A stretch of DNA of 64,000 bases from assembly GCF_025698545.1 (NCBI RefSeq), contig NC_068571.1, positions 50,687,733-50,751,732 of the forward strand. The letters are read 5' to 3'. The stretch is from Gossypium raimondii (Eukaryota; Streptophyta; Magnoliopsida; Malvales; Malvaceae). Position numbers and translations under genes: made by a program. Numbering within the stretch: the first letter of the stretch is position 1; each line of letters starts with the position of its first letter. Positions 1 to 64,000 of the stretch are shown here, piece by piece. A model generated the notes under the pieces. That model did not search any database. It was not told where the DNA came from and saw only the letters and a program-made list of their open reading frames with translations.

Positions 1-2681
1 GATCTTAATTCTTACTTGAAGATTTAGAGATAGGAATGTGCTAATATAAGGAGGAGATTGTGATGATTCATGATAGTTCACCTAAAGGTCGAAGAGCTAT
101 AAGGATGTTAGTATGGTCGAAATAAGGGTTATCAATAAGGATTAAAGAGGGATCAAAAGAATTTCAAAAGACTGTATTCGTTCCATTCTCCTACTATTTC
201 TATGCTTTTAAGGAGTTACCTCTGATCAATCGATTCCAAACTCCTTGGTATTAATTAAACTTATGAGTACCTTTTAATATTTAAGTAAAAAAAAGAATTT
301 GGTAATGACAATTAAAAGATATATATATATATATATAGTGGATAAATAGATAGAAATATAGATATATTATCAAAAAATATTTGGTGTAATGGTAAAGCAA
401 TGCATTTCTAATCTTGAAGACAATATTATTGGGAAAGACAATTATGAACCCCAAACATGGACGGATATGTATCTATATGTTTTACTGAGTTGGCCCTTAA
501 CCAGGCCACTAACTAAAGTTTTATGTTGATATTTTTATACATTTTAATTTTAACTATTCGCACTTTATTACTTCCATCAATTATATATCTATACTTACTA
601 TTTCAATGTCGCCCACAACTCAAAATAAGAAATTAAAGTATAATTAGAGATTTGAAATTAATAATTTTATGCCTTACACATTACTAAATCTTGACTAATT
701 AATGCATTTTCTTTGTATTTCGTTATGTAAGAAATAAAATCTAAAGCCAAAATCTTTAAATTTCTGCTATCTAAGTTCTGATGTTATTATTATTTCAACT
801 TTAATTAAATTCAAGATTAATTGGATCTTCTTAAAAATTAAATAAGGGTAAATTTAGATGGGTGGTGCGATGTAGTTTAGTGCATTTAACTTATTTTTTG
901 TCTCATGCTATAGTATCGTTACTATTGTTTTTACACTAATCGTAGATAAACGCACCTTTCATCCAAACCCACCCTAAATTTAAAATTGAAAACCCAAGTC
1001 TAGAAGATTATAAATCAGTAGTAGTTGTCCTACACAACCGAATGCCATTAATTGTTTTGAAAATTGAAATGCAATCTGTCTTTAGGAAATTGAGTAGGAC
1101 ATGATATTCGGCTTATTGTTTGCCCCTCATAGAGTAGGAAATTGTTTGTTTAGGACTCCAAAAGATTTATCAAATTTTAAGTTAATATGTGATCAATTAT
1201 AAATTGCCCCTCTCAAATTGTTAGGATATTGATTTTGTCATTTGAAAATCATAAAGATATAAGTCAATATAAGGGTGAAGTAGCACTTTAACTCTTATAA
1301 AAGCATATAATTTAATCTCGTCCCTCCCAAAAAAATTTCTACCTTCGCCCTGTACATGAGCCCTTACTTTTTACTAGTGTTGAAATATTTGAAGCTGCTA
1401 CAATCTGCTAAGGAAAATGGCCACTTCCTCTACCATTGCGACAAAACAATAACTTGTCTTATATATAAGATTGACGATTTATATATTGAACTAAATCTTT
1501 GGATTGTGCTGATGTCATGGAATGATTCAAACCCATCAATGAAGATCAATTAATTTGAAAATACATATCTGGGACAAAATTAGAAGATTTATTTGCCAAT
1601 AGTCCATTTTACTTTGGTCATTAATATTTTATTGTATTTAGCTATTTTAGTTGTTGTTTAAAAGGGACCGTGATTGTAAAATCTTTCTATAATTGGTTTT
1701 ACTAGCTAAGTTCTCAGGGGATACTGTAAAGGGATCTAGTCTTTAAAGTATAAGAGTGAGGATTATTATTTGGAGTGTGTTAGAACTAAGATTATCCGAT
1801 GTATTTGTTTCAAAGATAGTGAGTTCATGTTAAACAACTTTGTTATCCCCTCTATTCATTGTGTTTGTTGCTGTTGTTATAGTTGTTTCTTGTAAATGTA
1901 ATTATCTCATGTGAACAATTAATTTTAATAAATTTATTAAACTGTTATCAAATGTACGCAAAAGAAAGAAAAATCAAACCATCACTTCACGTTAAAAGAA
2001 AAAGACAACAAAGACTTTGGTAATTACAATTAAAATGAGCCCACCTTTTGTGGAACATGAAAAGAGATAAATCTTTAATAATGTATGGGTTTTTTGTCAA
2101 AATAATATAAAAATATTGCTTAAGAAAATGATATAAATGGTAGGTTATTTATGAAAATAAAATGATTTTTATAATATTTTTCAATGTTGTTAATGTGTCA
2201 AGCGATATTATTTTAAATTTTTAAATCATTGATTAATTTTTTCGTTAAAATATTATATTTTATTAACCTTAATTAAATGAAAAAAACCAATTTTAGCCTT
2301 ATTCATGTTCTTCAAAAAGTTTCCAATACAAAAGCAATATTCGTCACAAAACATCTCTCTTCTCTTTCATTAGTTTAATCAAAACTAGCTTTTATTTTAT
2401 TTTATATATTTAATCATAGAATACCATTTTGGTTGAATAAAATAATTATAAAATATCATATTTTCGTAAATTTTTATAATTAAATTGTTTTTATATTATA
2501 TTGATAAAAGAAAATCCCTCAGTTTTCGTAATTAAATTACTTATCCTCTCCAAGTGGCTTTCATCCCGTGCTGTCCAAGATGGACTTGATCCATTGGTAA
2601 TACTAGATATATTCTCATACGAAACGTCTTTTGTATATTTGAACTACTCATTACTTAATTCAACTCAGCTGAAATCCACAG
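1..2681. other. AT-rich intergenic region, no gene recognised
   Basis: No open frame longer than about 65 codons with recognisable protein features was found on either strand. The stretch is AT-rich with poly-purine and poly-T runs. It ends at the hairpin upstream of the GH18 receptor kinase gene, so its last few hundred bases are probably that gene's promoter. Confidence 0.6.
319..337. repeat. (TA)n microsatellite
   Basis: An uninterrupted AT dinucleotide run of about 19 bases, seen directly. Runs of this kind are often length-polymorphic. Confidence 0.85.
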
Positions 2682-2876
2682 ACACCATAAATTCATAAAA
2701 ATCCTGTCTTACGCTCTTCTTCCTCGTAATTTCATCACGTTTAATACTAAAAATATTCCTTCCTGCCAATAGTTTAATATTGCTGGAAGCACACTTTTTT
2801 GTAGACCTCAGGAAAGTATTAAACGTGATGAAATTACGAGGAAGAAGAGCGTAAGACTGTTATGAATTTATGGTGT
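2682..2876. repeat. Long near-perfect inverted repeat (hairpin) upstream of the receptor kinase gene
   Basis: The left arm (2682-2748) and right arm (2815-2876) are reverse complements. An inner block of 43 bp pairs perfectly (2706-2748 with 2815-2857), and an outer block of 17 bp pairs perfectly (2682-2698 with 2860-2876). The blocks are separated by a small asymmetric bulge, and the loop is 66 nt (2749-2814). The hairpin ends 162 bp before the start codon of the GH18 receptor kinase, so it could lie in its 5' UTR or core promoter. No target-site duplication is obvious. It could be a small foldback transposon, a young MIRNA or siRNA-producing hairpin, or a local inverted duplication. Confidence 0.9.
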
Positions 2877-3038
2877 TAAAAAATCTGAGGTAAAATTAAA
2901 AATCTGAGGAATTTTATGTCTTGGCATGAGCGGGTACAGCATTACATTTGTCTGTTTTCTTTTATGTATTCATTTCCAACCAAATTCTACATTTAATTAT
3001 CAACTCTCGAAGAAATCATCACCCTGAAAGTTTCCTCC

Positions 3039-6000
3039 ATGGTTATGGTACCCAAGTTTATCATACTTCTCTATATTTTTCTCTCTTTAGGACTCAATCC
3101 ATCACGAGCACAAACCTGGATTCAAGCTGGTTACTGGTATTCCGGCACTGACTTCCCCATTGCCGATATAAATTCAGCTCTTTTCACTCACCTTATTTGC
3201 GCTTTTGCTAACATCAATGCCTCATCCTATCAGCTCTCCGTTTCTTCTTCCGATGACCAATACTTCTCTACTTTCACAAACACAGTCAAACAAAAAAACC
3301 CATCAGTCACCACGCTTTTATCCATTGGAGGAGGAAGTGCAAACCATTCAGTCATAGTTTCAATGGTAAACAATTCGTCCCATAGGAAATCCTTCATTGA
3401 TTCCTCAATAAAAACAGCTAGGCTTTACGGCTTCCAAGGCCTAGACTTTAGCTGGGCTTCAGCCAACACAAGCTCCGATATGAGCAATATGGCTGCTCTC
3501 TTCCAAGAATGGCGTGCTGCAATAGATTCAGAAACGGGTCAGTCTAAGTTGATATTAACGGCTGCAGTTCCAACCTCTAAATATTCAGAGTCGTCTACTT
3601 ATCCAATAGACTCATTGAGGACGAACTTGAACTGGTTACACGTTAGTGCCTTCAATATATACATGCCAACACGGGACAACTTTACGAGAGCTCATGCAGC
3701 ACTATATGACCCAACCAGTAATTTCAGTGCAGATTTCGGTATAGAATCATGGATTACTGGAGGACTACCAGCGAATAAGTTGGTTTTGGGTCTGCCTTTT
3801 TATGGCTACGCGTGGACACTAGTCAACCCCAGGGATAACACGATTGGCGCACCAGCATCAGGGCCGGCTATATCAAAAACTGGGGAGATGGCATACAAGG
3901 ATATAAGGAATTATATTCAAAGTTATGGAGCCAATTCAGTGTATAATGATACTTTTGTAGTGAATTACTGCACCGTAGGAACCACCTGGATTGGTTTCGA
4001 TGATGTTGAGGTTGTCAAAGTCAAAGTTTCCTTTGCCAAGGAAAGGAAGCTGCTGGGCTACTTTGTGTGGCAAGTTCCCAATGACGCCAACTGGTTGCTT
4101 TCGCAAACTGCAGGTATGCTTACAAGAGTTTTCGTGATACTTTTATCAAAATACAATGAAGAAGAAGCTCACCAAGCCAGCTTGAGAAGGACCAAAAAAA
4201 AAAAAAAGGAATTAGTTAACTAAGAAAAACTATAATCTAAAGAGGCCATAGAAATAAACATCATGAAATTAATGAAAAAAGAATCTTTCTGGCAAGCTTT
4301 CATTATTTATTTATTTTTAAATCTGTATCAGTTGATGTCAATGGTGAGAATGGTACAGAGAAAAAAGGGCGGTTGTCGTTGATTATTATATTGGTTCCAG
4401 TCACTGGGGTCTTGATTTTGATCGGGGCATTGACGTACTACATTCGAAGGACAAAGAATAAGAAGAAAGGTATTTATTTCGAGCTATCTCACTTAACTGC
4501 ATCATTCACTATTCCCTCTACATTATTTAGCAGTAAATCTCTAAACTTCGATCCTGTTGATTTATGTAAATAGAGTTCCGAGTACAAAGCAGTTTATTCA
4601 TGAATGTTTTTTGGTTGGTTAACAGATGCCGAGTACAAAGCTAAAAATTCCAAGTCCAAAGCAAATCTTATGACAGAAGCTGGAGATTTCAACAGCAATG
4701 CTCCTAATCTGATGGTTTATAGATTCTCTGATATTGAGGTGGCCACTAATAGGTTTTCATTTGAAAATAAGCTTGGGGAAGGTGGATATGGTCCTGTTTA
4801 CAAGGTAAAGCTAAGCTATTCTAGCTATTTGATGTAAAATTTTGGAAATTACATTGCACTTTTCCAAGGAACTGTAAATAATTAAATTCCCATTTGCCAG
4901 GGTGTCTTATCAGATGGACGGGAAATAGCAGTAAAGAAACTTTCGAAAACATCTACACAAGGATTTGAAGAGTTTAAGAATGAGGTCATGCTAACAGCAA
5001 AACTGCAGCATGTAAACCTTGTTAGAGTTTTGGGATTCTGCATTGAGAGAGAAGAACATATGCTGGTCTATGAGTTTATGCCAAATAAGAGTTTGGATTA
5101 CTACCTTTATGGTAATTTATAGTTAATCTATAAGCAATTGAATTACTGGTTGAACAATAACTGGTTAAATCTTATCTTAGTTTTCATTTATGATGAATGT
5201 TTCATTGTCTACAGATCCAATAAAACGGTACATGTTGGATTGGGAAAAACGTGCTGAAATTATTGAAGGAGTTACTCAAGGGCTTCTATATCTTCAAGAA
5301 TACTCGAGATTGAAAATTATTCATAGAGATTTAAAAGCTAGCAACATTTTACTAGATGAAGAAATGAAGCCCAAGATATCAGATTTCGGAATGGCTAGAA
5401 TTTTCTCTAAAGATGAAGTTGAAGCCAACACACACCGCATTGTCGGCACATAGTAAGTTAATTCTGAGAATACGAAAACTGAGTGTGGACATTGATACTT
5501 TGTTTTGCTTTTGCAGTGGTTATGTTCCTCCTGAATATGTTAAAAAGGGTTTATACTCCATCAAATCAGATGTATATAGTTTCGGGGTCCTACTTCTTCA
5601 GATCATAAGTGGACGAAAGACCGCATGTTTATATGGATTACATGAAAATTTGAGTCTTCTTGAATTCGTAAGTCTCAACATGATCTCTATACCCTTTTTC
5701 AATATCATTAAGTTGTGAAGATAATTGAATATAATGTTTGAATAAAACTCAGGCATATGGACTATGGATACAAGAGAAAGGCATGGAATTCATGGATCCC
5801 ACACTGGATGACACAAATTCATCATGCACGTTATTGAGATGCATGCAAATAGCTTTGTTATGTGTGCAGGAAAATGCCAATGACAGGCCTACCATGCTGG
5901 AAGTGTCGTCGATGCTTAGAAATGAAACCACACCGATGGCCAACCCGAAAAGACCTGCTTTCTCAGAAAGAACCAATGAAAATGATGAACTAAAGAGATT

Positions 6001-6064
6001 GAATTTGAAACCTGAAATATGTTCAATCGATGATGCGCCCATATCAGAAGTGGTTGGTCGATGA
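3039..6064 (+). CDS. GH18 chitinase-like receptor Ser/Thr kinase (CHRK1-type), catalytically dead ectodomain
   Basis: Seven exons fit in phase: 3039-4113, 4332-4469, 4626-4804, 4901-5111, 5215-5452, 5517-5667 and 5753-6064, giving 767 aa. Residues 1-24 are a signal peptide ending SRA. Residues 25-358 are a GH18 domain (GYWYSG start, LLSIGGG strand). Residues 373-396 form one membrane helix, followed by a basic stop-transfer stretch. The kinase spans about residues 448-720, with glycine loop [10 protein letters not shown], Lys476 in [12 protein letters not shown] (Asp573) and DFG (Asp591), all intact. The GH18 motif DxxDxDxE reads QGLDFSWA (133-140): the acid/base Glu is Ala140 and the neighbouring Asp is Ser138. 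The later active-site MCYDY segment is also changed, to SAFNIY. Chitin hydrolysis is therefore not expected. The layout matches tobacco CHRK1, a plasma-membrane receptor kinase with an inactive chitinase-like ectodomain. Ligand binding (chitin or another glycan) is an inference. Confidence 0.93.
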
Positions 6065-7358
6065 CTTTGTTGGCTAAGAAAATTTGTTCTCATCAAATAC
6101 TATTTCAACTTTACTCTAATAATTATAAATGAAGGGTGCAATTAATCAAAAGTTATATTTTTGGTTATTGAACTTTTCATAATAATTTAAATCCCTTAAA
6201 TACTGAATAATTTATATCAGTTTTTTTACAGAGAATTATAACTATATATTTAAGAGATGTTACTTGAATAAGTTTATCTTACTTTAATAGTTATGTCTAT
6301 TTATGAAATATTAGTAGAATAATTATGTCTATTTTAAACATGTGTTATATATGAGAATTTTATAAATAATAATGAGATTTCATTTGGAAAATATATCAAA
6401 AAAGATTTAGAAGTTTTTTTCTATTTGTCCTCAATATCCTACTATTCTTAGATTGTTCTATATTATGCGCAGTGCTTTGTGAATTATTTTCGTCAGTGTA
6501 AAAGGGAAATAATCATCGGGCTTCATTGTATCCTCAATGCTCATTTGCTTGAAATTCATTTGCACACTAGATATAGGTGGGGAAAATAAAACCTTATAAA
6601 TAGTGGCTTTATACATGCCTTGAAACATTGTTCTATTGTCTTGTTTTTCTATTCGAGTTGTTTTTCTCATTCGTAAATTTGAGATTTTCCACACCAAACT
6701 TCCACACTAACAAAAAAAAATAGAGTTTTGATTGTTGACTTTCGTTGAAAATTTTGTGTTATGAAAGTTGCCAAATTGCAATTTGCTATGAAAAATGTTT
6801 TATGGAATTATACGAATTGCGAAAATCATTGGATGGTTGTTTTTATATCATTCTAGAAATGTTTCATGGATTTTACTTACCTTACTCCAAAGGTTTAAAA
6901 TTTGTTTTTAAATTGCTTTTAAATAAATTTTAATATTGGTAAAGTTAGAATTTAGAGTTCACTATTAAGCCGTGAAAGCTTAGTATTAGAGTTTTTAATT
7001 TCGTGTGCAAATTATAAATGACTCATAAGTTCGTGATCAAGCAGCATCACCAAACAATCTCTGCAAACCCTTATTTTTGAAAAGACATTACTTCATATAA
7101 TCTTGATAGGTTTGGTTCTATTTACTCATTGGCAATTCAAATGAGACTTGTTGAATAATTTTAATGTTAATTTTACTTTTATAAGCACATTTAAAAATTA
7201 TATTTTAATGTATAATAATTGAATAACTAATCCAGCAAATTACTCCAACATCTATTGTAACATTCTGAATTCAACCGAATTTTCAGATTAAGTTTGAATT
7301 GTTACACCACTCATCCTCCCGACATCGCCTACGCAGAAACACCTTCCCTAACGCATCG

Positions 7359-7438
7359 GTCAACTTAGGACAATAGTTAATCAGTGCTTGACCATTGACT
7401 GTCACTTTATTCATTGACTTTAATTGATCTTATTTGAC
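7359..7438. promoter_or_regulatory. Cluster of W-box (WRKY-binding) cores
   Basis: Four TTGAC[C/T] motifs on the + strand (7388, 7395, 7414, 7434) and one inverted GTCAA (7359-7363) fall within 80 bp. TTGAC[C/T] is the established WRKY transcription-factor site, typical of defence genes. The cluster is about 2.0 kb upstream of the chitinase start and 1.3 kb downstream of the receptor kinase stop, so its target is uncertain. Confidence 0.4.
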
Positions 7439-9245
7439 TTGATTCGTTCTCTTAAGTTAGTTCGATCCAAGGGCAAAGTCAAAAATTATTTAGGGGGTCC
7501 AAAATTAAATTATAATTTTTACGATAGCAAAAATGCAATTTCACTATTTTAATAGTCTATATCTTTATAATTTTTAAGGAGCCAAAGTGCAATTTTACCT
7601 TTACTAATTTAAATTTTTAAAAAGCCTAAATAGAAAATTTTTCATTTTAAGAGGGTCGGGCCTAACTACATCCTACCGATCCTCTTTAACTCATGTAATT
7701 ACCAAACTTTTCTAATAGCAATACTAAACTAATCCAATCAAAAGAAAATTAATAGAGTCCACTAATTATCTCACTTCATTTGTTTTATGATAGTTCCTTC
7801 TTATTATTATATCTGGAAATAGTTATAAGATTTACCAATAAACCATTTGAAAATTTTCAACATTTAATATTTTAAATTTGTAATATTAAATATATTTTAT
7901 AATTATTTTAATATTTTATTTAATATAAAAATTTGAACAAAAAGGTATTGAATGAGATAATTAGGTAGATAGCTATTTATCACATAAATTATCATTTAAA
8001 AATGAGATATTTAAATTACTATAATAAGATTAAAATTAAAATTAAACAATCTTTTAAAATTAATATTTACTTTTATGAAATAACATAATTATATTCAATA
8101 CTGTATTTACTAATTTACCAAGCAATTTTCTAATATAAATTCAACACTTATAAATTTTAACACTAGCAATTTCCTTTATTCTCTTTAAAGAATAGCTATA
8201 TGTCCTCATTATGGCATCGGAGGGTCTTGGTTCCTCCAAATATTTGAAAATTTTCGTTATACCTTTAAAATTTTTGAAAATTTTAAATAGATCCCCAAAA
8301 GTTTTAAAATTATTATTAAACCTTTGAAATTTTTAAAAATTTTTAATTAGATTTTGTAATTTCTTTTTAAAATTTTCATAAAATATCTAATGTCACATGT
8401 GTTACATATGATTTTACGTATTTAATATTTAATATTTTTTAAATATTATCTCTTTATTTGTAGTATTTCTTTGAATAAATGCTTTTCACGAGGTTGAAAA
8501 ATCAAAGGGGTAAGCCGCACAACATATATTAAAAAGTTGAAAATTATATGTAACTGCATTGAAGAAGAGATGTTGAATTCATGCATTAAATAAGAGATTT
8601 TGATGAGAGGCAAGTTGTTGGTATGTGGCCGCCTTCTTTGGTTATGCTTTACCTAAATAAGAGTGCGATACCCACTTGTCTTTTCATTCATGTCCAGCCC
8701 ACCACAAAACTCCATTATATAAACCTCCAAACACACCATTATTGCTTATAAAATATGTATATTTGTGTTTTTTTACTTTTTTTTAATATATTTCAGTAAT
8801 TAATAGGGTGAATACTAGTCGTGAATTTTAAAACTTCTTCACATTCAAAACGAGAATCAAATCCTCAACTACTGATTAAAGTAAGAAAAACATTTACCAT
8901 TATCTTACTTAACTCTCGTGATTAATACACTATCTTTTAACCCTCATTAAGCATACTCAATTTCTTTTCTAAAACAAAATTTGAATTTAATTGGTCGAGT
9001 TGACTTTCACCCAACCCACCAACTTTTAACCCCTAATCATATCAAAATTTTGAATATTATAAAAAAGTATTTAAGACATTTGTAATAGTATTTGAAATTT
9101 AAATTATATTTTAATTTTTAGTTAGAGAGATTTAGATTGTATCTTTAATAAAATTTATAAATGAAGTTATTCCATTTATTAAAAATCGTTTCATTTAAAA
9201 ATATGATTAATGCATTTTTATATAAAATTTAAATATTTTATTGAA

Positions 9246-9265
9246 ATATATATATATATATATAT
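9246..9265. repeat. (AT)n microsatellite
   Basis: A 20-base alternating AT run about 210 bp upstream of the chitinase start codon, seen directly. Confidence 0.85.
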
Positions 9266-9473
9266 TTTTAATTCGCTTATATGTACTTCATACTTTCTGT
9301 ATGTTACTCTTATAGATGAAAAATTATCATAAAGAGTAAAAAGTAAAACATATAAAATCCATAAACAAAAAACTTAATCAAATTATCTTCTGACGGGCTA
9401 TTGGCTACCCACTGATTGCAATATATATGATTGGAGAATCTTGATAACAATCATACGACACCTTCCTCTTGCA

Positions 9474-11058
9474 ATGATGGCAGGAGGCTCTATCACATAT
9501 TTTCAGCCCCTTGCCGTTCTCATTCTTTCCTTAACCATACCTATATCTACAAGAGTTGTAATGGCGTCGCCACCGGCTGTCAAAGCAGCTTATTGGCCTT
9601 CATGGACGACGTTCCCGCCATCAGCCATAGATACAATCTTGTTTACTCATATTTACTACGCCTTTCTCATGCCAACTGACACCTACAAATTCGAAATCTC
9701 AACTTCAACAGCTCTAGAGCTTTCTAATTTTACCACCACCCTCCGCCGCAAGAATCCACCGGTAAAAACCCTTTACTCCATCGGCGGCGGAGGTACTGAT
9801 TCTCATCTCTTTGCTCGCATGGTTTCAAATGAAAAGTCACGTCAAACCTTTATAAATTCAGCTATAGAGACTGCCCGAGGACTTGGTTTCGATGGGATGG
9901 ATTTGGATTGGGAATTCCCTGAAAACCCAACAGATATGAAAAACTTGGGCGTTTTGTTTATGGACTGGCGACGAGCTATCAACTACGAGGCTAGAAAAAC
10001 CCACCGTGCTCCGCTACTTCTCACGGCGGCGGTTTACTTCTCGGTCGACTTTTTCTTGGATGAAGTGTATAGAAAATTCCCAGTATGGTCGATTAATCAA
10101 AACTTGGATTGGATAAACGCAATGTGTTACGATTACCATGGAAGCTGGGACACATCAGCGACGGGGGCCCATGCAGCACTTTATGACCCAAACAGCAACA
10201 TAAGCACTAGTTATGGGCTTAGGTCATGGATCAAAGCCGGTCTGTTTAGGAGCAAGCTGGTAATGGGTTTGCCACTTTATGGGAAGACATGGGTGCTAAA
10301 GGATCCGAATTCGAATGAGATCGGGTCAGCTGCGATTAGTGTGGGTCCAGGAGATGTTGGGGTGCTTACGAATGTGGAGATTGAGGAGTTCAACAAGAAG
10401 AATGGAGCCAAAATAGAACATGACATGGAAACTGTTTCCACGTATTCATATGCGGGTTCAGTATGGATTGGGTACGATGATTCTGTATCAGCAACCTTGA
10501 AGGTTGGGTTCGCCCAGGCACTTGGGATTCGTGGCTATTTCTTTTGGGCTATTGGCTACGATAGCGAGTGGAAAATCTCTAGATACGGTAACACTCACAT
10601 TTTATTTTTCTCTACTTAATTTGTCTATAAGAATTAGAGAGTGTGATTAAGTGATTTAGTTACATTCAATTTAATAGGATTGAGACCATAGCTACCTACA
10701 CATTAGGCATGTATATAATAACAAATAATTACCATCAAATTTAATTATTATTTGACTTTTTATGCATTGTCATTCATAAGGATCTTTGGATTTACATATG
10801 AATATATTAATAATTTATTTCGCTTAAATACAATAGGACGATAAATTTAACTATTTATATTTAATTTTAGAGATTTTTAATAAAATACTTTGCATGTGGT
10901 TGAATGTTAGTGTATAAATTCATATATGACCGGTGTATTAAATGCAAATTTAATAGGATAATTGGGTTCAAGCTTAAACCTGCGACATGATTTAATTAAG
11001 ATTCAATCTATGCTTTGATGTTTTTGCAGCTTCAAGAGCGTGGGTTGTTGGTGAATGA
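9474..11058 (+). CDS. Secreted class V (GH18) chitinase
   Basis: Two exons, 9474-10587 and 11030-11058, joined in phase, give 380 aa, the usual length for plant class V chitinases. The start is the first ATG of the frame; an apparently longer frame from 9441 opens with TTG. Residues 1-30 are a hydrophobic signal peptide, followed by the mature start near SPPAVKAAYW. Strand SIGGGG lies near residue 102. The catalytic motif is complete, DGMDLDWE at 140-147, with Glu147 as acid/base, and MCYDYHGSW is present further on. The product should be an apoplastic or vacuolar endo-chitinase that cuts beta-1,4-GlcNAc chains in defence. The tiny last exon encodes only the C-terminal residues ending WVVGE. 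It is a paralogue of the ectodomain of the receptor kinase 3.4 kb upstream, with which it shares long stretches such as the HAALYDP region. Confidence 0.93.
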
Positions 11059-11419
11059 GCAATATGGGGCAAGTAGCAGTAGTAGTAGTTCCAAGTAGAC
11101 TGTAGGCAGAGAGATCTATAAATGGCGATTGGAAGATTGATTTTAAGTTATGCTGATTCAATGTCAAACCTGATCTCTTTTTATTTGTATCTTTCAAAAT
11201 GGAAATAATAAATCACTAGCCAACAAGCTTGCAATCTTCGCATTTCTTGTATGAAACATCATAGCTCAATATCATTTTCACATATGTTAAAATTAATTAA
11301 AATGCTTTCAAATGAGACTTTATTGGACTTTGTATAGACCGACGCGTCACACGCTAACTACATAAGAAATATTGAATCTTGTTAAAGTTAAGTAGATTAA
11401 ATTACTCAACAATTAATAC

Positions 11420-12200
11420 ATTGTTGCATCTTCCAAATCCTTCCCTTTATGAACTGTGCTTTTTAGTATATGGCTCCATTAGCTTTGAAATTGGCTTCAA
11501 CTTAAACATTCCAATCTTCTTCAATAGATCTTTAAAATATTTTTGCTGATCGAGAAGATTCCTTTTTAAATACAATCAACCTCTAGACCAAGAAAATAAT
11601 TGATTTGTCCAAATTTGTTCATCTAAAAGTGAATTGATAATTTCTCCTTTGGATAATTTCTTTTTCACACTCTCTTATTGATTAAACCATTCACATATAC
11701 TAGAATAATAACAAGTTTCCCTTCATTAGTTTTGTCAAGCAAACTAAAATCTGCAAATGTCACCAAATAACCATTATAAGTAAGACATTTAGCAATCTTA
11801 CCATACCAAGTTCTCATTTCTTACTTCAACATATAAAGTGCCTCTCATAACTCGCACACTCATTTAGGATGATCTGGAGTCTAGATCTCTCGATCTAATT
11901 GTCCATGTGAACATGCATTATTCACATCCTTCTACCATAAGTTTCAATCTTTTCTACTTGTTGGTGCTAGTAAGACTCTCATTGTCATAAGCTTTGCCAT
12001 TAGACTAAACATTTCATCGTAGTTTAGTTCATATTGTTGAAAGAATTCTCAAGCCACCAAACAAACATTACACCTCTTAATCGGTCCATCTGTGCAACAC
12101 TTTTATCTTTTAAACCCTTGTGTAAGAAATAGGCTCACATCTCTTGGATTTGGCACAAGTTCTTTTGATTTTGTTCAAGTATAGTAATTTTTTAAGTGGA
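11420..12200 (-). mobile_element. Decayed Ty1/copia reverse-transcriptase remnant
   Basis: Read on the - strand with frameshifts and stops, this encodes recognisable copia RT pieces in the correct order: YDEMFSLMAKL, DVNNACSHGQL (family DVKNAFLHG), KLVIILVYVNGLI (the YVDD catalytic box, here YVNG) and INYFLGLEVD. The catalytic aspartates of the YVDD box are lost. No LTRs were found for it. It lies just outside the 5' LTR of the younger copia element at 12337. Confidence 0.75.
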
Positions 12201-12331
12201 ATGGAATGCAGGTCAATTTGCCATGGACTTTGAGTTATACCACATCTCTACCATCATTTATAACCCCAACTTTATCTAAGCTGAATTAAATTTGAGAAGC
12301 TTGTAATTAATCTATAAAAGCATCCGAATCT

Positions 12332-12336
12332 GATAA
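12332..12336. repeat. Target-site duplication (left), GATAA
   Basis: The five bases directly before the 5' LTR are identical to 14771-14775 directly after the 3' LTR, which shows integrase-mediated insertion of the copia element. Confidence 0.9.
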
Positions 12337-12805
12337 TGTTAGAGTTGTGTGACCCAAATTCTAAGAGATTGCTTGCAAGTCAAGTTAAAGAAAAATATAT
12401 TTTCTTTCTAGAAGATTTAGTATTTATTAGTATAAAATATTTATCATTTATTAGCATAGTTTATTTGACTTACAAATTTAGCCTTAAATAGGCTCTTTTA
12501 CAACCTTAGAAACAGACACCCATTAGAAATTAGAACTCATAACACATTTAGAGAATTTTGTGTTTACATTTTGAGGATTCTTGTTTTCGGGTTTTCGGGT
12601 TTTCGGGTTTTCGGGTTTTCGGGGTTTAGTTTTTTATCTCCATCTTTTGTACTCTTCGTTCTTTTGCCATATAGTAAAATTATCTTTGCCCGTGGTTTTT
12701 TATCCTCTTTGGAGGGGCTTTTCCACGTTAAATTTGTGTGTTCAATTTCTCAATTTCTTCTGCTATTTTTACTTGTTCGTTGCTTAATCGGGTCAATTCC
12801 TAACA
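12337..12805 (+). repeat. 5' LTR of the copia element
   Basis: 469 bp, TG...CA ends. It matches 14339-14770 along its length but is 37 bp longer, mainly because of the GTTTTCGG array at 12583-12622. Confidence 0.93.
12583..12622 (+). repeat. Five tandem copies of GTTTTCGG in the 5' LTR only
   Basis: Five perfect 8-bp units. The 3' LTR has a single equivalent unit near 14588-14596. The four extra units account for 32 of the 37 bp length difference between the LTRs. Confidence 0.9.
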
Positions 12806-12807
12806 AG

Positions 12808-12819
12808 TGGTATCAGAGC
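12808..12819 (+). other. Primer-binding site for initiator tRNA-Met
   Basis: TGGTATCAGAGC, two bases after the 5' LTR, is the canonical plant tRNA-iMet-complementary primer site used by many copia elements. Confidence 0.92.
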
Positions 12820-12852
12820 TAGTTTAATTTTCATAGATCAGCCTGTTTAGAG

Positions 12853-13932
12853 ATGGCAGCAATAAGATTTGAAATTGAAAATTTCGATGGTGAGACAAAT
12901 TTTAATCTGTGGCAAGTTCGGATGATGGCAATTCTAGTTCAAACTGGCTTGAAAAATGTTGTTATCAGGAAAAAGCCTGAGAACCTAAATCAAACAGAAT
13001 GGTAAGAGCTTGATGAAAAGGCCTTGTTCGCAATCCAGTTGTGCCTCGCGAATACAGTATTGTAGGAGGTATTGATGGAGAAGACCTCATCTGTCTTGTG
13101 GAAAAGGTTAGAAATTCTTTATGCGACTAAGTCCTTGACTAACCGTTTAGTGTTGAAACAACATCTATTTACGTTTCGCATGAACGAATGTGAGCTTCTT
13201 AGAGACCACACCAGTCAATTCATTACTCTTTTAAATGATTTAAAGAATGTTGAGGTTCATATTAACGATGAAGATTAGGCTATGCTATTATTGTGCTCTT
13301 TACCCACTTCATACAAGTCTTTTAGGGAGACCTTGATTTATGGTAGAGACAAACTCTCGTTCGAAAATGTGAATGATTATTTGTTGAGTAGAGACAAACT
13401 CAACAATGAGTTTGGTTTGGATAACAAGGTAGATAGGCAGGCTTCCGTTTTGGTAGCATCAAAGAAACGAGACAAAAGGTGTCGTTACTGTAAAAAGTTA
13501 GGTCACGTCAAAGCAGATTGTTATAAACTGCGAAATAAAAGAGCTGCTGAGAGTAATGAGGAATATGTATATGGTGCTAATTTGGCCAATGAAAGTGGTG
13601 ATGATTTCTTATTAGTGTCAACGAGCGACAACTCCAAGCTTACGTCCGAGTGGATCCTATATTCGGGACATTCTTTCCACATGTGTCCTAATAGAGAATG
13701 GTTCTCCACATACAGTTCGGTTGAAGGTGGAGTTGTGGGCATGGGAAACAATTCATCTAGTAAGGTAATTGGTATTGGAACTGTTAAAATTAGTATACAC
13801 AATGGGACGATTAAGACACTCTCAGATGTCAGGTACGTACCTGGTTTACGAAAGAATCCCATCTCCTTGAATCTTATTGAGTATTTTAGACTTGAAAAGA
13901 TGCAGAATCAACATCGAGTCGAGCGACATTAA
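12853..13932 (+). pseudogene. Copia gag / protease N-terminal frame, broken by three stops
   Basis: One continuous frame starts at ATG 12853 and is interrupted by in-frame stops at 13003, 13063 and 13276. It encodes a copia-type gag, with an N-terminal FDGETNFNLW segment and a SVLWKRLEILYATKSL helix. The zinc knuckle CRYCKKLGHVKADC (CX2CX4HX4C) is intact, at about 13480. The following protease start has YSGHSFHMCP where the family has an Asp-Ser-Gly triad, so the catalytic Asp is Tyr. The capsid protein cannot be made from this copy without readthrough, and the protease would be inactive. Confidence 0.85.
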
Positions 13933-14281
13933 AATATCTCGTGGAGCTCTCGTTTTGTTAAAAGGTAAAAGAACTGACAGTCTTTATATTTTGGAAGGTT
14001 CTACAGTGATCGGTGAAATCGAATGTCTCTCGTCCGTTACAGAGTCGAAGTCAACTCGTTTGGAGCGGAGACAACTTGGTCATAAGAGGAAAAAAGGTAT
14101 GACTGTTTCATTGAAGAGAGGTTCTCTTTTGGATGCAGGTTTTGAAAAGTTAGGGCACTGTGTTCATGAAAATCAGACCCGGGTTAGTTTTGATTTGGCA
14201 GTGCACAAGTCGAAGGCTAGAAGTCTTCCAGCTTCTAAGCATAGATTCGACTCAATTAATTCCCTGCATAGTTCAAGATAG
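13877..14281 (+). other. Second internal frame of the copia element, 134 aa, replaces pol
   Basis: An open frame of 134 codons, shifted relative to gag. Its start (ISRGALVLLKGKRTDSLY) resembles the GAG-pre-integrase segment of copia polyproteins. The rest (LERRQLGHKRKKGMTVSLKR, then HKSKARSLPASKHRFD) is basic and does not resemble integrase or RT. It is probably the scar of a large internal deletion kept through copying of the non-autonomous family. Translation is doubtful. Confidence 0.55.
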
Positions 14282-14338
14282 GCCCGTGGCGAGCTTTGGC
14301 AAAGATAACGTTGAAAGAATTCGTGTCAAGGTGGAGAT

Positions 14339-14770
14339 TGTTAGAGTTGTGTGATCCAAATTCTAAGAGATTGCTTGCAAGTCAAGTTAAACAAAAATAT
14401 ATTTTCTTTCTAGAATATTTAGTATTTATTAGTATAATATATTTAGCATTTATTAGCATAGTTTATTTGACTTACTAATTTAGCCTACAAATAGGCTCTT
14501 TTACAACCTTAGAAATAGACACCAATTAGATATTAGAACTCATAACACATTTAGAGAATTTTACGTTTACATTTTGAGGGTTATTTATTTTCGGGGTTTA
14601 ATTTTTTATCTCCATCTTTTATACTTTTCATTCTTTTGCCATTATAGTAAAATTGTATTTGCCCGTGGTTTTTTATCCTCTTTGGAGGGGCTTTTCCACG
14701 TTAAATTTGTGTGTTTAATTTCTTCTGATATTTTTACTTGTTCGTTGCTAAATCGGGTCGATTCCTAACA
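14339..14770 (+). repeat. 3' LTR of the copia element
   Basis: 432 bp, TG...CA ends, matching the 5' LTR. The GGTGGAGAT purine tract directly precedes it. Confidence 0.93.
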
Positions 14771-14775
14771 GATAA
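14771..14775. repeat. Target-site duplication (right), GATAA
   Basis: Identical to the five bases before the 5' LTR. Confidence 0.9.
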
Positions 14776-15440
14776 TACCTCTTAGTTTAATGACCACTAT
14801 GAAAATGTTTTACCAAATACCACATTTCGAGCTTCACATAAACATCTCTTGATTCCACTAATGATCTCATTTTGTGAATGGAAAATGCTTTCAATCTCAC
14901 AAGAAAATGACCGGCAACAAACAAATAAAGCAAAGAACTCCATATAACTAAATAGAAAATAAAATGGTTAAGAGATTTTGTGTTTGCCAAATTATAAGCA
15001 TTCAAGAAAGAGAAAGATGGTTCCAAAATCTTACTCATTTGATGTAAAAGTGACACAATCAATTTCCAACAGTCAAAATCGATGTTGTAATTTTAATGTT
15101 CTAATAAATCAAAGACTTACCTATATAATTTATGGTTTTAGGCAAACATATTTTTAATGCTTATATTATAATATTATATATTATTATAAAATTTAATTTT
15201 ATGTGACTTAATATATAAAAATAAAATGCACTTTAAGATCTAAGATCCAAATCCTTCCTCCTTAACTTTGATTATACACAAAATATATATTATAACATTA
15301 AAAATAAGCCGAAAGTCCAAAACCGATTTATATTTTTAACTCGTATTTTTTTAGATCTAAAATTTTGTCTAAACTTTTTCAAATATAGGATCAAGCTTCC
15401 AATTTGAAGTGCTTCAAGTGGAGAAGACCTCAAGAATGAA
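14776..15440. other. Intergenic region between the copia element and RPL39
   Basis: AT-rich. A 91-codon - strand frame (14787-15062) was examined; it shows hydrophobic low-complexity sequence, no family motif and no splice partners, so it is not called as a gene. Confidence 0.5.
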
Positions 15441-15447
15441 TATAAGT

Positions 15448-15522
15448 GGCCCATATAGACGGCAAAATTAGCTTAAATTGGGCCGAAATTCATCAATAAA
15501 TGTCCACAAAAAGCTAAACCCT
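15448..15522 (+). promoter_or_regulatory. RPL39 promoter: two site II motifs and a telo-box
   Basis: GGCCCA at 15449-15454, TGGGCC at 15479-15484 and AAACCCT at 15516-15522 lie 67-140 bp upstream of the start codon. Site II (TGGGCY/RGCCCA) together with a telo-box (AAACCCTA-like) is the established signature of plant ribosomal protein promoters, coordinating them with growth through TCP factors. Confidence 0.7.
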
Positions 15523-15588
15523 GAAATTCCCAACCGCTCGTAACTCTGCAACATCAAGAACTAGCGCCGCATCCCCAACCTTTCAAAC

Positions 15589-16058
15589 ATGGTAAATCTC
15601 CTTCCTCTTTTTGTTTTCCCTTTTTTATAATCTTCATTTATTTGAAGCTTGAATTTATTTATTTCTTTTTCTTTTGGAAAAATGGTCGGTTATTATCCTT
15701 GTTTATATGCAAAGAATGTTCAGAGTTCTGAAAGATAGGTATCTGAAATTTTTGTTTTTGAATGGTTTATTTTGATATGACAGCCTTCACACAAGACCTT
15801 CATGATCAAGAAGAAGCTGGCCAAGAAGATGAGGCAAAACAGGCCCATCCCTTATTGGATTCGTATGCGCACAGATAACACCATCAGGTCAATATATTTT
15901 TCTTCATTTTCTTGGATATGTTCACAAATTCGTTGTTTTTCTTTCGTTTTATTGGTATTTTTGGAGCATTTATTAATGGGTTCTTTCGATTTTTGGTTTT
16001 GGTGTGCAGGTACAACGCCAAGCGAAGGCACTGGCGCCGTACCAAGCTAGGGTTCTAA
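15589..16058 (+). CDS. RPL39: 60S ribosomal protein L39 (eL39)
   Basis: Three exons: 15589-15591, 15784-15887 and 16010-16058, giving 51 aa, the full length of eL39. Exon 1 contributes only the ATG, and an intron begins immediately after it. The protein starts [18 protein letters not shown] and ends [11 protein letters not shown]. It is almost entirely basic and fits eL39, a small protein lining the large-subunit exit tunnel. Phases close exactly (3 + 104 + 49 = 156 nt). Starting instead at the internal Met at 15802 would delete the conserved first residues. The promoter carries the site II/telo-box pair expected of ribosomal genes. Confidence 0.97.
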
Positions 16059-17770
16059 GCTCGATGGGGTTCTTTAGATTAAAGAGTTAAATTTTGTTTT
16101 TCCCAAGTATTTTTGCTGAATTCTATTTATGTGGGGTTTAATATTATTAGGAAGAGATATTGATGAAATTATTGGCAATATTTGAATTCATGATTTTGGT
16201 TTAGCTAATGTTTGCTTTTAGAGTTATCTTGAGTTGAGTGCTTTTCTGGTTGCTATTCTCTGTTGGATGATCTGTATGTGATTGAGATTTAAGAGTGACG
16301 TATTGACAATTTTTGCAGTATTATGAATGAAATGATTAGAGATTGGTTTTTCAGGTGATGTATGCATTAAATTTGTGTAGTGCCATTGGAGACCATAAGA
16401 GGTGAAAATATCAAATACTCAAACAGATAACGTATAGTGTTTGATTTATGTAAATTTAGTAAATAGAAAAGATAAAATGCAATGATATAAAGATTTGTGG
16501 TATTTTTACCGATTAGAATTGGTAATGGGTTAGTGGTGGAGCGGCTGCTTTCTATTAGATTTGTATCTTACTCTGATGAAATGGAAGAAGTCCAGCACTT
16601 TTGCCAAGTGAACATCTCTTCTTTCTAAATAATCATCTCTCTTTTGCATGGACGGTGCATGTCTAATTTTTGGTATATTAAAAATTAATAATAAATATAG
16701 TATTATGAATCTTTATAATTAACATATTAGATTAATTTATATGCTGACTGTGAATTGAACCAAATTGAATTTCATCCATTCAGTTTTTAAAAATGTTAAA
16801 AATATTTTTATATGCTTTCTAATTTTTACTAATTTATATATAAATTGTTTTTATATTATAAAAATTATAGAAAGCAATAAACTAATTATAAAATTTGGAT
16901 GATGTTCGAATAGAAGTAATAATCAAATTGACTGCTACGGTTCAGTGCTTATAGTAAATACAAATTTAACGGAAAGTAAATTCTATTAATAATTTTAAAT
17001 TTTGTTTAAATTTATGTTTTAATCACCCAATTTCCTAAAGCTATTTAATAGTCACTAACAATTTTAAATTGTTATATTTTGGTAAGTCTTTTATTAACAT
17101 GTCAGGTCATTCCTTAACAAAAATTAACATTAGTGAGTATTAGGTCAAGCAATTGAAATATACTATTGAAACATAATTTTAAACAGAGTTTAGAGACTGC
17201 TGATTTAGTTGTACCCAAATATTAATCTATCTATAATATATGTATTACAACTCGATGGGTGTGAGTCAGTAACTAAAGAACTTAAACAATGAAATTAAAT
17301 GGAAAGATGCAGAGAAAACTCCACAAATTCTTTATGGATAAAAGGAATCCATTAAAACAAACTATCCATCAAAACAAGTCCCAAGTGACGGATCAAATAT
17401 GTCCCAAATTCTGTGGTAAAATTTTAAGTACAAAGTACACCATTTGTTTCTTCCATCTATATGATGATCAGGTACCAAGTATATAAAGAGGCCATTTGGT
17501 TCTTCAACCTATATGATCTTGAACCAAGCATATAAAGAGGCAATTATATTCAGCACAAGATCAACCCCCAATTCGAAGATCAACTATTAACCCAACGCTA
17601 GTCTTCTCAAATCGTAGGCTGAAACGAGTGAAAAACTGGGTGCAAATCCAACCTAACTTATCCATCATTTAATACTATTATCAAATAAAACTATTAAACT
17701 TGGAGCCTACTCATATTCATACCAACCAGTACAAGATGGTTAAGGACTGGCTTAGCCACAGTGGTTAACT
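16059..17770. other. Convergent intergenic region between RPL39 and the EDR2-like gene
   Basis: Holds the 3' UTRs of both genes and AT-rich sequence. Around 17010-17130 there is a degenerate fragment of a dispersed repeat with a theme of 'TAATCACC' and 'AACAATTTTAAATTG' that recurs near 36560-36720 and 56440-56590. An imperfect 49-bp tandem duplication lies at 17446-17543. Confidence 0.55.
17446..17543. repeat. Imperfect 49-bp tandem duplication in the EDR2-like 3' flank
   Basis: The block ending ATATAAAGAGG at 17481 recurs at 17530 with a few changes, including shared TTCTTC...CTATATGAT sequence. Two copies are seen. Confidence 0.7.
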
Positions 17771-20700
17771 TCAAGCCTTCAGTGGTACAGCAGATTCAGG
17801 CTTCACTCGGTTCAGTCGGACAGTGCCCAATACGTACTCTGGCAATTCTGCCTCTTCCTTTCCCTGCAGAATGAGCAAGTGTCAATACATGTGCTTCAGA
17901 CGTGTAAATTTAAATCTAAAATCTAGGAACAATTCGATCTTACACAGCACTTTAGAAACACTTTCATCATTGTGAATAAAACATGGTACAGTTTCAAAAT
18001 GCCAACAGAGGGTATTACTCAAAGAATAAGTGGTTGACGGAAGGAATATGTCAAAATTTTGTCAACAGTGAGAATAGGGATGTCCAGAACCCAATCATAT
18101 TTCTAATTAGCAGCCAAAACTTTGGGTGTTTGCTTCTTACGAAAACAACATGTACTAAAATTGTTTATTTCATGCATGTTGCAGCAGCAAAAAGAGACCA
18201 AGGGGGAAAAATAGTTTGGGCATTTTAAAACTTGTAGCATAGGAAAGCAACAGATATGCTGCAATACAAAAAACCAGACAACCCAGAGAAAATATGCTTA
18301 ACTCCGACAATCTTGAGTTAGACAAGCAAAAAGTACAAAAGGAAAAGTGCTGCTAGAGTTGCTGTTTGTTTTCTGATTTTGTTCTCAAAACAAATTGCAA
18401 AAGTCTCCCTTTGATAACAGAATTTTTCAGTACACAGTTCTAAAGCATGCCCCAAAGTTTCAAAGATGATTCAAACAGCAAATGCACAACATTCACTTGA
18501 CATTGCATGAGAATTAACCATAAAACATCCCAACCATTAACAAAGCTCCTGTCTAGGCCAAAAACAAAAGGCTGCGTCAGAAGACAATAGCTTGAAAATC
18601 AACAGCAGAAAAACACAAACCTCTATTAATATTGCAAGATCTACTACTAAGCTTGTGACATATCCAAGGACAAGGCCAATAACACTTCTTGCTACAGATG
18701 ATGACCCAATATCCACGTCAATCTGCATAAGAATAGATTCAGCAACAGTATCATCAAGATCAGAACATCCTCATCTAACGAGTTTGACACCAGGTAGGCA
18801 TTAATTCTCAATATAGAAATAGAGAAAATCTTAGTATATATCTCTGCAGTAGAACTTCTAAGTTTATAGACAAATCTAAAAAATTTTAGCTCCTGATACA
18901 ACCTAGACTTTAAGATTATAAGAACATCTGCAGATTTTGTCTTCCTGTATAAGGCAGAAGATATGAGATTCCAAAGTTTCCACTTGATATCATGCAGTTA
19001 GTTAATTCATGTTATGAACACAATATATGTTTTTCATATTATCTGTAGTTTCAGGATGAAGTACATCAACTTCATACCTAAAACAAAATGTAGATTCCAA
19101 AGTTCCTGCTTGATCCCATGCAATTAATTCATGTTTTTCATGTTATTTGTAGTTTTTAGATGAACTGCATTAACTTCATACCTAAAAATAAAATTAGATG
19201 CATATATCACTAGCATGCCTATTGAGGCAAGCAAATTAGCAAAACTGAGGTTGCATTACCTCAAGAAAGTTGTCTTGTCTGAAATACTTGCAGGTAACAG
19301 CTTTCCCAAGTAGGCAAGCTTTTGTTCCAACCGCACGCTTGACCATCCAATAGCCCTGTGCATATGAGAGCAAATAAATAAGCCTTTCAATAGCATTACA
19401 ATAAAATAAATAACTGACACTGGAGATGTCTACAATATAGCATTTCATACCTCAACAATGCTTGGTATCAGTTTAAATCTGGCATCACGAAACATATCTG
19501 TTCCATCCACAAATCTTCCCAATAAAGAATTTTTATTCACAGGCCTTTCAGCAGCATAGTAAAGGACCAAACTATAGTTTGGTTTTGCAGGGACCTGAAA
19601 GAGAGACAGCAAAGCATATAATATCCTCTTTGAAAGACCAAAATCAAACTAGTGGCAACCGAAAAAAGAATTCAATTAAAATTCTTTGCATGCTACAATT
19701 CTTCCCATTTTCATCCTCCAGAGTCCGCATTCCTTGAAGAAAAGGGAAATTAGAAGTGAATATGAAGGCCAGAGAGTGATCTTAGTTGACCATTTACAAC
19801 AATAAAAATTGTTCAATAATTTCTACTTTAGCCTTCATATCATTCACTATGTACAAACATGCCTATTTATGGATTAGCATTTCTCTAAATGAACTCATCA
19901 TATTCTTTTCTGAAACTATGGCCTAAGCATTATCACCAATAATGATCCTACAATAGAGCAGGGACTTAAAGGTCAGAATGCCAAAATTATATGTCCCAAG
20001 CATTTAACGATTAGTTTTCTGTAGTAGTAGTCTTTTATCATGGAATGCCACTGAAGGAAAGAGTTCAATAAAAAATCCCAGTATATGACAGGTATTTCGT
20101 TCATGAGCATGCACCAGTAAAAGAGGTTGGAATGCATACCTCGAGATTAATCACAAGGATAAATGGAAGCTTTTTTCCAGCATCTGACTGAAAATGAAAA
20201 ATAGAAGTAAGGTTAACATCAAAAAGCTGTTTTTCAATCATACAAAACCACATGATAGCTCAAATATTTGCAAAATTAGCTTGTTATATCAGGAAAGGAG
20301 ATTTTTCTGTCCCGTGTGATAGATAGTATTACAAAGGTGTTATTTATCTGTAAAACAGAGATGCTCCAATACACTAGGATACAAAGATGCAAGTATAGAT
20401 AGTTTGACAGTTCCAAAACAAATTTATAGTCTCTAACTGCTTGGAGTAGCAAACTATTTGCTGATGGATATAATGCAAGTATAAACAGTCAGTTCAATAA
20501 TTCTCAAAATAGAAAATCTCCAAACTGAAAAAAAAAATTTAAACAACTGCAAATCCACCTGGCATTTTGATAGTTACTTACCTAAGTGTCATAATACATA
20601 AAAATGAGTGCAGCTGGGATGAGGATGCTACAAAGGCCGACTGGGTGTACAAGAAAAGATATGACAATAAATATATGATCTGGAAAAGATTGGGTTAGTG

Positions 20701-23700
20701 AAACCATTGAAGTGGGAAAGGGCTTTGCTTATTATTGTTAGACAGTTATTAACAGAAGAAACTAAGAATGGTTTCATTTCATCCGATCTACTTTCTCAAG
20801 CTCCCACATATCCATGACCTAGCCCAAAAAGAGTCAAAGACACATCATCATCCAACCTACTTAATCTTTATTCCTTAACTTCAGTCAGCAAACTTCATCT
20901 AAAAGTAAGGTTTTAAATATTTCTCTGGTATTTTTATTTTCATTCAGTCATTTTTAATTCCACCCTTTTTATTAAGGAGTCCAGAAAAAAATGTTATTAT
21001 CTATTATTTTTGTTACTTTTTCTGATAAGGGACGGGTATGCTTGTGATTGGAATTCTTAGAAATTAAATGATGAGAATACTTGTCAGGTCCCTCTATTAT
21101 AAGGACTGGTTTAAATCAATCCTCTACTATTAAATTATCAATTTAATCCTTGTACTAGTAAAAAATCAAATAAAGTTAAAATTTTAAACAGTAAATATTA
21201 ACTCTGTTAAAATCTGAACTGATTTGGTTCCTTTCACTAGTATAGGGACTAAATTGGGACTAATTTAAACCAATCCCAATAATAAAAAGACCTGCCAATT
21301 ACATTCACTGAAATTAAACTATCATCTATATTATTCTTTGTAATGCTTTTTATCTAGTTTTTTTTCCCCAAAAATTGTATTATCTTAGATTTAATTATAA
21401 TTTTTTTTCAAGGCAAAAGGTTAGTTCAAGCTTGAGTATGGAAATTTAGTAAACAAGCCTAATCAAGTCAAGCTCAAGTAGTTCAAATTTATCTCGAGCT
21501 TAGCAAATGATACTTGATCAAACCGAGTATCGAGCCACAAGTTCCAAATCAAGCTCAAGCTTACCACTATTTATGCTCAGTTTAACTATATTACAGCCCC
21601 ACTTAGAACTGTCAAAGTAAACGTAATAAATAGTAACAAGCATACTAAATATAACTTTCTGCTAGATGAATGCTGGTCCATTTATTTAATTATCTACAGA
21701 AGTAAGGCTAAATGTATCCTATAAGAAAAACCTACAAGATATATACAATTTTGCTCAGAATAAAAAGTATTCCTTTAGCATAGGAATAGCTAACCCATAG
21801 CAGGAAAAATTATGAATACAGAAAGCTACTGTTTACTTTTATACATTTTACCATTAAATTTTGAGAATGTAAAATGAAAGATCTAGAAGGATAACACTGA
21901 ATTGTAGTAGTAAGGCTTTTGTGCACAATGAGTCAAAGAAAATGAAAAAATAAAAACCAAAAATCACAAATGCAGCAAAATTGCTAAAAGCGAATCAATT
22001 TCACACAATGTTACAACACAGTTGCAAAGAAAGGGGAGCAAAATACAAACCCTAATATAATACCTGAACTAGAGACCTTGGATGCAATGCAATTTTATCT
22101 GTGGCTGTATCAACTTTGAACCAGTCAACAGCTATTAGTTTGAGAAGGGGATCTGAACCCATTATCTGTGAAAAAGGTTTACACCATTAATTGATTCTCA
22201 ACAGAATAACCAGTATCTCAGCAGGAACAAGGAATGATAGGCCAACATCACATATATACTAAAACCAAAGCAGGAGGACTGTCCCTCTGTCAGATGTGAA
22301 ACAAAAAGATTTTTTTCCATCATAAGAAAAGCCATAATTCCTTATTTGCATTTAAAGTTGCACATTATTTCACAAAAAATTCATTACGCCAAGATAATAA
22401 CAGTTTCAAAGCAATCAAAGAAAGCTAAAATTAAGAAATGAATCAAAATGTGATAATAGTTCAAACAAAGCACCTGAAACGACTGAACTAAACCAGAGGG
22501 TCTCAAATTTTAAACCAAACAAAGACTACAACAGTGAGACAGCAAATACCACTAGCACATACACATGTAAAGCCAATTTCAGTTCAGAATTTAAAGGAAA
22601 CTAAATCACACTGGTGACCCATCATAAACAGAATTAATTGCAACTGGAAAACAAAGCAAACTTATCAACTCAGGAGAACAGACAGAATGTGTAGCACTTC
22701 AGTCAAGCAGACACTGACTGTCATTCCAATGTCCATCTCATTTGCCATAATAATATACTAGAAAATCAAGCTTCGATCTTTTGCCAACAAGCATATGGTT
22801 TGTTGGTAGACTGTTGGACTCTTAGTTCCAATGACCAAGGATCAAACTCTGGCAATCCATATATATTCATACTTTGATTATATAAAATAAATAGATGAAT
22901 GCACCCAAAACAAGTAAAACAAGGCAAATGGATGTAAAATGATTTAGAAGAAAAGGAACACTCACTTTGGCATTATCTTTTAAGTAAGTCTTTCCTCTTA
23001 TCATAAATCCCGTACCACTAGGAGAAGTCCAACAATTTGAGTCAGTCTCATCCCTTCCTTTATGGAGGGAACCACTGAATTGGCTTGCATCAACATGGAC
23101 AGAAGGTACAGTAGGATCCAATTCCTTATTTGCATCAGAAGCTGCATACGCAGTGACCTCATACTTAGCATAAGGTAATAGCTCACAAATGTATTAAGGA
23201 TAAGACATTGTTTAAGCTATAAGCTATAATTATTTGTTACTGACAACCAAAAATGAAAACAGAGTGCATGAGTCAATAGTGACAGATTTCCTCCATAAAA
23301 TTTTCCTTTTCAAATAAGAATAAAAGGTAAAAGCAGATTGATCTTTTGCAATACAAATTTTAAGAAAAGAAAGAACCTGAAACTCGCTTCAAAGCTAAGC
23401 TTGAGATGGCCCATGATACATTCTTCAGCTTAAATTTCTGTTCATGATAAAGTTGAGAGCAAGCTATCAACGACAGAGGTTTTTAAGAAAACAATTAATA
23501 TATCTGTTAGATCAAATAGTACAACAAATTTTAACTCTTCTTTGGGAGAAAGGTGAGGCACTTGTGATTTTCATTGAGGCAAAATGGAATTACCTTCTTC
23601 TCTGTATCATCCTCACTCTCTTCATCTTCTGAAGATGAAGTAGAATCACCAGCAATTGCATCATAGAATTCATCCTGCACTTCTAAATCCTCAAACTCGC

Positions 23701-26700
23701 TGCTGGAAGTTGAAACATCAGAAAGTTTTGACTGGACAACCGTGGCGGAAGATTCAAAACTCAGTGATGGATTTGCTCCAATATATTCCTTTAACCCTGA
23801 AACATATTTACAAGGAGATTTAACTACAATACAGGGGCAGAGGCATAAATGATATCTGTGGCAAAATCCTGCAGGTTTTGACCCTGCATTTAGATGCGTT
23901 TTTACAGTAACTCCTAAAAAATAGTCATTTATGTTCTCGGTGTAGCCAGCAATCAACATCTGCGTGCAGTGTTAGGAAAGAAAGGTATTCCTTTATGGCC
24001 ACACTGTCAGAAAGTCTAGCAATATATACTCATTATAAACTATAAAATGGTTCAGTCAAACATCAATCCTGTTCAATAGATTTTACCACTGAAGATAGTC
24101 CATCATGGCCAGATCATGAAAGCCCTAGGGATAGGAAAAAATAGTTGGGTATTTGAAGATCAGTGTAGTTAGGTTGTCTTAGCTGATCACGTCTCTAAAA
24201 TGCATAAGAAATCTGAAGCCCGGCAGTCTAATAGAGAGAGAAGATATGAATTCCTGAGACAACATAACTAGATGTCTCTAAGTCATTACTTGTTAATATC
24301 AGATCATAAGTCAGATGATAAGAACTTGATCAGATAACTAAACCTGCCACTTGTGATAATAAAGCATATGGGATGGTCTGTTCAAACTTTGAGCTGCTAT
24401 TTTTCTTCCATCGAAGCCATCCAGAAGAATGAATCTCCAACATATGTGTTACAAGACATTTTGTGGTGTTTGAACCCATGGGCGAATTTAAACTTCTAAC
24501 CTCCCACGTAGATGCTGCCATCAACAAACATAGAGATATATATTATGAACAGAGATAAAGCAACACGTGGTCTGTTTACTAATGAAACCTATAAAAGGCT
24601 TATCTCATAGTGCTCCACGGCCCCCTAGCACTACCTTATGAACAATTGAATTGCCGCATAATGGAAATAGACCTCTAAAACTAGCATTTGCTGCTACCAA
24701 TAGAACATACAAAAATAATCACATTTACATGGATCAATCAATCCCTTCAAAATTTTAAGTATGTAGAGGAAGTAGAGATGCAAATAAGAAAGATAGCATT
24801 TCCTCTTATTTTAGATGCACTGTGCATTCAAGCAATAGAGATCAATACAGACTTCAGATAGAAAACAATTTTCCAACTAAGAATACAGATTCTTACGGTT
24901 AATTGGTGTACGACGGTATCCAGATCTTGAAGGCCGCTTCTTATGTACAGCTGGAAGTTGCAAAATTGCTGCCAAAACAAACATATATCATATGTGAGCA
25001 AAAAGGAGCAAAGTTAATAAACTAAAAATATTATCAACATATTATCTCTTACTGTATGCCCCATCTTGCCCTCGAAACCACTGCCTAGTGAAGACAAAAT
25101 CTCTCTTGGATTGCCATCTAGAAAACATGCAATATGACAAATAAATGCAAGCCAATGACAGAAGAGACAAGATTCATGCCAATTTGATTAGTTGATGATT
25201 AACTGAGGAAGTTAATATTGTTCAACCTCTAATTACCACTATCTGTTTTAAAAAGAAAAATAAATATCATTTAACTCTTAATTATCACTATCTGTTTTAG
25301 AGGAAAAGAAAAAAATCGAGGATACATCAAATCAATCATAAGTACAAACTCTGGATTTGCTTGATAAAGTACACTTGATATGGTTACTACATGTGCACTA
25401 CACATTGTGGGAAAATGGTGCTTCAGAAAGTAGTAGCCCCTTCTGCAAAACTTACCGAGTAAGATATTTTGGATCATATGTTCCATAGACAACATCATAG
25501 TGTCCATCATAAGAATCTATCAGCTCCAAGTCAGCAGTCAACATATCCCACCTGTGAAGATCATTAGTTGAGAAACCAAACTTGCATACTGGGAATATAA
25601 AATCGAGGAACATAGAAGGAACAACTTACTCATATCTCTTACGGCGTTCCAGATTTAAGATTACTTCAAAAGCGGTATCTGCGCTTGCATCTACAAGACC
25701 AACAGCCTTTACAAGGGCACCTTTTCCACGCTATAAATGTTCAAAGATAATTTAAAGAAAAGAATGACTCGTTCATCTGATGAAGAGTAATTGTAAAATT
25801 TTGATATTGTTTAGGAATATAAGAACAAGCGACCAATGATTATTTGAACACAAAAGAAAGCTGCAGCAACAATCACAAGCACTGAAAAATTTTAAATCTA
25901 CAACTTCAATTAGCAATATCTGTAAACTGCATGTTTGGCACTGAGTTAAGTTTTAACTGCTAAGTTAATAATTAAAGTTGCTTTATCATCAATGTTCCTG
26001 TACATATTTTCTCAACATGAATGGAGTAAGGCTAAAGTTCCAAACTTCCAAAAAGTATGTGGGAAAGCCTATCACGACACTTGTCCTAAATGAAAAAGGA
26101 AATAATAAGTATGATCCCATAAGTACCTTAGAATCAGCCACATCCTCGAAGATTCTAATACCTGAAACCAAGCAGAAACCAAACTATTAAATGGTTATAC
26201 AAAAATTGTTTCTCTATTAGGACCACACCATTTTCTCAGCATATTGAGCAACCCAAAGTAAATTACAGATTCAAAATTTTCATCCTCCACATCTTAAGGA
26301 GCAGAAAGTTTTAATTGCAGTAAAACATTAACAGTGACAGTATAAGAAATACATCATTACAGATTTTCCAGTTCAGTACGGATTATTGTCTACAGTGCTT
26401 TTATATAGATGATTGCTCCAATCCAAAAGTTTGATCCTATTGGTATTATTTACACTTCAATATCTTGACATTTTTTTTTTTGGATTAATGCATTTTGTTT
26501 TAACCAAAAGAAAAATGTGTAAGCATACCATTGACTGTACGAACACATTTCCATTCATGTGCTTCAATTGCATCTCCAAACTCCCCTTCAAAGTATCTAT
26601 TTGACGTACCACTACCACCCAAGTTTGAGGTTTGCCTCAAAAGCATTTCTGGACCTATGACAGCCAAAATAAAAGAAAACTACAAATTTAACTCGGCACT

Positions 26701-29700
26701 ATAAAATAATTATATTAAGTACAAAAATCATTAAAACATACATATTAGAAACATAAAAAGCAAGTCTTAAAATTTTAAAATAAATAAAAAGAAGCCCTTC
26801 ATATCAACTAATTCCTAATTTAACTTCTCACTTCCTCACACAGGTTTTTGCATGGATATGACGCGGTAATTCTTTTTCAATCTCTCCAAATCACAAATTT
26901 TCTACAGAACATTTATTCAAGGATTTTCTGCGCTTCACATGACAAAAATGCACGCCTAAAAGGCTGAAATCTCTAACACCAACATGTTTTCAATTTTAAG
27001 AAACCATTATCTTGATTGTCAATATCCCAAAGTCAACTATTTTGGAACTGTCCGACTGAACTAACATGCATACTTAACTTCTATCACCGTCATTTAAGAT
27101 TGGAAAATTCCAGCAAGACAGTAACTAAATAATGCTTTGTAGAATGTAGACTATGAGATGCAGCATTTTCTTTAACTGAAGATTGAAGCATAAAGCATTA
27201 GTTTACCATGATCCGACAGTAATTTTATTGGTAATATCTAAAAGCTGCACATAAAACTGCACTTGAAATAGTTTTCCATAATAATTTACATGAGGAAGCA
27301 TACTGACTATGATACACTAAGAGATCATTTTATACAACAAAGTGGACATAGCAGAATCCTTTTTTAATGCAAAAGATGCAATGGCCCAAAACCATAATGA
27401 TGACAACTACCAACTCACCTTTTCCAATTCTTATAAGATTTTTTAATCCATGTGCATACCGCCTTACTCGTGGTCGATGGCCATCCAAATCAATACTTCA
27501 AAAGAAAACAGGCAGAGTAATTGATGTTTCTTCCAAAATAGAATGTAGGCAAAACAAAGTATAATTTGTAGAACAGTTGAAGAAACTAGAAAACAATTTG
27601 ACTTTGTTACAGGTGCCTACTAGCTATTATACCTTATAGTTCAGCTACATGGTCAAAATAAACATATATATTGAAATTAAATCACCAGTCAAAATACCAA
27701 AACCAAAATTTTAGCCTCAGCTTAAGTTAACATCAAAGAACTATGTAGTTATACAGCATTTTATTCTATTATTAGTCTCTTCTGAACCTATAATTGGAAT
27801 CTATTAATGGAAATCCCCCCCCCCCCCAATCTTCACCATACAGTCAGGATCCATAAAATTTGTCTAAAATCAGTCTTTAATTATTAGCAAACTCAAGTAA
27901 GGCTACTATAGTAAGATGGCCAAGGAAAAATGGCTTACTCAGCCTCCATGTTTAATTTGTTTCTGGTACTACCTCCTCTTGAAAGCTCATATTCAGCCTG
28001 TCAAAATAGGTGGCAAGTTACGTGAATGCATAAGAAAAATCATAAGGAAAATAAATTCTTCTCTTCTAGGAAAGCAACCACATATATGATTCAAATCATT
28101 TTAACTGACTTCCTTGTACCTGTTGCTTGGCATGATCAAATGCTTCCATCCATTTTCGAGCTTCTCCAGCTGTTGGACAAGCAATCTTGAAGCAGAAAAA
28201 TGCTAAGTTAGTCATAAGACACTTCAGCACACAAGACTATCTAACCATTAATAAGAAAAGTAACTTAAAGAGCTAATTTTCTGTAGAGAAAAAGTAAAAG
28301 TTGTCATTTTCCCTGTCCTATGCCAAGAAGTAACATCACCGGAGGAACCAACAAAATGTAACATGGACTCACCATAAGACATGAAGGACTTGCAGACAAA
28401 ATTTTAAAGGGAAAAAAATATGGTTTTGATTACTGAAGCGATCACATTTATGGGAGCAATATAATCAAAACTCAAGAGAAAATTATATTCTCAGAGAGGT
28501 ACAAGAGGTTTTCCTTCTAGTTGCCGTAGGAGAATGGGGATCCATTATCTCTTTCCAAACAGCTAGGTTCAAAGATGGATTATTGTCGCACTCAATGGCA
28601 GTTTGAAGTTGAACAAGAACAAAGCGGTTCAGCTAGTCAGCTTTAACCAGGAATGACAAGCTGTCCTAGTGATTCAGTTGCACTTATAAAAAGAACTAAA
28701 AATAAAGCCAGCCAAAAAGCTAAATAATAAGTCAATAAGGTTAATATATCGCCAGGATGCCCATAGAAATAGTAGTCCTCATAAGCCAACCAGGTATATT
28801 CTTGTCAATAATTGCATCTTCCCTTTTATATTACATGCTAGGCAAGAGGAAATACTTATAAAGCTTCTCAATCAGTTACTGATCCCAACCACAGGATTTA
28901 ATATCTTTTGACATCTTTCAAAATTAATTGAAGGGAGAGGTTGAAAATATGAGCCAAGGCAAGCATGCTATCACCCAAACCATTTGTATAATAACTTGAA
29001 AACTTACAATTTCCAACAACTCGACAAACTCAAAGATTATACATACCAACAGAATGCCATATGTCATGCACAATAAAAGCCAAAATCTAGCAACCATTAT
29101 CAGTTCAATCATTTGAAACAAACTTACTTCTCCTTTCTTGGACTCATCCAATCGATTGTAGAACTGTATAACATATAGATCCTACAAATAGTTAACAAAA
29201 GAAAACTGTCAAGTCTGACATGAAGATTGATTGACCATAAAAACATTAAAATAGCCAATCGAAAAGCAAATCACGAAGCAATGAAAAAAAGCTTAGACAA
29301 CCAACCACCTGAAAGAGCAAGTGGGAAAAAGAAAACTGAAAAAAGAAGAATGAGAATCACAATATCCTATCTAAGAGCAAAGTTTTGAAAGAAAAATGAT
29401 AGTGAATAATATCAATGAACTAAGCAAACAATGATTACTACACACTTACCCCGTCATTGACTTTTCGCCGTCCTAACTCCTCCACCATCAATGTAGGTCC
29501 TATGACACCCTTTCTAATAGGTTTCTGGACAAGATAACATATCAGAAACCAATAATTCATAAACAATTAAATTGGAAGAATGGTCCGACCCAAAGTAATT
29601 GCTTCTTCAAGCACATTGGCAAGAGATAATAAAAAACAAGCAAGAGAGTTGAAAACAATTTCCTCATATAATATTGTATTTGAAGGTTTTTCATGCATAC

Positions 29701-30873
29701 CATCATGATAAGTAAATAAATAAAGGTCTCCTTTCAAATGTGATTACAAAGAAGACAACCTTGAATTTGAACTTTGTAATTGGATGCCTACATGAGTTGT
29801 CACTTTCCAATAACAGAAGACAGTTCTACTATCAAAGCCCCAAGTTGAGTAAGAGGCATTTAGAGCCTTTTTTCATAACAATGTAAAGGCAAGTTAAATT
29901 CTATAAAGAACTGAAATTGATACTTCTAAAAATAAAATAGTGAAGCCATGTTATTTAGATCATGTAACCCTTAAAAGGCCACATATCAACGAACTTTAAT
30001 CAGCTCTCCGCAAACTCCAAAGAGTCTAGCCTTCTAAGAATAGCACTCTCTTCTGAATGGTGACCTCCTAGAAGCAAATAAATTAGTTCCAGATAAAATG
30101 TTGCAAATGCTTCCTCATTCAACTTATATATTAAATTTTTAACCAGGTTTTCTTATCTGAGAAAACAAATACTAACTTCTTAAAGGATGAGCACGATTCA
30201 TAAAGATTATATACTTCCTCAACAGCAATGCATTTAACCTTCTTTTTCCTTACCGTGCCTATGCTAAATTAGCTTAAGGCAGCCTTCTTTTCCCTCACTC
30301 TACTAATTCAACAAAGTTGGGAGATATACCAAATAATTAGACCCCAAACTCAACAATCTCAATGTCAATCCATTCACTGGAACACCCTAACTAGAAGGAA
30401 GACTACCTAAATAAGTTCTTTAATTGTCAATAATCAATATCCTTCAACAGCTCAAGAATCCAAACAATGAACAAATCAGCATAACTTAAAAATTACATGG
30501 CAGGCATATACATAATGGCAAGCTCCAATAAATCCAAAAAAACAGAAAAGGAAGTGACGAGACGTACAATACCGGGGTTCTCGTGAGGATCTCTTTTGTA
30601 CATCATTACGTATTTGCCCTTTATAAAGAGGAAGCGAAGATGACAATACTCGTGGCCGATCGAGTTGGCTCCAATATGATACACCCATCCGAAAATTTCA
30701 TAAATCCCCTTCTCATCCCCACCATAGCTGGCTGTAGGGGTATGCCTATGTTTAGGAGCCCCTTTAGTATTGGCGTCGCCGCTGCTACTGCTTCCGTTGC
30801 TGCCATCCAACAACACTTCTTTCTCCTGTCCTCCCTCGCCTCCCTCCTCCTTCAACGCCTTTGTTGTTTCCAT
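17771..30873 (-). CDS. EDR2L: EDR2-like protein: PH - START - DUF1336 (775 aa, 22 exons)
   Basis: Exons in transcript order: 30568-30873, 29450-29524, 29128-29181, 28120-28185, 27939-27997, 27419-27495, 26529-26654, 26127-26161, 25630-25730, 25456-25551, 25053-25117, 24897-24968, 24344-24514, 23594-23796, 23377-23437, 22966-23141, 22064-22165, 20140-20187, 19451-19594, 19260-19355, 18621-18722, 17771-17863. Their 2328 nt close in frame with GT-AG borders. A low-complexity Ser/Gly N-terminus precedes a PH domain (about 57-165; YEIFGWVYHIGANSIGHEY, then ARKWMEAFDHAK helix). A START lipid-binding domain follows (about 225-430; DISF-equivalent strands YEWDMLTADLELID, TRQWFRGQDG), then an acidic Ser-rich linker (about 455-501) and DUF1336/EDR2_C (about 503-770; FMIRGKTYLKDNAK, YWMVKRAVGTKACLLGKAVTCKY, IDVDIGSSSVARSV). 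Arabidopsis EDR2 binds phosphoinositides and restrains salicylate-dependent cell death. This gene looks closer to the At5g35180-type paralogue, from memory, so its exact role is open. Confidence 0.95.
21084..21296. mobile_element. MITE in an intron of the EDR2-like gene
   Basis: About 213 bp with imperfect terminal inverted repeats of roughly 38 bp. The left end begins CAGGTCCCTCTATTATAAGG and contains GGTTTAAAT; the right end is its reverse complement with about 75% identity. There is no coding capacity. It lies in the 1.9-kb intron between exons 17 and 18, the longest intron region of the DUF1336 half. The superfamily was not determined. Confidence 0.7.
27815..27827. repeat. Poly-C run (13 C) in an intron
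   Basis: Thirteen consecutive C on the + strand (poly-G in the EDR2-like transcript) in otherwise AT-rich intron sequence. Such homopolymers are prone to length error in sequencing. Confidence 0.85.
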
Positions 30874-31607
30874 ATTCTAAAAACTCAGTTCCAATGAGAA
30901 AACAAAATTTCAATTGGGTTTTGATTTAACCTGTAGCTTTCTTCCCAATTTTTAAAAAAATTTAAGTTGGTTTTAATTTATCAAAAGCGGATCTGAGGGA
31001 GAGAGACAGTAGATTGCAGCTAAGGGAAGAGATGAAATGGAAGAATATATTCTTATTTTCGCCATTCTTTGGTTTTTTACTTTTCATTTATAGATGTGTT
31101 GGCAAATGGGTCAAGTTTACAAAAATTAAAATTTTAATCCTCCTAATTTAATTTATCAAAATTTATCTTACAAAATTAAGAAATTAATTCAATAAAATAA
31201 AAGTATTGAAAAAAGTAAAGGGATGAAATTCATCAATAAATTTCTTGTTTTTATTTCGAGTAAAATTAAATTTGTAAAAATATATATTCAAAGTGGTCAA
31301 CCCCGTCGAGAAATGATAAGAAAAGAAAAACGAACGTTGGAGTTGCCAGTTGCCACATATGAACAGTTGGTGTTCGGTTAAGAAACTGTCATTGCAGGTG
31401 CAGGCAGGAACCAATGAAGTAGGCAATTTTGTTTTTCCTTGACGTGGCGAAATCTTACTGAATGCAGCAGTGGAGTAGGTCCCACACGTCCATGACACGG
31501 AAACCATCCTTACCAAGTTTTCAACGCCCTGTTTCTTCTCTATGTTCCATTGTAGTTTATTTTGTAATTTATAATAATGACATCAAATATCAAAATAAAA
31601 GGTAAAA
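30874..31607. other. 5' flank and promoter region of the EDR2-like gene
   Basis: No further gene is seen. A GAGAGAGA-type purine stretch lies near 30998, in the expected 5' UTR/promoter zone. Beyond 31300 the sequence is unremarkable up to the LINE remnant. Confidence 0.5.
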
Positions 31608-31619
31608 CTATCCTCTAGG

Positions 31620-32260
31620 TTTTCGACTAATGTCAGCCGGAACCGCATCACTTATAAAAACCCTTCGAACCAGTTCACAAATATACAGTTCCGTAATATC
31701 ACATTGCGACTGATAAAATTTCGCAAGCAAACCATTAACACTCGGAGGCTTCAACGGTGCCATACTAAACAAGACACTACCGACCTCCTCAAATGTTATC
31801 GCCTTCGTTAGCTTCACTGTATCCCAACTCGAATTTGTAGCAAAACCTAGTATTATGATCTCCATGACACAACTAGTCACAGTACTGCACCTTCTGCTTC
31901 CAAAGTAACTTCTCTTGGTACAACACCTCCTCCAATTTAAACCAGGTAGCAACTTCCTTATCTCGCAACCTAGCCAACTCATGGTAATCTATCTTATGTT
32001 GAACCTTTTGCAACTGTGCAATTACATCCTTCTTCCTCCAAAAATATTGCTAAACACTTTTCTTTTCCAATCTTTAGGAGAGTCTGTGAGTTGCATCACA
32101 TTAATAAGCAAATCATTATTAGAGCTCCAATTATCACTAACCATCTTCTTGAATCCAGGATGTAACAACCAACCAGCATTAAATCGGAAAGGTCTATATG
32201 CTTGTCTGGACACTCCCGGTTCCAATGAAAGTAGAAGAGGGCAATGATCTGATGAGTTTA
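31620..32260 (-). mobile_element. LINE (non-LTR retrotransposon) fragment: endonuclease end to RT start
   Basis: On the - strand the sequence begins with SDHCPLLL (32238-32254), the conserved tail of APE-type LINE endonucleases. It continues YRPFRFNAGWLLHPGF, DWKRKVFSNIFGGRR, then after a frameshift DEVW-type ITFEEVGSVLFSMAPLKPPSVNGLLAKFYQ, which starts the LINE reverse transcriptase. Stops and a frameshift show it is dead. Neither the catalytic RT core nor a poly-A tail is present, so it is internal to the original element. Confidence 0.85.
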
Positions 32261-32605
32261 TGAAGATGGCAAACCAAAACGACAGTAACCATTTAATAAT
32301 TAAATTTACATTTTAAAAGTTAAAAATTAGAAAAATTAAAGGGACTAAACTCTAAAAAAGTATAACAAGGTGAAGATTTTTAATATATAGTATATCATAT
32401 ATGTATAATCAATCAATCAAGCATTATTGTCAAATTTGAAAACTATATTTTTCCTATAAAGATTATTGTTAGATAGCATTAAAGATGATATGATGTGTTC
32501 AACCTCCTAACCACTCAAAATTTTGTTTGGCATGGAAAAAGATAATAAAATATGGGGTTGATTCAGTTGTCTGTGTTAAATTATGCTATTATGCCACGTC
32601 TTCAT

Positions 32606-32614
32606 AGGTTTCTC
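32606..32614. repeat. 9-bp target-site duplication (left), AGGTTTCTC
   Basis: Matches 33822-33830 (AGGTTTCTT) at 8 of 9 positions, directly outside the inverted-repeat element. Confidence 0.8.
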
Positions 32615-33821
32615 GGCTATTTTACTAGTCTAAAAATTTAAGTTTAAAAATAATCACTAAAATAATTAAAAATAAACAGTACCTACTCGTTTTTTGCACC
32701 CATGATTGCTTAATAATTATGTTAGACTTAAATAAATTAATTTTTTGAGTTTTGACCTGTCAATGGCCAGAACTCAGGTATTTTTTTAAATTGTATAATA
32801 CTGATATACGAAAAAACGAAAAAAAATTTGGGTCTTGGCTTTGTCAATGGCTTGACACCAAGACAAATTAAAAAATTCTTTTTTCGTGTTAGAATCAGAT
32901 ATAAATATCTGAAAAATTAAAAAATTTGGGTCTTGGCTGTCAATGGCCGACACCAATACAATTTAAAAAAATTTCGTGTCGAATCAGATATAAATATCTG
33001 AAAAAATAAAACTTTTTTGGGGTCTTTGGCACATCAATGGCGGCACCAAGACAATTTTAAAAAAATTCTTTTTTCGTGTCGAATCGGATATAAATATACA
33101 AAAAATAAAAAAATTTGAGTCTTGGCTTTGTCAATGGTAGGCACCAATACAAATTAAAAAATCTTTTTTTGTGTTAGAATCTAATATAAATATACGAAAA
33201 AAATAAAAAAAATTTGGGTGTTTGCCTGTTAATGGTTGACACCTAGTACAAATTTTTTTAAAAAAATTTCTTTTTTTTCGTGTCAGAATCAGATATAAAT
33301 ATACGAAAAAAAATTTAATTTATACTAGGTGCCGGCCATTGACAGGCCAGCACCCAAAATTTCTTTTTATTTTTTTCGTATATTTATATCTGATTCTGAC
33401 ACGAAAAAAAATAATTTTTTTTTTAAATTTGTACTGGGTGCCGGCCATTGACAGGCTAGCACCCAAGAAATTTTTTTTATTTTTTCGTATATTTATATCT
33501 CATTCTGACACGAAAAAAAATATATTTTTAATTTGTCTTGGTGCCGCCATTGATAAACCAGACCCAAAAATTTTTTTCGTTTTCTTTTTCCTTTTTTCGT
33601 ATATCAATATTATACAATTTAAAAAAAAATACCTGGGTTCATGCCATTGACAGGCCAAAACCTAAAAAATTAATTTTTTTAAGTCGGACACAACTATTAG
33701 ACAATCATGGGTGCAAAAAATGAGTGAGTACTGTTCATTTTAGGTTATTTTAGTGATTGTTTTTAAATCTGAGTTATTTTTGTAAATATAATATTTTTTG
33801 GACTAGTTTAATAAAATAGCC
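32615..33821. mobile_element. Foldback, Mutator-like MITE of 1.2 kb with internal sub-repeats
   Basis: The whole element is a large imperfect palindrome. It starts GGCTATTTTA and ends TAAAATAGCC, and the arms run inward for about 600 bp each to a centre near 33310. Each arm is itself built from units of roughly 80-105 bp. Each unit carries a TCAATGGC core and a CGTGT(C)AGAATCAGATATAAA block: about six units in the left arm (cores near 32760, 32844, 32940, 33034, 33131, 33229) and four inverted units in the right arm (near 33337, 33445, 33547, 33643). The 9-bp duplication is typical of Mutator-like elements. No transposase is encoded. Short + strand frames (33339-33723) are by-products of the repeats. 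Confidence 0.85.
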
Positions 33822-33830
33822 AGGTTTCTT
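33822..33830. repeat. 9-bp target-site duplication (right), AGGTTTCTT
   Basis: Pairs with 32606-32614 with one mismatch at the last base. Confidence 0.8.
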
Positions 33831-34655
33831 AATTTCTACTGTATATGTTTGGCCTTTGGTACCCAAATATTATTAATTTGGAACCACAACATTAGAAAAT
33901 CCCTTTAATTATTTAAGAGAGGTTTATGCATTATATTAATATATTTTATACTTATTCAAGTACAATATGATCTAAAATATAAATTTAAAATTTTGCTTAA
34001 ATTCATACATATTTATAAATAGTTAATTTAAATTTATTTTAAATTTGAGCATATTATTTTTAAAAACATATGTTTATATTAATTATCTTTAACTTTTTTA
34101 ATGTTTACATTATAACAATATTATATATTACTATAAATTAATTTTTTATGTTATAAATTATATAATATGTAAAAAGAATAAGATAATATAAAACATTATA
34201 AATTTAAAAGTGAGTCAGGTCGGGTTGATTCGGGTCTTGAATATTCAAGCTCGAGTCCAAGCTCAATTCATAAGTTAAATGGGTCCAAATTTTTGTCAAA
34301 ATTTATTTTTTAAGCTTAATATTTTTATCCAAATCTTTTTAAATTTCGAATGAACCTTCAAGCTTAAATGGATAACCCAATTCATTAATAGTTCTAAATT
34401 ATCTCAATTATAAATTTTTTTTTCATAAAAAGAATACTAGAAGATGAAAGAAGACATCAATAACTTCTTTTTATAAGAAAGGAAAGAGATGTTGGAATAA
34501 AATTATGTCTATGTTACTTATCACATGTAATATTTTTTCCTTTCAAAGAGCTAATAATGGAAACCGCAAGAATATAAAAAAAAGCTATTTATTATTAGAC
34601 CCCAGTTATCTCATCTGATCTTCTCATTTAGCATTACGATAACCAATCATGGTAG
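33831..34655. other. Intergenic region downstream of the methyltransferase
   Basis: AT-rich, no gene. A degenerate 'AAGCTCGAG / GGGTCC' type dispersed repeat sits near 34205-34390; a similar one is in the EDR2-like intron near 21420-21560. The 3' UTR of the methyltransferase lies at its right edge. Confidence 0.5.
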
Positions 34656-35514
34656 TTATGCACCCACTTTTCCGATCCTCAGATAAATCGGGAATTTAAC
34701 CAGTTTTTGCCCACCATTTTCATCTTCACCCCAAGCACGCTTGAACTCTTCAACCACATGCTCGCTCAAAAGCTCCACACCCTTCTCCTTAGCCTTCTGA
34801 TACGCGGACCATGATCTTAAGTAAGTAAAGTAATCCTCTAAACCCATCCATCTCTCATTCTCAAACTCAAACGGTCCTGTACTATCCTCTCCATCGACTG
34901 CCTCAAACGGAAAATCGATGGTTTTGTACTTATCATCCACCATCTGTCGCGCTGAATCCCAGTATGGGTTTTTGTAAAATCGTTCAAGCACCTTGTCCAT
35001 GGAGTCGTTGACTTCTGGGGTGGTGTAGCACCATGCCGCGATGATCCCATGGGGTTTCTTCAATACCCATTTCACCTGTTTGTAAAATACAGGAAGGTCG
35101 AACCAGTGCATGGCTTGGGCTATGGTCACTAGATCTACACTTGATTCTGCTCCCACTTTTTGTTCAAGCTCGGCCGAGGACATTGTTGGTGAGGTTTGTT
35201 GGTATCGGATATTGGGGAGTTTTGTAGCAAATTCAAGCTGTTTTGAGCTCGTGTCTGTTGCTATCACATTATTGTAAATCTCAGCCAACTGAAAAAGAAG
35301 AAATACTTGATTAATCTTCAAGCGACAGTGTTGAATTGCTATAAAATTAAAATTTTATACTTACAGATCGAGCAGCCTGACCACTACCAGTGCCGACATC
35401 CCATGCAAGATCTTGTTGGGAAGTCTTTGAGGCAATGAATTGGAACAAGTGTGGTGGGTAGCTTGGTCGACCTTGTGCGTACTGCTCTGCTTGCTTGATG
35501 AACAAATTTGCCAT
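34656..35514 (-). CDS. SAM-dependent methyltransferase, type 11 (DDB_G0268948-like)
   Basis: Two exons, 35365-35514 and 34656-35288 (intron 76 nt), give 260 aa. The start is the ATG giving MANLFIKQAEQYAQGRPSYP; an upstream in-frame extension to 35568 would have to begin at TTG. Motif I (AWDVGTGSGQAARS, residues 37-50) is the SAM-binding loop. It is followed by an acidic strand end (VIATDTSSKQL), and motif VDLVTIAQAMHWFDLPVFYKQV is the hallmark of this family of small cytosolic methyltransferases. KPHGIIAAW is the post-motif strand. The substrate is unknown for nearly all plant members. The CDS shows no frameshift or stop. Confidence 0.93.
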
Positions 35515-37315
35515 TGTTTTTTGTTTTTGCTCTGGTTTGGTTTTGATAGATGATGAGTGACCCACCAATTACTCTGCTTTCTTATTTATAGCTTCCCAGG
35601 AATAAGTACGAGATAAGATAAAAGGAAGGGAAGACAAAAGAGAATTGTGTATCCATGATGCAACTGGTGAAGGTGCCAAGCATCGACGGAGGCTCGCAAA
35701 GTTTTATTCTGTTTCTTCTTCTTTTGGGATACATGCGTAGTCTTTAAATTTCACAGTTTTTTTTGTCAATTTAAATCTTAATATTGAATCTTAACTCGAT
35801 TGATATGAATATTATTTTCAATAATTTAAAAGGATGTAGATTTGAATACACTAAACTATATTATTTTAGGTGATTGTTCTAGATATTATATAAAATAAAC
35901 AAATATAATCTAAATTTATAATAAAATTGTTTACAAAATCTTGAAATTTGATAAAAGAAAGTTTTAATTTTAATAGATGACACTATGATAAAATTAAAAT
36001 TGAATTAAACAAATTACGCTAAATATTATCTTATCCCTGTAGCTTTCTTTGATAGCTAAGCTTAAGTAAAATTTTCATTTCTTAAATATCATCATCGTCG
36101 TCGTCATAGGCTTTTGGTCAAAATTGTTTATTTTGAAAACTCGTGTGACAATATGTGTCAATACCCTAAAAAATAGAGAATATTCAGATCAAAGAAGAAA
36201 ATTCCAGCCGAAATGCAATTTGAATGCAAGACTTTTTGGTAAACCTCCGGCCCATCTTTCAACAAGACTACAAGAAAATACAGTATTTTCTTTCTGAATA
36301 ATCTTATTATAGATTTTGATTATATCTGTTATTTTTTAAATAATGCTTAGAACTACCCATAGCCTCTCCCCAACTCATAAATAGGAGGATATTGCGCTTC
36401 AGCGCATTCAAACTCACGTTCTATTACATTGGCAACAATATTCATGCTAATCGAGATAAGACTCAATCAACAATAAAGTATTATTTTTTAATATAGTAAT
36501 ATATAACATAATTTTAATATAGTATTATTTAATTTAAATATTAACATATATATATATTAGGGTAAACTATACTAGTAGTCTCCCAACTATTAATTTTTTA
36601 ATCACCTAATCATAAAAAGTTACAAAATGATTACATAACTATTCAAATTTTTCTTTTTTTGATTACCTAACTATTCAATTTTTTCTTTTTTTCTCACCAA
36701 GCGTTAAATTACTAACAGAAAGATAACTTGGCAGCTTTTAAAATTGGCATAATAACCGTTTTAATGCTCAACTTTTATATATTGTGTCAGTTTAGTCTTG
36801 ATTCCAAAAAATAGCTCTTAATATTTACACATTGTGTAATATGGTCATCTTTTATAGGCTCACTTTTATTTGTGACATGGAGGTTAATTTTAAAGAATGA
36901 GAAAAAATGAAAATTATTATCTTGGATTTTGGGTGTTTTCATTTTTGGTATGTTTCTAATCAAATTTATTAAGTTAGTTGATAGATGTGATTTTTTTAAG
37001 TATATTTCCAATGAAAGTCTTGGAAGTGGCTAATTCTGATCGATGATTCAGTCGACCACCATAATTCCTATTTTGTGATGTTGTTGAGTTGAGAAACTTG
37101 ATAATCTGGTTGTTTGTCTAAACTTGCTCCCTCTTCTGGTTGAATCTCTATGGGAATTTGGAGGATTTAGCCGTTTATTTTTTGGGGGTTTTCAGATTTG
37201 CAAAGAGCATGGAATACTGCAAAAATGAGAAGAAGATTCTTGTTTTGGGCCCTATTTCTATTTTTTGTTTTTTGGTTTTTTCCTTTAGTTTTTTTTTTTT
37301 GGGTTGTTGTAAGCT
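35515..37315. other. Intergenic region, dispersed-repeat fragments
   Basis: Contains the methyltransferase promoter at its left edge. Near 36555-36720 there is a degenerate dispersed repeat (CCTAACTATTCAA and TTAAATTACTAACAG themes) that reappears inverted near 56440-56590. Open frames near 37140-37428 are poly-T-driven and are not called. Confidence 0.5.
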
Positions 37316-37320
37316 TCTCT

Positions 37321-40300
37321 TATAACAACCCATTTTCAGTGAAATCAGAACAGTGGTTTCGGGACTACAAATTCGAGTCCAAAAGAAAAATTATTTTAAT
37401 ATTATTTTATGATCTGCATTATAATTGAAATATCATATGAAAATTTTGTAGAGAAATTTTATTGGTTACATGTCTATTTAGATGGAAAGGACCAAATTGC
37501 AAAAATGAAAAGTTGAGTTCTAGTAGCTATGAGTATCAAATAGCTATGGAATTTAAAATTGGAAGTCCTTACATGACAAATAGACCATTAAGAGGAGTTA
37601 GTAGATAAGTATGCTTAGTCATCCATGGAAAATTAAGTAAATAAAATGACTAAATTGGAAAGTAAAAGATGAAAATATGAAAATAATAAAATATCATCAT
37701 TTTATCATCATTTTATCATCTTTCCTAAAATTAAAGACATGGAAACCCTAGTTAAGGATAAAGAGTTCAAGCAAAATATTTTGGCTTAATTAGGTATGAA
37801 TTATTGTCCTGTTTTTAGTAATTTTTATATTTTCGAAATCGTAATAGCTTAATCTAGCTATCTCGGGGATTAATTTGCAAAGTTACCAAAGTACTAGGGT
37901 TTTGACATGGATGAGTATGCATGAATTATGAAGTTTTATGGTACAAAAATGAAAGGTTGTTGATAGATAAACAACTTTTGTAAAGAGAATTTTGATGAAA
38001 TTATGATTTAGGGACTAAATTGAAAAGATGTAAAAATTCATGGAAAAATTCTGAATTTTGTAAAATACATGGGCTGCTTTTGTTATATGTAAAAATCGTT
38101 TAGGCTTGGAATAAGGATTAAATTTCATGAATTTCATTTTCTGAGCCTAGGACGAAATTAGAATTAATTAAAAGTATATGGGCAAAATGATAATTTTGCC
38201 TAAGATGTGAATTGGATTGAATTGAATGTAAATTGTATGAAATTGAATGTAAATTGTATTAAATTGATGTTAAATTCATTTGTATAGATCCGGATAGATC
38301 AAGTACTGAATTAAATCGAGGAAAAGAGAAAGTAACGAATTAGTAACTTTTGTGTGCACGAACATTGTTGAGGTAAGTTCATGTAACTAAATTGTGTATA
38401 TTTATATGTTTGAATTAGATGTTGTATATATGTGAATTGTATAAATGTCGTATGTATGAAATTGATCACATATCCGATAATACCTGATAAATAATAAGTT
38501 CCGTTTGGATAAATGAGATTCGATGGATACAGGGTTCTCGAATTGGTTGTGGTCCTACATATGTTGCGGACACACCACAGCTCAAAAGAGCGTCCCGTTA
38601 TTAGCTCTCATAAACATCCCGATATATGGCTCTTTTGAGCTTCCCGTTATATGGTTCTTGCGAGCTTCCCGTTAATAGCTCTCCGGAGCATCCCGATTGG
38701 TTGTGATATTACTTGTGTTGTAGACACACTGCAGCTCTTATGAGTATCCCGATATATGGCTCTTAGTGAGCTTCTCAATTAAAGGCTCTTTGTGAGCTTC
38801 CTGATTAATGGTTATCCGAAGATCTCGATATGACTCGCTTGAACTTCCCGATATATGGCTATCCAGAGTTGTCTGATTAATGGCTCTTCAGAGCTACCCG
38901 TTATTGGCTCCCATGAGCTTCCTGATTATGACTCTTATGAGCTTTCCGTTATACAGCTCAGAAAACCTTCCCGTTACATGGCTCACATGAGCTTCTCGTT
39001 ATATGGCTCGAGAAAGAGCTTCCTGTTTATATGCTCATATGAGTATTCCCGAATATGAATTGACAGATTACAGATTTGTACATTTCGAGTGTACTACTCG
39101 GGTATCTATCGATATTTTAAATGATTCAATGGAAAAAATCCTGATATGAGAAAATAAATGAATTCAAAGTGAATCATTACCCGAATATACATAAAGTATA
39201 TGGAATTGATATATGAATACAAGAAGTGGAAAATTATGAACATGAAAACTCGATATTGTTGAGCTCATACATGTTCCTTGCCATTTATATGAAAAAAAGT
39301 GTTTAACATGGTTGATGAGGATATATGATAAGGCTTTTGGCCATCTTGCTTGAGTATGTTTTATATGCTTACCTTAATTTTTATTAAATGGTAAGTTAAA
39401 TTTCATGTTATACGAACTTACTAAGTATTATATGCTTACTCTGTTTTATTTTCCCTGTTTTATAGTACTCAGAAGCTCGTAAAGGTTGGAGGTTGGTTAA
39501 AGCATCATCATACTATCCCTCGGCTCATTTCGATATAAATGGTAAACTCATTTTGGTTATAATGGCATGTATAAGTTAGTTAGCCAAAATGTTGGCATGT
39601 AAATGTTTGATTGATAATAGCCATTTGAATAGCTTATGTTTGATATGTTTTGATATATATATATAAGTGGCTTTATTATGTTAAAGTATTGAGCTTGATT
39701 ATGCATATATGTATTTGGTTATTTGGGTAAATATGAACACTAAGTAGAAATGATAATAAATGTCAATTGAGGTGCTTAAGAGCATACTGGTTGAGTGTAG
39801 TAATATGTTATGTTTAAGGCATGACTTTGGCTTGATTTGAATGTATTGAATTGGTTAATGAATGTGTTTAAATGTTAATGTAAGTGGAAGACAAGTTTGG
39901 GTGAGAAATAAGGCCTGGAAATAGTCTTATTTTATCCATACTGGTAGAGACACGGGTGTGTGTCTCAGCCGTGTGTGACACACAGCCTAGCACTTGGGCA
40001 TGTGTTTCGGCCATGTATCCCTTACATCTTTAAAATTTCAGAACAGAATGCTCAGAATTGATCACATGGCTTGGCACACAAGCGTGTGGCTTGGCCGTGT
40101 GACCCCTGCACCTATACACAGCCTAGCATGCGGGCGTGTGACTTGGCCGCGTGACCCAAGTCAAAGAGTTACACGGGTACAAGCACGGGCTGGGACACGA
40201 CCATGCGTCCCATTTCGAATACCCACATGGCCTGAGACACGGGCGTGTGTACCCTACTCCTAGGAAAATTTTTTGAAATTTTGTGAAAAATTCTCTGAGT

Positions 40301-40483
40301 ACCCGGTTTAGTCCCGACTTGTTTCTAATGTATGTTTTGGGCCTCGAGGGCTCATATAAGGAACTTTATGAATAATGTCTGACATGAATGTTAAATAAAA
40401 TGAAATGTCTGTATTTGATCTATTTATTTCAGTAATACTCTGTAACCCTGTTCTGGCGACGAATACGGGTTAGGGGTGTTACA
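37321..40483 (+). mobile_element. Solo LTR, about 3.16 kb, flanked by TCTCT
   Basis: Begins TATAACAACCC (its reverse-oriented sister has TGTAATAGCCC) and ends GGGGTGTTACA. TCTCT occurs at 37316-37320 and again at 40484-40488, a perfect 5-bp target duplication, so this is one LTR left after recombination between two. It is homologous along its length to 43651-46977 in the opposite orientation. Internal features are a short-period GAGCTTCCCG array (38560-39060) and CACGGGCGTGTG-type modules (39945-40255). The length and TG...CA architecture fit a Ty3/gypsy family. No coding domain is present, so the superfamily is an inference. Confidence 0.88.
38560..39060 (+). repeat. Degenerate tandem array of about 25-35-bp units in the solo LTR
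   Basis: Repeated themes GAGCTTCCCG, TTATATGGCTC and CTCTTTTGAGC recur more than a dozen times with variable spacing. The inverted counterpart lies at about 45400-45800 in the sister LTR, so the array is ancestral to the family. Confidence 0.8.
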
Positions 40484-41930
40484 TCTCTAATTTGGCCTTT
40501 CAGGCCAAATTATTAAACGAACTTTATTTCAAAAAAATACCCTTATAATAATATTAACTGCCTTTAAAAAAATGTATTTTAAGAATTTTACAACTGAGTT
40601 GGTGTCATGAGTCAACTCGACACCAACTCAGCCAATCATTTTATATATAGTACATAAATATGGGATTTGAACCTAAAAAACCATGACATTCACTCCCTCA
40701 ACTTCATTAATTCAATTAAACCCATATTTGCTTTCATGTTATTCTTTTATAAACTTATTATATAATTATTTTCACCCATTTCATGACATGTCATAATTTA
40801 ATATATTTTATTTTTATTAAAAATTAATATACTATATTAAAATAGAAAGACCATGCACTTTTAAACCTTGTGTGAAGTTATTCTATTTGTAGCTATAATA
40901 AGCTTTCATCCTACATGGAATAATACAACAAGGATGATCTATAGAGGAGACAGTGGTTGTTGTCATAGAGGCCGGTTCACCCATTCGGGGCAGAAAGTCA
41001 GAGGTTATAAAGAATGAAGAAGATGAGAGTAAGAAGATTGATTTTTGAATGTTGAAGTTAAGTTGGCAGAGTGTAGGCTTCGTATCTTTGGAGTGTTAAT
41101 CATTTCTTCATTGTTCCTAAAAGTATTTACAAGCAAGGGTCCCATGTAAGATGACAGTCATCATTATGGAATCAGTGGGGTGGATGTTGTCGATGGGGCG
41201 AGGATGTCTGTGATGGGACAAATCTTGTCATTCATTCTAGCTTAACGATATAGTGCAATTGAACCCATGTGGTGTTTGGTGACCAACATAAGCTTAAAGG
41301 TTTGGCTACTAGATGGCATGCACTTGTCTGGATGTTTGTGCTAGAAGGCCGAATTTGTGGGTGACGTCTTGATTCGTTGTTGGCTATCTTGTCGTTCAGA
41401 TGTCCTTTCGAATTGCCACATGTATTTATATAGATGTGGTATAACAATATTCCCCTTTCCCTAGTTCAAGTTGAGAGGAAGGGTTATAAAGAGGCCCTTC
41501 TGGCGACACATTGTCTTATTGTTCCCTTTCCTTAAAGGTTTTTCAATGGATGGTGATTGGGTTTGATAATGAAACTTGTGACAGAAATTTTGATATTTTT
41601 TTATAAATATAATTTAAGACTTTGTTTTTGGGGAGTCATGGTAATGATGAATAACAACTTTTCCAAATAAGTGGTGAGTCATCATTAGATATCTTTTTTT
41701 TTCAAAATGATGTGTTTCAAAAGATAGATCTATATATTCTATAGGTTTTCTTCTTCGAAGTTACTTTTGTCTTATTTTATTTTGAAATTTCCATAACTAT
41801 TTTTTGTCGGTTTTCTGGTTTTGGTTGATTTCTATAACTATTTCTGGTTTTGATGGGTATTTATAATTTGATTCATTTTTTAGCTCTTGTTGTTATCAGA
41901 GTCATTTTGTCATCGTTGTTAAAGAAATGG
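40484..41930. other. Intergenic, repeat-derived region
   Basis: No gene recognised. A short perfect hairpin occurs at 40594-40631. The stretch 40900-41500 is higher in G and may be the 5' untranslated part of the TE remnant that follows, but no motif proves this. Confidence 0.4.
40594..40631. repeat. Perfect 13-bp hairpin
   Basis: CTGAGTTGGTGTC (40594-40606) pairs exactly with GACACCAACTCAG (40619-40631) across a 12-nt loop. No gene is adjacent, and no T-run marks it as a terminator. Confidence 0.85.
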
Positions 41931-44900
41931 TTAGAGAGAATGGAAGATTTGGTTGAACTCAAGGTTGAGGTGGTGGTCATTTTGGAAATGCTTTGCCAAG
42001 AGATGTGGTGAAGGAGCGGAAGATTATTGTGAAGAAGTCTAAAAGAAAAAATGATGAATCCACGGTTAGCCTTAGTTATCCATATTCCACAACCCATTGA
42101 GAGATTAAAAACTTGTTGATGTGTAGTGGGTTACTTGTGGAACACCACAAGTATGAAATCAGCATTCCTAAAAGGTCGCATCATCTTAGCGAATTGTTTG
42201 GCCCTGACTCCACTAACGGGAAGCTTGGGTTATTCCTTCCATTTTTTCTTCTTGAGGCGAGTCTTACTCTCCCCCTTTTAAACTTCATCTAGGAATGTCC
42301 TTTATGATTTTAATGTAGTACCGAAATAGTTGACAGGCCTTTCCCAGTAGTTATTGGTTAGGTAATTTATGATGTGTCATATAAGAGGCATATACCCTTC
42401 CGATAGGATGTTTTGTTTGAATTCCATCCTTGGACAACTGCTCCATGGATAGAGACTTTGTTTTACAGTTGGGAGGTAGGAATAAATGTTGATCATAGCA
42501 AGTACATTCTCGTAAAGTTGAAGTTTTGTAGGAGGTTTGATTTTCCTATCTAGTGGACGGGTTCTTTCATTAAGAAATGTTACTACTGCTCGTGTCTATC
42601 GGATGTACCTGCTCGCGAGCATAAAATGATGATAGAAAGGGAATTTTAGTGGTCTCTCTTGAGATTACCTTGAGGAATGTTTTCAAGTATTATATTGGAA
42701 AGGAAAACGTTTGTGGGGACACTCCCAATTATATATGGGATGGTTTTTGAAACAACGAGAGTTGTCCATTAGCCTCGTATGCTTTTTCGTTTTTCGTTAG
42801 GTTTGAAGTGGAAAAGTCTTGAAGAGGTCTAGGGAAAGCACTGGGTATTCTAGAAGGAAACAACCACGAGAGGGGTTAATTGGGAGAGGAACTTTTACGA
42901 GGTCCGAGGGGGTAACTAGCCATGATTTTATGAATTTTGACCATACCTCTTGGTGTTCAATTTCCTCGAGTGGCCAGTCTTATTCTTTTTTTAAAGCTTG
43001 GCCTAAGGTTTCTCTTATTAAACCTATGATAAAAGTCCCGATTCTAACAACGAGAACTGTTGTTACTCAACCTGAAAGTTGCACCTCCCTTTGATCGGGT
43101 CAAGCCTTAACGGAAAGTGCGTTATAGAAGAAGAGATAGCAATGAAAGAAGGAAAAAAAAAAGAATTTATTGCACAAATTCATGAGAAAAAAGGTCTATT
43201 AAAATTAATCCTAAAAATTAAACCTAATATGATTTAAACTTGAATTAAAAGCCTGAAACTCATAAATTTCGTAACAACCTCGTCCAAAAATTTTGCTCGT
43301 GTAGTCTTCACTAAAATGATCATAACTTGAGTTCCCAAACTTGAAATTGAGTGATTTAAAATGCGTTTTGAAGCTAAGAGATAGATCTTTGAACACTATG
43401 AGACATCTCAGCCCAGAAATGCCTAGATCTCATCCAAAAAGTTATTACAAGCCTATTGATTTTCCAAACTTGAAAATTGACAACTCCGATTAATGAAATT
43501 TAATAAAATTCACCATATTTGTGCATGTACCAGAGTGACTTCAATTTCCCCACCAAGTGGCTTCTACCACCCAAGGAAGTTTGCAATTTTAGGCGTTCAC
43601 TAATTAGAGACCTCAATGCTCGAGAATAATTTAAAATTATTAACCGAGAGTGTAACACCCCTAACCCATATTCGTCGCTGAAACAGGGTTACGAAGCGTT
43701 ACCGGAGTTTACAGAACAAATATAGTTAATTCATATCATTTACTATTCATATCCGAAATCAATCATATGGTACATTAATTGGGCCCTCAAGGCTCAAAAT
43801 ATGCATTTAAAACAAGTCGGGACTAAATCAGGAACTCAGAGAATTTTTTGTAAAATCTAAAAAATTTTCCAAGATTCAAGGGACACACCTCCGTGTGGCC
43901 AGGCTGTTTGTCTCACATAGTCGAGAGACATGCTCGTGTCTCTAGCCGTGTGGACATTCAAAATAGAGACACATGGCCGTGTTCCAGCTCGTGTCTAAAT
44001 TAGAGTGGTTACAGACTTGGGTCACACGGCCAAACCACATGCTAGTGTGCTAAGCTGTGTGAACATTTTAATTTACTTTAATTAGGTGTAGGAGCCACAT
44101 GGTCAAGTCACACGCTCGTGTGCCAGGCCGTGTGCCACATACGACTGAGACAGACGTCCGTGTGCCTGCCCATGTGAAAATACCTGAACATTATGTTTTG
44201 CAATTTTAAAGATACAAGAGACACACGACCAAACCACATGCCCATGTGCTAAGTTGTGTGAATAATTTAATTTACATTAATTAGGTGCAGGAGCCACACG
44301 GTCAAGTCACACGCCCGTGTACCAGGTCGTGTGCCATATACGACTGAGACAGACGTCCGTGTGCCTGCTCGTGTGAAAATACTTGAGCATTTTGTTTTGC
44401 AATTTTAAAGATACAGGGGACACACGACCAAATCACACTCCCATGTGCTAGGCTGTGTGTCACACACGACTAAGACACATGCTTGTGTCTCTACTCGTGT
44501 GGACAAAAATATGCCCTTTCCAATGTCATATTTCTCACCAAATTTGTCTTCCACATGCATTAACATTTAAACACATTCAACAACCAATTCAAGATTTTCA
44601 AATCAAGCCAAATTATGCCTTAAACATGACATATTACAACATACAACCATTGTGTTCTTAGGCACTTTAGTTAACAATTTATTATCATGTTTACTTAAAG
44701 TTCATATTTACTTAATTAATCAAATGCACTTACGCATAATCAAACTCATACTTCAAACATGATAAATTCATTTATATACATATAATAACATACCAAGCAT
44801 AAGTCATTTCAATAGCTAGTTTCAACCAAAACGTTTACATGCCAACATTGGCTAATTAATCTATACATACCATTATAACCAAAATTAGCCTATTATTTAT

Positions 44901-47900
44901 ACCGAAGTGAGCTGATGGATAGTGTGAGATATCTCCGCCAAATTTCTAACCCAACAAGCTTCCGAAGTACTGTAAAACAGAGAAAATAAAACAGATTAAG
45001 CATATTATGCTTAGTAAGTTCATATAACAAGAATTTAACTTACTAATTAAATTCACATTTAAGGTAAGCAAATAAACATGCTCAAACCAAAATTGGCCAA
45101 TTGCCTAGCACATGTCCTCATCAAGCATGTTAGTCAAGCAATTAACATAAATACTAAGAAACATGAATGAGCTCATCAATATTCAATTTCCACATACATG
45201 TATTTATCCCTTCAAGTGTCCATGAACATGTACATATCATATCTTTGTATTTCAAGTATTTATCATAGTAATTCATCTTGAATTCATATCATCTCACATT
45301 AGAACTTTACCCGTTAAATCATTTAAAATATCGAAGGATACAAGGGTAGTACACATGAAGTGTACGAATCTGAAATCCGTCAGTTCATATTCAGGAGTGC
45401 TCATACAAGCACATAAACGGGAAGCTCTTCCAAGCCAAATAACAGAAAGCTCATGTGAGCTTGTATCGGAAAGCTTATCCAGGCTTAATAACAGAAAGCT
45501 CATAAGATCTTAAATCAGAAAGCTCATGCAAGCTTAACGGATAACTCCAAAGAGCTATTATTAGGAAGCACATGAAAGAGGTTTTAATCGGGAAGCTTCG
45601 GATAGCCATATATCGGGACGCTCATAAGAGTTGCGGTGTGTCCGCAACATATGCAGGATCACTACCGATCAGAATGCTTATAAAAGCATATAAACGGGAA
45701 GCTTGGAAGAACCATGTATCAAAAAGCTCAAGAGAGCTTATATCAGAATGATCATGTGAACTATAATGGGACGCTCTTGCGAGTTATGGTGTGTTCGCAA
45801 CATATGCAAAACCACAACCACTCTGGAAACCCTGTATCCATCTAATTTCATTTGTTTAAACGAGATTTATTTCTTATCGGATATGTGATTTATTTTCATA
45901 ATTAAAAATTATACAAATCACATGCATATAAATCAAGCATATCACATAAATGTACAATTTAGTTACACGAACTTACCTCGACAATGTTCGTGTTTGTAAA
46001 GTACTAATCCGATACTTTTTGTTTTCCTCGATCCAATTCCGTACTAGGTCTATCCGGAGCTATACTATTAAATTTAACTCAATTTAATACAATTCATATT
46101 CAATTCAATTCACATCCTAGGTAAAATTATCATTTTGCCCCTATACTTTTAATTAATGACGATTTCGTCCCTAAACTTGGAAAATGAAATTCATGCAATT
46201 TAATCCTTATTCCAGGCCTAACCGATTTTTACATATAACATTTGCAGCCCATGTAATTCATAAAATTTAGAATTTTTCCATGAAGTTTACATCTTTACAA
46301 TTTAGTCCCTAAATAACAATTTCAAGAAAATTCACTTTACAAAAGTTGTTTATCTATCAAAACCTTTTATTTTCTACCATAAATTTTATAATTCACGTAT
46401 ATTCATCCATGAAAAAACTTTAATACTTTGATAACTTTACAAATTAATCCCGAGATAGCTAGATTAAGCTATTACGATCTCGAAAATATAAAAGTTACTA
46501 AAAGCGGGACTTGAATACTCACCTAATTAGACCAAATAAGTTTTCTCTTTCTTCAATTCTTTATGGCTAGGGTTTCCATATTTATTTGGGAAAGATGATG
46601 ATAAAATTTTCTTTATTTTATTATTTATCATCTTTTATTTTTTATCTTTTCAATTTTATCCTTTTTTCTTCTAATTTTCATGGATGAATCATCAAACTTA
46701 TCTACTATCTCCTCTTAATGGTCTATTTCAAATTAAATTTTGAATTTCATAGCTATTTGATACTTATAGCTACTAGAACTCAACTTTTGTATTTTATACA
46801 ATTTGGTCTTTTATCAAATTAGACATGTAATCAATAAAATTTTCTTTAACAAAATTTTTATACGACATTCCTATTATAATGCAGACCATGTAATAATATT
46901 AAAATAATTTTTCTTACGGACTCAAATTTGTGATCCCGAAACCACTGTTCTGGTTTCACTACAAATGGGCTATTACAGAGAGGGTCTGCTTGTTATCCCC
47001 TGACATGAAGATGTTAAATTCTATCTTTTGGATAGGGGTTACGAGTATACAGAGGTAGATCTTGCAAAAAGGTTTAACTTCGCAAGGCACTGGAAACCTC
47101 TAGCTGAGTCATGCCCCTTTGCTTGTGTCTCGCATATAGCCTAATGTTAATGGGGAGGACTCTGTAACCTTGGAACCATTTAGTGAATATAGGAGCTTAT
47201 TCTGATCGAAAGTGGCCTGTATTAAGGAGTACAGTGGTTAATCCCTTGCCTCTCATACCTCCAATTGGAGGTCCTTACGGAATGATCCGAGATTGGACCG
47301 AACAATTCATGAAGGATACAAATTTCATTATTTCTCCCCTTGGCTCGGGGAAAAGGAAATGTTGTAAGATACAATATTGTTTTATGGTTTTTTTTTTACG
47401 TTACTAATGTGTTTCTGACCTGTCCGTGTAGGATCAACCATGGAAGGTGAAGATATCATGGAGAAAGCAAACGCCATAGTAAAATAGCTATTGAAAGAGG
47501 TGTCTATCTCTCTTCTTGCCTCGAGGAAACGAGTAAACAAAAAGAGGAAGGCAACCCCTTCCGAACTCTCAACAGGTGGGGAACAACATCGAGAGGGTGC
47601 CACTTCTAGTGCCAAAGATTTGACCACTGAGGTCAATCCTCCTAGTGGTACTTTTTACCACATCTCCACCCCTTTTACTGTTGTTGCTGCTAACAACTCA
47701 AATCCTTCCATTACGATTGCTTCTTCAATTCAACCTATTGCAGCCATGATAGGTTCTTCTTTCGTCGGAAGAGTTTCTCCCTCGATGCTCATTGTTGTCC
47801 TCCCATCCATGATAGCTTTTTGTTTTCCTTCTTGATGGTGTTTGTTTATGCAGATTCTATGGCGCCCGTGTTGACTTTGAAGTTAGCATGTGACCAAGTG

Positions 47901-48240
47901 GCCTGAGAAATAACAACTTTTTAAATAGCTCGGAACAAGGCAAAAGATGAGGCTAAACTTTCAAGGAAGAGAATAAGAAAGCTACATTTGAAGCCAGCAA
48001 AAAGCAACTAATTTTGAGGGGCAAATAAAAAGGTTACATGAGGAAGTGCAGACTTTAAAGGGTCAATTGGGAGAGAAAGATAAGTAGGCGGAGGAGAAGA
48101 ACAATAACCTGAAGGATTTGAAGGCTGAATTGTCCAAGGAGAATGAATCTCGTGCTACTGATAAGGCTTCGTTTACCTTGGCACAAGTGAAATTATTAGA
48201 CTCCTTCCGAGACCAATTGATCTTGGCTTTATAAGTTGTC
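41930..48240 (+). pseudogene. Decayed TE protein region (gypsy-type / PF04195-like), split by a solo LTR
   Basis: Two blocks, 41930-43130 and 46983-48240, look like parts of one decayed + strand coding region. The left block encodes HKYEISIPKRSHHLSELFG and LGLFLPFFLLEASLTLPLL, resembling the N-terminal part of the putative gypsy-type transposon domain family, interrupted by stops. The right block encodes KRKATPSELSTGGEQHREG, a Ser/Pro/Thr-rich linker, and a coiled coil (EEKNNNLKDLKAELSKEN, then DKASFTLAQVKLLDSFRDQL) of the kind at the C-terminus of such proteins. The solo LTR at 43651-46977 sits between them. The family assignment rests on pattern resemblance and is tentative. Confidence 0.4.
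43651..46977 (-). mobile_element. Solo LTR, about 3.33 kb, inverted relative to the first, flanked by GAGAG
   Basis: On the + strand it begins TGTAACACCCCTAACCC and ends GGGCTATTACA. GAGAG at 43646-43650 and 46978-46982 is a perfect 5-bp target duplication. It is the same family as 37321-40483 read on the other strand, including the CACACGG/CCGTGTG modules (43880-44510) and the short-unit array (45400-45800). The different target duplications show two independent insertions, each reduced to one LTR. Confidence 0.9.
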
Positions 48241-48704
48241 TATGGGCTCGAATTAGGCCCGACCTAGCCCAGGAGTACCTCTAGGGCTAAGGCTAGAATT
48301 TCCAAAGAAGCGGTCTTTTGTTTTTGGGTTTCAAGCCGTCGGTAGTTTTGATTTTCCGCTTCTCATTTAATTGCCAACTTCCATCCTTCATTCAGTTTCC
48401 AATATCCTTCGATGCTCAAAATCTCAGACTGATTTGGGGATCGTGGAGTGCACTTGTTCTCTTCTTCTTTTTAACTGTTTTTCTTCTTTCAGATTAAGGT
48501 TAAGATTGAATACCCAGTCAACTCACTGCTTTTGTTTTTTTATTGTACGGGTCTTACTTAACTAGCTTTATTTCCTCTAGATTTTTTCAAATATTTGGAA
48601 AACATCATTGGATGACAGAAATGTGTAAAACCTTTTTAATTTTGTGTTTCTGTAATGTTAATTTGATTTTAATTTTTCCCCAGACATAAAATCCAAGCAA
48701 CGAC
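48241..48704. other. 5' flank of P5CR
   Basis: This 464-bp stretch separates the TE remnant from the P5CR start and must hold the P5CR promoter and 5' UTR. No distinct TATA box or named element stands out. The 64-codon frame at 48371 is not convincing. Confidence 0.5.
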
Positions 48705-51700
48705 ATGGAGGCAGTGCCTATACAGAGTGAAAACTTCAAGCTGGGGTTCATTGGAGCAGGGAAAATGGCAGAGAGCATTGCCAGAGGAGTGGTACAATCT
48801 GGTGTTTTGCCTCCCCAACGCATTTCTACAGCAATCCACTCAAATCCCAGTCGTGGTACTCCCTTCCAGTCACTCGGCATCTCTGTTTATAGTCACAACA
48901 CCGACGTATGGTGCTTTCTTTCCCCCTTGTTCTTGTTACATTTAGTACCGTTTTTATTATGTTGAATTATTAAAGATAAGATATTTACTCCCAGGTGCAA
49001 AGAAATTTAGTTAGTTCTTTTTTACTTTGGTTATTGGACAATTATGTTTATATAGATATTTATGTTTAATACTTTTAAAGATTTTTTATAAGAATAAATA
49101 AATAGCTCTATATATATCAGTGATGTCAAGGTGAGCACCTAGATGCACCTAGGCGCTAAGGCGCAGCGCGAATGGCCGTTACCGCCTCAGCCACCTCAAG
49201 GCGAGGTGACATCAATCAGACTTTCGGGCGCCTTTGTTGCAAAGCCAGGCGCAAAAAAGCCCGCCTCACTAAAGAGGCGTTCCATTCTCCTGTTTATTTT
49301 TATTTATTTATTTTGACTTTTAAAAGAAAAACATAATAAAATATAATAGATGACTTTTTTAATTAATTATTGATCTAATTTTATTATATAAAAGCATAGT
49401 TAACTCTTAAAAGTTAAAACTTTTCAAGAGAAGATGAACGAAATTTAGAGCTAGTTTCTGGTGATGATATTTAATTTCGTTCTTATGGTGTTTTATTTTA
49501 CAATACATTAAGAAAATTATTACACTTAGAACTATTGAACAATGTTTTGAATTTAGAAATTGAACTATATTAAAATTTATCTTTCTTTTACTAATTAATT
49601 AATACTTATTGATTATATGTATTAGTTACATATGCTTTTATATACATTTTACATATATATTTATATTTATATGCTTGCGCCTCAGACAGGTGAGTGCTTT
49701 TTTTGTGCCTCAGGCTATATAAAGGTCCTAGCGCTTCGAGTGCACCTGGCGCCCTTAACAACATTGATATATATATATAAGGGGTAAAAAAACAAACAAA
49801 GAACCAAGTTGGTTTTGACTATTTGACTTACTTTTATTTTGCTTTTCACCATTTGCATATACATATTTTTGTTCTTTACAAAGTGGAAAACAAATAGCAA
49901 AAACAACATGTGTTCTGTTAGTTTTGTTTGTATGTGGAATTGGAAGGAAGTGAAAAGATGTCACTGAAGACTTAATTAAAGAAAAAAAGAGAATAGAAAT
50001 AATCATCCTTTAAGATTGTTATGCTGTTTAGTTTTAATAATATGGTGTTCTTACTTTTATTTTGTTTCTGATCCAAGTTATGGATATATGGAAGCAGGTT
50101 GTGGATGCTAGTGATGTGATAATTTTTTCTGTGAAACCCCAAGTAGGTAATGCTATTAGCCTGAGTGCTTCCTCTTTCATTGCCTCTGCGTGCTTCCCTT
50201 TTTGTTTTTGAAGTTCTAGAGCTGGCAATACCATTCTTGCAGTAGGTACCTTTTTCTCATGCTTCCTCTTTCATTGCCTCTGTGCGCTTCCCTTTTTGTT
50301 TTTGAAGTTCTAGAGTTGGTGATACCATTCTTGCAGCAGGTACTTTTTTTTCTCAATTATTATAATGAAATGCTAGAAACTTCGACTTCCCTTGGCAGAG
50401 TGGTTAGAAATGTGTAAAGATGAAATTCTTTTAGGGGAGAAACATGTAAAGATAGAAAGCATATTAATTTTCCGTAGATGTGTTTGGTAGGAAAGAAGGT
50501 ATTTCCTTCCCTCTAGTAGAGTTGAAAAACGAAAGGAAAGAATATAAAAGTAATGCAATTTTACCATTATATATTTTGCTAGTTAAGATGTAAAATTTAT
50601 GATCTAAATAGGATGGATATTCTTGTAACTATGTAATGCTTGATTCACACCTCTACCATTTTCTCTCTAGTTTTCTTTCTAGTTTGTAGTATTTTTTTTT
50701 TGTGAGCAAGAGTGGAAATTGATTAACATTTCTACTTTTCTTTTCCTTCTCACTTTTCTTTCCTACTAAAAGGAAACTTTCTACTTTTTCACTATTTATT
50801 CGTTCTTCCACCTTTTAACCTACCAAACATATACCAGCTGTGATACATCTTTTCTCCTTTAGAGAAGCTTGAAAATTATGTTAGGAGATTTACAATGAAT
50901 TTTTTTAAATGTTTAGAATATGAACTGTGAATGAGGCTCTAAAGTCTCTGTTATTTTACCTTAATTATAGAAAATACAATATAGTATTGTAGTTTAACAA
51001 CTGCAGTAAAACATGATCTGGTTTGTTTTGTTTTTATCTCAAATATGTTTATACATGGACTGCATAATTTCTTGTAAAGACATCACACATTGAGCACTAT
51101 GGTTTTGCAAGTTTGCATTTATTAATTTGATCATGATATCGAACTTAAATGAAGAGAGATATCACCAAGAGAAACAGAAAACAAAAAGTATGCGCGCAGA
51201 ACATCTTCAGGATGATTTCCAACCTTCTGTTTTTAGTCTAAACCTCTTCCTTGGTGGTTTGCAGTTAAAAATGTGGTCTTGCAGCTGAGGCCGTTACTTT
51301 CAAAGAAAAAGCTCTTGGTTTCAATTGCTGCAGGAGTAAAACTGCAGGATCTGGAAGTATGTCCTTTTGAGCTCTTTGCCTTTACAAAAGCCTAAACCAC
51401 ATGGTGCTAGTATAAATTATGCATTATCATGCTATTCACTGAAGAGTAGCATAATATGATTTAAAAGAATCCCCTTTCATTCCAGACATAGTTTTTCATG
51501 ACTTCATGAAATCTTGACATCAGCATTTCAGTTTTATGAGCTTTGGTGAAAAAAAAGAAGATAAAAGAGAGATACAACTTCCCTTTATAGTGCCATTGTG
51601 AGAGTATTGAACCTTCTAAGTAGCATAATGCCAATTTGGAGTGTTATTGTCTTTTGAGTTCTTTTATCTTTTCTACTCTTAATGTTAATTTAAACTGTGA

Positions 51701-54700
51701 AGAGATTATTATTTTTTGAATAAAACTGTGAAGAGATTAGGTTAATTCTTTACGGGAAAATATCTGATTTTAAGTAGAACTTGTATTTTCAAGGTTTCAT
51801 TCGTATAATAGAATGCACGAGAAAAATATAATAGACTCTTCTAGCTCTACTGTTAATAAAATACCTTTTAGTGTGCGAGTTCTTTCTAGAACATTAAGAT
51901 TTATAAAAGTATTAGGCTAACTTCCCTCTAAGATATTAAGCTCCTTCAAGAAGTGGGTTGCATCAACTTAAAAATCTGAGCTTTTGGTGGATAACCTTTC
52001 TTGACGATGTGATACAGGAAAATTCTTAAGTTTTGTTTGTTGGTTTAGAAATGAATAGATTTAATTTTGAAGTGTGCAAACAAACACAGACAAATATTTA
52101 GCTTTTTCTCGTTCCTAATGTGATAAGTTTGGTGGTTCATAGTTATTAATATATTCATCTTAGTTTTTGCTTGAGTATTATTCACTAACACTTGCAGTTC
52201 TTAATAGAACTTAATAGTAAGAATACAGAAAACAAAAGGACATAAAGATGTTCTGGCTTTTGGTTCTTTGTGCACTGGTAAATGCAGATGATTTTTGTAA
52301 GTGATTTCATTAAGCTGGATTAGAAGTTCCTACTTACCAGTTTGGTTGGATCCTTGCTCATAGAATGCAAGTTTTAAACCATTGACAATGTATAAAGTTA
52401 CCTGTTACCAGAGATCTTGGTCAGTTAAAAGCATTTGGTTTCATGATTATCAGTACTGGAGTATGGATTTAAATTATTGGTTTTAGTTGAGGGTATTAGT
52501 TTAAGATTTAGGGATAAGTTCTAAAATGAATGGGCTGGTTGTCACTAAAAGGTATGTAGAGTGTTTGCGCAAAGAAATATGAAGAGAAGGAACATTATAA
52601 AAGGAAGCAATAAAAACCGTAATATTTTTCTGGTGCATTCTAGGGGACTCAACTAGAAAGTTTTCTATTGATATCTGTGACCAAATTAAATCCTAGGGTT
52701 TTGCTAACTTAAATATGAATAAAAGGTTTGTGCTCAAATGCATACATTTATGCTATAGAACTCATTAAAACATCTTATTATATTCATTATTACACTTAAA
52801 TCATGATTTTGATGTAGTAGTGAATCAGAAATACTTGGATGACAAATGAAATTTAGCTACCCTTCATGCTTTCTCAAATGCATTGGTAGTTTTAATCTCT
52901 TGTAATTTACATGTGATGTGTACATTCATTCTGACATTTTGTATATAAACAAATTCCAAATTTTCAGTCTGAAATTCATGTTTTCAGATGAAGCACCAGT
53001 GAATTCTTTTAAACCAGTCTTGTTTTTTCTTTTCTATGCAAAATAGTCCTCACTCACTGTCTTCATGTGCCATTGTGATGTCAGATATCAATAAAATCAT
53101 AATTTTATTTTGTTCAGGAGTGGGCTGGCCATGGCCGATTTATCCGGGTGATGCCTAACACTCCATCTGCTGTTGGTATGGGAGCTTCAGGTATAACTTT
53201 TTTTTTTCCCATTAAATGCTTATGAGCAAAGCAATTTTTGAAGTTATCATGTCCAATGTAGCATTTTGTTGTGTTCTAAACTATGAGTTGCTGCCTTTTT
53301 TTTTTTTTTCAAATAATGGACCGTTTATGGAAACTATATCTACTTGAAAGATTTTGATCTTATTGATGTGTCACCCTTGTCTTCAGATTGTCAGATTCAA
53401 GCCAAAATTTCTCTCTATAAGTTACTGTAGAAGCTATGCACGTAACATGGCAATTCAGCACGATTATTTCTGTAGAGTAATATGGTGTTAGTTGAAAGGA
53501 TTTCCCAGTGTTGAGAGCTTTTCATTAAGTTGTTGTGGGAGTACCATCATCATTTGTTTTATTTTGAGTTTTTCTGGAATAGCAAAGTATATTTGTGTAG
53601 ATCAATGTGGTCAGAAATATTGTTGGAGTCGATATGTGAAGTAAAAGGTCAGATATACTATCTACTATAGAGGTCATAGCAGTTGTTTGCTTTAGGTTCG
53701 TCTACAATATGGGGCTAGAATACCTGTGGTCTTGCCTCATACTCCTGGAGATGGTTACTTTTGGCGTTTTCATGTTAGCTTGTTGTAGAAGACCAGCAAT
53801 TAAAGGGTGTCATTAGATTCTAGAGGATTGTGGTCTGGTAACTGGGATCTTCCTCTTCTTCTTCAGTCTATGGATTCTATGTCATGTTGGGTACAAATGG
53901 TAGCAGTAGAGATCCATAAGTTTGTCATTTCTTATTCTTCTATATAATTTGACCAAGTATTAATATGTAATAATACAAATTAAAAAATGAGCCATAAGAG
54001 AAATCATCATCTTTTTTTTGTATGTTTTTTTAAAATATGATTCTTCTTGTCTCACAAGTTTGTTTTGCAATCTTTTATTATATAGCAATGCATGGCAATA
54101 CAAATGTCTGATCTTTTTCCATAATGTACAGTTATGAGCTTGGGAGGAGCTGCAACAGAACAGGATGGGGAATTAGTTGGTAAATTATTTGGAGCAGTTG
54201 GCAAGACATGGAAAGCTGATGAGAAACTGTTTGATGCTGTCACTGGCCTTAGGTATTCGGTTGTTTTAATAGCAGAATAAACAGACTGATTACCTATAGT
54301 ATGCCTCAATAGTCCCTGCATTTTGCAGCGGTTGGTGAGGCTGATTGGTTGGGTTGAATTCTTTCTCTTAAGAGTTACCTCATTCATTGAATAAGGTTGA
54401 AAATGAATTATCATGTTTTGTCTTTGATTATCCAACAAAAGTTAGATTAACAAGATATATGTTCCCTGAAAATATTCAGTGGCAGTGGTCCCGCTTATAT
54501 ATATTTAGCAATTGAAGCTTTGGCTGATGGGGGAGTGACTGCTGGTCTTCCGCGAGAACTAGCATTGGGACTTGCTTCTCAAACTGTAAGTCAGTTGTAC
54601 ATTATGCATCATGTTATGTTTACTACAAATAAATCATGCATTTTAGTGATTCGTTAATATTCTTAGAAAGATCCTTGACCTCTCCACAACTCTTGGCACA

Positions 54701-55638
54701 ATTTTACCTTGAATTTCCATGTAAGGCTAAAGATGAGAATTTGCCCTTTGGTTTATACATAAATTTGCTGATCAATGTGGTAAGAACCAAATTGGTGGGA
54801 CTGGTCAGACAATCAGTTTCCAGTTCAAAAATAATTAAATAAAAAAATCATAAAAGATAACAATATAAAAAATCATAACCGTTTAACCATCGGTTACTTG
54901 TCCTGGTTTCTGTTTTTTTTTTTTACCAGTTTACAGTGGTTTATCCATTTCTGGTTGTGTACCACCAGTCGGACCACCACTTTTGGTTCGATCGATTAAA
55001 CCAGTCAGTCAAGTCTGGTTCTGACAACTTTGGAAGATACATTCATTGTGTAAGCTTACCAGAAATCCATTTTTAATGGGTATTATGATGGACGTGCTTG
55101 ATCACGTGGTTGTAAAAAGTTCCTTACTTTGATTGTGGAGCACTTGGAAGTTGTGGGTTCATAAAGGAGAAAGAAAAACAAGGGGAAAAAGTAGAAGCTA
55201 CTCCCATAAGCAAAGTTGACTTAATTATTCGATTCTCTCATTACCCTTAAATTCTCCCATAATAAATTGCTTTACCTTGATTGCAGAGCGCTTGGTTCTT
55301 GAGTAGAGGATTGCGTTTTAATCAGTGATTTTAATACCAGCAATTACTAGTTGATGACTTGATGGCATCTTTCTCAAGGGATCTCTTAGTTTCTAGCTCT
55401 TTGCCTCTATTTATTTGTTAAGATGATAATTAGGTTCATTCTTTTGCAGGTTTTGGGAGCAGCTGCTATGGCTGTTCAATCTGGGAAGCACCCTGGTCAG
55501 CTGAAAGACGATGTTACATCACCTGGTGGGACTACAATTGCCGGCATTCATGAGTTAGAGAAGAATGGTTTCCGGGGAACATTGATGAATGCAGTTGTGG
55601 CAGCTGCTAAGCGTAGCCAAGAACTTTCCAGGAAGTAG
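48705..55638 (+). CDS. P5CR: Pyrroline-5-carboxylate reductase
   Basis: Seven exons, 48705-48905, 50098-50146, 51265-51356, 53118-53190, 54132-54252, 54480-54585 and 55450-55638, total 831 nt, 276 aa, the length of plant P5CR. The enzyme reduces pyrroline-5-carboxylate to proline with NAD(P)H, the last step of proline synthesis, and is cytosolic or plastidial. Visible features are the Rossmann start [17 protein letters not shown] (12-28), the second strand [26 protein letters not shown], the dimer-forming helical region [20 protein letters not shown] and the C-terminal signature [20 protein letters not shown]. All phases close and no defect is seen. Proline accumulation under drought and salt makes stress regulation likely, but no such site was identified. 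Confidence 0.97.
49108..49778. mobile_element. GC-rich MITE-like inverted-repeat element in P5CR intron 1
   Basis: Both ends carry TATATATATCARTGWTGTYAAGG in opposite orientation. Inside each end are GC-rich pieces with GCACCT..GGCGC themes (49130-49270 and 49675-49755), while the middle is AT-rich. The contrast with the intron around it and the matching inverted ends support a roughly 670-bp transposon-derived insertion. The exact ends and target duplication are blurred by the flanking AT repeats. Confidence 0.65.
50167..50355 (+). repeat. 94-bp tandem duplication in P5CR intron 2
   Basis: 50167-50260 and 50261-50355 are about 95% identical (GCTTCCTCTTTCATTGCCTC start, TTTTTGAAGTTCTAGAG middle). 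Each copy ends in a TTCTTGCAG..GGTAC segment that looks like a splice acceptor followed by a donor. The duplication lies 20 bp after exon 2. Confidence 0.9.
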
Positions 55639-58600
55639 AAGAGTCAGACCACTTGATTCTCTTGAAATCTTGGAACAGATGATTGCTGGACAATCATTTT
55701 ATTTAACAATGAGAGAGCGACCAATGAGTTTAGCTTTGCTTTTATATGTATTTGCAGGGTTTAAGATTTACATATAAATTTGTTTTGTATTGGCTTTTTT
55801 TTTTTCAGTCTAGCAAAAAAATTTTTTTTAAATAAACTAAACTAAGAGGTTGGTTATTCAATTATTCTCAAGTTTTCGTTTTGTTCAGTCAATCTTGTTA
55901 TGGTGACACCATTGAACGGGTGATGGTCGGAATTGACTGGTCTGAAGGAGGTAGATGATGTTGGGATAGGGAGACCAAGGAAGCACTGATGGTCAGGTGG
56001 TGGTGCTTGGGGTAAGCTTCTTGAGGTTAAAGAACATGTTAATGGCAGCAGCAGATGGTTGGTGCGTGTCAAGATTAGGGAACGTAGTTGGGGTTCATGA
56101 GATAGAGCGTTTACATCCCATCAGCCGAAGCAGCTTGGAATTCTGAGCTTCAATGGAAGTATGGCCGTCTCAAACTAGGTATTGAGATGGTTGATTTAAT
56201 CTTTAAAGATCATTCAAAATTAAGAAAAGAAAATTGAAGGAAAACATTAGTGTCTGATAAAAAAAATTAAATGAAGGTTTTAATTTAATATAATTTGTCT
56301 TGTATATTTAGAACTTTTATGTATTTTATACTTTTTCTAATAATAGGATTACATTGACATAAATATGTAAGTGTTGAGGATTAACATTTTTAAGAATTAT
56401 AGTTAAATTTAGATAATTTGTAAATATTGAGGGTTAAATTTACTATTATAACAATTAAAAATTAGCCACTTATCCCTCTGTTAGCCATTAATGGTTGGGT
56501 GATAAAAAATTGGCTGACTTAATTGTAACCTTTTGAGGTTAGGTAATCAAAACAAAAGTTTAATTTATACATAGTTGAGTGACCAATGGTGTAATTCTAG
56601 GTATTTATGTAACAAATTCATAAAAAAATGATAAAACGAATATGATTTTAATTAAAATGGTAAAATTGAAATAATAAAATTGATGTTACGAGTTCAAATC
56701 TCATCATGTGGATAATTTTTAAAAATAATATGTAAAAATAAAAATACTCACAAAATAAATTGTTGCTTTGTGAAAATACATACTTTTGGTAATTGAATTA
56801 GGATGTTTTTGAATGTATGTCCTTCACTCGCTTGATAAGCCCTTGGATATTTGAGATTTCATCGTTGCAGGAGTATTTTAGTCTCGCATTACTAAATTTT
56901 GTATATTTCTTTATATTTTCTATATATATATATTTTAAATTTTAATAATTTTAATAATTTTTATGTTTTTGAGGATTTTAATAAATTTATGTATTTTCAT
57001 TTTTTAATTTTTAGAATCGGTATAAATTAAGAAAGTCTAAAGTTTAAGAGTTAAAATTTGTTATTATGCAAATAAAAATATCATATCTGCATCCTGTTAA
57101 TGATTTTATTTATTTTGGGTGACTAAAATAGAAACACTCCAATATTTGGATGACAATGAAGTTTACCTTAAAAGTTTCACACACATCAATGCCTCTAATA
57201 ACTTTTATAGTTTTTTGTTACGATTTAAGGGAAGGGGGTTAAAATATTTATACCACGTTTAGTTCAACTGTAATAGAATAGAATTTGTAATGAAATAAAG
57301 TTATAATCAATAATTCAATTGTTTAATTGAATGGAATGAAATAAAACTATAATAGTATTTTGTGTTTGGTTGAATGGAATTGAGTTGTAATAGCATAAGA
57401 CAAAAAGATTATTAAATAGATAATTTAATTTTAATAGCAGAATATTTTAGATAAATGATTATTGTTATTAAATTTTAATAGGATTATTACTAAATATAAT
57501 TTAATAAGAAATTTAATCATATTTTAATAAAATTATTATTAAATATAATTTAACAATAATAATATAAATAATTTAATTATAAATTTTTAGATAGATATAC
57601 TAAAATATCGTTAGCGAAATAGATAATTTAATTATCCTCTAAACAAAAGAACAAAAGATTAGAAGTAATAAATAGCTTGAGAATTATATTTTATGTCCAA
57701 ACATAATATTCATACATTAACAAAAAGTTAGTTGATATGCCATAATCTATATGCTACTTAAAGAATAATTTAAAAAAATGGAAAATACATGTCTTTATCT
57801 TGTCTCAAATATTTCTACTAAAGACAGATGTTGAAGTACAACAAAAGAATTAATGAACTTGTTATGTTGTATATTTTTGACATACTTTCATTAATTTACA
57901 AATTGTTTTTATGTTGCTAAACATGTGTAATAAAAGGATCTCATGTAAAAGTAAAAACGAATAATATAGATTTAATGTAATGTATTTTATTTATATTTAA
58001 AATTTTGATACATTTAATTAGTTTCAAGCCCTTCACAGTCTATTCCACTTCGACCTGAAACCTACACAATGCAATTAAAGATACTATAAATCACTGACTA
58101 AGGACCCATCAAATCTTTGTGCTATTAATTTTCCACCTAAAACACCAGAAAAAGAGAAGAACGACTCGAATTTCAACAAGTTCCTGTCAGTGAAAAGAAC
58201 ATAAAAAGCTATTGACCATTGTAGGCAAATACGTTACAAGGAACCTTACATGTAATAAGACCTTAAATAGAAACCAACAAACTCTCTTGGAAAATATCCG
58301 CTCAACAAGTTAGAAAACTCGATATATGAGACCCTATACTCGCATTATCATTCACAACATAGTATATTCCCAAGCAGTCAGATCATCAATAAATGAAAAA
58401 ATGTTTACCAGGTAAATCACAATTGAAGAATCGATTTTAAAAATGCAAATGAAACAGCTCCCTACTAGCGAAATACACAAGTAGAGAAGCAATGAGATGA
58501 AAGTGAGATTGAGGAGAACAATAACTTTACTTGTCTCAACTTTGGGGAAGCTTTTTACAATGTCGAGATCTTTGTCGATGATGGTCGTGGGATGAGAATA

Positions 58601-59171
58601 GCTGAACGGGAACGAGGAGACAAGGCTAGGGTGTGGTGCTTGAGGTGTTTGCTTAGGGAGAGTGGTAAAGGGAAATAATGAGAGTTTATGTTTTTTTTTT
58701 AATTCAGTGGAAGCTCTGTAATGCTATTCTTTAGATCAGGAGGGAATGACTATTATAGGAGAAGGTGGAATCAGAGATAATGAAATTCCGTCGAATGAAG
58801 ATTCAATTAACTAAATTAATAAATAACTGCTTATTACTGAAATATAAATATTTTAATATTTTAATATTACACTTCTTTTAGTTTTTAAATTCATCAAATC
58901 ACATTAATTAATATTATTAAAAAATATAAAAATATATTTTTTAATTTTAAAAAATAATTAATTATTAATGTGACATACATTTACATTAAATTAAAATTTG
59001 CTTAAAAATTAAATGGTCAAATAATTTTTTTATTAGAGGGAAAGTAAGTGAGTATGCTTAGATTTAAATAGTTGGATGCATGAAATATTAGTCCCATAGT
59101 CCATACCAATCAATTGACAAACGCTCTGAAAGTAAAAAAAGAACGCTCTGTTCAAAGTTGGAAAAGAAGGA
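55639..59171. other. Intergenic region, no gene recognised
   Basis: 3.5 kb of AT-rich sequence. 55870-56200 is GC-richer, with a 72-codon Pro-rich - strand frame that has no recognisable domain. 56440-56590 is an inverted copy of the dispersed repeat near 36600. 57250-57420 carries AATGGAAT-type motifs repeated in direct orientation. 58500-58690 is another GC-richer patch without a long frame. The final 150 bp are the promoter and 5' UTR of the next gene. Confidence 0.5.
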
Positions 59172-60366
59172 ATGGCGACTTCACCACCTCAGCAGGTTGA
59201 TCATCACTCTCTTCCTCCGCCTGTGGCTGAAGAACCTGAATCTCTCCTCTCTTCTCTCGTTTTTGGTTATTTCTCTTCCTCTGTTTATTTTTCTCCCTTT
59301 CTCCAATAATTACTTTCATTTCGCTTAACGTTTCAAATTACATTTAGTATTCTCTTTTGTTACGTGATTTCTCCTTTAACCGATAGCATGATCTAAAGCT
59401 TCACGTGTAACAAATGCATTTTGTTATTATTACCAGCGTAATTCAAATTTTCTATGAAACACTGTGAAACATGAGGGTCTAGGCTTGAATCAGTTTTAAA
59501 TTCCATAATTCATAGTTAGTTTCTTGAGATCGCCTGTTTTCCTCGTCATTTTTGTGGATTCGGTACACTTTTGAGTACGATAAGTTGAAACAGACAAATT
59601 TCACTTTTATGAATAGGTCCTTCTAAAGCTTTTACAATTTTATTTTCTCAGATCGTGCTATTTTCCGTATCTTTATTTATCTCACAATATTAGTTGGTAA
59701 TTTTAATTTAATTAATGCAGATTTGTCACAACATGTTCAGATGGCAATGGAGAATATGCTTAAGATGATAAAGTAAGTGAATTACTTCATCCGGTGATTA
59801 ATGGCGTGGAACTTATCTTGGAATAGTTGTTAATTATTTTTCTTTCGTTATTTAAACTTAAGCTCTCTTATGAAAATTACACACAGATATGATTAGTGTT
59901 TTACTCATGCATATCCACTTTCTTCTTTTTCTCTTAAGCTCTCTTATGAAAATTACACAAAGATGATAAAGAATGCATAACTTGCTGTTTTTTTTCCTCT
60001 TAAGTGTTCTCTCTTGTTAAACATAGACAGGCGATGTTGTCCTCCAGGACTGCCCATTCTTTATTTTTGGGATCCAATATTTGTTTATTGCCTCGCTCTT
60101 TCCATAGACGTTCTTTTAAGAGGGGAGACAAGTTTAATAAATCATTAAATTGTTGCAAACACCGTATTTCTCTTAAAAATTATGTTCTGTTTACCTTTTA
60201 AATAAAATTCTGCAGCGAAATTGATCAAAACTCCTTGGGAATAATGGAAGAGGTAGAGAAGTGCAAAGAATCTGCTCTTGAAAGGAAGAAAAGTTTGGAG
60301 GAAGAGAAGGAAAAGTTTCAGAAAGCTGCATACACTGTTTTGGACATGCTGAATAGCAGAGAATGA
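59172..60366 (+). CDS. Conserved-looking 98-aa coiled-coil protein, function unknown
   Basis: Three exons, 59172-59265, 59721-59772 and 60216-60366, close in phase (297 nt). The N-terminus is Pro/Ser-rich (MATSPPQQVDHHSLPPPVAE) and ends in an EPESLLSSLVF segment. The rest is predicted helical: LSQHVQMAMENMLKMINEID, then a strongly charged stretch EEVEKCKESALERKKSLEEE with heptad spacing, and a hydrophobic end AAYTVLDMLNSRE. There is no signal peptide or membrane segment. Exon borders at standard GT-AG sites and a coherent helix across the joins argue it is real. I recall similar short uncharacterised plant proteins but no function. The shape would suit a small subunit of a coiled-coil complex, which is inference only. 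Confidence 0.8.
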
Positions 60367-60652
60367 AAATCGTAAGCCCTGTCCACAAACGGGTAAATTT
60401 TTGGGTTTATATTGGGGAATAAATAAATACTACTCTACCATTATCATTGAAGCTAAAGCACAATGGGTAAATTTTTCATTGCCTCTGTCCACAAACGGTG
60501 GATATGCACATATCCATTCACATACATATGCAGCTATATTGCAGATATTTCTTTCTTTAGAAATGTCATGCATCATAACTTCTTAGACATTTAGAATGAT
60601 CATCACTTAACCAGATCAACATATTGATAACTGATAAATATTATTTTAACAT

Positions 60653-63350
60653 TTAAACGATGAATAAATGATCATTCTCTCTTAGAGCACTAAGATCTTC
60701 AACTTCTGAGCCATCTGCCATAAGAATAGTGCTCCCTCTCTTTCCAAGTTTCTTTTCTGCATTAACCAGATATAACGAAATTCAGGATCCTGTATTGATA
60801 CACAATTATCACCTGTTTTTTTCTTTAAGTGTATATTAGCATAGCCATGAACATGCTGTTTTCCTCTCAAGTAAGTTTACAAGCTTTCCAAATCATGTAT
60901 TAATGAAATTAATTTGGCTAAAAGTATTATCTTATACAATAAGTGTTCTAAGTCTATATTGTTGTGATACAAAATGAAATTGTCTCTTCTACTGGTTTAA
61001 TATGCTAAGCTTCATGTTTGAAATCTCAAGATAAAAATTTTCAACATGCCGTCATGCACTTGGACACCCAAAATCTGGTTGTCAATATTCAATTGGGATT
61101 CTATTGTAATTCTATTGGTTAGACATTATTTGACAATTAAGTTTATTAATGAAGTAGATGTTCTCAATAGGCAGGAAATCTTAGTGAATGAGATTTCTTG
61201 CTGTTCGTAATAGGCTTATAAACAGCCATTAAGGTTTAGATTTTAAAATTATCGAGTAGAGGAGGGATGAAATCTATGTTAGTGGAGTGATTTTTTACTA
61301 TTTTTGGGTTGTGGATGTAGACTAGAAGGTTGAATCACGTTAAATATTGTCTCCTATGAGTAGGGTTGATTTTTTCTGATCTCATAACTTAGGAACGAGT
61401 TTTAGTTGGGTTATATATTTCTGTTGTTTGGTTGGTTGGTTGGCAGTTTTATGCGTTCCTTCTGTCTTTAGCTTGCTAGGCAGAAGTTAAAAACAAATAT
61501 TTTCTTTTTGAGAAGCTTGTAGTTCTCTGTACCTGCTAGATTGAACAGGTCTGCGATTGAGTTAGGCAAATATATAAGCTTCCCGAATCTGTCACCAGAC
61601 ATTGTTTTCTTGGATGGATGATACCCATATATTATCACCCGGATGGTACCTGCACTTAGTGAAGGATCGGAAGTGTTTGATGTTCCTGCAAGATGGTTGA
61701 ATCAATAATATGCAATTATCTAGAGAATATTATGCACTTTATTATAAGAACTTATATTTGGATTTATTTGACAAATTGGTTGGTATAAGGCTATAGGCAT
61801 ATCATCAATATTGTGTAATCCGTGCATTAGAAAACTAATGTCATCATCACTATAAGACATCATTTTTGGATATAGAGTTTCTATCATTCAAGATAGATGA
61901 TAGATTCACTCTTTTTCCTCCATAAAAAAAGGACTGACTCATATGCTCAAATGTGTTACATGTCGAAACAAAAATAGATACTAGTCAAGAGTTGACATGA
62001 TATAAAGAAAATAAGTCAATGTTTCTATTAAAATAGTTTATTTTATGATAATAACTTGTTGCTGCTACTGTAAGTTTCAGCAATAATCCTTAAATGCTTA
62101 AGGGTGCATTTGGTTCATGGAATATTAGATCTCCTTCGGTAATAGATTATTGTAAGTTAAGATTACTTAGCACATTACTAGGTATGCTAAATTATGCTGT
62201 TTGGTAATAGAATGTAAGGTTTTGTTGTTTGGTTAACGTAATGTAATATTATTTAAAAGCAGATTTTACTAAATTGTCATTGTTATAGAAAGGATAAAGA
62301 TTACCTCAAAATCATACATTATTTAAGGAAGAGTTCGAAATTAGATTACCCTTATATTCCAAAATTTTAGTACTATTGGGGATGTGTTACCAGGTTAAGG
62401 TAATCTTTGCAAACCAAACGTCAGAATATTATGTCGAAATGTATGATTATCCCTGTGAATTTAAGATGATTTGAACCAAATGCCCTTAAAAGTGATTATG
62501 TCCATTTGATACGATTAATGAAGAAGCAATTATTTACCTGTAGGATTTCCATACGTGGAATCCATTGTTTCTCTGTTTTGTTTCTCCTCATTTTGTGAGG
62601 TAGGCTGCAAAGAAACATAATAAACCTAATCTGCTTATCACACAATGATGGTCTAGATTTTCTTAAATGTGATCTTTGTTCTTTGTTTGATAAGCACAAT
62701 TCTGGCTCACGTTTCTCTAGTCTAGTTAGTTCAACTTTAGGATGGAAACATACCTGTACATTCTGGTCTGCCAGCAATTCTGTTAGGAAAGGTAGTTCCT
62801 GTAGCATGTCTTTTTCTAAGCCTCTCAAGTACTGAGAATAGAGGAGATGGAGTAAATAAGCGCTCTTAAATTTTTGGTTAAACTATTAAAACTTTTATGG
62901 ATGAAGATTTCTATTGTCCATGAATTGATGGTGAGCTTTCATTGTTTATTTTTCTCCAAACCATTGATGGAACTGCTTATTCAAATTTAAATCTCTGTTA
63001 TGTGCTCTGATCTAAAATTTTTTCAACAGCTTTAGGATCCATGTGGAAGATTTCACATTAAAGGAATGCTTTTAATTGCAATTAATGTCTTTTCATTCCT
63101 TTATTTTTTTTCTTTCCTTCCTTTATAGCGTAGAACTGTCTATAGATTGCCTATTTCCGTAGATGATAAAGTTTACGTACCTCCATGAAGTTAGCAATAA
63201 TTATCTTTCCATCTCCACTCTCTGATTGCACCATTTGTTTGAACTGGTGATGACTTATTCGGATAACTTGAGAGAGCCTTTTAGTTCTCACTGTGAAAGG
63301 TTGGGGAATATTGAAAATTACTCCAATTTCTCCTGCCATATCTGCAGATT
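60653..63350 (-). CDS. Shaker-type inward K+ channel, 3' exons (cNBD end and KHA domain); partial
   Basis: Five 3'-terminal exons in transcript order: 63181-63350, 62754-62831, 62538-62604, 61533-61685 and 60653-60756, ending in TAA. The first encodes the C-terminal half of the cyclic-nucleotide-binding domain (DMAGEIGVIFNIPQPFTVRT, then RISHHQFKQMVQ). The next holds YLRGLEKDMLQELPFLTELL. The last two form a KHA domain (RVIIYGYHPSKKT, GKLIYLPNSIADLFNLAE, ending VEDLSALRENDHLFIV), which in plant Shaker subunits supports tetramer assembly and clustering. Only about 50 residues separate the two domains, so there are no ankyrin repeats. That points to a KAT/KC1-type subunit rather than AKT1 or AKT2. 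The pore and voltage sensor lie beyond the right edge. The 5' border of the first exon (63350, or 63341) is the least certain. Confidence 0.9.
62102..62485. mobile_element. MITE in a K+ channel intron, flanked by TTAA
   Basis: 384 bp beginning GGGTGCATTTGGTTCA and ending TGAACCAAATGCCC (reverse complements apart from one inserted base), with TTAA on each side. The interior is AT-rich and non-coding. The GGGnCATTTGGTTC ends and TA-rich target resemble PIF/Harbinger (Tourist) MITEs, which is an inference. Confidence 0.8.
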
Positions 63351-64000
63351 CTAGATTTGACAAAAACTTGAAAAAGGAAAGACTGGAACTTTAGTAATAA
63401 GACCAATTGCAAAGAAAGATGTTTTAGTTTAAATTACTGGTATTGTATGTGTTTTGGCTTTTTAACTCTAATAATCCCAATAATATAACTCTCATGTTAC
63501 TAACATTCATCTGGGTCTCTTGATCAATGCAGCAATCTTCATGTTCTTTTTGCAGACTGGAAATCTCTATTTCCTGGTTTAAGTATACCTTTGTTAAATT
63601 AATAATTTCTTACTTACTGCAGCATTTTTGAAGGTATAAAATGTGAAGAGTCAAATTGTCGTGTTGCAACGGAGCCGTTTACTTCTGAACCTATCAGCAG
63701 TCTGAGACATTATCTTTTAAACTATTTCTTTGATATATATACTGTGTTTTTAGTATACTCTCCCATCATATCTAGTTTCAGTTTGAGCTTTCCCCATTCC
63801 AAGCTCCCAAAATTTTAGGAAATCTACGGGCAAAAAATAAAACTTATATACTCTTCAAATCTGTTGTTGTAGTTCGTAAGACCCTTTTTCGGAGTCAGTA
63901 GGAATATTATGCTCTGAGTCTACAAATGTTCCACCTACTTGTGCATTTGTTATTAAGTTCTCTGATCATTCTAAACTATACTTTTAGAAAAAGATAATAC
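63351..64000. other. Probable intron of the K+ channel gene, no exon recognised
   Basis: The upstream cNBD exon expected on the - strand was searched for and not found here, so this is most likely part of a long intron running off the window. Confidence 0.55.

Follow-up and report, generated by a model that had tools for sequence, protein, structure and literature searches.

Plants sense chitin through LysM receptors, and a second class of receptor, derived from an enzyme, is documented chiefly by a single gene of tobacco. The gene at positions 3039-6064 of the window (the whole stretch of 64,000 nucleotides analysed, C7:50687733-50751732 of the 750.8 Mb Gossypium raimondii assembly of 281 contigs), referred to here as R1, joins a chitinase-like domain to a receptor kinase and raises the question of whether its ectodomain still cuts a substrate, holds a ligand without cutting it, or is drifting out of use.

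Gene structure and the receptor family

The coding sequence of R1 comprises seven exons (2304 nt) encoding 767 amino acids with no internal stop, and all six introns are GT-AG, which bears out the first-pass annotation of seven exons closing in frame. The encoded protein has, from N- to C-terminus, a signal peptide, a class V GH18 domain, a transmembrane helix and a Ser/Thr kinase; judged from hydropathy and from the sequence by eye, the hydrophobic N-terminus is consistent with a signal peptide, and one membrane helix precedes the kinase. The features of the gene are as follows:

3039..4113, + strand: exon 1, signal peptide and entire GH18 ectodomain (residues 1-358), followed by a phase 1 intron
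3129..4085, + strand: Glyco_hydro_18 domain, residues 31-349 (Pfam, E 1.8e-63)
4332..4469, + strand: exon 2, the transmembrane exon
4373..4435, + strand: transmembrane helix, residues ~373-393 (mean hydropathy 2.74 over 19 residues), then RRTKNKKK
4626..4804, + strand: exon 3, juxtamembrane region and glycine loop (GEGGYG at 4775-4792)
4901..5111, + strand: exon 4, with the VK lysine, Lys476, at 4934-4936
5215..5452, + strand: exon 5, with HRD (571-573) at 5322-5330 and DFG (591-593) at 5382-5390
5517..5667, + strand: exon 6, where PPE (618-620) at 5527-5535 replaces APE
5753..6064, + strand: exon 7, kinase C-lobe and tail, stop codon TGA

The kinase was matched by Pfam at residues 449-718 (E 1.8e-46). 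In R1 the glycine loop and the VK lysine are preserved, as are HRD and DFG, in agreement with the first-pass claim; the APE motif, in contrast, reads PPE in all five receptor kinases described below. The only further Pfam matches of R1 at E 0.01 were two weak kinase-like families, each scoring below its cut-off; lectin, S-locus and PAN domains were absent at that threshold.

A search of the genome with the PF00704 profile gave 30 matches, 11 of which span nearly the whole profile (E <=3.3e-49); the other 19 are partial (E 1.9e-20 or worse) and are probably mostly class III-like. Kinase exons follow the GH18 domain in five of the 11 near-full matches, R1 to R5, so that the genome holds at least five genes of this type, R1 and at least four others:

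C7:50679053-50682069: R2, GH18-kinase gene, tandem twin of R1
C13:54156281-54160494: R3, GH18-kinase gene
C13:54183280-54186496: R4, GH18-kinase gene
C5:3942679-3939567, minus strand: R5, GH18-kinase gene

All five have the same intron phases (1,1,0,1,2,0), no stops and lengths of 767 to 776 amino acids. The exon number and intron phases shared by the four paralogues speak against a chance join or mis-annotation as the origin of the R1 model, and this reading was rejected. For the remaining six near-full matches, S1 to S6, no kinase match was found in the stretch fetched around each, and these soluble paralogues lie on the same contigs as the receptors (S1, S2 and S3 on C7, S4 and S5 on C13, S6 on C5). 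A class V-type chitinase with an intact catalytic motif is present at every receptor-bearing locus (C7, C13 and C5). The one near R1 is encoded in the window:

9474..10587, + strand: S3 exon 1, soluble class V-type chitinase, with DGMDLDWE and MCYDYHG intact
11030..11058, + strand: S3 last exon (ASRAWVVGE), preceded by a phase-1 intron placed as R1 intron 1

Active-site residues in receptors and soluble paralogues

The motif names, strands and residue roles used here are general knowledge of GH18 enzymes. Three active-site features of R1 are:

3435..3458, + strand: degenerate catalytic motif QGLDFSWA, residues 133-140, with Asp replaced by Ser138 (AGC) and Glu by Ala140 (GCT)
3645..3656, + strand: degenerate MxYD motif SAFN, residues 203-206; the twin R2 keeps the Asp (NAFD)
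4068..4070, + strand: Trp344 of strand beta-8, retained in R1 and R2, Phe in R3-R5

Among solved structures, the R1 ectodomain is closest to the plant class V chitinases At4g19810/AtChiC (3AQU; 48% identity, E 3.2e-98) and NtChiV (3ALF; 46% identity, E 2e-92), followed by 4URI. AtChiC and NtChiV belong to the same fold family and retain DLDWE and MAYDF, whereas R1 is anchored in the membrane and has neither acid. In the alignment, FQGLDFSWA of R1 lies opposite FHGLDLDWE of AtChiC and NtChiV, and SAFNIY lies opposite MAYDFY. The earlier reading of the catalytic Glu as Ala and of the assisting Asp as Ser is therefore upheld against both relatives. That reading took DxxDxDWE as the intact motif, and at its first position it has to be amended, since AtChiC and NtChiV have His there and the Gln of R1 is no part of the loss. 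R1 thus departs from active class V chitinases in two motifs, having Ser138 and Ala140 for the acids of DxDxE and SAFN for the MxYD (or MxFD) of beta-6; SIGGG is retained in both R1 and R2.

The second active-site segment, SAFNIY, is degenerate relative to MAYDFY as first reported, but only part of this is old, because R2 has NAFD where R1 has SAFN. At the AYD of the motif R1 has AFN and R2 has AFD; since S4-S6 have this Phe as well, the pair shows a single loss at these positions, that of the Asp in R1. This loss is private to R1, and a uniformly early date for the active-site changes of R1 was rejected accordingly. The predicted structure of the ectodomain, obtained from a two-row alignment, had a mean pLDDT of 36.9 and was too poor to use.

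The loss of the two acids extends to the whole receptor family. In R1 to R5 the position of the assisting Asp is occupied by S, S, C, F and F, and that of the catalytic Glu by A, V, F, V and V. Both acids are absent from all five receptors and present in all six soluble class V-type paralogues, and also in AtChiC, NtChiV and RobpsCRA; the genes being kin, five against six is no tally of independent events. R1-R5 form one clade in the GH18 tree (UFBoot 100), for which one early loss of both acids would be the simplest account. That this loss is common to all five members found is what the present analysis adds. The first-pass interpretation of R1, a dead chitinase fold with a live-looking kinase, can be carried over to all five, with the qualification that R3 has HLD where HRD is expected.

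Erosion beyond the acids followed two routes. R1 and R2 keep SIGGG and the beta-8 Trp as described above, while R3-R5 retain AYDY and have lost SIGG and the Trp. Among 64 columns invariant in eight soluble sequences (S1-S6, AtChiC and NtChiV), 40 are retained in all five receptors, 20 are altered in some and four are altered in every one, namely D138, E140, M203 of MxYD and the Tyr at 312 (R1 numbering). Three of these four sit in the two active-site motifs. Much of the scaffold has thus been retained, and catalytic residues are foremost among those released.

Origin of the fusion and divergence of the tandem pair

The nearest kinase outside the family, among 11 compared, belongs to an S-domain (SD1, G-type lectin) receptor kinase gene at C5:53844.5-53847.6 kb, although the search that supplied it favoured single-exon kinases and a closer relative may exist. 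Its kinase is 58-59% identical to those of R1, R4 and R5, and its exons 4 and 5 (211 and 238 nt) equal those of the receptors in length. Introns 1 and 2 of this gene are in phase 1 and exons 4-7 are in frame with the receptor phases, the start of exon 3 being unfixed. In its seven exons and matching phases, R1 agrees with the S-domain lineage as represented by this one gene, but it lacks the S-domain ectodomain, having GH18 where the S-domain gene has B_lectin, S_locus_glycop and PAN (PAN_2). The kinase tree, into which 10 of the 28 other kinase loci were entered, separates R1-R5 from the rest at 98 and branches in the same order as that of the GH18 domains.

On the chitinase side, the intron of S3 has the place and phase of receptor intron 1. 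An acceptor search recovered the same pattern in S5 and S6, and by this pattern no second exon was found for S1, S2 or S4. S3 itself was rejected as the parent of the R1 ectodomain, with which it shares 38% identity against 48% for AtChiC, and it falls outside the group formed by the receptors and AtChiC. One fusion followed by duplication would be the simplest account of the family. In the common ancestor of R1-R5, a chitinase exon with a phase-1 donor would have taken the place of the S-domain/lectin exon in an S-domain kinase gene, linked through a phase-1 intron to that gene's exons for the transmembrane segment and the kinase, and the fused gene would have duplicated afterwards. Hydrolysis may have gone before the fusion or soon after it.

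The tandem duplication behind R1 and R2 is recent (dS 0.05), and the two domains have diverged unequally. The kinase has four nonsynonymous changes in 640 sites against nine synonymous in 170 (dN/dS 0.11, Fisher p 2e-4), and is under purifying selection in this comparison. The ectodomain has 23.5 nonsynonymous against 13.5 synonymous changes (dN/dS 0.50, p 0.046 on rounded counts), and its nonsynonymous changes exceed those of the kinase (24/775 against 4/640 sites, p 8e-4). The dN/dS of R3/R4 is likewise 0.43 for the ectodomain and 0.16 for the kinase, and eight distant receptor pairs gave 0.14-0.26 and 0.07-0.12, respectively, values that are rough because dS exceeds 1.2 and is saturated. 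The ectodomain ratios, together with the 40 of 64 columns retained, support the earlier proposal that selection kept the fold and not the hydrolase.

The R1 and R2 ectodomains differ at 22 residues, nine of them within one 40-residue stretch. Scans for clustering gave p values of 0.059, 0.077, 0.016, 0.064 and 0.105 for windows of 20, 30, 40, 50 and 80 residues, and the dN/dS of region 136-220 is 0.68 (p 0.75 against 1), so that there is only a hint of groove diversification between the two copies. Sorted by outgroup genes, eight of the 22 differences appear private to R1 and four to R2, and 10 are undecided. The R1 branch of the GH18 tree is 3.3 times that of R2 (0.048 against 0.014), which also fits relaxed constraint on R1; the R1 branch of the kinase tree is no longer than that of R2 (0.008 against 0.011). 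Upstream, where 1 kb was compared, the two genes can be aligned only to ~40-140 bases before the start codon, and the R1 upstream region holds a perfect inverted repeat.

Function of the ectodomain and comparison with known systems

A GH18 domain that has lost both acids is incapable of substrate-assisted catalysis, so the R1 ectodomain is most likely a binding domain, and the catalytic motifs and constraint retained by the kinase make a signalling output likely. Taken together, the sequence features suggest that R1 is probably a GH18/CHRK1-type receptor kinase of the plasma membrane, descended from one ancestral fusion, in which non-cutting binding of a ligand by the groove activates the kinase. 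The groove would now hold its ligand without cutting it, and binding would switch on the RD-type kinase. A GlcNAc glycan, such as a chitin oligomer or a lipo-chitooligosaccharide, would be the likeliest ligand, and a protein the alternative. Precedents come from mammalian chi-lectins as described in passages of PMC11190707: YKL-40, which has Ala138 and Leu140 at the two catalytic positions and so resembles R1 in having lost both, is inactive and binds chitin; YKL-39 binds chitooligosaccharides; and the inactive GH18 protein Ym1 has lost chitin binding. YKL-40 and YKL-39 differ from R1 in being soluble animal proteins, and their loss would be independent. With one inactive protein that binds chitin and another that does not, glycan binding or sensing by R1 would by analogy be plausible. 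Given the loss of SIGG and the beta-8 Trp in R3-R5 and of the MxYD Asp in R1, the former active site may bind sugar weakly or not at all.

These same losses bear on an alternative that is possible but not favoured, in which the ectodomain senses a protein or peptide on the surface of the barrel, such as a chitinase-targeting pathogen protein or a plant partner, and binding does not take place in the dead groove. The erosion of the old active site by different routes in R1/R2 and R3-R5, the alteration of the MxYD Met and of Tyr 312 in all five receptors, as if a sugar groove were unneeded, and the weak clustering of R1/R2 differences (scan p 0.016 to 0.105 over the five windows) are consistent with it, but R1 and R2 retain the beta-8 Trp and SIGGG, and no candidate partner has been identified. 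It is rather doubtful that R1 is instead a decaying duplicate whose ectodomain is drifting while R2 serves as the working copy. The 3.3-fold longer GH18 branch of R1, the eight apparently R1-private ectodomain differences (including the MxYD Asp) among 22 against four in R2, and the unalignable upstream region with its inverted repeat all point that way; against this, the frame and splice sites of R1 are intact, its kinase branch is not the longer one, and the kinase dN/dS of 0.11 speaks for constraint, though constraint on R2 alone could explain part of it.

There is very little to recommend the view that the ectodomain remains enzymatic, with a different acid/base residue or a different substrate. 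A review calls the CHRK1 ectodomain a predicted enzyme (PMC5485988), and MtNFH1 is presented in part of PMC4967823 as evidence that class V proteins can shift substrate, but MtNFH1 retains DxDxE according to a figure legend in the same source, and the Glu and assisting Asp positions are non-acidic in all five receptors, which removes the substrate-assisted mechanism. It is scarcely credible that the gene model fuses two separate genes, one consisting of exon 1 and the other of exons 2-7. The reading frame of exon 1 does stay open for 36 codons into intron 1, so a transcript retaining that intron would encode a secreted protein; however, the join, frame and phases are the same in four paralogues, and the phase between exons 1 and 2 equals that of the S-domain kinase. 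Beyond the preferred reading of R1 as a non-cutting receptor, it is conceivable, if quite unlikely, that the GH18 kinases of this plant form a dedicated non-cutting receptor family with grooves diversifying between tandem copies, in which a linked chitinase and receptor may release and sense the same glycan.

Several published systems can be set beside R1. A survey of receptor-like kinases and proteins in ten species names Glyco_hydro_18 as one of their six commonest additional domains (in the relevant passage of PMC7333395), and Bellande et al. count 91 plant GH18-kinase sequences (PMC5485988, in part). Soybean GmGH18-18, -20 and -32 are likewise given kinase domains in passages of PMC11855358. 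All of these combine GH18 and kinase as R1 does, though GmGH18-18 and -32 differ from it in bearing a PAN-linked motif as well (PMC11855358, same passages). As for the catalytic acids, none of the five receptors here retains either, and the passages on these proteins in PMC5485988 and PMC11855358 give no catalytic residues for them. The cotton kinome paper puts the DLSV kinases of G. raimondii at 129, and a term search of its main text returned no instance of the word 'chitinase' (PMC5955557). A literature search, made mostly among papers open without subscription, found no paper on the R1 gene. The Robinia agglutinin RobpsCRA (4URI; E 5.1e-85 to R1), described as a class V-like plant lectin in part of PMC4967823, differs from R1 in retaining DxDxE, in falling outside the receptor clade and in lacking a kinase in the sequence searched.

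The closest parallel is tobacco CHRK1, which had been named as the precedent at first pass, and correctly so: in passages of PMC10573068 it is described as having neither the catalytic Glu nor chitinase activity, and these add that no receptor-like kinase with a chitinase-like sequence was seen in Arabidopsis. Like CHRK1, R1 couples a kinase to an ectodomain that resembles a class V chitinase and has no catalytic Glu (PMC10573068, same passages); it comes from another species, and the likeness rests on the published description of CHRK1 rather than on its sequence. The kind of gene to which R1 belongs is therefore already known. Bellande et al. kept CHRK1 out of the lectin kinases because its ectodomain was predicted to be enzymatic (PMC5485988, in part), whereas none of the five cotton ectodomains could be an enzyme by the known GH18 mechanism. 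This makes the non-cutting chitinase-fold receptor a sharp hypothesis, for which R1 and R2 offer tandem ectodomains differing at 22 residues.

Upstream region and first intron of R1

The region 5' of R1, the GH18-receptor kinase gene starting at window position 3039, contains the following feature:

window 2706-2748 and 2815-2857, perfect inverted repeat with 43-nt arms and a 66-nt spacer, about 180 bases 5' of the start codon

A genome search recovered one further, partial copy of this repeat (C7:50672974-50673062; 96% identity over 88 bases), which lies about 6 kb upstream of R2, the tandem twin of R1. When 1 kb of upstream sequence was compared between the twins, the alignment ended somewhere between window positions 2900 and 3000, and because alignability is lost there the two upstream regions are unlike. 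Downstream, the frame of exon 1, which encodes the signal peptide and the whole GH18 ectodomain, reads on through the first 36 codons of intron 1 before reaching a stop (window 4114-4223). A transcript retaining this intron would encode a secreted ectodomain without a membrane anchor.

Kinase motifs of the paralogues

The kinase catalytic loop of the paralogue R3 (C13:54156281-54160494) reads HLD instead of HRD, and in the GH18-domain tree as well as the kinase tree the branch of R3 is longer than that of its pair partner R4. R3 could be a receptor of the non-RD type or one in decay. All five kinases, R1 to R5, carry PPE in place of the usual APE (window 5527-5535 in R1); the S-domain receptor kinase on C5, the nearest to them outside the family among the kinases compared, has SPE at this site.

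Other elements and a possible EDR2-like block

Two further elements were found in the window:

13279-13932, + strand, copia-type retroelement remnant (Pol_BBD, E 3.4e-26), with a gag match below the family cut-off
34656-35354, - strand, methyltransferase fragment (Methyltransf_11, E 9.9e-6)

Within window 22867-30876, on the - strand, one ORF matched EDR2_C in Pfam with an E-value of 6.4e-5, below the family cut-off. Further - strand ORFs nearby resemble an EDR2-like protein by eye only, and two of these, when searched against Pfam, gave no match. The block may be syntenic with Arabidopsis chromosome 4, since EDR2 and the Arabidopsis class V chitinase cluster occupy the same part of that chromosome.
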